Origin: Schlesneria paludicola DSM 18645
Lineage (GTDB): Bacteria; Planctomycetota; Planctomycetia; Planctomycetales; Planctomycetaceae
DNA: 64,000 bases
Direction: 5' to 3'
Assembly: GCA_945876035.1 (NCBI GenBank)
Contig: CAMCMU010000023.1
Coordinates: 1-64,000, forward strand
Each line of letters opens with the position of its first letter. Position 1 is the stretch's first letter. Of this stretch, positions 1-64,000 are shown piece after piece. The notes beneath the pieces were generated by a model. That model was given only the letters and a program-made list of their open reading frames with translations. It made no database searches and was not told the DNA's origin. The translations under genes and the position numbers were made by a program.

Positions 1-86
1 AACACGTGACGCGGCGTCTGCGGCAATGCCTCCGCCATCACGAACAACCCCTCCTGACGCTCCTGCTTCCGCCGTCCCATCGCCAT
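1..86 (-). CDS. Transposase N-terminus (IS1182-like), cut by window edge
   Basis: Only the first 28 codons lie in the window. Reading leftward from an ATG at 86-84, the frame begins MAMGRRKQERQEGLFV and continues MAEALPQTPRHV, open to base 1. A short basic start followed by 'GLFV...LPQTP.H' is what I know from the N-termini of IS1182-type transposases (usually 'xLF...LPxSPGHPFY'). A strong ribosome-binding site, GGAGG, lies 8 bases before the ATG, which argues for a real start; a second ATG is at 80-78. The gene lies about 100 bp beyond the stop of the DUF1592-type gene on the same strand, where a DUF1552 partner gene is often found. The family call rests on few residues and is an inference. 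Confidence 0.5.
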   Translation of the reverse strand, partial: MAMGRRKQERQEGLFVMAEALPQTPRHV

Positions 87-185
87 CGAAACCACCTCCG
101 TGACTTCCCAACCAACCACCGCGACGACAGCCTAGCGCCCTTCTCATTCCCGTCAACCGTCAGCAGTGACTTTCACCACGGGCCT

Positions 186-3100
186 CTAGGGACTCTGCGA
201 CGACCCGCGGATGTTGCAGAACTGCGGACTTGAAATGATGGTCTTGATGGCCGCGGAAACACGCTGGCTGTTTTCTGCGAGCAGCCGTTCCAAATCCTGA
301 AGTAATGCTTGATCCGAGAGTTGCGTTTCCCGACCGAGTGCGTAACCCACGAGCTTGCGGCAGAACTGGCGGACAATGGACGTTCGACGTTGCTGCAGCA
401 AATAGTTGCGAAGCCCGTCAAGGCCAGCAATCTGTTCACCATCTGGCAGAGTGGAACGGGTGTCAATCGCCGCACCCGACGAGTCTTGATCGCGTCGGCG
501 GCCGATGGCATCGAATCCCTCCAATGCGAATCCAAGCGGGTCGATGCGTTGGTGACACTTGGCACACGCCACATCACTGCGGTGACGTTCGATCAGTTGT
601 CGCTCAGTCAACCCTTCTGGAACCGCATCGGCCAAGGGAGGCACATTTTTGGGAGGTCGAGGCAACTTTTCACCCAACAAAACTTCGCTGACCCAGTTGC
701 CGCGCAGGATCGGGCTCGTGCGCGATACGCCCGATTGCTTGGCAAGTGTCGTCGCCAGTCCCAAGATCCCACCGCGGCCGAGTTCTCTCATCCCTTCGAC
801 CCGTTGCCAAGCATCTCCGTCGATGTTTTTGACTCCATAAAATGTGGCCAGACGACTGTTCACAAACGTGTGATCGGCATTCAGCAGGCTGAGTAACGCC
901 GCATCGCTTTGAAAAATGTCCGTCAGGAACAGGATTGATTCCTGATACATATCGCTCCGCAGGTTCGTGAATTCGGGGAACAGCTGTTCACTCTTGGATT
1001 CTGTGACATCGAAGTCGTGGATCTGCAGCCACTGGCAGGCAAATTCCGTGGCCAGTCGGCGAATTCGGTTGTCCTTGAGCATCCGTTGGGTTTGCTGTGC
1101 CAGCACGTTCGGTTGACTCAGGATTCCCAAACTTGCCGCCCTGCGAAGTTCCTCGTCGGGTTGTGATGACCACAGGAAGTAACTGATTCGGCTGGCGAGT
1201 TCCCAATCGGAGACAGGAGCAGCGGCGACTCCCTCGGGGGCCACCTCGATCCGATAGAGGAATGGTGCGGCGATGAAGATACGAGCGAGTGTCAATCGGA
1301 ACGCGTCTTCGTGGTCCAGATTTTGATCTCGCAACTGTCGGTAAAGTTGTCGCAGAGCTGTGGCTTCGTCATCTTCGAGGGGACGGCGATAGGCTTTTGC
1401 GGCGAAATCAACGATCGCCTCCACGTGTGCCGGCTGGGACTCGAGGATCTTCGTTCGAAATCGAGCCGCTCGTTTGTGGAACGGCTCGATGAGTAAGTCG
1501 AATGCTCCTTCCTGCGGATGGCGCTTTGTCGTTTCCACGAGGGAGTCAAGAACATCCGCCGTTTTTAAGGCCTCTTGGCTGATATAGCGCAGTTCTTCCC
1601 AAAGACGATCGAGCTGTGTTTTCTGCGCCTCATCCAGCATCAGGCGGAGCAGATGGTCGTCCTCACGATAGAAAAGTGTTAGCGTCAGCGCTTCATCGAG
1701 GGGAATAATCTGCGCGTAGAATAGTGCTGCCGGAAAGAGATTCCGATGCGCATTCATGGCCAACTCGAACCGCTGTCTTGCGTTACTGTTTTGACCAACC
1801 AAGACAGGGTACCTGAATGAAACCGTTCGATGCTCTGGATAGAGTGCCGTCACTTTAGAAAGCGTAACGGTGACCTGACTGGGGACGATTCCCGCAGCGA
1901 CCGTAGGGGTGCCCAACACCACCTCCGGTTGAACACTTCCTTCTGTTTCCGACGCGGTGTGTAACTCGGCGAGGACGACGAATTCGCGTCCGGCGGCGAC
2001 GTCGGCCGGAAGATGGAGTGTCATTACACAGGGCGCGTGAACGCAGATTGATCCCGCGTCGATTTCGCTTCCATCGGGATGCCGTCCAAACAGAGACGAT
2101 TCCATCCCTGTCAACTCCTTGACATCTCGCAACAGGATCTCGGGCTGATCTTTGGCGACCAATCGTGGTTGTTTCCAAACTACGTAATCGTGTTCGTTTC
2201 CGTCACCCGCATCGGTAGCCACGAGCGACAGGAGGACTTCTTTTTCTTCTGCAGCCGGCGCGGGAAGAGTGATTCTGAACTCCTGAGAAACTGTGATCGG
2301 ATCGACAGGCTCCATCCATCGAGATCGACTTCCTTTTCTTCCGATCAGTCCCACGGGATTGAAAGCCCAAAGCCCCTTTTGCCACAACGCAACATCTGCC
2401 GCAAGTAACGCGGCATCTTCTGCTCTTGCCTCGAGCCATGGCCCGCGAAGTTGATCCAGCAACAGCGAGGATTCCGCGTCGGTGAGACTGGACCAGAGTC
2501 TCTTCAGGTACGTTGCATTCAGCCGATAGTCGCGAGCCACAGCATCGACGGACCGACGTCCGGTGAGCAGTGCCTCCCGTTCTGTGATCGTGGCTGCAAG
2601 ATATTTTTCCACGGGGAGACGACCGGCTGTACCGAGTCGACTCTCGCTGTGGAGGTTCCCGATAATCGTACCACTGCCGATGTCTTCTGGATCGACGAAC
2701 TGACGATAAGTCTCCCGAATTCGGGCCAGCGCTTGATCAGTCCAATCCCGTGGAGTGACGTGCGGTGAGAATCGAAACCCGTCTGGCAGGAAAACCGCAT
2801 GGCGAGCGATCTCTTTGCCGGCATCGAGATACTTCTGCAACAAGGCTGGTGACATAGAAAGCGCATTGCCTGCGTTGGTAAAGCCCTCACCCGCCGCATT
2901 GTCTGTTGGAAACTCACGCGCAGGATCTAAATCGACGTCTGTCAGATCGCGAATCGTGTGTCTGTATTCGGCGTTGTTGAGTCGCCGCAGATCGACTCGC
3001 CCCGGATCGCCGGCGTTGGCCAGAGCTTCCGCTTCGAGATACCGCTGAACCCAATCGCGCAGCTGCTTTCGTTCGTCGGCTGTCGGCTGTTTCGAATCGT

Positions 3101-3575
3101 CCGGCGGCATCTCACCGCTGCCGAGCATCTCGGCAAACTTCCACCAAACTTTTGTTTCACGAATGACATCGACGAACGTCCCAAATCGTTCCAGATCCAA
3201 CTCACCCTGTTGCGTTGCGGTGGAATGACAACTCAGGCAATAGCGTGTGACGAGCGGCCGAATCACGAGCGTGTACTCGTCCGATAACACCTGCTTTGGC
3301 GCAGAACCTCCGCCCGCAACAGCCGTCGTTGTTTCGAAAGGGAGGCACAGCCAGACCAAATTAACAAGCACCGGAACGAAATAAGCCGCAATTCCTCGCA
3401 AGAATTGAACGGAGTCGTTGTTGGTCCGGTAGTCTGGACGCGGTATCACAGAAGCCTTCTGAGGTCTGGGCCAGCAACAGGATTCCCGTGAGGGATATTC
3501 GTTTTCCGTTCCCTGGGGAACAAATTTCTGGCATCGACGCGGGTTCCAGAATCTGGACATTCTCGTTTTCGTCAC
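186..3575 (-). CDS. DUF1587/DUF1592/DUF1588/DUF1585 planctomycete cytochrome-type protein
   Basis: Large exported protein of the planctomycete 'PSD' group; cellular function is not established. Seen: a hydrophobic stretch at about residues 58-80 (FLRGIAAYFVPVLVNLVWLC), then a cytochrome-type CLSCH motif at 113-117, a DUF1587-like 'LRRLNNAEYRHTIRDL', the DUF1592 core 'RISYFLWSSQPDEELR', DUF1588 'CAKCHQRIDPLGFALE' with a second CxxCH, and DUF1585 'LVGYALGRETQLSDQ' near the C-terminus. The domain set is complete. The start is doubtful: the frame opens with GTG at 3575 and ATG at 3560 (AAGGTGA upstream), but both put about 55 unusual residues before the hydrophobic segment; a TTG at 3401 would give a standard signal peptide. 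The normal DUF1552 partner is not seen downstream; a transposase start is there instead. Confidence 0.9.
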   Translation of the reverse strand: MTKTRMSRFWNPRRCQKFVPQGTENEYPSRESCCWPRPQKASVIPRPDYRTNNDSVQFLRGIAAYFVPVLVNLVWLCLPFETTTAVAGGGSAPKQVLSDEYTLVIRPLVTRYCLSCHSTATQQGELDLERFGTFVDVIRETKVWWKFAEMLGSGEMPPDDSKQPTADERKQLRDWVQRYLEAEALANAGDPGRVDLRRLNNAEYRHTIRDLTDVDLDPAREFPTDNAAGEGFTNAGNALSMSPALLQKYLDAGKEIARHAVFLPDGFRFSPHVTPRDWTDQALARIRETYRQFVDPEDIGSGTIIGNLHSESRLGTAGRLPVEKYLAATITEREALLTGRRSVDAVARDYRLNATYLKRLWSSLTDAESSLLLDQLRGPWLEARAEDAALLAADVALWQKGLWAFNPVGLIGRKGSRSRWMEPVDPITVSQEFRITLPAPAAEEKEVLLSLVATDAGDGNEHDYVVWKQPRLVAKDQPEILLRDVKELTGMESSLFGRHPDGSEIDAGSICVHAPCVMTLHLPADVAAGREFVVLAELHTASETEGSVQPEVVLGTPTVAAGIVPSQVTVTLSKVTALYPEHRTVSFRYPVLVGQNSNARQRFELAMNAHRNLFPAALFYAQIIPLDEALTLTLFYREDDHLLRLMLDEAQKTQLDRLWEELRYISQEALKTADVLDSLVETTKRHPQEGAFDLLIEPFHKRAARFRTKILESQPAHVEAIVDFAAKAYRRPLEDDEATALRQLYRQLRDQNLDHEDAFRLTLARIFIAAPFLYRIEVAPEGVAAAPVSDWELASRISYFLWSSQPDEELRRAASLGILSQPNVLAQQTQRMLKDNRIRRLATEFACQWLQIHDFDVTESKSEQLFPEFTNLRSDMYQESILFLTDIFQSDAALLSLLNADHTFVNSRLATFYGVKNIDGDAWQRVEGMRELGRGGILGLATTLAKQSGVSRTSPILRGNWVSEVLLGEKLPRPPKNVPPLADAVPEGLTERQLIERHRSDVACAKCHQRIDPLGFALEGFDAIGRRRDQDSSGAAIDTRSTLPDGEQIAGLDGLRNYLLQQRRTSIVRQFCRKLVGYALGRETQLSDQALLQDLERLLAENSQRVSAAIKTIISSPQFCNIRGSSQSP

Positions 3576-3766
3576 CTTGCGAGGATCTCACGGCTCAAAC
3601 GTGTTCTGCGCGAAAAAACATGATGGAACGATTCGGTCACGACGTTGACTGAGTTTCAGAAACCTTAACGAGTGCAAGAACACCTCGTATTTTCCGTGGA
3701 ACGTCCACAGCGTAAAGGATTCGGATCAACAAACATGATCGACGCCTCCCTGGCAACGAAAGAGGA

Positions 3767-4966
3767 TTACGTGTCATCGAGCAACTCGACAGCCGCGAAT
3801 TTCTTCCCTTCGAGCATTTCGAGGCTAGCGCCACCACCTGTGCTCACATGAGTCACCTTGTCCGCCAATCCGAATTTTTGAATCGCTGCCGCGCTGTCTC
3901 CACCGCCAATAATGCTCAGCGCACCACTCGCCACAATGGCTTCGGCCACGCCCCGTGTGCCTGCGTCGAAGGGAGGCATCTCAAAAACACCCATCGGACC
4001 GTTCCAAACAACGGTCTTGGCCGACTTAATCACATCGGCATACTTGGCAATCGTCTCTGGACCGATGTCGAATCCCTCCCAACCGCCGTCCTCCGGAATC
4101 TGTCCAGCCGGGACAACCCGTTTGTTACACGTCCCTTTGAATTCGTCTCCGCAGTGGGTATCTCTCGGCAACAGTAATCGGCCACCACCCTGCTGGATCA
4201 GCACTCTCGCAAAATCGATTTTGTCTGTTTCCACGCGACTGCGGCCGACACGACCGCCCGTCGCCAGCGAAAAGGTGTATGCCATCGCGCCTCCAATAAG
4301 CACGGTATCGCAGATCGCCAAAAGATGTTGGATGACGTTGATTTTGTCCGAGACCTTGGCGCCGCCAACAATCGCAACAAACGGTCGAGCCGGCTTGGCA
4401 ATCGCTTCTGACAAAAAGCGGATTTCCTTCTCGACCAGAAAACCGCAGACCTTGGGCTTACCGATCATGGCATTCGGAACCGCAACCATGGAGGCTTCCG
4501 TCCGATGGCATGTACCGAAGGCGTCATTGCAGTAAATATCCCCCATCCGAGCCAGGGCTCCGGCATACTCAGGATCACCTTTTTTTTCACCCGTGTTGAA
4601 ACGAACATTTTCTAGCAGCAGGATTTCACCATTCCCAAGAGTCAACACCTTTGATCTTGCCGCATCACCCACGGTATCCCCAGCAAAGTGGACCGGGCAA
4701 CCCAGTAATTTCTGCAAACGCACCGCCACGGGAGCGAGGCTGTATTTGGCGTCCGCTGCCAAATCTTTAGCCTCAGGTCGACCGAGATGACTCATCAAAA
4801 TCAGACGCCCACCGCGGTCCAATACGGACTTAATTGAGGGGATCGCTTCAGCGATCCGTCGGTCGTCAGTAATTTGATGAGCGTCGTCTAGCGGAACATT
4901 AAAGTCACATCGCATCAGAACGGCTTGAGCGGCGACGGGAATATCCGCAATAGTCTGCTTAGCCAT
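3767..4966 (-). CDS. pgk: Phosphoglycerate kinase
   Basis: Cytosolic glycolytic enzyme: 1,3-bisphosphoglycerate + ADP to 3-phosphoglycerate + ATP. At 399 residues it has the usual length. Motifs seen in order: N-terminal substrate site 'MRCDFNVP' (18-25), 'MSHLGRPEA', 'LLLENVRF', '[13 protein letters not shown]', 'GGAKVSDKI', 'GGAMAYTF', 'WNGPMGVFE', and the nucleotide loop 'GGGDSAAA' with '[15 protein letters not shown]' near the end. The family usually has an Ala where this protein has Cys in 'GTCHR'. Transcribed divergently from the glmM-like gene across a 419 bp spacer. No GAPDH or other glycolytic neighbour is present, so it appears to be a single-gene unit. No clear terminator was found in the 190 bp after the stop. 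Confidence 0.98.
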
Positions 4967-5385
4967 AATTTAAAGGGACTCCGTTGGAGACAGCGGTTCA
5001 TTTCGGCGACGTCAGGTTCAGCAAGGAACCTCGGTTCACTCCCTTTCCCATCCGACATCGTATCATTTCCACATCGTAGAACAGGCCGAAACAACTGCCA
5101 AGTCGCTCACTCGTGTTCTCGTCGCGACCGCGGTCAGCATCCGCTTGAACCTGCAAGCATACGTCGTTTACGGTCAGCATCCACGGTCAGGCGGTTTGAG
5201 AACTGTGGGCAGGGTTGTCGAGAATCTTATCGCCGCGAATCTCTCGACTTTCGTCTCCTGAACTATTAACGTCCGCAGCGATCCTAATCCATCCCCCGAA
5301 CATTTTGTATCCACGGTCGACATCTTCCGTGGATACGTGGTCGATCACAATTGACATCCCTCGCATCGATCCCTGAGGAAACATC
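4967..5385. promoter_or_regulatory. Divergent intergenic region, pgk / glmM-like
   Basis: 419 bp between two divergent starts, so it must hold both promoters. I could not pick convincing -35/-10 pairs. Short frames here have no recognisable product. Confidence 0.4.
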
Positions 5386-6732
5386 ATGACGGAGCGCATT
5401 CTGAGTATCTCCGGCTTGCGAGGAATTGTGGGCGACGGGCTGGACCCCGAATACGTCACGCGGTTTGCCGCATCATTTGGAACACTGTTGAATGGTGGAA
5501 AGGTGGTCCTCTCACAAGATGGACGCTCAAGCGGAGAGATGCTGCGACATGCCGTCTTAACAGGCCTACTGGCGACGGGGTGCAAGGTGCTCGATTTGGG
5601 AATCGCATCCACACCAACGTGCGGTGTGATGGTCAACGCTCTGGGGGCGGCCGGTGGTTTGCAACTCACGGCCAGTCATAACCCGATCGAGTGGAACGGC
5701 CTAAAACCATTTTCGGCATACGGTTCTGTTTTCGATCGCGCGCTCGGCGAGAACTTACTTGCCGTTCTCCATGCTTCGCCGGCCTATCGTCCGTGGTCGG
5801 GCCTCGGTTCTGTGGAAGCTGTCGCCGACCCGAAAACCGAACATTTACGGCGAGTCTTTCGATTAGTGGACGTCGCAAAGATCAGAGCCAGACGCTTCAA
5901 GGTTGTCCTCGATTGCAATCATGGTTCTGGATCGATCCTAGGTCCTGAGTTACTCCGAGATCTTGGCTGCGAGTTAGTCGTTCTGGGAAATGTGGCGGAC
6001 GGGCAGTTTGATCATCCCGCAGAACCACTCCGAGAAAATCTGGGGGGACTGATGTCCGCCGTAAAAACACACGGCGCGGACATGGGCTTCGCTCAGGATC
6101 CTGATGCCGATCGATTGGCGATCGTAGACAACACCGGACGTTATATCGGAGAGGAGCTCACTCTGGGGCTTTGCGTTGACCATGTGCTCACTCAACGCCG
6201 CGGGCCAATCGTCGTCAACGGTTCGACGAGTCGAGTGACCGCGGATCTCGCAGCCAAACACGGATGTGAATTCCATCGATCTGCTGTGGGTGAAGCGAAT
6301 GTCGTTGCAACCATGCGTGCCACAAACGCAATCCTCGGGGGCGAGGGAAACGGCGGCGTCATCGAACCGCTGGTCGGTTACGTACGAGACAGTTTCGTCA
6401 GCATGGCGTACGTTCTTGATGGTCTTGCCGAGCGAAACACACTGCTAGCAAGCTGGGTTGATTCGCTGCCCAACTACACAATCATCAAAGCCAAACTTCA
6501 CTGTCCACGCGAGCGGGTCGATCGCGCCTGCACAGCCTTGAGGTCCTTTTATCAATCCGCGACGGCCACAGAAGGGGATGGACTTCGACTCGACTGGCCG
6601 GATCAATGGGTTCAGGTTCGATCCAGTAACACCGAACCGATTCTCCGAATCATCTCAGAAGCTCCCGAGGAAACTCGCGCACGGTCGCTGTGTGATGAAG
6701 CGTTTGGAATTGTCAAACACGCCGTCGAATGA
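5386..6732 (+). CDS. glmM: Phosphoglucosamine mutase-type phosphohexomutase
   Basis: Alpha-D-phosphohexomutase of 448 residues, most likely interconverting glucosamine-6-P and glucosamine-1-P for UDP-GlcNAc synthesis in the cytosol. Seen: active-site phosphoserine loop 'TASHNP' with Ser97, metal-binding DPDADR at 238-243, a sugar-specificity loop 'GGEGNGGVI', and phosphate-binding 'VRSSNTEPILRI' near the C-terminus; all four domains are present. The sugar loop is GEGNGG rather than the GEQSGH of classical bacterial GlmM and resembles archaeal-type GlmM/phosphomannomutases, so phosphomannomutase or phosphoglucomutase activity cannot be excluded. The ATG at 5386 is followed at once by the conserved 'LSISGLRGIVGDG' start. 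Confidence 0.85.
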   Translation: MTERILSISGLRGIVGDGLDPEYVTRFAASFGTLLNGGKVVLSQDGRSSGEMLRHAVLTGLLATGCKVLDLGIASTPTCGVMVNALGAAGGLQLTASHNPIEWNGLKPFSAYGSVFDRALGENLLAVLHASPAYRPWSGLGSVEAVADPKTEHLRRVFRLVDVAKIRARRFKVVLDCNHGSGSILGPELLRDLGCELVVLGNVADGQFDHPAEPLRENLGGLMSAVKTHGADMGFAQDPDADRLAIVDNTGRYIGEELTLGLCVDHVLTQRRGPIVVNGSTSRVTADLAAKHGCEFHRSAVGEANVVATMRATNAILGGEGNGGVIEPLVGYVRDSFVSMAYVLDGLAERNTLLASWVDSLPNYTIIKAKLHCPRERVDRACTALRSFYQSATATEGDGLRLDWPDQWVQVRSSNTEPILRIISEAPEETRARSLCDEAFGIVKHAVE

Positions 6733-7630
6733 TTCGGTGACGCACGGATAAAAACCAAAGAACGTCTGAGGACCGATGACGAACTGCGGAACACTCAATT
6801 CAGTCGCTTTGTAAAATGGTTCCACCCCGTGTGCCGAGTCCGCCGGCAATTCATGCGCCGTCTCAGACGACTCGGATCCGCAATTTTCCCAGCCCTTGGT
6901 GTTCCTTGCCCATTCGCATGCGGGGTTTGCCTGTCTCAAGCTGTAATTCGATTGACGGCTGAGCCCCAGTGAAGGATGAGACCGTGCGATTCAGCAAAGT
7001 TCTCGCAGCACCGATGACTCAACGACTGAAGTTCCGTCGGCTTTTGTGGGGGACCGCGATGACGAAAACGCAGAAGCTCGGTGAGACCTTCAAATTGTCG
7101 ATTAGTCACTCCGGATCGATTCGGGGTGCTGGAATGCTTATCAGAGAGGTACCGATACTCAGGCATCTCAACGGGATGACGACTGCAAGGCGGTTCGCAC
7201 CAGACGCGGCTTGCCCGACCGATTGTCTGTTCCAGACGATGATTATGGCCGGATAAATCGTTAGGTTTGACATCAACGGACACTCAAAAAGAGCAACCCG
7301 TCTGGGTATTTTTTCTAGGCGGGGAAACCGCCGTTTGACGGAAGAAAGCCAAACGATCCATGCGGGATCCCCGAACGTTCGCTTGGACGGTTGAGCGCCG
7401 CAGAGAATCGATCTGCGGCAGGAGTTGGGGCTTGGAAAACGATGCCTAGAATTCGGCTTTTAAAGAGATTCCTGTCATAAGCGTCAGGCTATCATCGTGG
7501 TCTCTGGGAACTGTTTCTCGGACGTTCAAAACGACCGATCGAGTCTTTTGTTTTATGCGATAAGATCCTGCACGATCCGGCAATCGTGCGACTCGCGATC
7601 GAGCACTTCCAACAGGGAGAATCAACGCTC
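6733..7630. other. Gene-poor spacer after glmM-like gene
   Basis: About 0.9 kb. The open frames on both strands up to about 115 codons show no recognisable family and overlap one another. A short ACCC-GTCT-GGGT stem followed by ATTTTTT at about 7296-7315 and a GGCGG-GGAAA-CCGCC hairpin at 7317-7331 could be a weak plus-strand termination site. I see nothing else. Confidence 0.4.
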
Positions 7631-7703
7631 GCAGCCCGGTTCTGGAAACAGAATCCGGGCTGCGGGGGAGGCATCGGCGACCCGGGTCGATCACCGATGC
7701 CTC
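7631..7703. terminator. Two tandem perfect hairpins, probable bidirectional terminator
   Basis: Hairpin A (7631-7663) pairs GCAGCCCGG with CCGGGCTGC, with an inner TTCT/AGAA extension. Hairpin B (7668-7703) pairs GAGGCATCGG with CCGATGCCTC and encloses a 12 bp palindrome (CGACCCGGGTCG). They lie 15 bp past the stop of the minus-strand gene at 7718. There is no long T tract; on the plus side hairpin B is followed by AATCTTATT. Confidence 0.6.
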
Positions 7704-7717
7704 AATCTTATTGTGGA

Positions 7718-8761
7718 TTAATTTCGGTCAATCGATAAATCCACCGGTGATTCATTGAGCACTGGCAACGACAACGCTGTGGAGACGGTTCGTTCCCGAA
7801 ACGGCGATGTCACGTCTTCCGGGGAAAACGAAACAGTAGGCCGGGTATTGGCGTTCATGCGGTGCCGTGCCATGACATGACTTCTGGCCGAGACTTTGAG
7901 AAACTCCAGAATTCGGGCTGATTCGATCCCCTCCAGCTTGTTTCCAATCGATTCAATCCAGCCGGGATGGCGAGCCATTGCCTGTGACATCAGGTGGGCA
8001 AAGAGAGTCATCTGCTTGAAGTTCCGATCCGCAATCGTGTGACTGAGGGGTGAAATCACTTTAGCCAACGTTTCAATCGCTGGCGACGGAAACTCAACAA
8101 ACACGTCACCCGAATGCGTCCCGATGATGCGACCATCGGGCTCCCGTGCGAATGTCGCTTGCAGACGCATCAATGATCTGGCGATGATGGGCCTTTGAAG
8201 GAGTGGACTCTTGAAGGCTCCATCGCAGTGGATTAGCGTGTCATTGGTCGACTGATAGAACAACTCGACCAGACCCACAGAACCGTCACCCGCATCCGCT
8301 CGGTAGCAGTTCAGTCCGGAATTCTGCAGTTTGAATTTCGAAATATCCATCGCACGCCACGTCGCCACAGCGACATCCGGATTTTTCAAAAAGTAGTCGT
8401 AAACTTCGGGATCCGCCTCGAATGACAATGTCGGAAGTCGCCGAAACATTCCGAGATTCTTCAACAGTGATTCTGTCTTGCTCCGTGCTTCATTGGACAG
8501 ACGATCCAGTGGTAGTTCGCTTATCGCCTGTTTTCGCACGCTGATCGATGAGGACCCCGCTTTGATCGTATTCACACCCAATGAGCCAAACGATTCATCC
8601 GCATCCGGTTCATTGTCTACGACCCGAGCGGACGTCGCGGCGGTATCGTCTCGCGACTCATTGGTCTCGACGGCCTGACAAGTCCCTATTATGGAGAGAC
8701 CGACAAAGAGCCATATTGGTAGTACAATGTGGCGACGAGGCCGCATCCGATGACGAATCAT
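7718..8761 (-). CDS. Exported protein of unknown function
   Basis: 347 residues with a basic start and a hydrophobic segment 'IVLPIWLFVGLSIIGTCQA' (about 12-30) that reads as a signal peptide with an AxA-like cleavage site (TCQA). The mature part is soluble and has no motif I recognise. One stretch, 'PEVYDYFLKNPDVAVATWRAMDISKF', followed by a region rich in hydrophobic and aromatic residues, looks conserved-protein-like; this style is common in planctomycete-only families. It is flanked by tandem hairpins after the stop and a 367 bp spacer before the start, so it is probably a single-gene unit. Confidence 0.8.
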   Translation of the reverse strand: MIRHRMRPRRHIVLPIWLFVGLSIIGTCQAVETNESRDDTAATSARVVDNEPDADESFGSLGVNTIKAGSSSISVRKQAISELPLDRLSNEARSKTESLLKNLGMFRRLPTLSFEADPEVYDYFLKNPDVAVATWRAMDISKFKLQNSGLNCYRADAGDGSVGLVELFYQSTNDTLIHCDGAFKSPLLQRPIIARSLMRLQATFAREPDGRIIGTHSGDVFVEFPSPAIETLAKVISPLSHTIADRNFKQMTLFAHLMSQAMARHPGWIESIGNKLEGIESARILEFLKVSARSHVMARHRMNANTRPTVSFSPEDVTSPFRERTVSTALSLPVLNESPVDLSIDRN

Positions 8762-9128
8762 TCCCCCCCCTCGCCATCTGAACCTGAATTTTCAGGCATT
8801 CGGAATTGACTGGCAGCAACGTTCACTGATTCTCGGCCACGCTCCAACGACTTCCGGGCGTCTGGAGTGACCGTCAGCCGGCACAACCTCATTCATCGGC
8901 AGATAGACTGACATCCATACAGTCCGAATAATTACTCATGTTTGACAAGGGCGTCTGCCGGAGTCACGGGCGGTGTTTCGTTGGCGATTCCATGCCCATC
9001 GAGCTCGATTTTTTCAAGATTTTAAGAGAGACGGTGATTTGCAAAACGTCGCGCCATGACTGTCGCTCGCCAAATCGTTTTTGGTGAGATTTTCTGACCC
9101 ATGATCCCTAACCATCGGAAGTATCTCG
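8762..9128. promoter_or_regulatory. Divergent spacer upstream of pncC-like gene
   Basis: 367 bp between divergent genes. No open frame with coding character and no clear repeats; it presumably carries both promoters. A GGAAG ribosome-binding site for the right-hand gene is at about 9117-9121. Confidence 0.35.
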
Positions 9129-9758
9129 ATGCAGCAAACAATCACTGATTTGGTTCATGATGTTGCCGCGCTTCTCCAGCGAACCGAGCGAAAAGTGGTC
9201 TTCGCCGAGAGTTGCACTGGCGGCCTCGTCGCGGCATCACTCGCCCGTGTTCCAGGAATCTCTCAATACCTCTGCGGTTCGGCGGTGGTTTATCGGCTTG
9301 ATACCAAAGCACGATGGCTGGACATTCCAGAATCGCTTCTTCACGATCCGGGTCCCGTCAGTGGCGAAGTTGCGGCTCTAATGGCTGAAGCCGTGCTGAC
9401 TCGAACCCCCGAAGCGGATTTCGCTGTTTCTGTCACCGGGCATCTCGGGCCAGACGCACCCGTTCTTCTCGATGGAACACTGTTTGTTGCCATCGCCAGT
9501 CGCCACGAGGAACATTTCAATCCGTTAAAAAAGAGCGTCACCGCTGACCGGCAGGCAATGCCGGCAAATCGTTATCGAGAAATCGGAAAGTCGATGGTTT
9601 GTGAATATCGACTTCCGGCGGAGCCAAGCGATCGAATCCTGCATCCCGAGGGGAACTTGGAATCTCAGAAAACTTACCCGGCGATGAGTTTTCGAGAGAG
9701 ACGCCAGCAGGGGGCGGTCGAATTCGTGCTGAATTGCCTGATGGACATACTCCTGTGA
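9129..9758 (+). CDS. pncC: CinA-family nicotinamide-nucleotide amidase (PncC-like)
   Basis: CinA C-terminal domain protein, 209 residues. The family deamidates nicotinamide mononucleotide to nicotinate mononucleotide in the pyridine nucleotide salvage cycle. Seen: the signature 'FAESCTGGLVAASLARVPG' (about 25-43), 'GSAVVYRLDTKARWLDI', and 'VSVTGHLGPDAP' at about 99-110, which corresponds to the family 'VTGIAGPGG' loop but is altered. There is a C-terminal tail of about 40 residues beyond the usual domain (PncC is about 165 residues). The MoCF-like N-terminal half of full CinA is absent. It converges on the small lipoprotein gene with only 15 bp between stops. Confidence 0.85.
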   Translation: MQQTITDLVHDVAALLQRTERKVVFAESCTGGLVAASLARVPGISQYLCGSAVVYRLDTKARWLDIPESLLHDPGPVSGEVAALMAEAVLTRTPEADFAVSVTGHLGPDAPVLLDGTLFVAIASRHEEHFNPLKKSVTADRQAMPANRYREIGKSMVCEYRLPAEPSDRILHPEGNLESQKTYPAMSFRERRQQGAVEFVLNCLMDILL

Positions 9759-9773
9759 CATCTGACATTGTGA

Positions 9774-10154
9774 TCAGCCGTCGCGAGGTGCCGGTTCCAG
9801 AGTCGGCGGTTTCGATGATTCCTTTTGTGGTTCCGCTTCTACGGAATTGATGAATCTCTGACTCGGAAAATCGTAAGGGTAACGGGGCGGATAAAGGTGA
9901 CATTCGTCGAATCTCCCCCACGCCCCCTCGCCGCAGCCATACCAGCCGTGGCGTCGACCGTTTGTTCCACACCAGTCGGGTTTGCCAGCGCGACTGATAT
10001 CGAAACGAGGATGATACCAGTTGTCAAAATAGACATGCTTGTCGCTGAGATCATCGACCGCGTTGGCGTACGGATTCAAGAGGGGAGAGCAACGGCATCC
10101 TGCCATGAATCCCGAAAGCAACCACACAAACGGCGACCATCGAACAATTTCCAT
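9774..10154 (-). CDS. Small Cys- and Trp-rich lipoprotein, unknown function
   Basis: 126 residues with a signal peptide ending in a plausible lipobox (SGFMAGC, Cys20). The mature protein begins 'RCSPLLNPYANAVDDLSDKH' and is rich in aromatic residues ('HVYFDNWYHPRFDISRAGKPDWCG'), with a Pro- and Glu-rich end. Similar 'NPY.N.VDD.SD...D..Y.PR.DI.R.GKPDWC' proteins are known to me only as planctomycete hypothetical lipoproteins; this is recall, not a search. Probably anchored in the envelope. It sits 259 bp upstream of, and divergent from, the megasynthase gene. Confidence 0.75.
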   Translation of the reverse strand: MEIVRWSPFVWLLSGFMAGCRCSPLLNPYANAVDDLSDKHVYFDNWYHPRFDISRAGKPDWCGTNGRRHGWYGCGEGAWGRFDECHLYPPRYPYDFPSQRFINSVEAEPQKESSKPPTLEPAPRDG

Positions 10155-10413
10155 CTCAAACTCGCTTTAGGTGTACTCATTCCACCAACAACGACAGAAT
10201 CGGATGCCTCATCAACCATCGACTCGAAAAAGGTTCCGGCTTGAACGGTTCAGACGATTAGACGCTTAAGGACGCGGCGAAATAACTCTGAACAACGGGG
10301 GTTGGAGTGGAGTGCACAAATGGCGGGGGCTATGATGCGCCTTACTTGAACGGTTCAATATAAGGTGCTTGATAGTTTTTTAGTGCTTTTGACACAGAAT
10401 CTACGGAATCTTC
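10155..10413. promoter_or_regulatory. Upstream region of the megasynthase with a repeated dyad
   Basis: The 13-mer CTTGAACGGTTCA, a near-perfect dyad (TTGAAC-G-GTTCA), occurs twice, at 10240-10252 and 10345-10357. The second copy extends to a full 13 bp palindrome (10346-10358). Start-to-start distance is 105 bp, about ten helical turns. It is a candidate paired operator for the divergent lipoprotein and megasynthase genes. Confidence 0.5.
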
Positions 10414-13400
10414 ATGCCTGACGTTGTCAGTACCGAGCGGATCGCCATTGTCGGTCTCGGCGGAATTTTTCCCGGCGCGGCCGATTTGGAAACATTTTGG
10501 CGGAACATTGCCAACGGTGTTGATTCCGGTCAACCGGTGCCGACAGGGCGTTGGTATCTTTCACCAGACAAGGCCTACTCGCCGTGGCCCCCCAAACCCG
10601 ATCGCGTGTACTCCACGTGGGGTTGTTTCATTGAAGGCTTTTCACTCGACCCCGCGGGCCTGGATCTCGATCCCGACCTACTCCTGCGGCTCGATCCCAT
10701 GTTCCATCTCAGTTTACATGCGGCCCGTGGAGCTTTTATTGATGCGCGGCGACTGCGTGGGACCGATCCCGCCCGTATCGGGGTGATTCTGGGCAACATC
10801 GCGTTGCCCACCGAATCCACATCTGGCCTCTGTCGGGATATCCTTGGTCGAACATTCGTGGAAAATCTGATCGATTCCACGCCACTTCCCGACGAAGAAC
10901 GTCGTGCCTTGAAGGCCGGTCTGAAGCGAAGCGACTGGCATCCGCTCAACCGATTTGCCGCGGGTCTTCCATCAAGCCTGATTTGCCAAGCTCTGGGGTT
11001 GAAGGGTTCAGCGTACACACTGGATGCCGCGTGCGCCTCGTCGCTTTATGCATTGAAGTTCGCCTCCGAGGAGTTACTGGCACACCGCGCGGACGCAATG
11101 CTCGCCGGCGGCATTTCGCGACCCGATTGTCAATACACTCAGATGGGTTTTTCACAACTTCAGGCTCTGTCCAAGAGCGGCCGATGCGCGCCTCTCAGCG
11201 CCGCAGCCGATGGACTTGTCGTGGGGGAGGGGGCGGGTATCTTCGTTCTCAAACGGCTAGCCGACGCGGTTCAGGCGAGCGATCAGATTTATGGGGTCAT
11301 TGCCGGTATCGGGTTGTCCAATGATCGCGGCGCAAATCTTCTTGCACCCCATTCTGAAGGGCAACTGCGTGCCATGCGCACCGCTTATAAGCAGGCCGAA
11401 TGGCGTCCGAATGACGTCGATTTGATCGAGTGCCATGCCACCGGAACTCCTGTCGGAGATGCCGTTGAAATTGCCAGTCTGCACGAACTTTGGCGACACG
11501 AATCCTCTCGTCCCCACCAATGCATCATTGGCGGAGTCAAATCAAATGTCGGTCACTTATTGACGGCCGCCGGGTCCGCAGGACTGATGAAGGTGTTGTT
11601 GGCAATGAGGCACAGAATCCTTCCTCCCACAGCCAACTTTGAACAACCTGCAGAAATGCTGGCGAGTCCAGACAGCCCCTTCGAAATACTCAAAACGTCA
11701 CAACCGTGGCCGGAACGCATCGATGGTTCACCCCGTCGAGCGACGATCAATGCCTTTGGATTTGGTGGCATCAATGCCCACTTGCTCGTTGAGGAATGGC
11801 GAATCGGAGTCCGTCCCTCCTTTTCCGATTCCCCCGAGATCGCCCGTCCCGCGTGCGAGACACAACTCGTGGCCATCGTGGGCCAGCAGGAATACTTTGG
11901 AGCGTCTGCTTCCAAGGGTTCCGATTCTGAGGAAACCTGCACATCGCCACAGCAGGGGGTGTCATCCGGCGGTTGGGGAGCAGAGCAGACCGATTGGTTT
12001 CAGCGTGAAGAACGGCCGGATGTGTCGGCGAATACTCGAGGGGTGCCGACCGAAACGCAGGGCCCTGTCATTCGGGAATTGCGTCTGCCTGTGAGTCAGT
12101 TCCGTATTCCCCCGGTTGAATTGCAGGACATGCTGCCCCAGCAGCAATTGATGCTCAAAGTTGCCGCCGGCGCCATCCGTGATTCGCAACGAGCAGGAAC
12201 TCACGAGCCACACTCAGCGTGCAGAACGTCGTCGCGACCAGAGGATCGGGAACAGCCGATCCCGGTCCACAATCGACCTGAATCCAGCTCTGCCAGTCGG
12301 TTGTCTGCTGCAGATCCTTGGTTTGCCGTCACAGACGATCCGACGCGCACCGGAGTCTTCATCGGAATCGAACTCGATCCCAATACAACAAATTTTCACC
12401 TGAGATGGTCCATCGAACAAGATGCGTCTCAGTGGGCGGAAATGCTCGGCTTGAACCTCGCACCACAGGACTTCGATCGATGGATCGCTCAGCTCAAAGA
12501 GGCCGCCAGCCCTGCGCTGACTGCGAATCGCGTGATGGGCAATCTTGGTGGAATCGTCGCCAGCCGATTGGCTCGCGAGTTCGATGTGGGGGGGCCGAGC
12601 TTCACGATTTCCGCAGGAGGCGATTCGGGGGGCGTGGCGTTTGATTTGGCTGTCGGTGCCCTTCAACGAGGCGAGTTGGATCGAGCCATCGTGGGGGCGG
12701 TTGATTTACCGAGTGACATACGAACGGCTCTCTGGGGACGTGAGGTTATTTCCCCAGATGGCGCCACGGCATTCGTCCTGAAGAGACTCGATGATGCCTG
12801 GCGGGATTTAGACCGGGTGCAATCGATCGGCAGAGTCATCTCCTGTCCTGACCAACGACGTTCCTCAAACACGCCGCCACCGCCTCATGAAGCATTCAAC
12901 GCCACGAGTGTCACATCGACACTGCGGACATTGCTGGCGGGACTGTCTCGGCAACAGAATCGCACCGCCGTAGATTCCGACAACAAGACCACCACTCCTG
13001 TTCAGATTGTCAATCGTGCAGAGATCAGCAACGACCTGCTTGTGAAATTACACGGCAACGCGCTGCCGATTGGATTCTTGATCAGTCCCTTTCAAGGAAC
13101 CACCACTGGGCCCTGTGGACGTTCACTTCGCGCCGGCCTGTTTATCGTTGATGGTGAGTCCACCGATGACATTGCCATTCAACTCCAGGCGTTATCCAAC
13201 CACATTGACGTCACACGTCCCGTCGAACATTTGGCGGAACGCTGGTTCAACGCTCGTCCACCGGATCCACAACGCCGATTGGCGGTGTCTCTGCTTGTCA
13301 GAACACCCGAAGAACTCAAGGACGTTCTTGCCATAGCACAGACCCAATTGAGAGGTGAGGCCCGATCCCATGTGGCCGATCCACGGGTCTTTTTTTCTCA

Positions 13401-16400
13401 ACAGCCGCTGGGCCACGCCGGTCGATTGTCTTTTGTCTTTCCTGGCTCCGGAAACGTATTTCTGAAAATGGGGCACGATTTATTAGCGGCATTTCCAGAA
13501 GTACTGCAACGCCAGCACGCGGAAAACAGACAACTGCGAGATCAATTTCGACCGAATCTCGCTTGGGAGGCGAATTCCACGAGTCGCCTCCTCGCCGACC
13601 ACAAGGCCATGATTTTTTCGCAGGTGGCGATCGGTACCGCCATTTGTGATTTGCTCGCGATGCTCGGCGTGTTCCCGTCGGCCAGTATCGGCTATAGCCT
13701 TGGTGAATCTGCGGCGCTGTTTGCCCTTCGAGCGTGGACCGATCGCGACGAAATGCTCCATCGCCTCAACCAATCACCGCTGTTTGGCAGCGATCTTGTT
13801 GCACCGTTCGACGCCGCCCGCAAGGTATGGAACATTGAGCATGGCCAGGACGTTCCTTGGATTTCTGGCACGATTGATCGATCCTGCCATCAGATTCGCA
13901 CCGCACTGCGTGGGCGGGATCGAGTTTACCTGCTAATCATTAATACGCCGACGCAGTGTGTGATTGGCGGCGATCGCTCGCAAGTGAGTCAACTCGCCAG
14001 CGAACTTGGTGCTCAGTTTGTTCCGTTCCCAGCACCCAGTTCTGTCCATTGCGTCGTGTTGCGAGAAGTCGAACAGGCGTACCGCACACTGCATCTCCTG
14101 CCGATCAAGGAATCCCCTATTCCAACGTGGGCGGAGTGTGATCCAGATTCCCGAGACGCGTCTTGTCTCCCGCCCGGCGCCTCCACGAACTTCGGCCCCT
14201 CAAGCATCGACTACTACAGCACGGCGTGGGGCCATACGTACGAGCTGACACAGGACTCGGCTGCTGAAGCGATCGTTTCTCAAGCGGTGACGACAATTGA
14301 TTTTCCCCAAGTTGTGCAGCAGGCTTATGCCGACGGCGTCCGACTGTTTGTCGAGATCGGCCCGGGATCATCGTGTACGAAATGGATCACCGAAATCTTG
14401 GGAGACAAACCGCATCTGGTCCGAGCGGCCTTGCCGGCCACAGCGGACCCGATCGGAAACTTTCTGGCACTTCTGGCGGCGTTGATTGCCGAACGAGTTC
14501 CCGTCGATCTGTTCTGTTTGTACGGCAAGCCGGTCAATGAGAATCGAAACACGTCCATTTCTCCCACCGCGTCAGATGTTGTGACACGTCTGAATGGAAA
14601 ACCGTTCGAGATTCCCATTCCACCGGCAGGATGGGTCCTCAAACCTGTCCCTTCCGTTCCGCGTTCGACAGTCGCCCCCTTATTGGCTCAACTTCAACTC
14701 ATGAACAACCACCGAACAGAGACTCACGAGGCATTTCTGCGTTTTTCGGCTCGAACCGAGATCTTGGCCGCCGAGCATCTGGCAGCTCTCGCTGCCGTTG
14801 ATGCCATGATTCCTGCCAAGAAGCACGAACAGGCCAAGCCATCCACGATTCGAGACGACACTCCCAAGCTCTCGGACGTCCCTCCGACATCACTCACACG
14901 CGAACAGTGCCTGATGTTTGCCATGGGTCCTATCGGCGATGTGTTGGGCACAAAGTTCGCTGCCATCGATGCGCATCCATCACGAGTCCGCCTGCCCAAT
15001 GAACCGCTGATGCTGGTCGATCGAATCCTGCGTATTGAAGGCGTGCCACTGTCGATGTCTGCAGGTCGGATCGTCACGGAACATGATATCAAACCAGGGG
15101 CATGGTATCTGGACTCAGAACGCATCCCCACCTGCATCGCCGTGGAATCGGGGCAGGCAGACTTATTCCTTTCGGGCTGGCTTGGGATCGACGTCGAAAC
15201 AAAAGGACTCGCAAAATATCGATTGCTCGATGCTGTCGTGACATTTCACGATGCACTACCCGGCCCCGGAAACGTGATCCGTTACGACATCCGTATTCTG
15301 CATTTTTTCAGGCAGGGTCTGACCTATTTGTTCCGGTTTGAATTCGATGCCACCGTCGATGGCCGTCCCTTGCTGACCATGCGAGAAGGTTGCGCAGGCT
15401 TCTTTACAGAAGCGGACCTCGCACAGGGCAGGGGAGTGATTCATACGGCGCTCGATCGGCAACCCCGCCCCGGAAAACGACCCGCCGACTGGCGGGAGCC
15501 GGTCCCGATGTCAGTTGAAAGCTACGACGATTCACAACTTCTGGCGCTTCGACAAGGCAAGTTGTCGACATGCTTTGGCCCGTTGTTTTCTGGTTTGTCG
15601 TTGCGAAATCCGACGACGATTCCGGGAATCCTTCCGAATGAATCGGTAGGGATTGGCGGCCATTCTCCGACGTCCATGCCAAGGCGGTCACCAATGTGGC
15701 TGATCGACCGCGTGCTGAAACTGGATCCTTGCGGCGGCAAGTATGGAATAGGCTCGATTCTCGGAGAACTCGACATTCACCCGGACGATTGGTTCTTAAC
15801 CTGCCATTTTTGTGACGACCCGGTCATGCCGGGCACATTGATGTATGAGTGCTGTCTCCACACGTTGCGAATTTTTCTGTTGCGGATGGGTTGGATCGGT
15901 GAACAGCGCGAGGTCATTTATGAGCCGATTCCGGAGATTCGCAGTCGTCTCAAATGTCGGGGACAGGTCCTCGGTTCAACGCGAAAAGTCTGGTACGAGG
16001 TGACCTTGAAAGAAGTCGGCTACGGGCCGGATGCCTATTGCCTTGCCGATGCCTTGATGTATGCCGATGGCAAACCGATTGTTGAAATCAGCGACATGTC
16101 GGTTCGACTATCGGGGCTGACGTCTTTGAAAGTCACCCACTTGTGGGCCAACAAACGAATCCCCTCGGTCGGGAATCAGGGGACAGGAATACCCCTGAGT
16201 AGTGGTTCCAACTCCACGTCCAGTCGCCAGCGTGGCTCTCCAATTTCTGCCTACGATATTCGTCCGGGACTCTTCGATTCGGCCCGGATCACGGCCTTTG
16301 CCATCGGCAAGCCCTCGGATGCCTTTGGAGAACGATATCGCGTTTTTGACGATCAGCGGCAGATTGCTCGACTGCCGGGACCGCCATTTCAGTTTCTTGA

Positions 16401-17373
16401 CCGAATTGTCTCGATCGAAAACTGTCAACCATGGATCCTCGAAGCGGGAGGCGAAATCGTCGCCCAGTACGACATTCCGGTGGATGCGTGGTACTTCGCC
16501 GCAAATCGTCAGCAGACAATACCATTTGCGATCCTGCTCGAGACGGCGCTTCAGCCCTGCGGCTGGCTGGCGGGATACCTCGGTTCGGCTCTGAAAAGTG
16601 AAACAGATCTGTCGTTCCGAAACTTGGGCGGCAAGGCGACGCAATTGCGCCAAGTCACCGCAGGATCGGGGACACTCACGACCACCGTCAAAATCACGCG
16701 TGTCTCACAGTCCGGCGGGATCATCATTCAAAATTTCGACTACGCCTTGAGTTGCAATGGCCAGCCGGTTTATGTGGGAAACACTTACTTTGGTTTTTTT
16801 TCCAAGGCCTCGCTGAAAAATCAGTTAGGCATTCGTGAGGCACAGCCCTTCCGGCCCTCAAGTGAAGATTCCGCCCGAGCGAAACGCTTCGATTCGCCAG
16901 ACACAGCCCCCTTTGCGAATCCCTCATTTCAGATGGTCGATCGCGTAGAACTCTCCTGTGACGGCGGACCACACGGCTTGGGATATGCACGGGGGACCAT
17001 GCAGGTCAATCCAAATCTCTGGTTCTTCAAAGCACACTTCTACCAAGATCCGGTTGTCCCAGGATCTCTGGGTCTGGAGTCCTTTTTTCAACTTCTCAAG
17101 TTTTATGCCGTCGCGCGTTGGGATCTCGGCGCGGACACGCAATTCGCCACGCCGTCACTCACTTGCGATCCGGCCACGAGCAACCCACCTGCCCACGAAT
17201 GGATTTATCGAGGCCAAGTGGTTCCGGGCGACGAGTTGGTGACTGTCACGGCCGTGATTCAGTCCGTGGATCAGACACACCGGCAAGTGATGGCTGAGGG
17301 TTATTTGTCGGTCGACGGTCGAGTGATCTACCACATCAAACACTTCACGATCCAAGTCTTGGCCGATGCGTAA
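10414..17373 (+). CDS. PfaB/PfaC-like lipid megasynthase: KS-CLF-AT-DH-DH
   Basis: 2319-residue iterative fatty acid/polyketide synthase subunit. Domains in order: (1) ketosynthase, about 1-455, with Cys207 (DAACASS), His341 (ECHATGTP) and His381 (KSNVGHLL), so a complete triad; (2) a second ketosynthase-like domain, about 540-800, where 'FTISAGGDSGG' puts Gly736 at the Cys position, i.e. a chain-length-factor type; (3) acyltransferase, about 1005-1370, with 'FPGSG' 1009-1013, GYSLGES with Ser1095, and probable His1212; (4) two FabA-like dehydratase modules, each a double hotdog: a His-less half (about 1527-1680; 1990-2150) and a catalytic half (about 1760-1905 with 'HFCDDPVMPG', His1798; about 2170-2318 with 'HFYQDPVVPG', His2208). 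This matches PfaC (KS-CLF-DH-DH) of polyunsaturated fatty acid synthases with a PfaB-type AT inserted. I see no acyl-carrier, ketoreductase or enoylreductase domain, and no PfaA, PfaD or PPTase gene nearby. The product is unknown. Confidence 0.88.
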   Translation: MPDVVSTERIAIVGLGGIFPGAADLETFWRNIANGVDSGQPVPTGRWYLSPDKAYSPWPPKPDRVYSTWGCFIEGFSLDPAGLDLDPDLLLRLDPMFHLSLHAARGAFIDARRLRGTDPARIGVILGNIALPTESTSGLCRDILGRTFVENLIDSTPLPDEERRALKAGLKRSDWHPLNRFAAGLPSSLICQALGLKGSAYTLDAACASSLYALKFASEELLAHRADAMLAGGISRPDCQYTQMGFSQLQALSKSGRCAPLSAAADGLVVGEGAGIFVLKRLADAVQASDQIYGVIAGIGLSNDRGANLLAPHSEGQLRAMRTAYKQAEWRPNDVDLIECHATGTPVGDAVEIASLHELWRHESSRPHQCIIGGVKSNVGHLLTAAGSAGLMKVLLAMRHRILPPTANFEQPAEMLASPDSPFEILKTSQPWPERIDGSPRRATINAFGFGGINAHLLVEEWRIGVRPSFSDSPEIARPACETQLVAIVGQQEYFGASASKGSDSEETCTSPQQGVSSGGWGAEQTDWFQREERPDVSANTRGVPTETQGPVIRELRLPVSQFRIPPVELQDMLPQQQLMLKVAAGAIRDSQRAGTHEPHSACRTSSRPEDREQPIPVHNRPESSSASRLSAADPWFAVTDDPTRTGVFIGIELDPNTTNFHLRWSIEQDASQWAEMLGLNLAPQDFDRWIAQLKEAASPALTANRVMGNLGGIVASRLAREFDVGGPSFTISAGGDSGGVAFDLAVGALQRGELDRAIVGAVDLPSDIRTALWGREVISPDGATAFVLKRLDDAWRDLDRVQSIGRVISCPDQRRSSNTPPPPHEAFNATSVTSTLRTLLAGLSRQQNRTAVDSDNKTTTPVQIVNRAEISNDLLVKLHGNALPIGFLISPFQGTTTGPCGRSLRAGLFIVDGESTDDIAIQLQALSNHIDVTRPVEHLAERWFNARPPDPQRRLAVSLLVRTPEELKDVLAIAQTQLRGEARSHVADPRVFFSQQPLGHAGRLSFVFPGSGNVFLKMGHDLLAAFPEVLQRQHAENRQLRDQFRPNLAWEANSTSRLLADHKAMIFSQVAIGTAICDLLAMLGVFPSASIGYSLGESAALFALRAWTDRDEMLHRLNQSPLFGSDLVAPFDAARKVWNIEHGQDVPWISGTIDRSCHQIRTALRGRDRVYLLIINTPTQCVIGGDRSQVSQLASELGAQFVPFPAPSSVHCVVLREVEQAYRTLHLLPIKESPIPTWAECDPDSRDASCLPPGASTNFGPSSIDYYSTAWGHTYELTQDSAAEAIVSQAVTTIDFPQVVQQAYADGVRLFVEIGPGSSCTKWITEILGDKPHLVRAALPATADPIGNFLALLAALIAERVPVDLFCLYGKPVNENRNTSISPTASDVVTRLNGKPFEIPIPPAGWVLKPVPSVPRSTVAPLLAQLQLMNNHRTETHEAFLRFSARTEILAAEHLAALAAVDAMIPAKKHEQAKPSTIRDDTPKLSDVPPTSLTREQCLMFAMGPIGDVLGTKFAAIDAHPSRVRLPNEPLMLVDRILRIEGVPLSMSAGRIVTEHDIKPGAWYLDSERIPTCIAVESGQADLFLSGWLGIDVETKGLAKYRLLDAVVTFHDALPGPGNVIRYDIRILHFFRQGLTYLFRFEFDATVDGRPLLTMREGCAGFFTEADLAQGRGVIHTALDRQPRPGKRPADWREPVPMSVESYDDSQLLALRQGKLSTCFGPLFSGLSLRNPTTIPGILPNESVGIGGHSPTSMPRRSPMWLIDRVLKLDPCGGKYGIGSILGELDIHPDDWFLTCHFCDDPVMPGTLMYECCLHTLRIFLLRMGWIGEQREVIYEPIPEIRSRLKCRGQVLGSTRKVWYEVTLKEVGYGPDAYCLADALMYADGKPIVEISDMSVRLSGLTSLKVTHLWANKRIPSVGNQGTGIPLSSGSNSTSSRQRGSPISAYDIRPGLFDSARITAFAIGKPSDAFGERYRVFDDQRQIARLPGPPFQFLDRIVSIENCQPWILEAGGEIVAQYDIPVDAWYFAANRQQTIPFAILLETALQPCGWLAGYLGSALKSETDLSFRNLGGKATQLRQVTAGSGTLTTTVKITRVSQSGGIIIQNFDYALSCNGQPVYVGNTYFGFFSKASLKNQLGIREAQPFRPSSEDSARAKRFDSPDTAPFANPSFQMVDRVELSCDGGPHGLGYARGTMQVNPNLWFFKAHFYQDPVVPGSLGLESFFQLLKFYAVARWDLGADTQFATPSLTCDPATSNPPAHEWIYRGQVVPGDELVTVTAVIQSVDQTHRQVMAEGYLSVDGRVIYHIKHFTIQVLADA

Positions 17374-17398
17374 TCCTCACAGAAACCCGCGTCTTCGC

Positions 17399-18433
17399 TT
17401 AAGGAAATGCCAGTTTCGTTTGACGCATTTCCGGGACACGGGGTGGACTTTGGCAGCGAGGAGTGCGATGCGACAAAGCCTCGTAACCACGGCTCCTGAG
17501 TAGGCTGACGAATTCCTCGATATACCCATGAGTCACGAAAATTCTTTCCGCGTTCGTCGCAGCAACGGCATTCAGCAGTTCCCCGTAGTCCGCATGGTCT
17601 GACAGAGCGAAGCCCCTGTGAACGCGCCGCTGAGCCGGGCCTTCCGGCAGAGTCATCCAACCCGAAGCAAAGGCGGTCGAAAAATTGCCCCTGATCGGAA
17701 ATCCAACGTTCCAACGCACCGACGGAGGTAGCAGGATCAAAGCCCGAGACCAGTCAGCGCCCGTCATGCCGCTGTCGGGTGTCCGGGTCTCGGGGAGCGA
17801 GACGCCCGACAGTCGGTAAATCGCATTCATTTCCTCAATCGAAGTGTGTGAAAAGATCGGCCCCAACGTCGAATCGAGTCCCGCCACGAGTCGTTGCGCC
17901 TTCCCCAACGAATAGGCGTAGAGAAAGCAGGCTTTGTCCTGCTGTTGATTCTCTCTCCACCACTCATGAATCTGTGCGAACGTTTCCACTTGAGGCGCCC
18001 AATGAAAGACGGGGTGCGCGAATGTCGATTCCGTAATGAACGTGTGACACTGGACGGGCTCGAACGCAGCGCAGGTCGCATCGGGGGCGACCTTGTAGTC
18101 ACCAGAAATCACCCAGACCTCATCGCGACTCTCGACACGAACTTGGCTCGATCCCAGAATGTGACCGGCTGGATGCAGAGACAATTTGACACCGTTCTGC
18201 TCCCGCGTCTCTCCATACGCAAGGCCATCAATGTGCGCCCTCGGGCCCATCCGATGCTGTAACACGAGTCGCCCAGATTCCGCCGTCAGGTAGCGGCGTG
18301 ATCCTTTGACCGCGTGATCGCCGTGTGCGTGCGTCACAACGGCACACGCTGCAGGGCTCCACGGGTCAATGTAGAATCCTCCCTGTTCGCAATAGAGACC
18401 CGAATTCGTCAGACGCAACAACGGAGAACGCAT
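17399..18433 (-). CDS. Metallo-beta-lactamase-fold, ligase-associated type exonuclease
   Basis: 344 residues from the ATG at 18433. The family comprises metallo-beta-lactamase/beta-CASP nucleases, often next to an ATP-dependent DNA ligase and called ligase-associated DNA exonuclease. Seen: the conserved start 'LLRLTNSGLYCEQGGFYIDPW', the metal motif HAHGDH (35-40), 'HPAGHILGSSQV', 'VISGDYK', 'SDHADY' and a C-terminal 'THGY'. The frame is open to a TTG at 18544 that overlaps the xdhC stop, but the conserved family start is at 18433, so the upstream 37 codons are probably untranslated. No ligase or helicase partner is in the window. It lies in an apparent operon after xdhC and converges on the megasynthase with 25 bp between stops. 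Confidence 0.88.
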   Translation of the reverse strand: MRSPLLRLTNSGLYCEQGGFYIDPWSPAACAVVTHAHGDHAVKGSRRYLTAESGRLVLQHRMGPRAHIDGLAYGETREQNGVKLSLHPAGHILGSSQVRVESRDEVWVISGDYKVAPDATCAAFEPVQCHTFITESTFAHPVFHWAPQVETFAQIHEWWRENQQQDKACFLYAYSLGKAQRLVAGLDSTLGPIFSHTSIEEMNAIYRLSGVSLPETRTPDSGMTGADWSRALILLPPSVRWNVGFPIRGNFSTAFASGWMTLPEGPAQRRVHRGFALSDHADYGELLNAVAATNAERIFVTHGYIEEFVSLLRSRGYEALSHRTPRCQSPPRVPEMRQTKLAFP

Positions 18434-18540
18434 AATTTTTTCGCTGTTTTTTCTACTGGAAAACCACTTCGACAATCGACAACACCGCCCGTTTTTTGCG
18501 GCGGGTGCAACGATTCGAAAACGCTTTTGACCGTGTTCCG

Positions 18541-19674
18541 TCAATTCGACGTCAGCGGCGATGTCGTCAAGACACTCGCCGGGCGAATACCATCTGGCAA
18601 CTGACCAAGGTTTCGGTGAGCGATCAGTTCGGCAACAATACTCACGGCGATTTCAGAGACGGATTGTGAGCCGATATCGATACCGAGTGGTGCAAACACG
18701 CGTGACAGCGCAGCGGTCGAAATCCCCTCGCGAATCAAATCGTCAAAAATCAATTTGATCTTTCGTCGACTACCAATCATGCCCACATACCGTGCCTCCG
18801 TTTCCACCAAATGGAGTAACGCCTGCTCGTCGTGGTTGTGCCCTCGAGTGACGATAATGCAATAGGTATTCCGATCGACCTCCAGACGGCGAATGGCATC
18901 GTCAAAGGCATCGACGATCAGTCGCTTGGCAGCGGGAAATCGTTTGCCATTGCAATACTCTTGTCGATCATCAACCACCCACACATCGAAATCGACATCT
19001 GCGGCCAACTCCGCCACCTTCTGTCCGATGTGTCCCGCTCCGACAATGATCAGTCGGCAACGTTTCAAATGGGGCAGGTAGGAAAGCCCCGCCTCAATAT
19101 AAGGCCGGGGTCGGGTGGCTAACGGCCTGAGCTTGGACAACAATTCTGCCGGAGCAACGGCACTCGTTTCCATTGCAGAGGGGGCCGACGGGTTGGCAGA
19201 TCCGGCATGACGGGAGGCAACAACACGACCTTGTTCATCAAGCAACCAACGATCTGCATCACGGCCCCCCGCTTTTTTGCCTTCGATCACAGTCACTTCT
19301 GTGGCACTTCGGTCATCGTCAAAAAGACGGAGCAATTCGTGATAATACGTCCCCTCGTCACCCGGCCGGAGCGGATCAACCAACATCCGCATCCGTCCTC
19401 CGCAGATCAACCCGTCATCCCAACCATAGTCATTATCAAGTTCAAACGAGAGCAGTTCGATGCCGCCTGTGGCCAACTGCGTTAACGCCCTGCGTTTGAC
19501 TTCCGCCTCGACGCAACCGCCACCCAGTGTTCCGACCTGCGAGCCATCCTCGAAGACAAGCATGGTTGCTCCCGCTTTTTGGGGGGTTGAGCCGCGTGTC
19601 TCTACCAACGCCGTATAACACACAGATCGCCCCTGACGCATAGCGGAGATCAATTGCTGAATGAATGAATACAT
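18541..19674 (-). CDS. XdhC/CoxI-family molybdenum cofactor insertion protein
   Basis: 377 residues from the ATG at 19674 (the frame is open to 19740). XdhC proteins bind the molybdenum cofactor, promote its sulfuration and help load xanthine-dehydrogenase-family enzymes. Seen: the N-terminal XdhC_CoxI domain 'VETRGSTPQKAGATMLVFEDG' with 'GTLGGGCVEAEV', and a C-terminal Rossmann domain 'RLIIVGAGHIGQKVAELA' with 'YVGMIGSRRKIKLIF' and 'APLGIDIGSQSVSEIAVSI'. Both halves are present. No xdhA, xdhB or cox subunit genes are adjacent, so the client enzyme is encoded elsewhere. It is upstream of the exonuclease gene on the same strand. Confidence 0.92.
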   Translation of the reverse strand: MYSFIQQLISAMRQGRSVCYTALVETRGSTPQKAGATMLVFEDGSQVGTLGGGCVEAEVKRRALTQLATGGIELLSFELDNDYGWDDGLICGGRMRMLVDPLRPGDEGTYYHELLRLFDDDRSATEVTVIEGKKAGGRDADRWLLDEQGRVVASRHAGSANPSAPSAMETSAVAPAELLSKLRPLATRPRPYIEAGLSYLPHLKRCRLIIVGAGHIGQKVAELAADVDFDVWVVDDRQEYCNGKRFPAAKRLIVDAFDDAIRRLEVDRNTYCIIVTRGHNHDEQALLHLVETEARYVGMIGSRRKIKLIFDDLIREGISTAALSRVFAPLGIDIGSQSVSEIAVSIVAELIAHRNLGQLPDGIRPASVLTTSPLTSN

Positions 19675-19782
19675 GATGCTTGCGTTTACTAAACTACGAT
19701 CGGAGTCAGTTGCGGAAAGAACGGATGTCGCTTCCAGCAACGATCCGACAGGCCTGAAGATTGATCAAAAAAAGAATGCTAA

Positions 19783-20511
19783 TTACCCGGCTTTTTTGGG
19801 GGGATGAAGAATGACTTGCAACCCCTGTGATTTTGAAAGTCGCATATAATCGATGACACGTTCGGCTTTCGCATCCAACCGACCTTCGGCAAATTTCGCG
19901 ACAATCGCGATGACGTTCTCATTCGATTGGCGCATTCCCGCCGCCCTCTGCACTTCGGGCCGTCCCGTACGATTCCCAAGCTCCAAAATTCGAAACGTCC
20001 CCACGATTTCATTGGACATCGCATCTTTGCTCGGATTTGGTACGGGCGTAGGCGAGTAACTGCTCACACCTGAACGCGGGAGCAGGAACGAGATCTCATC
20101 ATCCGGATTGACACGCATCGAATTGAAGGTTCGACTGTCGATGGGGATCCACAGGGCCACTTCATCTCGGCCAAGCTTTTGATTCAAATCTTTGGCGCCG
20201 GGCGTACGCAAATCTTGGAGCAGAACCAATTCGCCGCCTCGATAGCTCCGACTTGTCGTCTGCCCTGTCACGGTACTCTTCAACCCCCACTTCGGGGCGA
20301 CTTGGTCCAAGTTTCCCATCGCACTTCTGGGAAGATCAATCTTCACAAGGTGCGCATCGAGTATCGTCTCCCCAATGTTAATCGGTGTCTTGATGCCAAT
20401 GAATGACTCCTTGGCTTCTGCCCCCGCCAATCTGTTCATGTACAGCCAGTTACAGACGGCCGCCGCCAACCCCAATCCGAGTGACAACAAGAGTCCTGAT
20501 AGTCCCTTCAT
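19783..20511 (-). CDS. SAF-domain, CpaB-like membrane-anchored protein
   Basis: 242 residues. An N-terminal hydrophobic helix 'GLLLSLGLGLAAAVCNWLYM' is followed by a SAF-like segment 'ESFIGIKTPINIGETILDAHLVKIDLP' (about 36-62), the pattern seen in CpaB/RcpC of Flp/Tad pilus assembly and in FlgA-like proteins. The rest ('VALWIPIDSRTFNSMRVNPDDEISFLLP') fits the RcpC-type C-terminal part. No secretin, TadA or pilin gene is adjacent, so a pilus role is inference only. It begins 13 bp after the stop of the next gene upstream, so the two are probably co-transcribed. Confidence 0.6.
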   Translation of the reverse strand: MKGLSGLLLSLGLGLAAAVCNWLYMNRLAGAEAKESFIGIKTPINIGETILDAHLVKIDLPRSAMGNLDQVAPKWGLKSTVTGQTTSRSYRGGELVLLQDLRTPGAKDLNQKLGRDEVALWIPIDSRTFNSMRVNPDDEISFLLPRSGVSSYSPTPVPNPSKDAMSNEIVGTFRILELGNRTGRPEVQRAAGMRQSNENVIAIVAKFAEGRLDAKAERVIDYMRLSKSQGLQVILHPPKKAG

Positions 20512-20524
20512 CGTGGCATGCCCT

Positions 20525-21475
20525 TTATTCCCCGTTCACCAGTGATCGAGTCCTCGTGAACCAGATCACGCCTGACAGAACGTCCGCACTCTCGGATTGC
20601 AGTTGCACGTCGGCCATCAAATCGGTGGTTCTGTATTTCATGCTGGCTGACCGTACGCCGACCGATTTTGAGACGACTGCATTTTTACCGAACGAGTCTT
20701 CGAACTGTTGTACCCAGCTCGCCAAGTCACCGCGACCCTGAATCAGCAACCACTGACAACCATGGGCGTCCCTCATTCGAGTCAATCGACGTGAGCCTTC
20801 CGGTATCACGAGGGGAAACTCCGGAGAAATTTCGCCTGAGCCACTCGCGTCAGGGCAAAAGGAATAGATCGTCCATCCTCCGGATTCCGAGGGAAAGGCC
20901 AGGCCCCAGCCAGCGATGCGTTGCACTATTTGGTGTTCATTGCCGGCCGATTCAATAAAGCGAGTGGCAACAAAAGAGGGGAGCGGATCTTGACGCAAAT
21001 AAACGCTTCCCATCGTCAAATCCCAGAACACGGCCGGGGCCTTTCTCAACAAGGCGAGCCATTCTGTCTCGGCAAGATCCGGTGGCTGAACCAAAGCCTT
21101 CGAAGTCACCACAATCGATCGCGCAATGCGTATCAACTCGCCATTCAGTCGCTTGCGATCTCCTTGAAAGGGGGTCCTCTGAATCGACGTTTCTGCGTCA
21201 CCAAACTGCATCGTGATTGGTGCCCGACTCCAATCAAAATCGATTCCGCTCAGGAGCGGTACTGGGGACGTGACGGCAGAAGAATCCATTCGCCACCACT
21301 CAATCAATTGGCGACCGAGAGTCAGACCGACGGCGGCGATGAAGATAATCACTAGCAGATCGATTATGCGTCGAACCAATTTTCGGGCACAACAAAACCG
21401 TGAAGAACATGGCGAGATCGAACACAATCGCCACACAAAGCGACGAATCGAAACACCCCTGCGGAATACGTTCAT
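20525..21475 (-). CDS. Single-pass membrane protein of unknown function
   Basis: 316 residues in the longest frame. A very basic Cys/Arg-rich start is followed by one membrane helix 'IIDLLVIIFIAAVGLTLGRQLIEWW' (about 37-61), then an extracytoplasmic domain of about 250 residues without a motif I know. The start is uncertain; later in-frame codons close to the helix are possible. It stops 13 bp before the SAF/CpaB-like gene on the same strand, a likely two-gene operon, so the pair may act together in the envelope. Confidence 0.7.
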   Translation of the reverse strand: MNVFRRGVSIRRFVWRLCSISPCSSRFCCARKLVRRIIDLLVIIFIAAVGLTLGRQLIEWWRMDSSAVTSPVPLLSGIDFDWSRAPITMQFGDAETSIQRTPFQGDRKRLNGELIRIARSIVVTSKALVQPPDLAETEWLALLRKAPAVFWDLTMGSVYLRQDPLPSFVATRFIESAGNEHQIVQRIAGWGLAFPSESGGWTIYSFCPDASGSGEISPEFPLVIPEGSRRLTRMRDAHGCQWLLIQGRGDLASWVQQFEDSFGKNAVVSKSVGVRSASMKYRTTDLMADVQLQSESADVLSGVIWFTRTRSLVNGE

Positions 21476-21539
21476 GGCCGTTTTCCCTCCGGGCCGCCGA
21501 TCTCGCTCAACGAGCTTTGGAAAACAGCGACGAGCGAAC

Positions 21540-22334
21540 CTATTTCAATTTTACGATATCGACGTCTGGAACTCCGATCGCACGCAGGACACCGACTTGG
21601 ATTACCGCATTGCCAAGGGGGCTCATGTGAATCCCGTCTGATGTGATCCAGTCACCTTTGATCTCGGACGGCTTGTGCTGGAGGGCTTCAAGAAACATGG
21701 CATGCAGATCGGCGATGTCGCATTTTTTCTCAGTCCCCACGGACTTCATGACATCCGCGTATTGAGCCAAAATCCTGTTTCCCTTGGACTCTGGATCCTC
21801 TTCGATCAGCGTCGGAGTGAGCAGAATCACTTTAATCCCCCGAGCGTGCGCCTGGTCAACCATCGCAGCCGTATGTTCTCTGTACACCCTTAAAGATGCG
21901 TCCTGAGACGGCTCCGCCATTGCGTGCAGAACATCGTTGATGCCGACGTTGAGAATCACAACCGCCGGATTGCGATCCAATACGTCCCTCGGAAACCGAT
22001 CTACAAGCTGCTTTGCCGTATGGCCACTCCCTCCCGCATTGATCATCTGAGGAAGTTGCAAATCGGGATAGAGTTGCGATAGAGCCGACTCCACGGAACG
22101 AAGCCAATTCCCTTTTGCGGTGATGGAATCTCCGATGGCAACGACGAGCCCCCCTTTTTGAAGCAAGAGATGACACGGCAAAGAGGCCGATGACTTGCCG
22201 ACCCACGGAAGAACTTGGGAGCTTAGAGAGAGTTCTCCCGCCGGAGTTGACTGCGGATCTGCACTACTAGGACTGGGAACCGCTGCAACGCTCAGAGCCA
22301 TGCCTACGGCGATCCAAAGAAAGTTGTTCCACAT
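21540..22334 (-). CDS. Secreted SGNH/GDSL hydrolase
   Basis: 264 residues from the ATG at 22334, which begins a good signal peptide ('MWNNFLWIAVGMALSVAAV...SSA'). Lipase/esterase-type SGNH fold. Seen: block I 'VVAIGDSIT' with nucleophile Ser70, block II 'NAGGSGHTA', block III 'VVILNVGINDV', and block V 'DGIHMSPLG' with the Asp-His pair. All catalytic blocks are present. The family removes acyl groups from lipids or polysaccharides; the substrate cannot be told from the sequence. The region just upstream of the start contains two copies of a 23 bp repeat. Confidence 0.9.
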   Translation of the reverse strand: MWNNFLWIAVGMALSVAAVPSPSSADPQSTPAGELSLSSQVLPWVGKSSASLPCHLLLQKGGLVVAIGDSITAKGNWLRSVESALSQLYPDLQLPQMINAGGSGHTAKQLVDRFPRDVLDRNPAVVILNVGINDVLHAMAEPSQDASLRVYREHTAAMVDQAHARGIKVILLTPTLIEEDPESKGNRILAQYADVMKSVGTEKKCDIADLHAMFLEALQHKPSEIKGDWITSDGIHMSPLGNAVIQVGVLRAIGVPDVDIVKLK

Positions 22335-22347
22335 TCCTGATGTTTCC

Positions 22348-22393
22348 TCTGTGTGCAAATCGAAGAGTTTTCTGTGTGCAAGTCGAAGAGTTT
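22348..22393. repeat. Tandem 23 bp direct repeat before SGNH hydrolase start
   Basis: Two adjacent copies of TCTGTGTGCAAATCGAAGAG+TTT (22348-22370 and 22371-22393) differing at one base (A to G). The repeat starts 14 bp upstream of the ATG on the minus strand and so overlaps the ribosome-binding or leader region. Confidence 0.85.
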
Positions 22394-23570
22394 ACCTGTT
22401 TTCTTAGACACCGAAGCGATCGCACCAACTGACGTCGCTTTATATACGACGATTGGACGTTTCGCGAGGGCCATCTGCTGAACGTCGCCTCTGAAGCAAT
22501 CCCTATTTTGTGCTCGACACCCGTGATTCGGAAAGCGGTGATCCGATCGGCGCCCGTCGTCTTGTGTCGTTACATCAAAAACAGAGACGGGGAAATCAGC
22601 AGCACAGGCGACGATGACAAAAAAACTCCGATCCCAATACCACCGAACTTGGAACCGTCTCTCTGATTCGGTCCGATGACCCCACTTTTTGGCAAGCCAC
22701 ACAACGAAGAAACGAACGTCTTCTTTGGCCGACTCGGACTTCTAATCCAGATGGCCTGATCGCTGGCGAATGACGAGCCCAAGGCCACGCGGCTGATGGC
22801 CGAGTCTGAACCTCGATGTGCGACGACCGGGGAAAATCTCGAGCACTCCTGTTCCAGTGCCCCTCGCTATCGCTGATAGCGAACAGAAGTGCGACGGTCG
22901 TTATCGCCCCCCGAAATGGCAAGGAAACGGCATCGCAGCTCTGCCGGCAATTGCATTCCCACCGATGCGACGTTGGCTTGATAAGGCTCCAGAACGCATT
23001 CGTAAGCAAACTTTTTTCCCAACGTTTCTCACCGGCGTCCGACGTCCTCAGGATGCGGGGTTATCCCGCCAAGATCAACCGCGGCACGGCAACGCAATAA
23101 CTCGGGTTTGGGGGCATGTCAGAGCCCTTCCGAAGAATCGATTTTCCAAACCATTTCTTTTAAGACTCAGCCGTTACACGTCACTTTCGCCAGGTTGTCT
23201 CATCCGTTGGCGGCATGAAGATGAACGGGGAGTAACGGCGGACATGCTCCTGACGAACGTCACTCCCCTAAGAATTCGAACGGCGTTAACACCCGATATA
23301 CTGACGTCGGCCGATGAGACGAAGAGGCGGGTGTTCGGGCCACTGTGGATGAAAATGCCGATCATGACGACAGACTTGAAATCAGGAATTGACGGCTTTC
23401 GAAATGTTTTGCTGCGGAATTCGGTTCAACGATGGGAACCGACTGACCATTCCCGCCGGCCCCACCCCGCGGAGCCTCTTCATAGCTTCGTTTGTTGACC
23501 ATCGACGGATCTTGCTTGCTCTTCTGAAGCGTAGATTTTAGAGTTCCATCGTTGAAGCGTTAAAACGCTC
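22394..23570. other. 1.2 kb spacer without a supported gene
   Basis: Between the SGNH hydrolase and tRNA-Leu. A 226-codon frame at 22818-23498 (+) and a 137-codon frame at 22596-23009 (-) overlap each other, are rich in Arg, Pro and Ser, and match nothing I know. There is a long-range GGGGAGT/ACTCCCC pairing around 23228-23270. Otherwise I see nothing. Confidence 0.4.
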
Positions 23571-23656
23571 GGCCGAGTGGCGAAATAGGCAGACGCATCG
23601 GATTTAAAATCCGGTGTCGCGAAAGCGACGTGCGGGTTCGAACCCCGCCTTGGCCA
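23571..23656 (+). tRNA. tRNA-Leu (anticodon UAA)
   Basis: 86 nt. The acceptor arms GGCCGAG and CTTGGCC pair (one G-U); the discriminator is A. The anticodon stem TCGGA/TCCGG carries the loop TTTAAAA, giving anticodon TAA. A long variable arm (GTCGC-GAAA-GCGAC) marks a class II tRNA as expected for Leu. The T arm GCGGG-TTCGAAC-CCCGC is perfect. No CCA is encoded (the sequence continues GTCA). It decodes UUA/UUG. It lies about 390 bp upstream of ilvN on the same strand. Confidence 0.97.
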
Positions 23657-24048
23657 GTCATGTGAATCTAAGGACATTAGCGACAAAAAAGGGGTTTCTC
23701 AGGCACCGGGTCTGGTTCAAATCCTGGCAAGGTGTGCCTGATCAATCTCAACGACGGAAAATAGGGCTTCCGGCACCGTCAGGATCAGGCAACTCACTCG
23801 ATAACGTTGGGGCAGCAAGTTGCAGGCCGTTGTATCAAATCCGGTTCCTGACAGACTTGAGGCCGCTGCTTGGTCCAACGCAAGAGTGCTCAGTCCGTTT
23901 TGAGTCATCCCTTTTTCAGGTAACACACCTTACTTGTTTATGCCGCCAACGGCGAATACGATATGCGCTCCAGTTGAGTTGGTATCGTCGTCGGCTCTGC
24001 ATTCCCCATATTGAATGCCGCCTTTGGATCGGAAAGACCTCTAAATCA
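23657..24048. promoter_or_regulatory. Leader/spacer between tRNA-Leu and ilvN
   Basis: 392 bp. A hairpin at 23699-23741 pairs TCAGGCAC with GTGCCTGA; its loop contains a T-arm-like GGTTCAAATCC. No leader peptide rich in Leu, Val or Ile codons was recognised. GGAAAG at about 24031-24036 is the probable ribosome-binding site of ilvN. Confidence 0.4.
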
Positions 24049-24588
24049 ATGAAGCATGTTCTTTCCGCAATCGTCATGAATCAACCGGGAGTCCTCGCTC
24101 ACATTTCCGGGATGCTGGCTTCACGCGCTTTCAACATTGAAAGTTTGGCGGTTGGCGAAACCGAGAATCCCGCATTTTCACGAGTGACGTTTGTCGTTGC
24201 TGGAGATGACAAGGTTTTGGATCAAGTGCGCAAGCAACTCGAAAAAATCATCACCGTCGTTAAGGTCGTTGATTATCAAAATCAGGCCGTTGTCGAACGC
24301 GACTTGATGCTGATCAAAGTGGCAACCGCCTCTGGTTCCAGAACCCAAATCCGTGAAATGGTCGATGTTTTTCGAGGTAAAATCGTCGATATCGCGGCAA
24401 ACCATGTGATCGTTGAGCTCTCCGGTTCCGAAAGCAAACTAACGGCGTTCGTTGACCTCATGCGTCCCTTTGGGATTATCGAGATGGTCCGCACCGGAAG
24501 AGTCGCTCTGGGGCGGGAAATCTCATTGTCAATCGATGCTGCGTTGGAACCACCACCGACTTATGAAGAAGCGGCATTGAATGGATAG
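24049..24588 (+). CDS. ilvN: Acetolactate synthase small (regulatory) subunit
   Basis: 179 residues. Regulatory subunit of acetohydroxyacid synthase, first common step of valine, leucine and isoleucine synthesis; the ACT domain binds valine for feedback inhibition. Seen: the ACT start 'HVLSAIVMNQPGVLAHISGMLASRAFNIESLAVG', then 'RVTFVV', a second half with 'VERDLMLIKVA', and 'ANHVIVELSGSESKLTAFVDLMRPFGI...VRTGRVALGRE', giving the full family length. The frame is open upstream through the tRNA, but the ATG at 24049 starts the conserved domain and has GGAAAG about 12 bp before it. It is followed by ilvC. The catalytic subunit gene ilvB is not in the window. Confidence 0.96.
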   Translation: MKHVLSAIVMNQPGVLAHISGMLASRAFNIESLAVGETENPAFSRVTFVVAGDDKVLDQVRKQLEKIITVVKVVDYQNQAVVERDLMLIKVATASGSRTQIREMVDVFRGKIVDIAANHVIVELSGSESKLTAFVDLMRPFGIIEMVRTGRVALGREISLSIDAALEPPPTYEEAALNG

Positions 24589-24709
24589 TCCTTATGCGGG
24601 TTGCGAATCCGTAATAAAACACCAACTTTAATCCTACGTTGAGACGGTTGGCGTGTCTGAGATCAATGAACTGTCAACTAACCCTTTTTCCACTGAGACG
24701 AGAACTACG

Positions 24710-25714
24710 ATGGCCGCGAAGGTTTATTACGACGACGATGCTGACCTTTCACTTCTGAAAGGCAAAACAATTTCCATTCTGGGCTACGGCAGCCAAGGGC
24801 ATGCGCAAGCGCAGAACCTGCGAGATAGCGGCTGTACGGTCGTCATCGGCCAGCGCTCTGGCAGCAAAAATTACGATCTGGCCGTCAGCCACGGCTTCAA
24901 GCCGGTGTCACTGGCTGAAGCAACAAAAGTTGGCGATTTGGTCAACATCCTGCTCCCCGATGAAGTCCAAGGAGACGCCTACAAGAGCGACATCAGGCCC
25001 AATCTGAAGGTTGGCTCGCTGCTCATGTGCTCTCACGGCTTCAATCTCCATTTTGGTCAGGTTATCCCTCCCGTCGGCATCGACTGCGCTCTCGTGGCCC
25101 CGAAGGGCCCGGGACACTTGGTTCGAAGCGAGTACGAAAAAGGTGGTGGAGTGCCAAGCTTGATTGCCTTGTCGCCCGGGGCCTCCGAGATCAGTCGCAA
25201 GTTAGCCTTGGCATATGCCAAGGGAATCGGAGGAACCCGCGGTGGTGTTATCGAAACGACGATCGCTGAAGAAACAGAAACCGATCTGTTCGGTGAGCAG
25301 GTCGTACTTTGCGGAGGTGTGAGCGCCCTCATTAAGGCTGCATATGAAACCCTCGTAGAAGCTGGTTATCAGCCGGAAATGGCCTACTTTGAATGTATGC
25401 ACGAGTTGAAACTGATTGTCGATTTGTTTTACCAAGGTGGCTTAAATTACATGCGTTACAGCGTCTCCAATACCGCCGAGTTTGGCGACTACACGCGGGG
25501 ACCACGTATTGTGACCGATGAGACCAAGGCGGAAATGAAAAAAATCCTCCAAGAAATTCAATCCGGTCAGTTTGCCAAGGAATGGATCTTGGAGAACAAG
25601 GCGAATCAAGCCAGCTTTCAAGCCATTAAGCGTCGTGAGCGAAACCACCCGATCGAAGAAACCGGCAAGCAACTTCGCCGCATGATGAAATGGATTAACG
25701 CCAAGGAGCATTGA
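24710..25714 (+). CDS. ilvC: Ketol-acid reductoisomerase
   Basis: 334 residues from the ATG at 24710; a GTG at 24653 would add 19 residues. The family normally starts '[19 protein letters not shown]', as here. NADPH- and Mg-dependent isomeroreduction of acetolactate or acetohydroxybutyrate in branched-chain amino acid synthesis. Seen: Rossmann motif '[15 protein letters not shown]', '[11 protein letters not shown]' with basic/Ser residues for NADPH, '[14 protein letters not shown]', the metal-ligand region '[14 protein letters not shown]', '[14 protein letters not shown]' and '[12 protein letters not shown]'. This is a class I enzyme of normal length. It follows ilvN and ends at a strong hairpin terminator, so ilvNC looks like an operon. 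Confidence 0.98.
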
Positions 25715-25738
25715 TCCCCCTCGAATCGATCACAAAAA

Positions 25739-25799
25739 ATTCCACGACATCGCACAGTGAGGGATTGCTTGGCGATGTCGGTGGAATCGGTGATTTTTC
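25739..25799 (+). terminator. Rho-independent terminator after ilvC
   Basis: A 15 bp stem with one bulged G: ATTCCAC-GACATCGC pairs with GCGATGTC-(G)-GTGGAAT, loop 18 nt, then CGGTGATTTTTCT. It begins 25 bp after the ilvC stop. Confidence 0.8.
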
Positions 25800-26287
25800 T
25801 CGGGCGTTCAAATTCCAGTTCTCGTCAACATCGCGTGCCTCGCGATCGGTTTTGGCAATCACCGATCAGAATCCTTCAGGGTTGTGACAGGGGAGTCGTT
25901 TTCCCCGCGTTCCCCCTTCGGCGTCAATTGTCTCGGCATTCATCGCCGCGAATCCAGTACGCTTGCTAGCCTGCTTAGGCGAGTTCATTCCTCTCGCGTA
26001 GGCTACGCCTGTGCAACAGTAGCGGCCGATCTCTTCGGAGTAGGATCGCAGCCTTGGCTTGCCATAATGCACCTCGTGCCATGGAGTCTGCTCCGTTTCC
26101 CAATCTCCATAAAATCCGTGGAATTTCTGTGGTCCTGGAGAGTAGATCGCTAAGTTTGGCGCAACGGATTGGCGGTTGCTAATGTTAATACGTGTGGACT
26201 TTGGGTGTTTGATGGGGTAATGTTCACTGTCTTGAACACATTTATCTCGTTGTGCATCGAATAAGGTGGGGGAGGAGTGTATTTCAA
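25800..26287. promoter_or_regulatory. Spacer upstream of the PPC/PSCyt/DUF1501 operon
   Basis: About 490 bp with no coding frame I believe. AT-richer towards 26170-26250. It must contain the promoter of the three-gene operon; GGGGGAGGAG at about 26268-26277 is the likely ribosome-binding site. Confidence 0.35.
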
Positions 26288-28750
26288 ATGACCGGCGATA
26301 CTCCGTTTCGCACAATGCTGGCATTGTGCGGACTGTCCCTCTGGATGTGTGTCGGGCGTGAGACGTTCGGACAGGTGCCCACTCCGGTTCTGGAAACGAT
26401 ATTTCCTGCGGGTTGTCAGGCGGGCCAAGCGGTGGACGTGACCGTCACCGGAGCGAATCTTACCGGCCGAATTACACTGATTTGCAATGTTTCTGGCTTC
26501 CATTCAGAGCCGATGAAGCCGGATTTATTTCATCTCACGATCCCGTTAGGCACACCTCCTGGGCGGTATGAACTCCGAGCAGTCAGTGACAACGGCGTGA
26601 GCCCGCCGCGAACGTTTTCCATCGGCAATCGGGCGGAGCTGGTGGAGACAGATCCCAACACGTCCTTGTCGACTGCGGTCTCCGTTCCGCTGAATCATGT
26701 CATCAATGGCAGGATTGATGCCGCGGGAGACATCGATTATTTCCGCTTCGAAGCTCAGGAGGGACAACGAGTCGTTGTCGAGTGCTGGGCTGAGCGAATC
26801 GATTCACGGTTGCGCGCTGTGGTGGAGTTGTATGACGCTGAAGGTCGACGTCTCGCAGTTAATCGCGGCTACTTCGGTATCGATCCGCTGATCGACTTTT
26901 CCGTTCCATCAGACGGTTCTTATTTCGTGAAAGTTCAGGACTTGATCGCGACAGGAAGCGTCGAGCATTACTACCGTCTCGACATCGACACCGGTCCGCG
27001 GGTGGCGTTTTCTGTGCCAAATGTGGTTCAGCGTGGCAAAGAATCGCGCGTCGCGTTCTACGGATGGAATCTGGGGGGGATGCGTGATCGATCGACGACG
27101 AAAGATCAAGCGGACTTCGATCGAGTGGAGGTCGACATCCCGGGTTCGCTTGCGCAGGGAACGTGGCCATGGCCAGTCCGCCAGCATCCGTCGCAGGCGG
27201 TACTCGATGGCTTCGCCTATCACCTGCCCCGCAGCCACGCCTCGATTGTGATTGGTGTCACCGACGTTCCGGTCGTGTTGGATGGTGGCCAGAACCACTC
27301 GCCAACGTCAGCTCAGCTGATTTCTCACCCTTGCGAAGTCAGTGGCCAACTCGTCGCCGGTGACGAACGGGACTGGTATGCGATTCAGACACAACGCGGT
27401 GAGGTGCTGTATTTCGACGTATTCGCTCAGAGAATTCAATCTCCAGTCGATCTCCAAGTGGGCCTGTTCGATGCGTCTGGGCAGCACGAATTGGTTCAGT
27501 TCGGCGATGAGATCCGGAACAATGGCGGAAAGATCCTGCCCACGAATCATCTCGATCCTGTCGGACGTTGGGTCGTTCCGGCAGATGGGCGTTATTTGAT
27601 CGAGGTCCGGAATCTGATCGGTGGCCTGCCAACAGACTCCCGCCGGACGTATCGCCTGTGTGTACGACGTGAGGAACCCGATTTTCAGGTCGTCGCGGTT
27701 TCTCGCCGCGATGACCCGTCCGGACTCAACGTTCGCCGCGGCGGCCGAGAGGTTCTTGACGTGTTGGCTTTTCGGCAGCGTGGTCTGGAAGGTCCAATAC
27801 GAATTTCGGCCAAAGACTTACCACAAGGAATGGAATGTCCTGATGTCTGGATTGGTTCGGGAGTCGAACGAGCAACTGTCGTTCTGTCGGCGGACGACAA
27901 TGCTTCAGAACGGTTTGGAGAATTAAAACTGGAGGCCTTCGCAGAAGGGGTCGGACACCGTACCGTCCGGGGTGGAGCAATCGTCCGAACAGGGACGCCA
28001 AATGGCTGGGGCACGCTCACATCTCAGATCCCATTCGCCGTCACTGGTGACGCCGCTTTGCGAATCACGGCCAATGGACACGAGACGCTGCAGCATCCTC
28101 TTTATGGAAAACTCGATGTGCGGCATTCACCAGGCGGGATTTTGGACGTCGCGGTTCAGATTGAGCGTCGCGATCCGAAATTTCAGGCGCCCGTCAAGCT
28201 GATGGCTGCTGGACTTCCCGATTCCATTCGCAACCAGACGGTGGTCATTCCTGCTGGCGAGCAACAGGGATCTCTCAGTTTTTACCTGCCCGCCCACTTA
28301 GCCGTAGGAAGATATTCCATCGTCATTCGGGCAGAAACGATGCTACCGACAGCCGACAGCAAGACTGAATCCGTAACGATCTACAGTAATCCTGTGGTGT
28401 TTGATGTGCGCCCAGCCGCTTTTCTGCTTGAAATCGATCCGTTTGCTCCAACCCGCGTCAGGCGTGGTGAAGTGATTGTTGTCGGTTACTCTTCACTGCG
28501 AAGAAACGGTTTCATCGGTAAGATGCATACCGAACTGGCCGCACCCGGCCGGGTAACCAATGTCGTCGGATTGCGTGGACGCGGCGAAACGTTCATTGGC
28601 CAGACAGACCGAGGCTCGCTTCAGGTCATTATCAATGATGACGCCCCCTTGGGAAAGGTGCCGTTTCTGCGGCTGTTAACCGTAGGAATCCTCGAAGACG
28701 AACCTATTTTTCAGGGAAGTAGTTTTTTCAATTTGGAGATCGTGGACTGA
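26288..28750 (+). CDS. Secreted PPC-domain (pre-peptidase C-terminal) protein
   Basis: 820 residues from the ATG at 26288 (a purine-rich GGAGGAG lies 10-20 bp upstream; the frame is open to 26252). Signal peptide 'MLALCGLSLWMCVGRETFGQ'. Then an IPT/TIG-like beta region ('ETIFPAGCQAGQAVDVTVTGANL'), a first PPC domain ('ISVPLNHVINGRIDAAGDIDYFRFEAQEGQRVVV...' type; about 125-225), a second ('SGQLVAGDERDWYAIQTQRGE'; about 345-460) and C-terminal beta-sandwich repeats. It is probably a surface or periplasmic binding/scaffold protein; no enzyme motif is seen. It heads an operon with the DUF1549/DUF1553 gene (next start follows its stop directly) and DUF1501. A shorter relative is encoded at 54534-56213. 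Confidence 0.9.
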   Translation: MTGDTPFRTMLALCGLSLWMCVGRETFGQVPTPVLETIFPAGCQAGQAVDVTVTGANLTGRITLICNVSGFHSEPMKPDLFHLTIPLGTPPGRYELRAVSDNGVSPPRTFSIGNRAELVETDPNTSLSTAVSVPLNHVINGRIDAAGDIDYFRFEAQEGQRVVVECWAERIDSRLRAVVELYDAEGRRLAVNRGYFGIDPLIDFSVPSDGSYFVKVQDLIATGSVEHYYRLDIDTGPRVAFSVPNVVQRGKESRVAFYGWNLGGMRDRSTTKDQADFDRVEVDIPGSLAQGTWPWPVRQHPSQAVLDGFAYHLPRSHASIVIGVTDVPVVLDGGQNHSPTSAQLISHPCEVSGQLVAGDERDWYAIQTQRGEVLYFDVFAQRIQSPVDLQVGLFDASGQHELVQFGDEIRNNGGKILPTNHLDPVGRWVVPADGRYLIEVRNLIGGLPTDSRRTYRLCVRREEPDFQVVAVSRRDDPSGLNVRRGGREVLDVLAFRQRGLEGPIRISAKDLPQGMECPDVWIGSGVERATVVLSADDNASERFGELKLEAFAEGVGHRTVRGGAIVRTGTPNGWGTLTSQIPFAVTGDAALRITANGHETLQHPLYGKLDVRHSPGGILDVAVQIERRDPKFQAPVKLMAAGLPDSIRNQTVVIPAGEQQGSLSFYLPAHLAVGRYSIVIRAETMLPTADSKTESVTIYSNPVVFDVRPAAFLLEIDPFAPTRVRRGEVIVVGYSSLRRNGFIGKMHTELAAPGRVTNVVGLRGRGETFIGQTDRGSLQVIINDDAPLGKVPFLRLLTVGILEDEPIFQGSSFFNLEIVD

Positions 28751-31237
28751 ATGGAACTCGTCAACATCATCTCGAGGCAACTCCAATCGCGGTCGATGCT
28801 GCTCGCATTTGGGTTTTGTTGTAGTGGTTTCATCGTCCACGCCAACGAGTTGCACATTGAACCGACAAAGGTGAATCTGTTCGTTGGAGGGACCCAGCAG
28901 CTTCTGGTCGCGGGAACTGAGGCAACGGCTCAAGACTTCACCACAACGGCACAGTACTCCAGTTCCGATAATGCAATCGCGACTGTCTCCAATCGTGGCG
29001 TCGTTCATGGCCACTTCCGTGGCCATGCCGCAATCACGATTCAGGTGGCCGGACAGACCAGGAATGTTCCATTATCTGTCTCCGCAGCGGAGGATGCTCC
29101 TGAAATTCGATTCGTCACCGAAGTCCTTCCAATTTTGACTCGGTTGGGCTGTAACAGCGGGGAATGTCACGGCAAGGCCACGGGGCAAAATGGGTTCAAA
29201 CTGTCCCTGTTCGGTTCCGAGCCCGATGGGGACTACGATGCCTTGGCGCGAGAAGGCCGTGGTCGACGTCTGTTTCCGACCACTCCAGACAGCAGCCTGC
29301 TCCTCCTCAAAGCGACGGCCAAGATGCCACATGGCGGCGGCCGTCGGATGGAAGAATCCAGCGATGACTACAGGATTCTTCGTCAATGGATTTTGCGAGG
29401 AGCCATCCCTCCTCGGGACAGTGATCCTCGGCTAGAGCGAATCGAGTTATCACCACGAGAAGAACGGATTCTTCCCACAACATCATCTCAGCAGCTGCTC
29501 GTTACCGCCCATTTTTCGGATGGTTCGTCACGCGATGTCACGCGACAGTCGGTCTTTCAATCCAATGAGACAGGGATCGCCATGGTCGATCCGGATGGAT
29601 TGATTAACACCACTTCGCAACATGGTCTCGTCACGATCATGGCGCGTTTCAGCGAACAGATCCTCACCTTTCACGCCGCCGTCCCGTTTGCGGGAACGGA
29701 GTCGCAGAACCGCGCCGTTCAACTTCGACTTAACCAGTTGGAGCGGCAGTTTGATCAGTCTCCCTATGACCTGCTCTTGCTGCGGCAGTGGCGACGAATG
29801 AATGTTGTCCCCTCCCCCCCAGCGGACGACGCAACCTTTCTGCGCCGTGTGATGATTGATCTCTGTGGCACATTACCGACCGCTGAAGAAATCCAGGATT
29901 ATGTGACAGACCAGCGGACTGATAAGCGCGCGCGGTTAATCCAGCGGTTGCTGAACCGCCCCGAATACGCCAGCTATTTCACGCTCATGTGGTCCCGAAT
30001 TTTACAGAATCGAGGATCACGAGCCGGAACCACGCTGTTCACGAGTTGGATTCGGGACTCGCTTGCGTCTAATAAACGGTATGACCAATTCGTCTCAGAA
30101 ATTCTCACTGCTAGCGGCAATCAAAATGAAAATCCACCGGCGATCTGGTATCGAGCCGTACGTAAATCTTCGGAATACGTCGAGTCGGTGGCCCAAGCGT
30201 TCCTCGGTGTGCGTATTCAATGTGCGCAATGCCATCACCATCCTACGGAACATTGGAGTCAATCCGATTACTACGGGTTGGCCGCCGTATTTTCTCGCGT
30301 GGGACGAAAGGGAGGCTTCGCCGATGGTGAAGTTCCCACAGACGAAATCATCTATCTCAAAGAGTCGGGGCACGTTGTGCACCCACGCACGGGCGTGGTT
30401 TTACGACCGCAGGCTTTGGGCGGAGCCGAACTTCCTCTCGGCTTGCATGATGACCCGAGAAGTAGCCTCGCGCGTTGGATGACCGACGCCAAAAACCCTT
30501 ACTTTGCGCGAACCATGGTCAATCGTCTTTGGGCTCATTTCCTTAGCCGAGGTATCGTCCAACCAATCGATGATGCGCGCAGCACAAATCCTCCGAGCAA
30601 CCCAGAGTTGCTCGATGCACTCGCTGACGATTTTATCTCTAGTGGCTACGATGTGAAACACCTCATCAGCGTGATTGCCAGTACATACGCCTACGGCTTA
30701 GAGTCTGCCTCTCATGCCGGTAATGAGGGGGATTCGCAAACTTTTGCGCGATTTTATCCTCGACGATTATCCGGAGAAGTCTTGTTGGATGGGATCAGCC
30801 AAGTCCTCGACGTTCCGACGGAATTTGTCGGCGGTCCCGGCAAATTTCCGCTGGGAACTCGTGCGATTGATTTACCGGACGATAACTTTGCAGCCCATTT
30901 TTTGGATGTGTTCGGCCGGTCTGCAAAAATGTCTTCCTGCAACTGCGAGCGTTCGGATGCGCCCGCCCTGTCTCAAGCACTCGAGATTGTGAATTCCGTA
31001 GAACTTCAGCGAAAATTAACCTCCGAGACAGGCTATGCGATCCGGCTCGCAAAGAGCCAAACGTCGGATACGGATCTAGCAACGGAAATATTTTTGCGGG
31101 CGTTAGCGCGGCCACCGCGATCTGAGGAGCTGCAAACGGCCGTGGATTATCTCCACTCGGCATCCAATCGATCGGATGCTTGCGAATCGCTTCTCTGGTC
31201 ACTGCTAGCCACCAATGAGTTCCTGTTCAATCATTGA
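28751..31237 (+). CDS. DUF1549/DUF1553 cytochrome-type protein with BIG2-like domain
   Basis: 828 residues, exported (hydrophobic start 'SMLLAFGFCCSGFIVHA'). Order: a bacterial Ig-like (BIG2) domain at about 37-115 ('VNLFVGGTQQLLVAG...'), a PSCyt1-type segment 'LGCNSGECHGKATGQNGFKLSL' with an unusual CX4CH spacing, a second Ig-like region at about 220-315, DUF1549 ('RRVMIDLCGTLPTAEEIQDY'; 'RIQCAQCHHHPTEHW' with CxxCH), and DUF1553 ('FARTMVNRLWAHFLSRGIVQP' onward). The family occurs widely in planctomycetes in pairs with DUF1501; heme binding is plausible from the motifs, but function is unproven. The ATG at 28751 abuts the previous stop (TGAATG), implying translational coupling. Confidence 0.93.
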   Translation: MELVNIISRQLQSRSMLLAFGFCCSGFIVHANELHIEPTKVNLFVGGTQQLLVAGTEATAQDFTTTAQYSSSDNAIATVSNRGVVHGHFRGHAAITIQVAGQTRNVPLSVSAAEDAPEIRFVTEVLPILTRLGCNSGECHGKATGQNGFKLSLFGSEPDGDYDALAREGRGRRLFPTTPDSSLLLLKATAKMPHGGGRRMEESSDDYRILRQWILRGAIPPRDSDPRLERIELSPREERILPTTSSQQLLVTAHFSDGSSRDVTRQSVFQSNETGIAMVDPDGLINTTSQHGLVTIMARFSEQILTFHAAVPFAGTESQNRAVQLRLNQLERQFDQSPYDLLLLRQWRRMNVVPSPPADDATFLRRVMIDLCGTLPTAEEIQDYVTDQRTDKRARLIQRLLNRPEYASYFTLMWSRILQNRGSRAGTTLFTSWIRDSLASNKRYDQFVSEILTASGNQNENPPAIWYRAVRKSSEYVESVAQAFLGVRIQCAQCHHHPTEHWSQSDYYGLAAVFSRVGRKGGFADGEVPTDEIIYLKESGHVVHPRTGVVLRPQALGGAELPLGLHDDPRSSLARWMTDAKNPYFARTMVNRLWAHFLSRGIVQPIDDARSTNPPSNPELLDALADDFISSGYDVKHLISVIASTYAYGLESASHAGNEGDSQTFARFYPRRLSGEVLLDGISQVLDVPTEFVGGPGKFPLGTRAIDLPDDNFAAHFLDVFGRSAKMSSCNCERSDAPALSQALEIVNSVELQRKLTSETGYAIRLAKSQTSDTDLATEIFLRALARPPRSEELQTAVDYLHSASNRSDACESLLWSLLATNEFLFNH

Positions 31238-31260
31238 CTCTGTTCCACGAAGATTTCGTC

Positions 31261-32589
31261 ATGCTGCAACTCAATGGCCCTTCCTTCCAAAACTGTTCAG
31301 GCGTCACTCGACGCAACTTTCTGCAGATAGGCGTTCCAGCGTTGGGGCTTGGGATTGCGGATCTGCTGCGACTCGAGTCGCATGCCGCTGAGGCCGGACG
31401 TCCGACGAACAAAAAATCACTAATCGTTTTCTGGACAGAAGGCGGAATCAGTCAGCAAGACACGTACGACCTAAAGCCCGATTCGCCAAGCGAGTACCGG
31501 GGAATGTATCGACCCATCGGCACATCGGCTCCGGGAATCCTCTTGGGGGAACGATGTCCCCAGCAGGCGCAGGTCATGGACCGCATGTCCTTGGTTCGTT
31601 CTGTCCATCACGAGAACGGTATCCATGCCCCCTCTGCACACTGGATGCAGACTGGTTATTTCGGTCCCACACTGGCTCGAAATACTGCCCAAAAGCCGGC
31701 GTTCGGTTCTGTGATTTCGCGGGCTCTGGGGTCCCAACGGCCACCGATGCCTGCGTATGTGACAATTCCGAAGTCGGAGGCTTACGGCTATCAAGGAGCG
31801 GTTTATCTGGGTAAGGCTTTCAATTCCTTTGAAGTTGGCGCCGATCCGAATGCCGCGGACTTTCGAGTTCCCAATTTGTCGTTACCCAGTGGACTGACGG
31901 TTCAAAGCGTCGATTCGAGACGATCACTGCTCAAGGCCTTCGATACGCTGCGGCGTGACATTGACCAGAGTGGCGTGATGGAAGGATTAGATATCTTCAA
32001 AAGCCAAGCTTTCGAGATGGTGGCCGGCGATCGTTTACGTTCGGCCTTTGATCTGACTTTAGAAGACCCCGCTCGCCGAGACCTGTATGGTCGACATCGT
32101 TACGGGCAAAGCGCCTTGTTGGCTCGCCGGCTTGTTGAGGCGGGAGCTCGTTGCGTCCATATCAACACGGGAAATTGGGATCATCACAACGAAATCGCCA
32201 AGGGATTGGAAGAACATCTTCCACCATTGGACATGGCTATTGCGGCATTGGTACGGGACTTGGACGAACGCGGCCAACTGGACGATGTCCTGATTTATTG
32301 CTTTGGTGAGTTCGGCCGGACACCCCGAATCAATGGCCATGCGGGACGTGACCACTGGTCAGACTGTTTTTCTGTACTTCTTGCGGGGGGAGGAGTCCAA
32401 GGTGGCCAAGTCGTGGGCTCCAGCGAAAAATGGGGTGGCGCCGTTCGAGAACGAATGGTCACACCGCTCGACCTTCTCGCCACGGTGTATCACATCCTCG
32501 GGATCCCACTCGAGACCAACTTCGAAGACTCCAGCGGCCGCCCGGTGAGCATCGTGGGAAGCGGCCAACCAATCACCGAGTTGCTGTGA
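31261..32589 (+). CDS. DUF1501 protein (Tat-exported, sulfatase-like fold)
   Basis: 442 residues from the ATG at 31261 (a TTG at 31234, overlapping the previous stop, is the alternative). Twin-arginine signal 'TRRNFLQIGVPALGLGIADLL'. DUF1501 proteins are related to alkaline phosphatase/sulfatase folds; seen here are 'FWTEGGISQQDTYDLKP' (metal-site-like Asp), 'MSLVRSVHHENGIHAPSAHWMQTGY', 'INTGNWDHHNEI' and 'FGEFGRTPRINGHAGRDHW'. It is the usual partner of DUF1549/DUF1553 proteins, third gene of the operon. Tat export suggests folding with a cofactor in the cytoplasm. Biochemical activity is unknown. Confidence 0.93.
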   Translation: MLQLNGPSFQNCSGVTRRNFLQIGVPALGLGIADLLRLESHAAEAGRPTNKKSLIVFWTEGGISQQDTYDLKPDSPSEYRGMYRPIGTSAPGILLGERCPQQAQVMDRMSLVRSVHHENGIHAPSAHWMQTGYFGPTLARNTAQKPAFGSVISRALGSQRPPMPAYVTIPKSEAYGYQGAVYLGKAFNSFEVGADPNAADFRVPNLSLPSGLTVQSVDSRRSLLKAFDTLRRDIDQSGVMEGLDIFKSQAFEMVAGDRLRSAFDLTLEDPARRDLYGRHRYGQSALLARRLVEAGARCVHINTGNWDHHNEIAKGLEEHLPPLDMAIAALVRDLDERGQLDDVLIYCFGEFGRTPRINGHAGRDHWSDCFSVLLAGGGVQGGQVVGSSEKWGGAVRERMVTPLDLLATVYHILGIPLETNFEDSSGRPVSIVGSGQPITELL

Positions 32590-33127
32590 TTCAGGGTGTT
32601 GACGCAGAAACAGGCAGCAGACTCGATAACACAACCGCTTTTGATCAAAATTGATCGGATCACAGTGTCGCCCTGATGCTGAAAATGCCTCTCTCCGTTC
32701 CGCAGACCCGATCGCCATGCCTTGACTCGTGATCCTCAAACATCGGAAACCATCCGACGGATCCACATCTAATTGGATTGAACAGAATATTGCGGTCGAT
32801 TGAACAGAATGTCGCGAATAGATAGACTGTAACGGTGCCTATTTTTTTGCCGAATACGGCAAATGGGGCGACTGAATAAATAGTGACGACCATTCTCGTA
32901 CATGGCTCTTGTGTCTGTTGGTAGTTTTAATCTGAGGTGTGACTCGGTCTGTTTGCGTGTCGATAAATGGTTAGAGACGCGACAGGTTCGAACACTCTCG
33001 ATTGCTTTGAAGTCGCCCGTTTTGAGTAACACAAAGTCGGTTTGTATTCCGATCTAAATACAAGACGCAAAGCCCTTTGCGTGCGAGAGAACGATCATCA
33101 CTGGAATAAACTCATAGGAGTGGCGCA
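32590..33127. promoter_or_regulatory. Upstream region of the 751-residue exported protein
   Basis: 538 bp without a gene. The 13-mer GATTGAACAGAAT is present twice (32776-32788, 32798-32810), 22 bp apart. A perfect 8 bp inverted repeat ACGCAAAG-CC-CTTTGCGT is at 33065-33082, 45 bp before the start codon. AGGAG at about 33116-33120 is the ribosome-binding site. Confidence 0.5.
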
Positions 33128-35383
33128 ATGGATTCGAGATTTTCGGGGCGTTTTTTTGGCACGGTTCACAGGATCTTGCCAACATCTTGGCGAAATCGGA
33201 ATGTCGCGCGTGGGTTGATCGGAGTCGGGGCGATGGTGGGAATTGCCTCCTTGACTTGGGGCGTGGATCAAGACGTGAAGGCCGTAAATATTGGGCTGCG
33301 TGGTATTTTGCCAAACAAACCGCCTTCGGTGTTGCAAGAAGAAGAGTTTGCTCGGCTTGATGGAAAATGGGCGGAATGGTCCAAGGATACCTCCGCAGCA
33401 GTGGCCCAGTTCTACTCCACGCTTGACTCCACGGACGTTGCAAGTCAGCGTGCGTCCATTAAGGCACTCAAAACAAAAGTGGAGGTGATGCGGCTCGCGA
33501 TTCTTGATCCCGATTACGCCTCATTGCACGGCCCTTTGGCCGATCTGTATACAAACTTGGCCCAACGGACAGAATTGGCCGAAGCTTCGATCGACACACT
33601 TGAGCAGGCGGCTTCTCAGGTGGTGCCGTCAATGCCCGCCGCCACCCAGCAGTTGTTGACCGCCGTCGATCGGTTAGATGCGGAACTGACGGCCATTCCC
33701 AATGGGATTCCTTGGTTCAATTACTTCAAGGCCGATGTGGTTCGCGGGGCCATTAAGAGCGGAGCGGCCAATCATGCTGTAATTTCCGCAGCGACTGAAT
33801 CCCAAATGCGTCTGGAAGAACGGAGCACAATGCCTGAGGGTGTGCAAAAGGATTTCGCCCAGAAATCTTTTTTTAATATTTATGAGTCCGCGGTCAAAGC
33901 GTACCACACCGCAGTCGCACAACAATCAACGGGCAATTTGACAGAGGAATTACGAAAACAACTGCAGTTGCTGTCCGCCGGATCAGACTCGTTTGCTGAG
34001 ACTCGATCAAAGGTCGATGCCGCTAAAGTGCGGGCTGCATTTTCCACGATTCGTTTGATCGCACCCGATGGCGGCCAGAAAATCTCAATGGTCCTGCGAT
34101 CTCATCTGCTCAACTATAATCTCCGTATCGTGGCAAGCGAAGACTTCTTGAATCGACTGATGTCAGATTCCCGAGTCGAGAGTGGCCCGGTTTCAGATTA
34201 TATTTTGGGAGCCTCGGTCAGCGGTCAGCAATCCACCACGACGTCAGCGACGGTCGACCTGCTCCCAAGTCAAGCCACACTCAAATTCAATCTTGCATTG
34301 TCTGGTCATATCACCTCCACAACTCAAGGAGTCACCCCTCAAGCCACAGTTTTCACATCCGGTAGCCATGACTTCATGGCCACCAAAGAAGTTCAATTTA
34401 ATGGGACTCGGTTTGTGACCGCACCCGCCGAGATCCGTGTCACTCCGCATAATACGACGACGGGCATTTCCACAAAATTCGGCAACGTTCCGATCTTCCG
34501 TCGTGTCGCTCAGGGGATGGCCGCTCAGCAGGTCGCCGAAAAAACACCGGAGGCAGAAGCAATCACAGCAAGTCGAATTCGCGAACAAGTGCTTCCCAAA
34601 TTTGACGGCGAAGTCGATCGTGCCTTCGTCAATGCCGGAGCAAAACTTGATAGCGGGCTGCTCGGGGGATTGCGTTCCACGGGGTTGAGTCCGGATGCCA
34701 TCTCCTACTCTTCGACTGATACCGCAATATCCGTCAACTCCCGACTTTTAGGAGCGGACGAATTATCGGGAAACATTCCCAGCCCAAACATGTTTTCCAC
34801 AGTCGGTGCTACGCTGCTGATGCACGAATCGGTAATCAATAATTCAATCGACCGGATGGATTTGGCGGGACAAACTTTGGCGGAACCCCAGCTGAGAGAA
34901 AAACTCCAGTCGTTTCTTAGTCAGGCACTCGGCCGGCCAGTGACTTTGAATGGACCAACAAAAGCAGCAACGGAGTCTGGCGAGACGACGGAAGACAGTG
35001 GTCCGAAGGCGATCATTTTTTCGGCGGTAGACCCGATTCGAATTCGAATCCAGAATGGTGAAATGGAATTAGTGATTCAAGCGGGATTTAAACAAGACGA
35101 CGGAAAAGACGACATTCCAACGCGAGAAATCATCGTCCCACTCACATTTGATGTCGTCGGCGAGCAGATCGCGATCAAGCGTGGAACCGTGACAGTCGTT
35201 GCGGCCAGCGGTGAGGGTGGTGGCCTAGCGATCAATGGCGTCGTCCGCAAAAAGATTCAGTCAATCCTGCCAGATCGCTCCGTCACCAATCAGGTGGATT
35301 TAAAAGGAACCAACAAGACCGTCAAAACCAACGTGTCGAGAATCAGTCTGACCGATGGCTGGGTTTCGATTTCCGTCAACTGA
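33128..35383 (+). CDS. Large exported protein of unknown function
   Basis: 751 residues. An N-terminal basic stretch and hydrophobic segment 'ARGLIGVGAMVGIASLTWGV' (about 27-46) read as a signal peptide or anchor. The N-terminal third is helical with heptad-like patterns and many Ala, Gln and Leu ('SIKALKTKVEVMRLAI', 'LADLYTNLAQRTELAEASIDTLEQ'). The C-terminal two thirds look beta-rich with repeated Thr/Ser/Val stretches. 'VASEDFLNRLMSDSR' and 'LMHESVINNSIDRM' may be two related helical elements. No enzyme motif is seen. I recognise it only as planctomycete-type. The gene is a single transcription unit with its own ribosome-binding site and a strong terminator. Confidence 0.85.
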   Translation: MDSRFSGRFFGTVHRILPTSWRNRNVARGLIGVGAMVGIASLTWGVDQDVKAVNIGLRGILPNKPPSVLQEEEFARLDGKWAEWSKDTSAAVAQFYSTLDSTDVASQRASIKALKTKVEVMRLAILDPDYASLHGPLADLYTNLAQRTELAEASIDTLEQAASQVVPSMPAATQQLLTAVDRLDAELTAIPNGIPWFNYFKADVVRGAIKSGAANHAVISAATESQMRLEERSTMPEGVQKDFAQKSFFNIYESAVKAYHTAVAQQSTGNLTEELRKQLQLLSAGSDSFAETRSKVDAAKVRAAFSTIRLIAPDGGQKISMVLRSHLLNYNLRIVASEDFLNRLMSDSRVESGPVSDYILGASVSGQQSTTTSATVDLLPSQATLKFNLALSGHITSTTQGVTPQATVFTSGSHDFMATKEVQFNGTRFVTAPAEIRVTPHNTTTGISTKFGNVPIFRRVAQGMAAQQVAEKTPEAEAITASRIREQVLPKFDGEVDRAFVNAGAKLDSGLLGGLRSTGLSPDAISYSSTDTAISVNSRLLGADELSGNIPSPNMFSTVGATLLMHESVINNSIDRMDLAGQTLAEPQLREKLQSFLSQALGRPVTLNGPTKAATESGETTEDSGPKAIIFSAVDPIRIRIQNGEMELVIQAGFKQDDGKDDIPTREIIVPLTFDVVGEQIAIKRGTVTVVAASGEGGGLAINGVVRKKIQSILPDRSVTNQVDLKGTNKTVKTNVSRISLTDGWVSISVN

Positions 35384-35441
35384 GTTTGTGACGAGTTTCT
35401 TTTTCGCAGCTATCGTTTGCGACAGAACTGATGTTGGACAG

Positions 35442-35480
35442 GAAGCCCGAGGGAGTCAAACTCCGCGGGCTTCTTGTTTT
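35442..35480 (+). terminator. Rho-independent terminator
   Basis: Stem GAAGCCCG/CGGGCTTC with a nested GGAG-TCAAA-CTCC hairpin, followed directly by TTGTTTT. It lies 58 bp after the stop of the 751-residue gene and just before the convergent methyltransferase stop. Confidence 0.9.
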
Positions 35481-35492
35481 GGATGGGGTTGT

Positions 35493-36320
35493 TCACGGCT
35501 CCGTGGGAAGCCACAACTTAGAATTGGTTTCTTCCACCGCTCCGTTTCGTTTCTGACGGCGAGCCTTTAACCGAACGTACGGCGCCACGAATCGACCGCG
35601 ATAGCCAAAGTGTTCCACCGGCGCTTTATAGTCTGCTCGTTGCGGTTCGCGGAGATCTTCCACAACGAATCCCGCGCGACACAGTGCTCCCACCAGTTCG
35701 CTCCAACGATGAAGGTACTCGACCGTGCCAATCTCCCGATACGATTTATCGTCCACCTTCGGCAGGGCGCCTTTGTGGAAATATTCGATGCCAACAACAA
35801 ATTGGTTTTGTTCAGTGCGATGCGTAATCTGAAGGCTTGTCGGCTGCTTGTGCTGACTAATATACAGACCTTCGTTCCGGGTCACACGCGAGATTTCTGA
35901 ATAGACTCTGACGATGTCGGGAACGTAACAGGTACTCACCGGCTGATGTACAATGTCAAAACTTTCATTGTGCAACACCGACAGATCATCCATCGATGCT
36001 TCAATCGCCCGCAAGGACAAACCACGCCGTGCCGCTTCACGGCGATCGAGTTCCAGCATACCAGGGCTGATGTCCACGACAGTCACTCGTGCTCCGGCAG
36101 AGGCATAGAGAATGGACTGCCAGCCACCTCCAGAAGCGAGGCACAGCACGTCTAATCCGACCACACTGGATGGCAACCACCCGCGTCCGTCCAGAGCAGC
36201 TAGCGGTTCAAGACACTCTGCATCCGTCGCCACCTTGGCAAACTGACTGCCGCTGGACAATTGATTCCATGCCGACTGATTTCTGAGTCGATATTTCGTG
36301 TCGTCTGATTGAGAGGACAT
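35493..36320 (-). CDS. Class I SAM-dependent methyltransferase
   Basis: 275 residues. Seen: motif I 'GLDVLCLASGGGWQSILYASAGARVTVVDISPGML' (about 54-88; the Gly-rich loop is A-S-G-G-G), 'AIEASMDDLSVLHNESFDIVHQPVS' (motifs II-III region) and 'YSEISRVTRNEGLYISQH' (post-motif). The C-terminal part carries 'YREIGTVEYLHRWSELVGALCRAGFVVEDLRE', typical of small-molecule methyltransferases of the UbiE-like group. The substrate is not evident. Convergent with the preceding gene and separated from it by a terminator. Confidence 0.9.
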   Translation of the reverse strand: MSSQSDDTKYRLRNQSAWNQLSSGSQFAKVATDAECLEPLAALDGRGWLPSSVVGLDVLCLASGGGWQSILYASAGARVTVVDISPGMLELDRREAARRGLSLRAIEASMDDLSVLHNESFDIVHQPVSTCYVPDIVRVYSEISRVTRNEGLYISQHKQPTSLQITHRTEQNQFVVGIEYFHKGALPKVDDKSYREIGTVEYLHRWSELVGALCRAGFVVEDLREPQRADYKAPVEHFGYRGRFVAPYVRLKARRQKRNGAVEETNSKLWLPTEP

Positions 36321-37088
36321 GACTGGCGGCGGCCTGATTGACGTAAATATCGATCGCTATAGGTTGGCAATAAATTATTTTATTAATAGTCACGCATCGT
36401 CTCCGTCGCCACTTGAGATCCTGACCAATAACGGAGCAGGGGAGTCTATCTGATCCGTACGGCCTTGTCACCAAATTCGATCTATTCACGCGCCCGGCCT
36501 AGAGGCAAACACCCTTGACAGGAATGCTGACGACGGTGTTCCTCTCGCCGACGTGAAGCGACGGAACGTGTCACGGACTTTGAGGCACCTGCGGAACGAA
36601 TTTAGAGTCGCGGGGTAGTTCAATTGTGCAGACATGTTGTCCACTTCGTGGAGAGTTTTGCTTTCGCTTCTGAATGTTTAAAACTTCGCGTTGGAACGCT
36701 CCTGCAACAAAGGCTTTGGAAAACAACACGGCCACTTCGACTGTTCCCGGAGCACTCCGATCGTCAGGCGATGCCATGGAGAGGTTCGCCGACCCATCTC
36801 GGTGAGAAATAGCCGTAGGGATTGATGACCGGCTCTTACAATAAGACTTGGCAACCGCGATTCTCACCTGCTCGAACTTTTCGAGAAACACAACCTCTCT
36901 GGAGCAGTGCGGTCAATAACTCCCCCTGCAGGACATCCTTCCGTGGCGCAGTTGCGTGCGCATCGGCGAGGGCTTAGGCTTCTCGAACCGCACTGTAGAG
37001 AATGTGTTTCGGCCTCGCTCGTCAGTCGTCGATAGCGCGCCTCGTGGAATGGTTGCGAACGTGAAACATTCATTTCCCCTGAGACACC
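36321..37088. promoter_or_regulatory. Spacer between methyltransferase and uvrB
   Basis: 768 bp, divergent promoters expected. AT-rich at 36360-36390 on the methyltransferase side. No SOS-box-like palindrome of the types I know is evident before uvrB. A 106-codon minus frame at 36571-36891 has no recognisable product. Confidence 0.4.
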
Positions 37089-39188
37089 ATGGCCAATTTC
37101 GAACTCACTGCTGACTTTCAACCTGCCGGCGATCAACCCGCCGCAATCGAAAGACTCGTTAAAGGACTTCGCGAAAACAAGCGGAACCAAGTCTTACTCG
37201 GCGTCACCGGCTCCGGCAAGACATTTACGATGGCGAACGTCATACAACAATTGCAGCGACCCGCGCTGATTCTGTCTCACAATAAGACATTGGCGGCTCA
37301 GTTGTACTCTGAGTTCAGACAATTTTTCCCGAACAATGCCGTTTCGTACTTTGTGAGTTATTACGACTATTACCAACCGGAAGCGTACATCCCTCAGCGG
37401 GACATCTATATTGAGAAAGATTCGTCGATCAACGAAGAGATAGATCGACTGCGATTACTGGCCACGAGCGCTCTTGTCAGTCGCTGCGACACCATTGTTG
37501 TGGCAAGTGTCAGCTGCATATACGGTCTCGGTTCGCCAAAAGACTACCTCGAGATGATGATTCCACTCCGTGTCGGTGACGTGATCGAACGTGATGATCT
37601 CTTAAGAAAACTTTGTGAGATTCACTACACGCGCAATGACATTTCTCCACAGCGAGGCAACTTTCGTGTTCGGGGGGACGTTGTCGAAGTCTGGCCCGCT
37701 TACGAGGAACAGGCATTTCGAATTGAAATGTGGGGCACCGAAATCGAAAAAGTTTCGGTCATTGAACCACTGACCGGTTCAGAGACCAAAGTGCTCACCG
37801 AACTCTATATTTATCCAGCCAAACATTATGTTCTGCCGGAAAATCGCGTGTTAGCGGCGTGTCAAGAAATCGAATCTGAACTAAATACGCAACTTGAAAA
37901 CTTTCGTCTCGAAGGAAAATTACTTGAGGCACAGCGACTGAGTGCTCGTACCCGACACGATTTGGAGTTATTGCGTGAGGTGGGGTTCTGTCCTGGAATC
38001 GAAAATTACAGTCGTGCATTGTCAGGCCGTAAACCGGGTGAGCCCCCGTTCACATTGCTTGATTTTTTCCCTGACGATTTTCTGCTGTTCGTTGACGAGT
38101 CGCATGTCACCGTGCCGCAGATTCGAGCCATGTACAACGGTGATCACGCGAGGAAAACAACTCTTGTTGAGCACGGCTTTCGTTTGCCAATGGCATTGGA
38201 CAACCGGCCACTCAAGTTTGATGAGTGGAATCTGAGGCGAAAGCATACCGTGTTCGTCTCTGCCACACCGGCCGACTGGGAGCTTGAACAATCCGAAGGA
38301 GAAATCGTCCAACAGGTGATTCGCCCGACCGGTCTGGTGGACCCTGTGATTCACATTCATCCGGCACGGGGACAGGTTCAGCATTTGCAGCAAAAAATCA
38401 AAGAAAACGCGAAAAAAAAAGAGCGGACATTGGTCACGACGCTCACCAAAAAGTTGGCCGAAGACTTGACGGCCTATCTCACCGAAGAGGGGATCCGCTG
38501 CGCCTGGCTGCATTCCGAACTCAACGCATTCGAGCGGGTCAATGTGCTCCGAGAATTGAGAGAGGGGAAGCACGATGCCGTAATTGGCGTAAACCTGCTG
38601 CGTGAAGGGATTGACCTCCCTGAAGTGTCGCTTGTCGCCATTCTGGATGCGGACAAGGAAGGCTTTTTGCGGAGCGCGACGAGTCTCACCCAGACCATCG
38701 GACGATCGGCCAGAAATGTGAATGCGGAAGTGATTTTGTATGCCGATCGAGTCACGGATTCCATGCAAATTGCGATTGATGAGACAACTCGGCGACGCCA
38801 AATCCAACTGGAATACAATATCACACACGGCATTACGCCAGAGACAATCAAAAAGGCAATTACACGTGGCATCGAAGAGGAGCTGGAAGCCAAACGCATC
38901 GCTCAACAGGCCATCGGGGCCAAAAGCGAAAGCCAATACGTGACCATGGAGTATCTCCTTGAAATGGAGGCTGAAATGCAAGCCGCCGCCGAATCGCTGG
39001 AATTTGAACGAGCGGCTCAACTGAGGGATCGCATTCTGCAACTCAAAGGGCAAATGGGGCAACTCGTTCTTCCCGAGGACGATACCGCATTAACCCCTGG
39101 ACAGAAAAAGATCGCGCAGGGAGGTCGACGCCGCGCCAAATCAGACAAAGGCAGGGCCCATCGAATTCCAAAACCACATGGACAATAA
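37089..39188 (+). CDS. uvrB: Excinuclease ABC subunit B
   Basis: 699 residues. Damage-verifying helicase-like subunit of nucleotide excision repair; acts with UvrA and UvrC. Seen: Walker A GVTGSGKT (38-45), the beta-hairpin that inserts at lesions 'YFVSYYDYYQPEAYIP', helicase motifs 'FVDESHVTVPQ' (DExH-like), 'VFVSATPADWE', 'LREGIDLPEVSLVAILDADKEGFLRS', motif VI 'TIGRSARN', and a C-terminal UVR domain 'EMEAEMQAAAESLEFERAAQLRDRI' for UvrC contact. Complete. The basic tail after 670 (RRRAKSDKGR) is a modest extension. ATG 37089 starts with the conserved 'FELTADFQPAGDQPAAI'. Single-gene unit. Confidence 0.98.
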   Translation: MANFELTADFQPAGDQPAAIERLVKGLRENKRNQVLLGVTGSGKTFTMANVIQQLQRPALILSHNKTLAAQLYSEFRQFFPNNAVSYFVSYYDYYQPEAYIPQRDIYIEKDSSINEEIDRLRLLATSALVSRCDTIVVASVSCIYGLGSPKDYLEMMIPLRVGDVIERDDLLRKLCEIHYTRNDISPQRGNFRVRGDVVEVWPAYEEQAFRIEMWGTEIEKVSVIEPLTGSETKVLTELYIYPAKHYVLPENRVLAACQEIESELNTQLENFRLEGKLLEAQRLSARTRHDLELLREVGFCPGIENYSRALSGRKPGEPPFTLLDFFPDDFLLFVDESHVTVPQIRAMYNGDHARKTTLVEHGFRLPMALDNRPLKFDEWNLRRKHTVFVSATPADWELEQSEGEIVQQVIRPTGLVDPVIHIHPARGQVQHLQQKIKENAKKKERTLVTTLTKKLAEDLTAYLTEEGIRCAWLHSELNAFERVNVLRELREGKHDAVIGVNLLREGIDLPEVSLVAILDADKEGFLRSATSLTQTIGRSARNVNAEVILYADRVTDSMQIAIDETTRRRQIQLEYNITHGITPETIKKAITRGIEEELEAKRIAQQAIGAKSESQYVTMEYLLEMEAEMQAAAESLEFERAAQLRDRILQLKGQMGQLVLPEDDTALTPGQKKIAQGGRRRAKSDKGRAHRIPKPHGQ

Positions 39189-39762
39189 TGAGTTCGGAGG
39201 CGGATCCTCGGACGGCGCGCAATGCCGATTCACAGCCGCCCCGTGGACACATGTCCACGGCATAGCCTGATCACGGCACGGTTGATGATGTGGTCCGACG
39301 AAATCGGAAACGTGGATCGTGATCATCTCCGAACACGCACTGTCCGAAGAATGAGAGCGACGCAGGACTTTGTTGATTGAGCGGGGACCTGGCCGAGTCC
39401 TGCAACGAGTTCGACCGCAATCCGGAGGGGCATCGTGTTTCGAATTTGGGGACATTCCCTTGGTGTTGTCCCCGCCTTTGAATGTGTAAGGCTTGGATTC
39501 GTATTCGAGTGCGTCAATCGATCAAGCCGCTCTGTTTTTCAGCAATGGTGTTCGCGTTCCGTCGTCGGACACGCAGCTTATCTGCAGACGGGTAACGCAC
39601 AGCCAATCAACAACCCTGTGCAACGAAAGAATTCGAAGCGACAGCGACAAACCTAATTCCAATTCACGCCGATTCGCTTCCGCATTGCCGTGCCTCATCA
39701 AATCGTGATCTCAGTCCACTGTCGCGCCCGCGACGTGGGTCGTTCGAACTCCCACTCAGGTT
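39189..39762. other. Spacer downstream of uvrB
   Basis: 574 bp between convergent genes. A 20 bp dyad CCGTGGACA-CA-TGTCCACGG is at 39241-39260, and a 14 bp dyad GTCGCG-CC-CGCGAC at 39721-39734. No T tracts follow them. Frames of about 70-100 codons here are not convincing. Confidence 0.45.
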
Positions 39763-41124
39763 TCATTCGCGTTCTACGTTTTCAATCGGCTGGATTTCCA
39801 CGTCAACGCCACTCGCCAAATCAGTTTTCTCGACTCGGTATAAATGTGTCTTCGTCCGTAAAAGAAGCGATTTACCAGCCACGGCGGGGGACGCAATCAA
39901 GCCTTCATCGAGCTTATTCTGGGCCACCAATTCAAATTCATCAGCCGCCCGAAACACCGTGACAACTCCTGTCTGGGAGAAGCTGTAAATCAATCCGTCG
40001 GCGTAAAGAGGTGACGCCCAGTACTTGCCTTCTAGCCGCTTGGTCCAGATCTCCTGACCGGTGATGGCATTGAGGCACGAAGCAACACCTTCGTCGTTGA
40101 CCATGAACATCCGCTCACCAAGCAACAGTTGTGAGGCTCTCTTGGGGACCGACTTGTTTGTCTTCCACACAATGTTTTTTGAGATATCGCCCGCTCCGTT
40201 GGGAGAGACCGCGATTAGCGGGTTGGGTCCATCGGCAGAGTTGATATAAACGAGGCCGTTCCCGAAGAGTGGCCGCCCTGCGGCGTTCGCTCCGCCGTGA
40301 CGGACTGTCCAAACGGGATCGCCTGTTTTCGGATCATAGGCAATCGTTGCGGCGGCAAATGGACTGATGAGTAACTCGCGCCCGTTCATGCTGATGACTA
40401 ATGGGGTTGAATAGGCCTTCTTGCCGTCTCCGTCCGTCGTGCCAAAGTCTATGCCGCGATCCTTCTTCCAGACGGTCTTGCCGATCATCTTGTCGAGGGC
40501 CACGATGTATTGCTGGTCATAGCCATCGAAAGTCAAATAAAGCAATTCACCGTAAACGAGGGGAGACGATCCCGATCCGCGAAAGTGATTACACTGCAGA
40601 TCACGCCGCTCCCACAACTTTCGCCCGGTTTTCGTATCAACGCACGCCGTCCCATAGGCTCCAAAGTGAATGTAGACTCGCCCCTCTTCAATGTACGGAG
40701 TCGGAGATCCATAACTGTTGGTCGCGTGTGTGAATTGAGGCGTATCCAACTCAAAAATCTCGAGGTCATGGATCATCTTTCCCGTATCGAAATCAATGCA
40801 GACAGCCGACAGCAGAATCGGCGTTTCGAGCTTGGGTTTCTCTTTCGATGTATTTTGAATCTCGGGAGCGTTTGTGACCCAAATCTGCTTTCCCCAGACC
40901 ACGGGTGACGACCACGCCCGCCCCGAGATCGACGTTTTCCAGACGATCTCGGGTGAGCCTTCCCCAAACGTCGTCGGCAAATCACTTGCCGTCGTCGTCC
41001 CATCCCCGTGCGGCCCACGGAACTGATTCCAGTTCGGTCCATCTGCCGAGACGGTTTGCACGAATGCAACCACGCTGAGACACACATGAAAACCAGCAAC
41101 GATCAATCGCAAGGAAGACCTCAT
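39763..41124 (-). CDS. Secreted PQQ-like beta-propeller repeat protein
   Basis: 453 residues from the ATG at 41124, which has GGAG 8 bp before it and begins the signal peptide 'LRLIVAGFHVCLSVVAFVQTVSA'; the frame is open to 41319 but that part is not protein-like. Propeller of the PQQ-dehydrogenase-like type: 'NWNQFRGPHGDG' start, then repeated blades with 'GRAWSSPVVWGKQIWVTNA', 'HFGAYGTACVDTKTGRKLWERR', 'VWTVRHGGANAAGRPLFGNGLVYIN' and 'YWASPLYADGLIYSFSQTGVVTVF'. Catalytic dehydrogenase residues are not evident; a binding or scaffold role in the periplasm is the family expectation. Same family as 53175-54416. Single gene. Confidence 0.92.
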   Translation of the reverse strand: MRSSLRLIVAGFHVCLSVVAFVQTVSADGPNWNQFRGPHGDGTTTASDLPTTFGEGSPEIVWKTSISGRAWSSPVVWGKQIWVTNAPEIQNTSKEKPKLETPILLSAVCIDFDTGKMIHDLEIFELDTPQFTHATNSYGSPTPYIEEGRVYIHFGAYGTACVDTKTGRKLWERRDLQCNHFRGSGSSPLVYGELLYLTFDGYDQQYIVALDKMIGKTVWKKDRGIDFGTTDGDGKKAYSTPLVISMNGRELLISPFAAATIAYDPKTGDPVWTVRHGGANAAGRPLFGNGLVYINSADGPNPLIAVSPNGAGDISKNIVWKTNKSVPKRASQLLLGERMFMVNDEGVASCLNAITGQEIWTKRLEGKYWASPLYADGLIYSFSQTGVVTVFRAADEFELVAQNKLDEGLIASPAVAGKSLLLRTKTHLYRVEKTDLASGVDVEIQPIENVERE

Positions 41125-41834
41125 GGGGTGACTCCAAGGAAATTTTAAACGACCACGTTCACTCTCGTCCCACAGACAACGCGGCGAACATTTTTTAGAA
41201 CGGAAGACTCTCAAAAATACCACATTGTGGAGCCTACTCTTTCCCCTCACGTTTGTCGCGTCGACGACTTCGCCGTAATCTCCCACGTGTATAATCCCTG
41301 CTCCGACAACGTGGCTCACAACAATGCCGCGGCATCCAGAGCCCCCCGCATCGACCCACGAAACATATCCTGCTTGACAAGGATTGCGGGATCTCGACCG
41401 ACGTTCGGCCCTTGGCGGCGGATCGCTTCAACGGCCTCCCGCGAAAGCTGATCAGCAAGCGGAACTTTGACGTCGCGGTTGCCATCACCCAATGATGGTC
41501 GCACACGACGAGGGAACGACCCAAATCTGTGAGCGAACCGATCACCCACAATCGGCTACGGACTAGGCTCCGCCGCCGGAGAGAGAATTATTTTTGCGGT
41601 GGCCACTGTCTACGGAACCCCTGCTGAGAAAGCGAATCGCCACAGGCGTCGGCTGTGGTGACGCGATTTCTAGGGGCAGGGGGGCTTCATCCACGTCAAC
41701 GACTCGGGTTGTCTGATTCTCAAAACAAGTTATTGCAAAAGTCGGATCAAGACGATCTCAAGCGGAGACGTGCCCTTAGAGCAAAACTTCAAACTCCCGC
41801 CAGACAATTTTTTGTTTGATTCCGACAAAAGGTT
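41125..41834. other. Spacer with a long imperfect inverted repeat
   Basis: 710 bp between two minus-strand genes. At 41618-41702 an imperfect stem of about 30 bp is visible (CCCCTG...CAGGGG outside, AGAAAGCGAATCGCCACAG against CTGTGGTGACGCGATTTCT inside). It lies about 130 bp past the oxidoreductase stop and may act as its terminator. No gene was recognised. Confidence 0.45.
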
Positions 41835-42914
41835 TCACTTCGTCGTCCGCTTTGATTGCCCGGCCAAGGGAATCTGCACCTTTCTTCCGGACCTTGCCGC
41901 CTGATAAATCGCCAGAATGATTTCCACCGCTTTTCGTCCTTCGTCGCCAGAGATTTGGGGTGTAGATCCGGTTTGAATTGCCGTCACGAAGTCCTTGAGT
42001 TGCTTTCGATGGCCAGAGCAACTAATCGCTTGAGGATCACTTGCTCCACCACTTCCGCCAATCGTTTTTGCGAATTTTTCCCGAATCAATTTGTCTTTCG
42101 ATTTCGCTTTTTCGAACTGCCAGAGCAGCAAATCGTCCTGTTCAACAATCGCCGATCCGGTTGTTCCGTGGATTTCAGTCCTCTTGAGATGTCCGGGCCA
42201 TGCAGCGGTCGTGGCTTCGATCGTTCCGATGGCTCCATTCTTAAATTTGATCGCTGCAACACCGACATCCTCGACTTCGATCCTCTCGTGAGCAAGCGTC
42301 GCGGTGATGGCACAAACTTCTGTCACGTCACCCATGAACCATTGCAATAAATCAATATTGTGTATTGCCTGATTCATGTACGCTCCGCCGCCGTCGAGGG
42401 CCCACGTTCCTCTCCAGCCCCCCTGATCATAGTACTGCTGCGTCCGCCACCATTTGACGTAAGTGTCACCCAGTGTGAGCCGACCAAAGCGGCCTTGATC
42501 AATGGCATTTTTAATCGCAACGTTTGCCGGACTAAATCGTGAGGGAAAAATTGGACACAGCAGAACGTTATTGACACGACAGGCACGGAGCATGTCATCA
42601 CACCGTTTGAGCGTGATTTCCATTGGTTTCTCAACAACGACATGTTTTTTGGCTTCCGCCGCGGTGACTGCGGACTCACGATGTGCACCGCTGGGCGTGC
42701 AGATCGTGACAACGTGAACTCTGGAATCCGCCAGCATTTGATCGAGATTAGGGAACGCCGTCACCCCAGGATTCGCGGCAGCGAATCGAGCAGTCCTGTC
42801 GGCATGTTTGTCGAAACAGCCAACAATCCGTGCTCCCTGGATCTGCCTGATTGCTTCCGCATGAAAGTTGGCAATCATGCCACAGCCAACAATACCGAAT
42901 CCAATGGGTGCCAT
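41835..42914 (-). CDS. Gfo/Idh/MocA-family oxidoreductase
   Basis: 359 residues. NAD(P)-dependent sugar or inositol-type dehydrogenase family. Seen: Rossmann 'IGFGIVGCGMIANFHAEAI' (4-22), 'VTICTPSGAHRESAV', the family signature EKP at 95-97, and 'GGGAYMNQAIHNIDLLQWF' with the conserved His185. Both the nucleotide-binding and C-terminal alpha/beta domains are complete. No signal peptide, so cytosolic (many planctomycete relatives are Tat-exported). The substrate cannot be told; planctomycetes carry many paralogues. Single gene with no catabolic neighbours. ATG 42914 begins directly before the Rossmann strand. Confidence 0.95.
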   Translation of the reverse strand: MAPIGFGIVGCGMIANFHAEAIRQIQGARIVGCFDKHADRTARFAAANPGVTAFPNLDQMLADSRVHVVTICTPSGAHRESAVTAAEAKKHVVVEKPMEITLKRCDDMLRACRVNNVLLCPIFPSRFSPANVAIKNAIDQGRFGRLTLGDTYVKWWRTQQYYDQGGWRGTWALDGGGAYMNQAIHNIDLLQWFMGDVTEVCAITATLAHERIEVEDVGVAAIKFKNGAIGTIEATTAAWPGHLKRTEIHGTTGSAIVEQDDLLLWQFEKAKSKDKLIREKFAKTIGGSGGASDPQAISCSGHRKQLKDFVTAIQTGSTPQISGDEGRKAVEIILAIYQAARSGRKVQIPLAGQSKRTTK

Positions 42915-43256
42915 GCCTCAATCTTTCCCTGCCTCAAGTCTAATTCTTCGCGTGAACCGTGACGCAGATCCCTCGGAGTCTACCGCGACAATCGGTCATG
43001 AACGAGCACTGTCAGGCAGTTTTGGTGACTGTCTGTAACAAGAAATGGCCCTCTTGAGAATTCCGAATCTTCGCGTTCCCGAACCGGCTTCCATGGCTAG
43101 CAATCGTGACACTTCCGGTTTACGGTCAACCTGCCAACTGGTCTTAAAAATCGCCGTTGACTCATTGAATCATTCGGACGAAACTTGGACGCCATTGGCG
43201 TACGCTGCCAATGACGTCACACAGACCATTGCCCAATCCAGTGATCAAGGATGATT
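42915..43256. promoter_or_regulatory. Divergent spacer before the acyltransferase gene
   Basis: 342 bp. A 69-codon frame at 43045-43254 overlaps the next start by 4 bp but has no recognisable product and no clear ribosome-binding site. AAGG at about 43246-43249 serves the next gene. Confidence 0.35.
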
Positions 43257-44213
43257 ATGCTGCAAACACTGCGACATCGGCTGGAATTTTTGGTGTTTCA
43301 ATTGATTGTGTGTGTGATTGACTGTCTTTCGCCTCAAACTGCCGCGCGGATAGCTGAAAACATGGCCTGGTTGGTCCATTACGGACTGCCTCGTCAATGG
43401 ACCAGATATGCCGTTGCCCGCAACAATCTACAAACCGCATTTGGAAATGATTATTCGGATGTCGAGATCGAGCAACTCGTCTACCGAATGTGGACTCACC
43501 TATTTAGAACCGTCACTGAAATCGTGCAATGCCCCCGCAAATTGCATCTGCACAGCTATCGTCAATCGATTGAATTCGCGGATTTCACCCGCACGAACCA
43601 AGCGGTCTGTTCGGGCCGCCGCGTTCTGGTTCTTGGTGGCCATTTCGGCAATTGGGAAATCGGCATCTCTCTGTTCGGATTGTGGGGATTTCCCATGGGA
43701 GTGGTCGCCCGCGAAATGGACAATCCTCTTCTGCACGAATGGTTCAGAAAGGCGCGAGAACTGACCGGCCATCGACTTCTTCTGAAGCACGGAAATTTCA
43801 ACGAAATGACTCGTCTCTTAGAAAAGGGCGGAAACCTCGGCTTACTGTGCGATCAAGATGCTGGTGTCCGCGGACTATTTGTCGATTTTTTTGGAACGCC
43901 CGCATCGACGTTCAAGTCTATCGCATTATTGGCATTAGAATACGATGCGTTAATCATCGTTGGCTACACACTACGCTTGCCGGACAACTTTGCAAATTTT
44001 CCTTGGCCTCGATTTGAGGTGGGATGTGAGGCATTGATCGATCCGCGGAACGTGACGGACAACGATCCCGTTCACGAAATCACCCGTCAGTTCACTCAGG
44101 CGTTGGAGCGTGCAATCCGTCGTGCTCCCGAACAATATTTTTGGGTTCATCGGCGTTGGAAAAGTGAACCTCGCATCCGTCGAAAGAGAGATCTTCAAAG
44201 GCTTGCAGGTTGA
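43257..44213 (+). CDS. LpxL/HtrB-type lysophospholipid or lipid A acyltransferase
   Basis: 318 residues from the ATG at 43257 (AAGG 7 bp upstream; the frame also starts ATG at 43251). Inner-membrane acyltransferase family that adds secondary acyl chains to lipid A or related lipids. Seen: N-terminal hydrophobic helix 'LEFLVFQLIVCVIDCLS', then the catalytic HX4E motif 'GGHFGNWEIG' (His and Glu), 'GVVAREMDNPLLHEWFRKAREL', 'GGNLGLLCDQDAG..GLFVDFFGTPAST' and 'QYFWVHRRWKSEP', all typical of LpxL-like enzymes. Length is normal. It is followed after 54 bp by the Rieske protein gene. Lipid A or an ornithine-type lipid are both possible acceptors. Confidence 0.9.
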   Translation: MLQTLRHRLEFLVFQLIVCVIDCLSPQTAARIAENMAWLVHYGLPRQWTRYAVARNNLQTAFGNDYSDVEIEQLVYRMWTHLFRTVTEIVQCPRKLHLHSYRQSIEFADFTRTNQAVCSGRRVLVLGGHFGNWEIGISLFGLWGFPMGVVAREMDNPLLHEWFRKARELTGHRLLLKHGNFNEMTRLLEKGGNLGLLCDQDAGVRGLFVDFFGTPASTFKSIALLALEYDALIIVGYTLRLPDNFANFPWPRFEVGCEALIDPRNVTDNDPVHEITRQFTQALERAIRRAPEQYFWVHRRWKSEPRIRRKRDLQRLAG

Positions 44214-44267
44214 CCAAAGACGTCGGCATGCGGGATTCTTGTCCGGTGTCTGAAGAAGGATTTGATC

Positions 44268-44576
44268 ATGCCGCAACGTCATCGCCTGGCATCGGTTTCC
44301 GATTTGGCAGATGGTCAAGGGCGCGAGTTCGTCGTCGAGGGGCGAATCATCGCCTTATTTCGAATTGGAGACCGTTTCTTGGCACTGGATGGCATCTGTC
44401 CGCATGCCGGAGGCCCGCTCGCACGAGGAACAATCAGCAATTGCATGGTGACCTGCCCGTGGCATGGTTGGCAGTTTCACTTAGAAACCGGCCAACACGT
44501 GCTGAACCCACGCCTTCAACAATCGGCATTCCCCTTGATTGTGGACGGCGTTGAGATCTTCATTGATTTTCCATAA
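44268..44576 (+). CDS. Rieske [2Fe-2S] ferredoxin-like protein
   Basis: 102 residues from the ATG at 44268 (GAAGAAGGA 7 bp upstream). Small soluble electron carrier of the NirD/BphA3-like type. The cluster ligands are visible: Cys44 and His46 in 'CPHAGGPL', Cys63 and His66 in 'CPWHGWQF'. No signal peptide or membrane helix. The redox partner is not in the window; the upstream acyltransferase and downstream secreted protein give no clue. The downstream gap of 189 bp leaves operon membership with the next gene open. Confidence 0.93.
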   Translation: MPQRHRLASVSDLADGQGREFVVEGRIIALFRIGDRFLALDGICPHAGGPLARGTISNCMVTCPWHGWQFHLETGQHVLNPRLQQSAFPLIVDGVEIFIDFP

Positions 44577-44765
44577 ACCGATCGAGACTGGATCTCTAGA
44601 ATCGGCTGACTCTGCCGGTCGCGCCCCGATACAACCGATCTTTCCGTTATGACCGGTTTGCTTTGCAGACGATAACACACAGAGACTCGGTGCGCCCCGA
44701 CACTCGACGAGATTTGATCCGTCTCCACGCGCCACCGGAATCCAAGATTTTGAGGTGCGATGACA

Positions 44766-45479
44766 ATGCGAAAATTTCGTTGGCAGGGTTTGTTGAAATA
44801 CGCGGTCTTACCATTGGGCATGATCGCCTCCGTCACGCGCGGCTCCGGACCGTTTCCGCACAGTGAAGAATGGTATCGGATGCGAGCGAATGATCCACCA
44901 GGCGTGCGTCAGGTAGAAAAGCACGGAAAGCTGTGGCCTCCGTTCCCACGGCCGGTGGGTCGCAAGCAGACGTTTAAACACGCTTACCATCACGCTCATT
45001 ATTGGCCATATCCGTACAACGATGACGATCGATCCTACGTTTCCAACTTGCTCAATCAACAGACCACTGCCGGTTGGGTGAATGCCACCACCATGCACGA
45101 CTACTATTTCAACTCCGACACACAGCAGTTGAATGAAGCCGGACAGAATCAAGTGCTGTGGATTGCCGCCTCAGTTCCGGCACAGTACCGATCGATCTAT
45201 GTTTCTCAAGGCGCCTCGGTTGAGATGGGACAACTGCGGCTCACAGAGACCGAACAATTCCTCCGCAGATCTGGCGTCCAAGACATACCATCGATGTCAC
45301 TGAGGCAGGAATTTTTTGCCGGTCGTCCAGCCAATGAAGTGGATCGCCTACGCGTATTAGAGTTGCAGTCGATTCCCAGCCCAAGATTGTTTCTCATCGG
45401 ACAAGCGTCCAAAGCGGCGGCGAGTGGTAGTGCATCAGGCGGGTACCAAACGGGAAGTACTTCAACCTCGGGACCTTGA
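44766..45479 (+). CDS. Exported His/Tyr-rich protein of unknown function
   Basis: 237 residues from the second ATG at 44766, 8 bp after GAGGTG (the first ATG, 44760, is too close). An N-terminal basic/hydrophobic stretch 'FRWQGLLKYAVLPLGMIASVTRGS' suggests a signal peptide. The next section is rich in Pro, Tyr and His ('FKHAYHHAHYWPYPYNDDD'), then a soluble region 'NQVLWIAASVPAQYRSIYVSQGA', ending in a Gly/Ser-rich tail. No family recognised; style fits planctomycete-only envelope proteins. Confidence 0.75.
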   Translation: MRKFRWQGLLKYAVLPLGMIASVTRGSGPFPHSEEWYRMRANDPPGVRQVEKHGKLWPPFPRPVGRKQTFKHAYHHAHYWPYPYNDDDRSYVSNLLNQQTTAGWVNATTMHDYYFNSDTQQLNEAGQNQVLWIAASVPAQYRSIYVSQGASVEMGQLRLTETEQFLRRSGVQDIPSMSLRQEFFAGRPANEVDRLRVLELQSIPSPRLFLIGQASKAAASGSASGGYQTGSTSTSGP

Positions 45480-45659
45480 GAAATCTCCTCGATTCCGCGG
45501 TATGAAATTGCCTGTGGATCGATCAATGGAAAAATAATTCTCGCCAATAAACCGCCTATGAAATACGTTCAGTTCGTCGGTGATGACACCACCTCTCCAC
45601 GACTTTCATGCTGAACTTTTTCCGGCAGAAACGACAAGCTTTGTCGAATCACCTTATAA

Positions 45660-47216
45660 ATGAAATTTGATATGACTGAATTTGACTCATTATTGACAGG
45701 TCCAGAAGCGATTGGCGCGATGGCCCATGCGCCGTGGAGAATGCCGCGTGAGACCGCAGTCGAATCAACGCCATCAGAAGTGCCAGCCGTTAATAGACTG
45801 TACGCGAAGATATTTGCCAATGCGTCAATAACGTCTCCTGCCTCTGAATTGGATCGGGCGCGTACCTCTTCTTCGGCTCCCGTCAAGATGCCGCGGGTCG
45901 CGCCTCCGCGAAACCCCACCACACTCGCCGACACGGGACTGCGTCTGCCGCTGCTGAGCGAATTGGCGATGAAGTTTGTTTACCTGCAGGGAACAGCCAC
46001 GGGACGGAGCATCGCCCAATCCATGCGATTGCCGTTTTCCATTGTTGACGTTGCATTGAGAGCCCTGATCGACCAGAAATGCGTGGAAGTGACCTCGGGA
46101 GACCCTGTGGGGAGGGTCTCGTATCGTTTCACGTTAACCGAACTTGGCCGGACGCGATCGCGTGAGGTCTTCAACGACTGTCGCTATGTTGGTCCGGCCC
46201 CCGTGCCAATTCAGGACTATATTCAACAATGTCGTCAGCAGCCCGTGACCGGCATCCCATGCACACGGAATGCCTTGCAAGAAGCATTCACGGGGTTCGT
46301 GATTCAACCTTACTTATTGAGCGAACTCGGTCCTGCGGTCTGTAGCGGAAAATCCCTCTTCCTCTACGGCCCACCCGGCAACGGGAAGACGACAACAGCG
46401 AAGAGGCTTGGGCATTTTCTAAACAGGTTCGGTAGCGAGATCTACGTCCCGTATGCGATTCAGATCGAAAACAGCATTGTGACGATCTTCGATCCGGAAA
46501 TTCATCAGACAACGGACGATGCCGTATTGGCCCAACGCGGAATTTCCTCTGCCGCGGAGAGCTCGCCGTCTCCGGCACCCAGCGAGGTCGTGCATGGCGA
46601 GCCATTCGACATCCGATGGAGACGCATCAAACGTCCGGTCGTCGTCACAGGCGGTGAATTAACCCTCGACATGCTCGACCTTCAATACAACAAGGTTTCC
46701 AACTTTTACTCCGCTCCGGTGCATATCAAAGCCAATGGCGGAGTCTTCCTGATTGATGACTTTGGCCGTCAATTGGTGAGCCCAAAAGAGTTGCTCAACC
46801 GCTGGACGGTTCCACTCGAGGAGCGAATCGATTATCTCAAACTCGCCACCGGTACGAAATTAATGCTGCCGTTTGAACAATTGACCATCTTCTCAACGAA
46901 TCTCGACCCGCGAGACCTTGTGGATGATGCCTTCCTCAGACGCATCAAACACAAGGTCCTGATCGACACGCCAAACCGGGCGCTCTATACCACGATTTTT
47001 CAGTTAGTCTGCCAACAACGACAACTACCGTACGAACAATCCCTAGTCGACTTATTGTACAGCCACTACTACGACAAGGGTCGAAGACCTCGCTCCAGCG
47101 ATCCTCGCGATCTGATCGAGATTGCCATATCGATCTGCTCTTACCACGAACAGCCACTGGCCCTTTCCAGCGATGTGATGCTCGAAAGTGCCGGACGATT
47201 CTTCGCCATTTTATGA
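45660..47216 (+). CDS. AAA ATPase with N-terminal winged-helix-like domain
   Basis: 518 residues. Residues about 1-90 are Pro/Ser-rich; about 95-170 read as a winged helix ('LLSELAMKFVYLQGTATGRSIAQSMRLPFSIVDVALRALI...YRFTLTELGRTRSREV'). The ATPase core has Walker A GPPGNGKT at 237-244 and Walker B 'GGVFLIDDFG' at 360-369, then sensor-like 'IFSTNLDPRDLVDDAFLRRIKHKV'. An insertion of about 60 residues lies between Walker A and B. I recall such proteins near Tad/Flp pilus genes, but no pilus genes other than the overlapping TPR gene are here, so the role is open. The stop overlaps the next start by 4 bp. Confidence 0.85.
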   Translation: MKFDMTEFDSLLTGPEAIGAMAHAPWRMPRETAVESTPSEVPAVNRLYAKIFANASITSPASELDRARTSSSAPVKMPRVAPPRNPTTLADTGLRLPLLSELAMKFVYLQGTATGRSIAQSMRLPFSIVDVALRALIDQKCVEVTSGDPVGRVSYRFTLTELGRTRSREVFNDCRYVGPAPVPIQDYIQQCRQQPVTGIPCTRNALQEAFTGFVIQPYLLSELGPAVCSGKSLFLYGPPGNGKTTTAKRLGHFLNRFGSEIYVPYAIQIENSIVTIFDPEIHQTTDDAVLAQRGISSAAESSPSPAPSEVVHGEPFDIRWRRIKRPVVVTGGELTLDMLDLQYNKVSNFYSAPVHIKANGGVFLIDDFGRQLVSPKELLNRWTVPLEERIDYLKLATGTKLMLPFEQLTIFSTNLDPRDLVDDAFLRRIKHKVLIDTPNRALYTTIFQLVCQQRQLPYEQSLVDLLYSHYYDKGRRPRSSDPRDLIEIAISICSYHEQPLALSSDVMLESAGRFFAIL

Positions 47217-48118
47217 ACCCTACTCTGAATGCTGTCTTGTCTCACTTTGTTGGAGAGCTTGCTGTGTTACTTCTGACTCCTCTTCGTATTCGGTTTGCGG
47301 CTTCCGTAAGTCTAGCCACGATCGCTATTGGGTGTTCGATGACTCCCAAGTCCTCCGGATTGGAGGCCCCCAAAATAGTGGCTCAGCCATCGTCGGAGCA
47401 GACTTCGACAAGTCCTGGATCAGCAGACTTTTCCTCCAAAAAAAATCTGACGAATCCCGTAAAAACCCATCTTGCCTGTGCCCTTTGGCATCAACAGGAA
47501 GGCCGGCAGCTTGATGCACGCAATTCGTACAATAAGGTCCTCGAAAAAGACCCCAAGAATACGGATGCATTGATTGGGTTGGCGCGGCTCGATATGGAAC
47601 TCAACCGAATGAGCGACGCAGAATCGAGATTACTCAAGGCACAGAAACTGTCGCCGAAAAATCCGCAAGTAGCCGCCGCATTCGGCCAATACTACGCCGC
47701 TCAGAAAGACTGGCCACACGCGACGGAGTGCCTGCAATCGGCCCACACCCTTGCGCCGTATGAGAAAGCCTACACATTTCAGTTAGGAGTCATTCAGGCG
47801 ATGTCTGGAGATTCCACATCGGCCTTGATCAGTTTGACAGAAGCTGGCGGAGCGGCGGATGCACACTACAATCTGGCCGTGATCCTGCAAGACCAAGGGC
47901 AGATAGCCGGTGTCGAAGAGCACCTCAAAAAGGCTTTGGCATTGAAGCCGCAGTTGCCCCAAGCAGACAAGTTATTGGCGGCCGTGCGTCAGACACGAGA
48001 ACGCAATCAAAAAAACGTTACCCAATCGGCTTCCATCAATAACGGAGTCACGAATAGCAACTCGGAAGTCACGAACGTGAACTACCTGGTACCAAGCGAG
48101 GTCAGGAGAACCGAGTAG
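47213..48118 (+). CDS. TPR-repeat lipoprotein, TadD-like
   Basis: 301 residues. The hydrophobic start ends in a lipobox 'IAIGC' (Cys41). Four or five tetratricopeptide repeats follow at about 85-260 ('ALWHQQEGRQLDARNSYNKVLEKDPKNTDALIGLARLDMELNRMSDAESRLLKAQKLSPKNP...' pattern), then an Asn/Ser-rich tail. The layout matches TadD-type TPR lipoproteins of Tad pilus systems, but also many other TPR lipoproteins. It overlaps the AAA gene by ATGA, so the two are translationally coupled. It is probably anchored in the outer membrane as an assembly adaptor; this is inference. Confidence 0.85.
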   Translation: MNPTLNAVLSHFVGELAVLLLTPLRIRFAASVSLATIAIGCSMTPKSSGLEAPKIVAQPSSEQTSTSPGSADFSSKKNLTNPVKTHLACALWHQQEGRQLDARNSYNKVLEKDPKNTDALIGLARLDMELNRMSDAESRLLKAQKLSPKNPQVAAAFGQYYAAQKDWPHATECLQSAHTLAPYEKAYTFQLGVIQAMSGDSTSALISLTEAGGAADAHYNLAVILQDQGQIAGVEEHLKKALALKPQLPQADKLLAAVRQTRERNQKNVTQSASINNGVTNSNSEVTNVNYLVPSEVRRTE

Positions 48119-48119
48119 T

Positions 48120-48347
48120 TTGACGGTGGCGGATTTGAACGTTCTTGGCACTCCGCAAGGACTACAGATCGCCAGAATCGTCCAAATGTTAAACCCTGCC
48201 GGCGGGGGGGGGGGCACGCCATCAAACGCTCAAATTGGCAACCCAAACGCGGTGCAGATCGCCAATTCGCCGAGACATTTCTTAAGAGACGTCACAACAC
48301 TATTTCATGTTGGATCCAGTGACACACAACGAACGTCGAGACATTAG
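48120..48347 (+). CDS. Possible small protein downstream of the TPR gene
   Basis: 75 codons from a TTG at 48120, with AGGAGA about 10 bp before it, in the +1 frame relative to the TPR gene. The product has 'VLGTPQGLQIARIVQMLNP', a Gly run encoded by a stretch of ten G, and an Asn/Gln-rich middle. No family recognised. It may be a genuine third gene of the AAA/TPR operon, a frame-shifted extension, or chance. Low confidence. Confidence 0.25.
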   Translation: MTVADLNVLGTPQGLQIARIVQMLNPAGGGGGTPSNAQIGNPNAVQIANSPRHFLRDVTTLFHVGSSDTQRTSRH

Positions 48348-48480
48348 ACCAACCACTCGTCAGACCCCTGGTCGTGCAACATCACCGGATGCCGAGAGGA
48401 GCACTGCCGGCTCGGCGATGGTCAACGCTGAGACGTCAAAAATTCGACAACCGATTTTAAAAGAGAAAGCCGAAGGACCG

Positions 48481-49080
48481 TTACAGCTTTTTATCGATAC
48501 CGAGTTGATGGAAGTGGTGGGTGACGCTAGATTGATTTTCCAAGAGCCAGTCGATACTCGGTTGATTGTTCATGGCCTTATGAATCGCTTTGGCCGTTGC
48601 ACGGCGGTTGGTGTCAAACAGAATGCTGTGATCGACTTCGACATCGATCACGCTGGGATCCAACCAGACGGACACAATGATTCCCAAATCATTGGCCTTC
48701 TCTTGGGGAATGTCGCCGGCTCGTACCGCATCGAGGACTCCGTTGGCAATGCCCGCTTGCACAGAGCCCATGAGAATATTGGTGTACTTGGTGCTGTTGA
48801 CGGTGACTTTGCTAACCATCACAGTCACGGGGCGGACCTGAACATCACAATTCAGGATGGCGAACACTCGCGAGTGTCCCTTGGTCTGGTCACCAATCAG
48901 GTTGGCAATCGCGTAGCCGACAGGCCCATCAAGCTCGCCAATGACGACTTCCGGTTCTGCAGCCGAGTAGGCGGGCTCCGCCTCGACGAGTGCTTCACCG
49001 GTTTTCATGACGATGCGTTGTGCCGCAACCTCAGCATTTTTTTTGACTAACTTTTTTCCTGTTGTTTTTTTCTTGGGCAC
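48481..49080 (-). CDS. Formaldehyde-activating-enzyme (Fae)-like protein
   Basis: 199 residues from a GTG at 49080, preceded by AAGGGGGG about 10 bp upstream; the frame is open to 49167. Fae condenses formaldehyde with tetrahydromethanopterin. Seen: a Lys-rich N-terminal extension (PKKKTTGKKLVKK), then the Fae pattern 'GEALV...', 'VVIGELDGPVGYAIANLI', 'LNCDVQVRPVTVMVSKVTV', 'GSVQAGIANGVLDAVRAGDIPQEKANDLGIIVSVWLDP' and 'RRATAKAIHKAMN', matching Fae from end to end. By spacing to the conserved Gly (Gly48), the catalytic His17 of Methylorubrum Fae corresponds to Glu42 here. It is therefore a divergent paralogue and possibly not a true Fae. No other C1 gene is adjacent. Confidence 0.8.
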   Translation of the reverse strand: MPKKKTTGKKLVKKNAEVAAQRIVMKTGEALVEAEPAYSAAEPEVVIGELDGPVGYAIANLIGDQTKGHSRVFAILNCDVQVRPVTVMVSKVTVNSTKYTNILMGSVQAGIANGVLDAVRAGDIPQEKANDLGIIVSVWLDPSVIDVEVDHSILFDTNRRATAKAIHKAMNNQPSIDWLLENQSSVTHHFHQLGIDKKL

Positions 49081-49325
49081 GATATCGGCCCCCCCTTTAG
49101 ATGAGTTATGACTTAAAACGCCGATGAATCGCGTTTCTGTTTTTTCATGCAGGTCAAATAAAACCAAAACGTGGGACTCAATTCAAGCGACTACACAAAC
49201 CACCTCAAATCTGCGGCGCGTGTCCTTGAAGCGACGCGTCACTGTCTCCGTCCTATGCGCCGGCTTCGTTCGACCAGCGTTTAAATTGGGCAACTCGGTC
49301 TCAACTTAACAAAAGGCATTTCTAA

Positions 49326-50630
49326 ATGGTGGAAATCTGTCCGTTTCGTGGCTGGCGATATGACGTGTCTCAAGTGGGCGACTTGTCGGACGTTATCACG
49401 CCGCCTTACGATGTGATCGACAGGCAACAACAGGAGGAACTGTTCAAAAGGCATCCCTGTAACTTCATTCGATTGGAATTGAATCGAGAGGAGCCAGGCG
49501 ACACAAACCCCGATGTGAAATACGCGCGTGCCGCGAGTTTTCTAAAACACTGGAAAATAGACGGAATCTTGCAACAGGAGCATGAAAATGCACTCTACGT
49601 TTATTCGCAGGAATTCGAATGGGCAGGAGAAATTTTCGTTCGCAGTGGTTTTATCTCCCGAATTCGCCTCGAAGAACTTGGCAAGGGCAATGTTTTTCCA
49701 CACGAGCAAACACTCTCGGGACCGAAGCTTGACCGGCTGATGTTGATCCGATCCACACAGGCCAATCTTTCGCCGATATTCGGCCTATATCCCGACTCCA
49801 CGGCGGCCATTCAAAGAGCACTCGATGACGTTTGCCTGAAGCTCACGCCATCGGTTGCAAAGGATCCTTTGGGTGTGATTCATCGCCTGTGGGTGGTCAC
49901 GGATCACGAAGTGATCGGACGGGTTCAGGCGGCATTGCATGACAAACCAGTATTCATTGCGGATGGCCACCACCGTTACGAGACGGCACTCAATTATCGA
50001 CGTGAGCTTCAAGCCGACGGTCGTTTGCTTGGTGATACCGCGGCTGCAAATTACGTGATGATGATGTTCGTGGGAATGCAGGATCCCGGACTTCAAATTC
50101 TTCCAACTCATCGTTTAGTTTCCGGACTTCCAAACATCACGTCTGAGGAACTCCAAAAATGCATCTCCCCTTATTGTCAGTTGGAGTGCATCGGTACGGG
50201 TGAGAGGGCCGCCAGCCAAACTTGGGAGCAGATCGAAGCGGACGGCGGACAAAATATCTTCGGATTCGGGACGGCGGCCGACAACACCTGGCTTTTAGTC
50301 CGCGTCGTGGATCTGAATCGGATGTCAGAATTGGCGAATGAGCACAGTCGAGCATGGCGTTCCCTCGGCGTCAGCCTGCTGCACAAGTTACTTCTGGACA
50401 AACTGATATTCCAGACATTCCGTGGCACACCACAGTTCCAATACGTTCATCGACTCGAGGAGGCGGCAACGGCAATCGGTTCCAAGTCCCATCAGATTGG
50501 TTGCCTCGTCGCGCCCGCCACCATCGACCACGTCCGGGAGATCGCTGCTGGCTGTGAGACAATGCCACCCAAAAGCACCTACTTTTATCCAAAACTGCTG
50601 TCAGGCCTAGTCTTGAATTCGCTCGACTGA
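49326..50630 (+). CDS. DUF1015-family protein
   Basis: 434 residues, cytosolic. The family is conserved in many bacteria; a few archaeal relatives in the same wider family are serine kinases (SerK), but bacterial function is largely unknown. Seen: the start 'CPFRGWRYDVSQVGDLSDVITPPYDVI' (family 'ITPPYDVI'), 'NFIRLELNRE', 'ALYVYSQEF', 'FPHEQTLSGPKLDRLMLIRSTQANLSPIFGLY', and the signature 'FIADGHHRYETAL' near residue 219. The length is typical. ATG 49326 directly precedes the conserved start. Divergent from the Fae-like gene across 245 bp. Confidence 0.93.
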   Translation: MVEICPFRGWRYDVSQVGDLSDVITPPYDVIDRQQQEELFKRHPCNFIRLELNREEPGDTNPDVKYARAASFLKHWKIDGILQQEHENALYVYSQEFEWAGEIFVRSGFISRIRLEELGKGNVFPHEQTLSGPKLDRLMLIRSTQANLSPIFGLYPDSTAAIQRALDDVCLKLTPSVAKDPLGVIHRLWVVTDHEVIGRVQAALHDKPVFIADGHHRYETALNYRRELQADGRLLGDTAAANYVMMMFVGMQDPGLQILPTHRLVSGLPNITSEELQKCISPYCQLECIGTGERAASQTWEQIEADGGQNIFGFGTAADNTWLLVRVVDLNRMSELANEHSRAWRSLGVSLLHKLLLDKLIFQTFRGTPQFQYVHRLEEAATAIGSKSHQIGCLVAPATIDHVREIAAGCETMPPKSTYFYPKLLSGLVLNSLD

Positions 50631-51360
50631 ATCAGAAAAAAATTTTTGCACGTACGACCGCTACGACGTCAATCTCTTCCGCCGACAGTTCACAATCTGC
50701 AACTCGGAATCTCGTGCAATTCGAAACCTCCGATCCCCAGACGCGATTGTTTTGCTCTCACGCAGACAACTGCGGCACTCACCCTCTAAGGATCCTTGTG
50801 GGAACCGTCCCCCCACAATAGATGACTTCGCAAACCGAAACATTGGCACACATCTTAGGATTCGGATGCCCGTCAACCAACGGTGACGACACCTCAAATC
50901 CGCGTTCGTTGCAACAGCCACGCTGCGGACCGTCATCACGAGCAACAGTGGCAACCCGCATCCCCAATTGTTCCTTTACGAATCGTGGTCCAGATTCAGA
51001 TTCGGAATTACACGCGCTCGATCCGCCGTCTTCGAAAATCAGCACCTGTTTTTGTTGGAGGACGATCGCAAATAATGTTCAATGACCTGCCTAGCGGAGT
51101 TGATGTCCGCGGATTGAAACGCATTCGATGGCCTTGGCGACCGTTGGAAAAAGGCCATTTGAATTTTGCTGATGTGATTCCACGGAAACGGACAACGTTC
51201 AGGACTTTGCCTCAATGTTCTGAATGTTGACCCCTGAGGCGGTGGGGGGACGCTGGCTCACCAGCTCAGTACTCCTGTAATGACGCATCATAAGATCTAC
51301 GGCGACTTGATGAGATCGAAACATGAGGATTGAAACTGACCCTGAAGGAGAGAAGCCCTC
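50631..51360. other. Spacer between DUF1015 and alcohol dehydrogenase genes
   Basis: 730 bp. Frames up to 115 codons overlap on both strands and show no recognisable product. A purine-rich GAAGGAGAGAAG at about 51343-51354 is the ribosome-binding site of the next gene. Otherwise nothing seen. Confidence 0.4.
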
Positions 51361-52572
51361 GTGAGTGCGATCCGTTATTCATTCGCGGTACCGTGTCAAA
51401 TCGTGTTTGGTTGGGGACGTCGTTCAGAGCTGCCGCAACTCGCCGCCGGGCTCGGCCGTCGCGTTCTGTTGGTTTGCGGAAGTCGGACAGTCACGCGTCT
51501 TGGTTTCCTCAACAAAATGACCGACAGACTTCGCAGTCACGGACTCGACGTGGTCGAGTTTCAGACGTCGTCTCGTGAACCACAGGTTCACGATGTTGAT
51601 GATTTGGCGTCTCTGTTTCGCAGGCTAGACCCGAAAGACGACGATGTCGTGGTAGCGGTTGGCGGCGGATCCACGATCGATCTCGCAAAAGCCGCCGCCG
51701 CGCTTGCCACAAATTTCCACGGTGAATCCGTAGTCGATTTTTTAGAAGGGAAGGGCCGAGGTTTAGCGATCACTGAACGGCCATTGAATCTGATTGCGCT
51801 TCCAACAACAGCGGGAACCGGAGCCGAAGCCACAAAAAATTCGGTGATCTCCTCAACCCCGCAGATCCACGAACAGCGTCTCTGCGGTGATTCAACAAAC
51901 GCCTACAAGATGAGTCTGCGATCAGAACTGATGATGCCTCGCATCGCCCTCGTCGATCCCGAACTGACGATCAGTGTCCCCCCGAGCCTCACCGCCCAGA
52001 CAGGAATGGATGCCATCACGCAGTTGATCGAAAGTTATCTCTCCCGTCGATCGGCACCGATTCCGCAAGCACTCGTCCAACAGGGGCTGAAACTGGCTCT
52101 GCCTGCGTTGCTGACTGCCGTCCGCGACGGTTCGTCGCAATCCGCGCGTGAAGCGATGTCTCATGCGGCGTTACTTTCCGGAATGGCTTTGGCGAATTCG
52201 GGACTCGGCTTTGCACATGGGGTCGCCGCTGCGTTGGGTATCACCTGCAATATTCCGCATGGCTTGGCGTGTGCCGTCATGCTGCCATCCGCTTTAAATT
52301 GGAATCTTCCCGTCCGCACCCGAGAACTGGCGGAGTTGGAACGACTTTTTGATGCGGATGCCGGAATCGATCCGATCGCCGCCAACGCATTCGTGGACCG
52401 AATTGAAACACTCTGCGAGACGCTCGCCATTCCGAAACGTTTGCGAGACATCGGCGTGCATCGCGACCAGTTGCCGTTACTTGTTTCCGGCTCTCGCGGC
52501 AACAGTATGAGTGGCAATCCGCGAGAAATCCGCGACGACAAACTTGCCGACATCCTGCACGAAATGTGGTAG
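51361..52572 (+). CDS. Iron-type (group III) alcohol dehydrogenase
   Basis: 403 residues from a GTG at 51361, preceded by a strong GGAG site. NAD(P)- and metal-dependent alcohol/aldehyde oxidoreductase family. Seen: 'VVVAVGGGSTIDLAKA' (GGGS nucleotide loop, 101-104), 'ALPTTAGTGAEAT', 'VDPELTISVPPSLTAQTGMDAITQLIESYLS', 'GFAHGVAAALG' and 'NIPHGLACAVMLP'. Metal ligands by analogy with FucO: Asp217, His286 and His300 are present with the expected 14-residue spacing between the two His, but the ligand His that follows Asp by four is Gln221. Some subfamilies carry Gln here. The substrate is unknown. Single gene. Confidence 0.93.
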   Translation: MSAIRYSFAVPCQIVFGWGRRSELPQLAAGLGRRVLLVCGSRTVTRLGFLNKMTDRLRSHGLDVVEFQTSSREPQVHDVDDLASLFRRLDPKDDDVVVAVGGGSTIDLAKAAAALATNFHGESVVDFLEGKGRGLAITERPLNLIALPTTAGTGAEATKNSVISSTPQIHEQRLCGDSTNAYKMSLRSELMMPRIALVDPELTISVPPSLTAQTGMDAITQLIESYLSRRSAPIPQALVQQGLKLALPALLTAVRDGSSQSAREAMSHAALLSGMALANSGLGFAHGVAAALGITCNIPHGLACAVMLPSALNWNLPVRTRELAELERLFDADAGIDPIAANAFVDRIETLCETLAIPKRLRDIGVHRDQLPLLVSGSRGNSMSGNPREIRDDKLADILHEMW

Positions 52573-53055
52573 TGGTTCAGGCACCTTGATCTTCTCCAAA
52601 CGCCCCCTCGTCTGTATCACATGAGTGCCTCCAGACCGCTTGAAATTTGACTTCAATTATTTCGGCACGGTGACTTGAGGGGGATCGATGGACAATTGCG
52701 ATGCGCGCCACGGAGTCCGCTTCTGAGCCACATCCAGACGATTGCGATCCCGGGTTGCTTGCCGTGCGGGTCGATCAATGTTAGGCGGGGTTGTGAGACA
52801 ATACCACGACCCGCTTCGCCTTGGCCATTGACGTCGCCTGACGTACAGCCGCCGGTTTGTATGCGATCTGAACCGTTTTACGCTGTGGCGCAGACATCAC
52901 GACGGCACGATTACACCAACGATCCAGAGACCATTGCTGACGCGAGCCCCTCCAACAAACCGGGCTTTAGGGAATCGCAAAGGAGTATTTCACCTGTCGA
53001 CTCGCTTATGACCAGAAGCTCTTCGCCGCCCCGTGGAATAGCAATAAAACAGGTT
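52573..53055. other. Spacer between convergent genes
   Basis: About 480 bp between the dehydrogenase stop and the terminator of the PQQ-propeller gene. A 127-codon plus frame at 52675-53058 is not convincing. No structure seen. Confidence 0.35.
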
Positions 53056-53075
53056 TAAAAATTGCTTCGGAGCAA
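53056..53075 (-). terminator. Probable terminator of the PPC/PQQ operon
   Basis: On the minus strand: stem TTGCT/AGCAA with loop CCGA followed by TTTTT. A short stem, about 100 bp after the stop of the PQQ-propeller gene. Confidence 0.45.
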
Positions 53076-53174
53076 CGGAATGACACCTTTTAAGAATACG
53101 ACCTGCTGAAATTTTCGACAGTCCTGCAAGGTTGTACCAGCGCGCAGCCAGTGAATTTTATTGAAAATGAACCG

Positions 53175-54416
53175 TCACTTCGACGCTTGCAACCGATAAA
53201 GATTCTTCTCAGTCCGCAGAAACAGAGCTCCATCCGCGGCAGAAATGCTGGCCAACGTTCGCCCCGGCAATGCATTGAGTGCGAGTTCGCGGTACTCGTC
53301 CCGTCTAGGGGCGAAAACATGAGTCTTGCCCTCTTCATTCAGCAGATAAATCCGTCCATCGGCATATAGCGGAGACGCCGAAAAATTTCCACCTATCCTC
53401 TGCTGCCAGTGTTGATCACCGGTCTTGGCATCGAGGCACGTCGCAATGCCGTTGTCACTGACAATGTATAACTCCTCACCGACGAGAAGTGGCGAGGGGT
53501 TCAAGGGAGCTCCACGCTCAAGTTTCCAAGCCATGTGTGTTTCCGTGACGTCGCCTTCACCGTTGGGTATCACGGCGTAAAGCGATGGTTTATCATACCC
53601 CGAACAGAGGAACACCAAACCGAGACCGAACACAGGGCGAGGAACGTTTGAATAACCCTTCGGATACCGAAAACGCCAAATCTCATTTCCTGTCTCAGGC
53701 GCATAGCCCATCGCCCACTCGCCACCGGAACTGATGACCATTTTCCGCCCCTCGACGTTGACCAGCAGTGGCGTCGAATAGGCCATTCGGCCGTCGCGAT
53801 CTGTCTTCCAGACTTCTTGACCAGTGAACTTATTGAGTGCCGTTACGTACTGAACGTCTGTACCATCGCAACTCAGAATCAGCAGATCGCCCACAAGAAT
53901 TGGTGATCCTGCCGGTCCGTGCCGGTGTTCATAGGGAAGTTCTTTTTTCCAGACGATTTTCCCATCATGATCCAAGCATGCCGTACCGAGATTTCCGAAG
54001 TGCACATAGACCAATTTTGGCTCTGCAGAGTTGGCGGTCAACGTCGGATCCCGCTCGAGGAGAACGGATGGCGAGGCATAACTGTTTTTGGCATGAATTG
54101 TCCCCGGATCTTCGCGACGAAAGACTTCAACATCGCGCAGGATTTTTCCCGAATCCTTGTGGAGACAAATGGCATGCAACGAATGACCCTCGTCTGTGGC
54201 CGTCGTGATCCAGACTTGAGAACCCGCAATGGAGGGCGTCGACCAGCCAAGTCCGTCGATAGCCGACTTCCAGCAAACGTTTTGAGTTTCACTCCATTCG
54301 AGAGGCAGATTCGTCTCCGGCGAATGACCATCACCTTCCGAACCTCGGAACTGAGGAGAGTCCGCAGCACTCCCGATGGAAATCAGCGTCAGCCACACTA
54401 GGGCAGTCCATCGCAT
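53175..54416 (-). CDS. Secreted PQQ-like beta-propeller repeat protein
   Basis: 413 residues. Signal peptide 'MRWTALVWLTLISIGSAADS'. Then 'PQFRGSEGDGHSPETNLPLEWSE' and successive blades 'GLGWSTPSIAGSQVWITTA', 'VHFGNLGTACLDHDGKIVWKKE', 'RMAYSTPLLVNVEGRKMV' and 'FSASPLYADGRIYLLNEEGKTHVF'. Same family and order as 39763-41124, somewhat shorter. No dehydrogenase catalytic site recognised; a periplasmic or surface role is expected. It follows the PPC-domain gene by 117 bp on the same strand, so the two are probably one operon ending at the hairpin near 53056. Confidence 0.92.
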   Translation of the reverse strand: MRWTALVWLTLISIGSAADSPQFRGSEGDGHSPETNLPLEWSETQNVCWKSAIDGLGWSTPSIAGSQVWITTATDEGHSLHAICLHKDSGKILRDVEVFRREDPGTIHAKNSYASPSVLLERDPTLTANSAEPKLVYVHFGNLGTACLDHDGKIVWKKELPYEHRHGPAGSPILVGDLLILSCDGTDVQYVTALNKFTGQEVWKTDRDGRMAYSTPLLVNVEGRKMVISSGGEWAMGYAPETGNEIWRFRYPKGYSNVPRPVFGLGLVFLCSGYDKPSLYAVIPNGEGDVTETHMAWKLERGAPLNPSPLLVGEELYIVSDNGIATCLDAKTGDQHWQQRIGGNFSASPLYADGRIYLLNEEGKTHVFAPRRDEYRELALNALPGRTLASISAADGALFLRTEKNLYRLQASK

Positions 54417-54533
54417 CGCAAATCCCTTCCCGCAGATGAAAAATGATCGAGAAAAACAAACGCCGCTGTAAATTTTCTTTTACCAACACTCGTCCGAACA
54501 CACAACATCTTTGAAGGGACGACTTCTTTTGAA

Positions 54534-56213
54534 TTATTGTTTGACGACGAGTGGCAATGTTGTGAGCCATAGTTTCGAGGTCGACGCTTCCAAGGTCTGT
54601 AACGGTGCCTGGGCCGGATGGACAAGAGTCGTTCCAACACATTGACTCTTCCCAATAATTTCAAATGGAACGGAATTGGGAATCGCGTTCTTGAGCGTGA
54701 GAGTCAACTTGACGCCCTTTGAACTGTCTCCGGTCGGCTCCGATTGGGCAACGCTCACAACCACTCCCTCAGGCAGCCCGACCGCTCGGACTTCGATCAC
54801 CTCCGCAAACCCCACCGTGCGAGAAACCGTCACGGGGATTTCGAGTTCCTTATCGGACGTCAGAACGAAGACATCACTTCCGACGGACAACGTATAATCC
54901 GGCACGGCGTCTGTGATGTTCAACAGATAGACGTATCGAGCACCGTGATGTTGGAAGCGATCGGCTACGGCAACGCGATAGTCACCATCGGAAGGAATCA
55001 CGAACTCGGTGTCGAGATCGGCCAACACGGGGCCTTCATCGTCGACCTCTTTAATCAATACGCCCGCAGAATCATGAATCCGAATAACGGGGTCCATCTG
55101 CGATCCCACGGCTCTGGCGATCACCTCAAATCGCAATCGCTGTCCCTGTTTCGCCGCGAATCGAAACGCATCGACATCACGCGGCGAATCAATATGTCCG
55201 GTAATACTCAACGGCAGTTCGACTGTTTGAGACTGCTGGAGACTGTTTGGCTCATGCTCGATCCGCGTCGGATGCGGCATGACCAACACAGACGCAGGAA
55301 CTCGATTCGCCGAATGATGTGATGGCCAAGAAAATCGCTGGCCCACGGACGAAAGAGGCGGATCCAGATCCTCGCTTTTGTCTTCGAGATTCCAACCCCG
55401 CAACTCAACTTTTCTTGCCACGCCCGCTTGGATCGCTAGCGGAACGACGTGATCCACAAACGATCCCGTTGTCAGCGTCAATCGATAGACCATACGTGGG
55501 TCACCGACAAGATTAATATCGGTTTTCCGCTTCTGGGGAAAGGCCCATGTGCGTACGACATATGTTCCATCCTCTAAAGCGGTAAATACCAGTTGCGGAT
55601 CCGCCCCCCAATCATCCTCATTCTGTGCGATGATGAAGCCCTCTGGCCCGAGAATTTGCAATACGGCATCCTGCAAACCTCCAAGAATGCGATTTGCCAT
55701 CAGCGCTGCGACGACGGTTTGCCCACGCCGCAGCGTTAGAGAAAACGAGTCGGCATCTCCAGTGCTTTGGTGCTGACCGTTGACAACAATTGACGGATAT
55801 GGAATTTTTTGCGGTTTATTCCAGAGGTCGTTCGGCTCCGTCTCGTTGATTTCCGGCAGATCGCCGACAACAAATCGTCGCAACGCAGAAACGCCTTCTT
55901 GATTGATAAACCGCAGCTCGTAAACACCGAAATCGGCATTTGACGGAATCGTCACAGTCATCCGCCCTGGCTCCGTCGACAATGCCGCCTTCAGTTTGGC
56001 TTGCGAGCACCAAATCCGGTCTGGCGCAGCACCGGGAGCATGGAGCTGCACGCTCGTCGTCGTGCCACGTTGCCCGCCAGACGGGAACAACGAACTGACT
56101 TCCGGTGCAGCTGCGGCGACCCATCCGCAGCAGATCCCGAACAGCGAAAAAACAATCGCGGTGGCATCTCTCTGACGTGGACAGGGGAACAGGAATGATC
56201 GGATTTTTGCCAT
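54534..56213 (-). CDS. Secreted PPC-domain protein
   Basis: 559 residues. Signal peptide region 'ATAIVFSLFGICCGWVAAAA'. Then an IPT/TIG-like region 'EVSSLFPSGGQRGTTTSVQLHA', a first PPC domain at about 130-235 ('IVVNGQHQSTGDADSFSLTLRRGQTVVA'), a beta region 'VARKVELRGWNLE', a second PPC domain at about 325-435 ('SITGHIDSPRDVDAFRFAAKQGQRLRFE', 'VPDYTLSV') and a C-terminal beta domain. The order is the same as in the 820-residue protein at 26288-28750, but it lacks that protein's last repeats. It heads the PPC/PQQ pair. Function is probably ligand or polymer binding at the cell surface; inference. Confidence 0.9.
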   Translation of the reverse strand: MAKIRSFLFPCPRQRDATAIVFSLFGICCGWVAAAAPEVSSLFPSGGQRGTTTSVQLHAPGAAPDRIWCSQAKLKAALSTEPGRMTVTIPSNADFGVYELRFINQEGVSALRRFVVGDLPEINETEPNDLWNKPQKIPYPSIVVNGQHQSTGDADSFSLTLRRGQTVVAALMANRILGGLQDAVLQILGPEGFIIAQNEDDWGADPQLVFTALEDGTYVVRTWAFPQKRKTDINLVGDPRMVYRLTLTTGSFVDHVVPLAIQAGVARKVELRGWNLEDKSEDLDPPLSSVGQRFSWPSHHSANRVPASVLVMPHPTRIEHEPNSLQQSQTVELPLSITGHIDSPRDVDAFRFAAKQGQRLRFEVIARAVGSQMDPVIRIHDSAGVLIKEVDDEGPVLADLDTEFVIPSDGDYRVAVADRFQHHGARYVYLLNITDAVPDYTLSVGSDVFVLTSDKELEIPVTVSRTVGFAEVIEVRAVGLPEGVVVSVAQSEPTGDSSKGVKLTLTLKNAIPNSVPFEIIGKSQCVGTTLVHPAQAPLQTLEASTSKLWLTTLPLVVKQ

Positions 56214-56997
56214 GGTGCTGATCTCGCCTGTTCTGAATGAGTGGACTTCAAGTGAGCAACAATACGGAAACCGAGATCACCGCCGCCATCAACGTTTGAG
56301 AGCCTTGGTAAGAAACGCAAACATCCTCGGTATGGGCCGGTGTCAATCGCAACAATGAATCAGCTCGCCTGAGATCTGGCTGTTTTACCGAAAGGATTCC
56401 GCTTTTATGGCAGCAGGCGGCAGAACAGGAGTGGATGAACAATCGCCAAACTCGAAGCCGATCAGGAGTGATTTTCTGAAACGATCAATCTCCGCCAGAA
56501 TAATATCAGCAGCCAGAGAACTCGTATATCGTACCCGGGCAATGACCAAACCGAACCCTCACACAATCACCGTTCTTTCCCATTTGACAATTGATGGCGA
56601 TTTCCAGCGTTCACGACCCCGAGCGTTTCTCACTCCGCAATCAGCAAGGTGATTCTCACATCGCTGATTGCATCAAATCATCGGCTCCGATCCGCGAGGA
56701 AACTTCGCGACCTAACACTCTGTTCTTCGATCCGCCGTTTATGTTTGCACACAGAGTGCCAAGATCACTCGGTCACCGCACATCCGACGTGACACAGTGA
56801 CTCTCCGATATCATCAACGACGCGGCGGCCTCGTGGACACAAATCCAACATTGACGACAACACAATTCGCGTTTTCACATGACGCTCGGCAGATCGATCG
56901 ATAACATATTCGAGCGGAACAATCGGAAAACTCCCAACCGTTGCGACAACCGATTGCTGAGTACGATGGAGATGAGAACTCGACAAGGGATGGCAAA
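56214..56997. promoter_or_regulatory. Divergent spacer, PPC gene / prpB
   Basis: 784 bp. Contains both promoters; none could be assigned. The prpB frame is open back to 56941, but that part lacks family character. No repeats noted. Confidence 0.35.
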
Positions 56998-57885
56998 ATG
57001 ACTTCGGCTGGCCAGAATTTCCGATCCGCTGTCGCGAGGAATCGCCCCTTGCGAATCGTGGGCGCGATCAACGCCTATTGTGCGATGATGGCAGAGCAAA
57101 TCGGACATCAGGCAATCTATCTGTCTGGCAGTGGTGTGGCGTGTTCCTCATTCGGTCTGCCTGATCTTGGAATAACGTCGCTTGACAACGTGTTGGAAGA
57201 TGTTCGTCGCATTACAGGGTGTTGTTCACTTCCGTTATTGGTTGATGCCGACACAGGGTGGGGAGGCGCATTTCAAATCGCGAGAACCGTTCGGGAAATG
57301 TCTCGTTCCGGAGCTGCGGGAATCCATATCGAGGACCAAGTCTCCCAAAAACGATGCGGTCATCGACCGAACAAGGCCATCGTCAGCCAAGAAGAAATGG
57401 TGGACCGAATCAAGGCCGCTGTTGATGCCCGATCTGACCAAAGTTTCGTGATCATGGCCCGAACAGATGCCGCTGCCGTCGAAGGAATGCAATCGGCAAT
57501 CGAAAGGGGGTGTGCCTGTGTTGAGGCTGGGGCCGAGATGATTTTCCCTGAAGCCATGGAAACGTTACAGGAATACGCATCTTTTTGTCAGCAGGTGAAG
57601 GTTCCGGTACTCGCCAACTTGACCGAGTTCGGAAAAACGCCCCTGTTTACAACCGACGAAATTGCGGGTGTTGGTGTGGCGATGGCTTTGTATCCATTGA
57701 CGGCATTTCGGGCGATCAACAAGGCTGCCGAAGTTGCCTACAAAGCTCTGCTGATTGACCCCAATCAAGAACAACTTCTCTCCTCGATGCAAACGCGCGC
57801 CGAACTCTATCAGTACTTGAATTACCACAGCTTTGAGCGGCAATTGGACCAGCTTTTTGAAGGCCGTCCTAACACAGGCAATTAA
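56998..57885 (+). CDS. prpB: 2-methylisocitrate lyase (PrpB-like)
   Basis: 295 residues from the ATG at 56998 (AAGGG about 10 bp upstream), the normal PrpB length. Cleaves 2-methylisocitrate to pyruvate and succinate in the methylcitrate cycle of propionate use. Seen: '[17 protein letters not shown]', '[18 protein letters not shown]', Mg-binding 'DADTGWGG' (83-90), catalytic loop 'QKRCGH' with Cys120, 'IMARTDA', '[11 protein letters not shown]' and '[11 protein letters not shown]'. The last two fit methylisocitrate lyase better than oxaloacetase or phosphonopyruvate hydrolase relatives. No prpC, prpD or acnD is nearby. Its stop overlaps the stop of the convergent methylase gene. Confidence 0.9.
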
Positions 57886-59825
57886 GAGTCATCCTGCGGC
57901 CGAGTGTCCCGATACCATTCCTCGACCAGTTGATCCAACTGGTGTTCGAGATCGATTGTGCCGGCATCTTCCTGGCGATGCCAATCTCGCGCGAGTCGGT
58001 CGAGCACTAACCCCAGATCGGGACGCGGACTTTTCGGAAGTGGAAACTGTTTCAAAACAGTCCCGCTGATGTCCAGATTTCGTCCCCGGTATTTCGCATG
58101 GTTTTCAAACCAAACTCTGGCGTGTGAAGAATTCAAGAGGGCCGACAAGGCCGGAAGAGTCAAGCCGCTGACATGGGCCTCTGACACTGCAAGGAGCGAT
58201 TTTTTGTGAACGATGACGTGCATTGAAAATCCGACAAACGACGGACGCTCGGAGTACACAAATCGGGGAATGGCTCCCATTTGGATGGACAGAATTCGAG
58301 GCTCAATGAAGAGTCGCTCTTCGCGAGGCCAATGCAAATGCCACCAGGCAATCGCTCCCCGACGAACTTCGCGACGTCGTTCGAGGACCGCCCGAAAACG
58401 CTGAAGATGGTTTTCAATGTGTGGCAGTTCCCGCAACGACGGAGCCGTCTGCTTTGTGAGGTAAAGCAACGAATGCCCAAGCGTCTCGGTCATAAAAAAA
58501 CGATCGAACGATGACAACGAGTAATACGGTCTTAGTAGAGATCGCTCGTGATCCGAGAGCGTGAGTGATTGAACTTCGGCTTCTGTTAGGACAAACACAC
58601 CGCCTCCCGCCAATGAAAGATCATTCATTTCTTTCGCGACGGTGTTGGTCACGAAGGGCGGATTCTCCGCAATTCCTTGTCGCACTTCGAAGCCTTGAGA
58701 GAGTCGAGATCCGTCATCTCGAACGATCTCGCTCGCACCACCCGTCGTAGAATTCAAACGACCTTCACGCCACAAATCGTCTTGCGAGACGATCCGCAAA
58801 CCCGCCAAGAATGCTATTTCCGACGCGTGAGAGGGTACGTCTTTCGGAGAAAGACTTTCGCTGAGCGAGCGCATTTCTTCTTTCGTTGAAATGTGCGATC
58901 GACATAACTCTTCTTTTAGTCGTTCGCGAGCGACGTGCGTAAGATCAACGATGCGGCACGGGACCCCCCGGTCACCCCCCTTCGTTGCACGCAAAATCAT
59001 ATGCCGGCCAGCGACGCTAGGAAAGATTTTGGCGGAGCCAAGCCAGATGATTTCATGGGTGGTTGCCTCCGTTGCAAGTCGCTCAACCAACGGGATGGCA
59101 CTTCGAGATCCAATCCAATAGCTGTTCACGATATAGCAGAGCGTTCCTCGAGGCTTTAGCAGATCGAGACCTCGATGCAGAAAATAATGCCACAAATCCA
59201 TTCGCGCCCGACGCCATTTCCTGCCCAAGGAAGAACCGGCAATCCGGTCAAAAACAGATTTGGCGTTGAGCTCTCGAAGATACGGCGGATTCCCAATAAC
59301 GAGGTCGAACCCACCCTCTTGCGCCACCGATGGAAAAGCGGACGCCCATTGAATCGCCGGAGGAAAAGACGCGACGTTGGCTAAACGACCGTGTTGATTT
59401 AATGAATCCTCGTTGAAGGCCAACCAGTCTTCTCCGAGCAACGCATCGCCACAGAGGAAGTTGGTGTCCAGAACTCGATTTAACTCGTCTGTTCGGTCGT
59501 CGTCGGAGGAAACCCATTCGCTGACGCGTTTTTTTAAAGATTCAATGGCAATCGGATCCACATCGACACCAAACACACAGTCTCGAATCAGGCTCAGTCT
59601 GTCGTGATCTGTCGCGGCCAACTCTGCGAGAACGGCAAGCACGAATGACCCGTCACCACAGGAGGGATCGAGCATTCGCCATGCAGATGGAGGCGAATCA
59701 ATCCTGTGGCAGATTTCTTGGCGATTGCGGATTTCACATCGTTGGACCATCGCGCGCGCAATCCAGTCAGGAGTATAAAAACTCCCTAGCGAACGACTGT
59801 GGTCGGAAGATCTCGGAGACATCAA
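57882..59825 (-). CDS. Orphan N6-adenine DNA methyltransferase, Eco57I/TaqI-like
   Basis: 647 residues. Gamma-type adenine methylase with motif X '[15 protein letters not shown]' (13-27), motif I '[15 protein letters not shown]' (DPSCGDG 53-59), motif II '[12 protein letters not shown]', and catalytic NPPY 179-182 in '[12 protein letters not shown]'. The C-terminal half has TaqI-like specificity-domain character ('[22 protein letters not shown]'). There is no N-terminal nuclease domain as in type IIG enzymes (about 1000 residues), and no nuclease, S-subunit or phage-defence gene nearby, so it is an orphan methylase or part of a scattered system. Convergent with prpB; stops overlap by 4 bp. 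Confidence 0.92.
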
Positions 59826-61124
59826 CGCATTCTTTTTTCATCCACGGAAAGTCAGGGCCAACAGGTATTTTTTGAAACGACCGACGTCTCGACCGAATCC
59901 GGGAACACTGGACGAGGCGCACCACGCCCACTTGTTGTGATATCGCAATAAGTATCCTCGTGTTGCGGCGTTGAATCAACGATCCGAATTGTGGAACCTT
60001 CGTCGCTGCACTCAAATCCACTCTTCGCGATCACTGGCATCCACGAAACGGTTACACATCTTCGGTCTCGATCGAGTCCGATTGGTTCGGTCAATGACGA
60101 TATTTCCGCAGCACCCGAGCCGGTGATGGCATTGTCATGATTTCGAGCCACTCGAATTGTTTCATGGACGATTCAAGGCCGAACAAAGTCCAGAAGGGAT
60201 TGAGCGATCATCGTTCTCAGCGATGATCAATGGGAATCGCCCAGCAGTGCGATTCCCATGGGTGATTGACTGACCGACCAAATTTGTCCACGCCAGTAAT
60301 CGGTGTTGGCATCACAACAGAAAGCGGCCACAAGAGTAGCCGATCGGTAGGCCCCCCGCCCAACCCAAATATTGTGATCAATCACGCTACGCGATCAACA
60401 TCAATCGTGGAGCGTTTACATCAAGAACCCGTGTCGAAAAAAACATTCCGCGACTTACGGAAACGGTCGGATCATTATTGTCTTAACTCGTTGATTCTAA
60501 AAGTGATCCGTTTTTGATTCCATTCGATACCAGCAGATGACAACGAATGATTAAAAAACTTGGCGATCAGACTGGCTAACAGTGATTCTTTCAGACACTG
60601 AATGACGACCCCTGATCCGGATTCGTTCGTTAATGTCTTGGCAGCCTGCATGTGACATTGGAACCGCTCAGAGAAAGTGGCCCAACTGCTGACGTAACAA
60701 CAAAAAATCCGCTTGACGCAAGTCGGCAGCTAGTGACTGGGTTCGGTCTATGCCCTCCGTGCGGAGTGTGAAGAATGAGTTCCGAATTATCTGAGACAAA
60801 TTATCAAGAGGTACCAACGTCTCTTAATCGTCCAGCAAAGCGCAACGCTGTTGCCTATCAATACAGCACAATAATTCGTCTCGATATTGCCGGCGCGATT
60901 CGTCTTACGTTTTTGGCATTCATTCGCTTTTAAATCTTAGTGTCTGGAAAAGACTCATGGCATGACGATTGCTGTTCCCGTGGAGCGGTGTCGTGGCCTT
61001 TTTTAGTTTCCGTAACCTTTTTTCATGAAACTGCCATGACTCCAAAACTATTGCTGCCAAGACCGCCAGCATTTTTTGCGGTCGTTCGTACCAAAATTGG
61101 AATTGATTCAAAAGGAATTGTAGA
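59826..61124. other. 1.3 kb gene-free region upstream of STAS gene
   Basis: No convincing gene: frames here are at most about 100 codons and without family signals. It contains the tandem hairpins at 60206-60259. AT-richer towards 60400-60560 and 61010-61100. It holds the promoters of the methylase (minus) and the STAS gene (plus); AAAAGGAA at about 61110-61117 is the ribosome-binding site of the STAS gene. Confidence 0.45.
60206..60259. repeat. Two tandem perfect hairpins
   Basis: Hairpin 1: GATCATCG-TTCTCAG-CGATGATC (60206-60228). Hairpin 2: ATGGGAATCGC, 8 nt loop, GCGATTCCCAT (60230-60259). Only one base separates them. No T tract follows. There is no coding gene within 380 bp on the left or about 860 bp on the right. 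Confidence 0.75.
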
Positions 61125-61448
61125 ATGCAGACGATTTCCGAATTGGAGGTCTACCAAGCGGGTAAGCTGACCGTGATTGGGTTTGGGGGCCGTGAGGTTC
61201 TCGATCACATGAATTTAACCGAGTGTCGTGATGAAATCGCCGCCTTGATCCGTAGCCATGACGTTTCGACTTTGGCGTTCGATCTGACTGGCGTACGACT
61301 AATCCCGAGCGGGCTGTTGGGATTATTGGCGTCCATCAAACGTCACGGTGTCGACGTTCATCTTTACAATGCATCAAATGACATTCAGGAAGTCCTTGAA
61401 ATCACAAAACTCGACAAGATCCTGAATTTGTATGAAGTCAAAGTTTGA
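61125..61448 (+). CDS. STAS-domain (anti-anti-sigma-like) protein
   Basis: 107 residues, a single STAS domain. Family members bind anti-sigma kinases or signalling partners and are often switched by Ser phosphorylation. Seen: 'KLTVIGFGG', 'CRDEIAALIRSHDVSTLAFDLTGVRLIPSGLLGLLASIKRHG' (core strand and helix), 'VHLYNASNDIQEVLEITKLDKILNLY'. In the phosphorylation loop the SpoIIAA-type D-S-S-G is I-P-S-G here, so the usual acceptor Ser is Pro61 and only the second Ser (Ser62) remains. No kinase, phosphatase or sigma factor gene is adjacent. AAGGA 8 bp upstream supports the ATG. A strong hairpin follows. Confidence 0.9.
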   Translation: MQTISELEVYQAGKLTVIGFGGREVLDHMNLTECRDEIAALIRSHDVSTLAFDLTGVRLIPSGLLGLLASIKRHGVDVHLYNASNDIQEVLEITKLDKILNLYEVKV

Positions 61449-61473
61449 GACGTCTCCTGTTTGGACACACGAG

Positions 61474-61514
61474 CGGAAGGGAGACTCAGGGCAACCCTGA
61501 GGCTCCCTTCCGCC
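61474..61514 (+). terminator. Strong hairpin after the STAS gene
   Basis: GCGGAAGGGAG-(A)-CTCAGGG, loop CAA, CCCTGAG-(G)-CTCCCTTCCGC: an 18 bp stem with one A/G mismatch, 26 bp after the stop. No T tract, so factor-assisted or mRNA-stabilising roles are also possible. Confidence 0.7.
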
Positions 61515-61928
61515 GTTCGCTTGTCCTGCGATATATTCGTCGCTTGAGGAGGATGATTCAAAAGACTCTGTCGGATTTATTGTGCTTTGAAATACGGAAG
61601 TCGGGATCCGAGGAGGCCATCGCGTCACCGCCGTTTGAGCCGATTCCGGATGTGAATCGCACGATCAAAGTAGCAGCAGGAACGTATCCGGAACGAATGG
61701 CACTGAAGTCCGCTGTTTTCTGAAGTTCGGCGTGGAGCGGTGGGGAGCACGAGGTCCTCTTCTGGACAGGCCTACGGGGATGCAGTGCTCGGAGCGGAGA
61801 CTGGCAGGGCCTCTGTTCCGTCTGCGTGGGGCCGTTTGGGGACGCGGCCGGCAAGCTGAACCAGAGAGCGACTCACGTATTTGACTCCGATGAGTGGCGG
61901 CCGCTGTTGACCGATGTGTCGCGGGCGT
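61515..61928. other. Spacer between STAS hairpin and transposase remnant
   Basis: About 410 bp. Short frames on both strands (for example 61558-61854 minus) match nothing recognised; the segment may belong to the decayed insertion element. The boundary could not be drawn. Confidence 0.3.
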
Positions 61929-62228
61929 TTAACGCCTGCCCGTGTCTACTACGCTGATGTCTCGTCGACGAACATCAACGCGTACGGCCGGCCGTACGCT
62001 GGCGAAGAGTCCGCAGAGCGTGGTTCGACGTCTGGCCGAGTGCCTGGCGTTGCGCCGAATCAGGATCCTGTCGCCATCGAGGCCTTTTCCGACGAGTTCG
62101 GGACCGAAGACCGTCGCGGCCTCCGACAGCGATCCCAACGCCACTCACGCATAACCGAGACTTTTTTGCACGTTCTTCAACTCGCTCGCCCGCGGCACTG
62201 CCCAGAGCGACGAACCAATGGGATTGAA
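61929..62228 (-). pseudogene. Degenerate IS4-type transposase fragment
   Basis: Read on the minus strand from 62228 in one frame: 'FNPIGSSLWAVPRASELKNV' then 'QKSLGYA', a TGA stop at 62147-62145, then 'VALGSLSEAATVFGPELVGKGL'. This resembles the N-terminal part of planctomycete IS4-family transposases as I know it ('...LRAVQQASELKKVQ..LG..RASLGSLSEA..VFDPELL'). There is an internal stop, no N-terminal start region, and the similarity fades to the left of about 62060, so it is a dead remnant. No terminal inverted repeats were recognised. Confidence 0.6.
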
Positions 62229-62728
62229 TGAAAGATAGCGGGATTCTCCTCAGGCAATATGGGGCACGATTCAGCTCCCGATTCCTCGCCCTGGCGCGCC
62301 GACAACCGGCAGCCCGCAACGGCTAAAACAGCGACAAGAATTGGTCGAAATACCGCAGATCGAACGATGTTCTATTTTAGTCAACCGTGTGTGAATGGCG
62401 GATTGCGGAGCGGACTGCGCATCAGCCCTAGGCTACCCACGCCGAGTACGACGCGTCAGCTCCAGCACCGATCTGCTTTTGAATTTAGGGAATCCGGATT
62501 TCCCATCAAAGTAAGGATTTCTAATTAAGTCATCGAATCCGTTTAGAGTGCCCTACGCTGATGGACTCTTGCGAATTCTGCCGATGTGTTATGATCACAA
62601 ACAATCTTGGTCAACCAAGCGGCCGTTGCTGCTGACACCACGATTAGCGAGGTCCATGACACCACCTGTTCCGGTGGGATTTCAAAACTTAATTTGAGGT
62701 TGTACCGTCGTACCGAAGGATCGGTCGG
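62229..62728. promoter_or_regulatory. Spacer upstream of exbD
   Basis: 500 bp. No ExbB/MotA-like gene is present here although ExbD genes often follow one. A 13 bp run CGGTCGG/ATGCC precedes the start; no clear ribosome-binding site was picked out. Nothing else seen. Confidence 0.35.
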
Positions 62729-63148
62729 ATGCCACTGAAGACAGAAGCCTTGGAAGAACCACGTATTGACCTGACATCAATGCTTGATGTCGTCATGCTG
62801 CTGATGATTTTCTTCATGATCGGGACGAAATTTTCAGAAAATGAACGCGGAACGGACATTCACGTTCCGACCGTTTCTGATACCGCCGCTCTAACAGCTC
62901 AACCCGATGAGATTGTCGTCAACATCCGCCGGGATGGAACAATTCAAGTCAAGAGAGAGCCTCAAACGCCAGAGTCACTCAAGGTACTACTCCAGTCGGC
63001 TCAGTCTGGTTTCCCCAATCAAGCGGTTGTGATTCGCGGAGACGGTCATTGCGAGTATCAACAGATCATGGATGTCTTCTCTGTTTGTAAGGATGTTGGC
63101 GTCCGCAACATTTCGATTGCTCACCTGCCAAAAGCTGGGGGTCGGTGA
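62729..63148 (+). CDS. ExbD/TolR-family biopolymer transport protein
   Basis: 139 residues. Proton-motive-force-coupled inner-membrane protein that works with an ExbB/TolQ channel. Seen: a short cytoplasmic N-terminus, one membrane helix 'LTSMLDVVMLLMIFFMIGTKF' (15-35) with the conserved Asp20 at its start (the residue equivalent to E. coli ExbD Asp25), then a periplasmic domain with 'EIVVNIRRDGTIQV', 'VVIRGDGHCEYQQIMDVFSVCKDVGVRNISIAH', the usual ExbD end. The start at 62729 lies just before 'LKTEALEEPRIDLTSMLD', typical of the family. Its stop overlaps the next start by one base (TGATG), so the pair is coupled. Confidence 0.93.
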   Translation: MPLKTEALEEPRIDLTSMLDVVMLLMIFFMIGTKFSENERGTDIHVPTVSDTAALTAQPDEIVVNIRRDGTIQVKREPQTPESLKVLLQSAQSGFPNQAVVIRGDGHCEYQQIMDVFSVCKDVGVRNISIAHLPKAGGR

Positions 63149-64000
63149 TGCCCGAACGGTTGATTCACTTGACGACGCAAAGTGGGAGCCACTGGACAAC
63201 GGAAAATGTGCTGCTCTGGTCTGCGTTAATCGCTTGTTCGTTGTTTGCGGTTGTTCAATTTCTGACACTGTTCAAACTGCGGCCCAGCGATGACAGGACG
63301 CTGTCGCGGTCTTTTTTTTTGTCGCTGGTGATGCATTGTTGCTGTGCGCTTGGTTGGGTGAATATTTCGCACATGCGCAGCCCCTCAGATGCTCTGCCCG
63401 GCGTAGCGGAGTTACCGCGTGTCCTCATTACGCTTGCCAACGAGGAAGACGCGAATCCAGAAGCGGGATTGAATCACCAGCCGGTCTGGACCAAATCGTT
63501 GGAGCGCCAAAATCAACCGTTGGTGCGTAGCGAACCGCCGGAGTACGTTCCCTCACCCATAGAACAGGTCCCCATCGCAAAAGAGCCGACGGCATCGGCC
63601 GTGCCCTCCGAGGTTCCCAATTTCGTTTCTACATCCGACATTTCTCCCCCCCCGATTCCTCAACAGGCTTTCGAGGAATTCCCCACCCAGTCAATCTCTT
63701 CGACCGCATTGGCCGCCGATCCACCCGTCGTCCAAGCTCGGCCTGAATCAAACGTTTCCTTACCAAACGTGCGCCAAACAATTCATCGTCCGCCCACGAA
63801 TGCTGATTCGGGTTCCGTTTCCGAGTTATCTCAAAACACCTCGGACAGAACACCGACAATAGCCGTTGCGACGCCGATGCCGCCGGGTGACCTTGAGTCG
63901 GCAGTGCCATTCCCAAAACCTACCGGCGCCCCTGATGAATCAACTCCGCGTCCACTCAGACCCGATTCCATTCCGACGGATGCCACGGACGCCGAAGTCC
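63148..64000 (+). CDS. Membrane protein with Pro-rich domain, cut by window edge
   Basis: Open from the ATG at 63148 to the window end without a stop: at least 284 codons. Two hydrophobic segments, 'VLLWSALIACSLFAVVQFLTL' (about 25-45) and 'FFLSLVMHCCCALGWVNI' (about 62-79), are followed by a long Pro/Ser/Thr/Glu-rich stretch. Coupled to exbD by TGATG. The position after exbD and the Pro-rich periplasmic-type stretch suggest a TonB/TolA-like or VWA-type partner of the Exb system, but the diagnostic C-terminus lies outside the window. The frame was read directly across 63148-64000; codon use looks like the neighbours. Confidence 0.8.
   Translation, partial: MPERLIHLTTQSGSHWTTENVLLWSALIACSLFAVVQFLTLFKLRPSDDRTLSRSFFLSLVMHCCCALGWVNISHMRSPSDALPGVAELPRVLITLANEEDANPEAGLNHQPVWTKSLERQNQPLVRSEPPEYVPSPIEQVPIAKEPTASAVPSEVPNFVSTSDISPPPIPQQAFEEFPTQSISSTALAADPPVVQARPESNVSLPNVRQTIHRPPTNADSGSVSELSQNTSDRTPTIAVATPMPPGDLESAVPFPKPTGAPDESTPRPLRPDSIPTDATDAEV

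Follow-up and report, generated by a model that had tools for sequence, protein, structure and literature searches.

What does a gene for one part of a Pfa synthase do when none of its usual partners stands beside it? The question is raised by a single uninterrupted open reading frame at 10414-17373 (+) of the window (the whole 64,000-nucleotide stretch of Schlesneria paludicola DNA that was analyzed), encoding a protein of 2319 amino acids. The first-pass annotation offered two answers, partners elsewhere in the genome or another pathway that draws on a free ACP, and expected a new or unusual lipid as the product. In our reading, held with a probability of roughly 85%, this frame is the pfaBC gene of a Pfa synthase that resembles Type I, has its genes scattered, and feeds the Ole pathway to yield the hydrocarbon C31:9.

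The protein itself presents few surprises: it is a PfaBC subunit of a known kind in an unusual gene arrangement, orthologous to the pfaBC genes of linked clusters. A catalytic ketosynthase (KS) domain (residues 8-463; 10435-11802 (+)) is recognized by Pfam at residues 8-285 and 293-410 (PF00109 and PF02801) and has the PfaC structure 6riw as its top PDB match; its catalytic residues Cys207, His341, and His381 are conserved across the 33 aligned proteins. A second KS-like domain follows (residues 486-900, approximate limits; 11869-13113 (+)), identified as chain-length factor-like (CLF) by alignment to the CLF of 6riw and by the structural model with Foldseek. Here the motif SAGGDS (residues 733-738) places Gly736 at the position of the Cys, and a Cys is never found there in any of the 33 proteins. 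The PfaB-like acyltransferase (AT) domain (residues ~1007-1333; 13432-14412 (+)) carries Ser1095 within GYSLGES (residues 1093-1099); Pfam recognizes it at 1007-1201 (PF00698), and NCBIfam detects PfaB-family similarity at 1002-1201, with partial matches to TIGR02816 (pfaB_fam) and MdcH. Two double-hotdog dehydratase (DH) didomains complete the protein, at residues ~1488-1900 (14875-16113 (+), with FabA structures as further support) and ~1953-2316 (16270-17361 (+), with conservation as further support). Together they contain four FabA-like hotdog stretches (PF07977), the second and fourth of which retain His motifs (CHFCDDPVMPG at 1797, with His1798, and AHFYQDPVVPG at 2207, with His2208).

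The order KS-CLF-AT-DH2 therefore resides in one protein in which Pfam found neither an ACP (PF00550) nor a KR at E<1. Judged from the alignment, the expected active-site set is complete: Cys-His-His in the KS, no Cys in the CLF, Ser in the AT, and His motifs in the DH domains. A predicted model of the KS-CLF region (residues 1-986; mean pLDDT 78, pTM 0.80) has the PfaC KS-CLF 6riw as its top Foldseek match (E 3e-56, TM 0.70/0.75), and sequence search agrees that this is the nearest solved structure. In a KS tree, the window KS clusters with those of PfaBC proteins and apart from those of PfaA. Pfam, NCBIfam, alignment, and model thus bear out the domain reading of the first-pass annotation (an active-type KS, a KS-like domain with Gly736, an AT, and two double-hotdog modules, arranged as in PfaC apart from an inserted PfaB-like AT, with neither ACP nor KR), and the KS tree agrees with it. 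The CLF loop that is the counterpart of the KS catalytic-Cys loop (window 12610-12630, residues 733-739) is highly variable among relatives, which have Gly, Ala, Glu, Asp, Gln, and other residues at the Cys position.

Fusions of this type are already known. KS-CLF-AT-DH2 pfaBC fusions have been described for Pfa types C and D, and a “pfaBC fusion” for types H and I (PMC3098273). The heterocyst glycolipid protein HglC (Type F; PMC3098273) has the KS-CLF-AT order in common with the window protein but not the dehydratase pair, and an HglC-type identity was rejected because both didomains are present here. The closest described system is the Type I “secondary lipid” Pfa synthase of Geobacter and its relatives and of Gemmata obscuriglobus (PMC3098273), which has the same pfaBC fusion, the same pfaD-pfaA partners, and, as in the window's system, ole genes beside it or within reach. 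Geobacter-type proteins are ~46-48% identical to the window protein over the best tblastn segment. The difference lies in organization. Type I genes form one cluster, whereas the window's genome has pfaDA, pfaBC, oleAB, oleC, and oleD at separate places on several contigs, and the published clustering is not found.

Around pfaBC, CinA (PF02464) is encoded upstream, and downstream on the opposite strand are XdhC, as the first-pass annotation had noted, and a metallo-hydrolase-like open reading frame whose Pfam match is under the cut-off. That annotation also saw no partners at the locus, and a profile search found neither pfaA nor pfaD, and no pfa cluster, on the 69,646 bases of contig C23. The gene sits inside C23 with other genes on either side, and pfaD and pfaBC are also separated on four finished chromosomes (see below), which together exclude a contig-break artifact. 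Immediate flanking genes vary among most Schlesneria genomes, and synteny is largely unconserved in the genus. The upstream frames at 7718-8761, 9129-9758 (cinA), and 9825-10244 are also near pfaBC in genome G010, and the first two of these in G213.

The partners are encoded elsewhere in the window's own assembly, a draft of 4.71 Mb in 102 contigs that was searched with PfaA and PfaD models. pfaD lies at C47:32463-33779 (646.8 bits, above the curated cut-off). The N-terminal frame of pfaA begins 4 bases past it and runs off the contig end, and an end of C12 carries a C-terminal ACP-KR-DH portion in the continuing frame. The ends of C47 and C12 overlap exactly over 82 bases within an ACP repeat, the usual sign of an assembly breaking at tandem ACPs. 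Joined across the two contigs, pfaA would encode KS-AT-ACP(2 or more)-KR-DH, with at least 2 ACPs; the complete pfaA genes of the finished relatives G003, G015, and G114 have 3-6 ACP motifs. A candidate Sfp/HetI-type PPTase on C10 is HetI-like, under that model's cut-off. The genome accordingly holds genes for PfaA and PfaD and a candidate PPTase, all unlinked to pfaBC, which decides the alternative left by the first-pass annotation in favor of partners elsewhere.

By orthology to linked-cluster genes, the genome also appears to hold all four ole genes, with OleA-OleB on C1 and OleC and OleD on C3, 36 kb apart. OleA has 3row/3s21 as its top PDB matches, which we take to be Xanthomonas OleA; the best specific match of OleC, under the cut-off, is olefin beta-lactone synthetase. 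At 402 residues, this OleA (L174:6181-7386, G000 C1), like its orthologs elsewhere in the family, exceeds the ~350-residue OleA of linked clusters by ~50, and residues 241-289 are missing from the alignment to the nearest solved structure, 3s21. The fabF-like genes on C5 were not counted as Pfa parts: they adjoin PlsX-like and FabD-like frames and on reading look like primary fatty-acid synthesis. A large PKS/NRPS locus that begins with an AMP-ligase (G000:C2:157000-174000, L014) is separate from the Pfa genes.

Relatives show the genes linked. Both in Geobacter-like bacteria and in planctomycetes of other families, pfaD and pfaA directly precede pfaBC. The genes after pfaBC often encode an OleA-like thiolase, OleB (an alpha/beta hydrolase), OleC (an AMP-ligase), and OleD (a 3-beta-HSD-type reductase). 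Genome G058 has all seven in a row (pfaD-pfaA-pfaBC-oleA-oleB-oleC-oleD), an order kept in part at Geobacter-like and Singulisphaera loci. Among the 60 genomes outside Planctomycetaceae with mapped coordinates, pfaD and pfaBC are within 20 kb in 52 and on separate draft contigs in the other 8; in none are they far apart on one contig.

Three lines of published work, taken together, suggest what such a system would make. In Shewanella and Photobacterium, OleA connects the Pfa pathway to the Ole pathway by accepting from PfaA an acyl-ACP, predicted to be 16:4, on the way to 31:9; dependence of 31:9 on pfa and oleA was shown in Shewanella only (PMC6463001). Type I Pfa clusters, one from a planctomycete included, have been suggested to supply olefin precursors (PMC3098273). 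C31:8 and C31:9 hydrocarbons are noted for Planctomycetes in a passage of PMC2649909 that cites the descriptions of Schlesneria paludicola and Singulisphaera acidiphila, so that C31:9 in Schlesneria is reported there at second hand and at genus level. From these we infer that pfaBC feeds OleABCD, and that C31:9, an already known polyunsaturated hydrocarbon of 31 carbons, is the most likely product. The new or unusual lipid of the first-pass annotation is not supported, given the co-occurrence with PfaD (see below), the linked pfaA-pfaBC-oleA order, and the C31:9 cited for Schlesneria. The scattered genes offer a genetic basis for that second-hand report; the planctomycete metabolite reviews PMC12078418 and PMC10896814 mention neither Pfa nor olefins.

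A physical interaction, activity, and product can be proposed for PfaBC on this model. The Sfp/HetI-type PPTase would first arm the ACPs of PfaA, which would then carry the growing chain. PfaBC would work with two partners supplied in trans from other contigs, the enoyl reductase PfaD and PfaA (KS-AT-tandem ACPs-KR-DH): the KS-CLF of PfaBC would extend the chain and set its length, its AT would act on acyl groups, and its FabA-type dehydratase/isomerases would place methylene-interrupted double bonds. OleA would receive the polyunsaturated acyl-ACP, which is 16:4 in the model drawn from Shewanella and Photobacterium, and condense two head to head, with OleC, OleB, and OleD completing C31:9. 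The pfaEABCD and oleABCD systems of those bacteria (PMC6463001) match this one in enzymatic domains and in the transfer from Pfa to OleA that leads to 31:9, but they keep pfaB and pfaC as two genes, also produce EPA or DHA, and have pfa and ole in operons that are sometimes adjacent.

One Pfa synthase can yield both EPA and the 31:9 precursor (PMC6463001), and this invites an alternative in which the scattered synthase is functional but makes chiefly polyunsaturated fatty acids for membranes, or some other acyl product, with the ole genes serving it just in part or working on ordinary fatty acids. Pfa clusters with no oleA in the stretch around them do exist (G039, the second copy in G058, and G274), so feeding Ole is not obligatory for a Pfa synthase, and with the genes unlinked in the window's genome co-regulation is not guaranteed. 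Against this, the OleA ortholog tracks pfa within Planctomycetaceae. Of the 17 pfaBC-bearing genomes searched, 15 have a close ortholog (72-90% identity) and a 16th has a fragment, whereas pfa-lacking members of the family have a distant match, ~45% identical over part of the protein. Adjacency of pfaBC and oleA also survives in several members of the family, and C31:9 is cited, if indirectly, for Schlesneria itself. We regard this alternative as unlikely. The clusters without oleA belong to a second, divergent pfaD-pfaA-pfaBC type (G058:C63:40001-60000, L071; G039:C1:256001-276000, L070; G274:C60:28001-48000, L189), which may make another product; its dehydratase region is 33-35% identical to that of the window, and the PfaBC, PfaD, and KS trees all set it apart.

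The other half of the original alternative, an enzyme that acts alone with a free ACP in some other pathway, draws on the isolation of pfaBC in the window and on immediate neighbors that differ between most Schlesneria genomes. It is hard to reconcile with the presence of pfaD and pfaA in the same genome, with the placement of the protein among linked pfaBC genes in trees, and above all with a near-perfect correlation of pfaBC with pfaD. Across 398 genomes of the class, with pfaBC scored by its dehydratase region at a threshold of 1e-50, both genes are present in 128, pfaD alone in 12, pfaBC alone in 2, and neither in 256; both thus occur in 128 of the 142 genomes having either. Fisher's test gives p 4e-87, a value that ignores shared ancestry and is outweighed by the table itself. 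The 12 genomes with pfaD and no pfaBC match at that threshold are mostly fragmented drafts, but G044, G048, and G166 may be genuine exceptions. The free-ACP pathway was rejected on this co-occurrence and is very improbable.

Returning to the scattered Pfa-Ole system, the loss of linkage can be followed within Planctomycetaceae. No member of a dispersed clade that includes Schlesneria, to which the nearest named relatives also assign the window's genome, has pfaD and pfaBC within 20 kb. On four finished chromosomes (G003, G015, G094, and G114) the genes are 3.6-5.3 Mb apart in coordinates, or 1.6-3.5 Mb by the shorter way round, and in 17 drafts they are on separate contigs. G274, with the divergent cluster type, is the sole linked case in the family; in G307, where the pieces reach contig ends, the genes could be linked across those ends. 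Quick trees with SH-aLRT support only recover the dispersed clade, 16 members included, as one branch for both PfaBC (support 100) and PfaD (99). The simplest reading is that the genes were separated once, early in the history of the clade, and then descended vertically. Clustering is a matter of organization only: the genes of the clade that lost it share descent with clustered ones. That pfaBC is instead a nonfunctional, decaying remnant of a Pfa cluster, as lost linkage in a draft genome might hint, is scarcely credible given an intact frame of 2319 codons, KS, AT, and both DH catalytic motifs retained in every dispersed-clade member aligned, and pfaBC in 15/15 Schlesneria genomes searched, the window's included, though split over contigs or frames in the fragmented assemblies G004, G006, G009, and G014.

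The ole genes appear to have departed in turn after pfaBC left pfaDA, an order read from present-day arrangements. In genera g44 and g54, pfaBC-oleA-oleB-oleC are still together, followed in G075 and G156 by an OleD-like gene; in Planctopirus (g46) and G015, pfaBC and oleA are still paired; and in most Schlesneria pfaBC is alone, G009 being an exception with oleA ~150 bases downstream. Stepwise scattering of the whole Pfa-Ole pathway into ~5 unlinked loci, with all parts kept, is well supported. The joint proposition that this occurred and that the Pfa synthase later gained a second product beside C31:9 is speculative and rather doubtful. The genome set shows one pathway losing gene order in stages without gene loss, and it cautions that gene-cluster searches can miss or misread planctomycete pathways.

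A case in point may be Planctomyces (Planctopirus) limnophilus, a member of the same family with the same pfaD-pfaA pair as the window's genome, for which pfaD-pfaA only (Type J, ACP3) was described as “apparently partial” (PMC3098273). In G114, which we take as P. limnophila, pfaA carries 3 ACP motifs, in agreement with the ACP3 of Type J, and pfaBC lies megabases from pfaD-pfaA on the chromosome, followed by oleA. If G114 is that strain, the Type J set would be complete, because pfaBC is located elsewhere, next to oleA; this would correct the published view of a partial cluster, a point of modest novelty. Elsewhere in the genome set, pfaD is read in two overlapping or abutting frames at G231:C4:768126-769438 and G275:C5:756241-757553, as a frameshift or sequencing error would produce.
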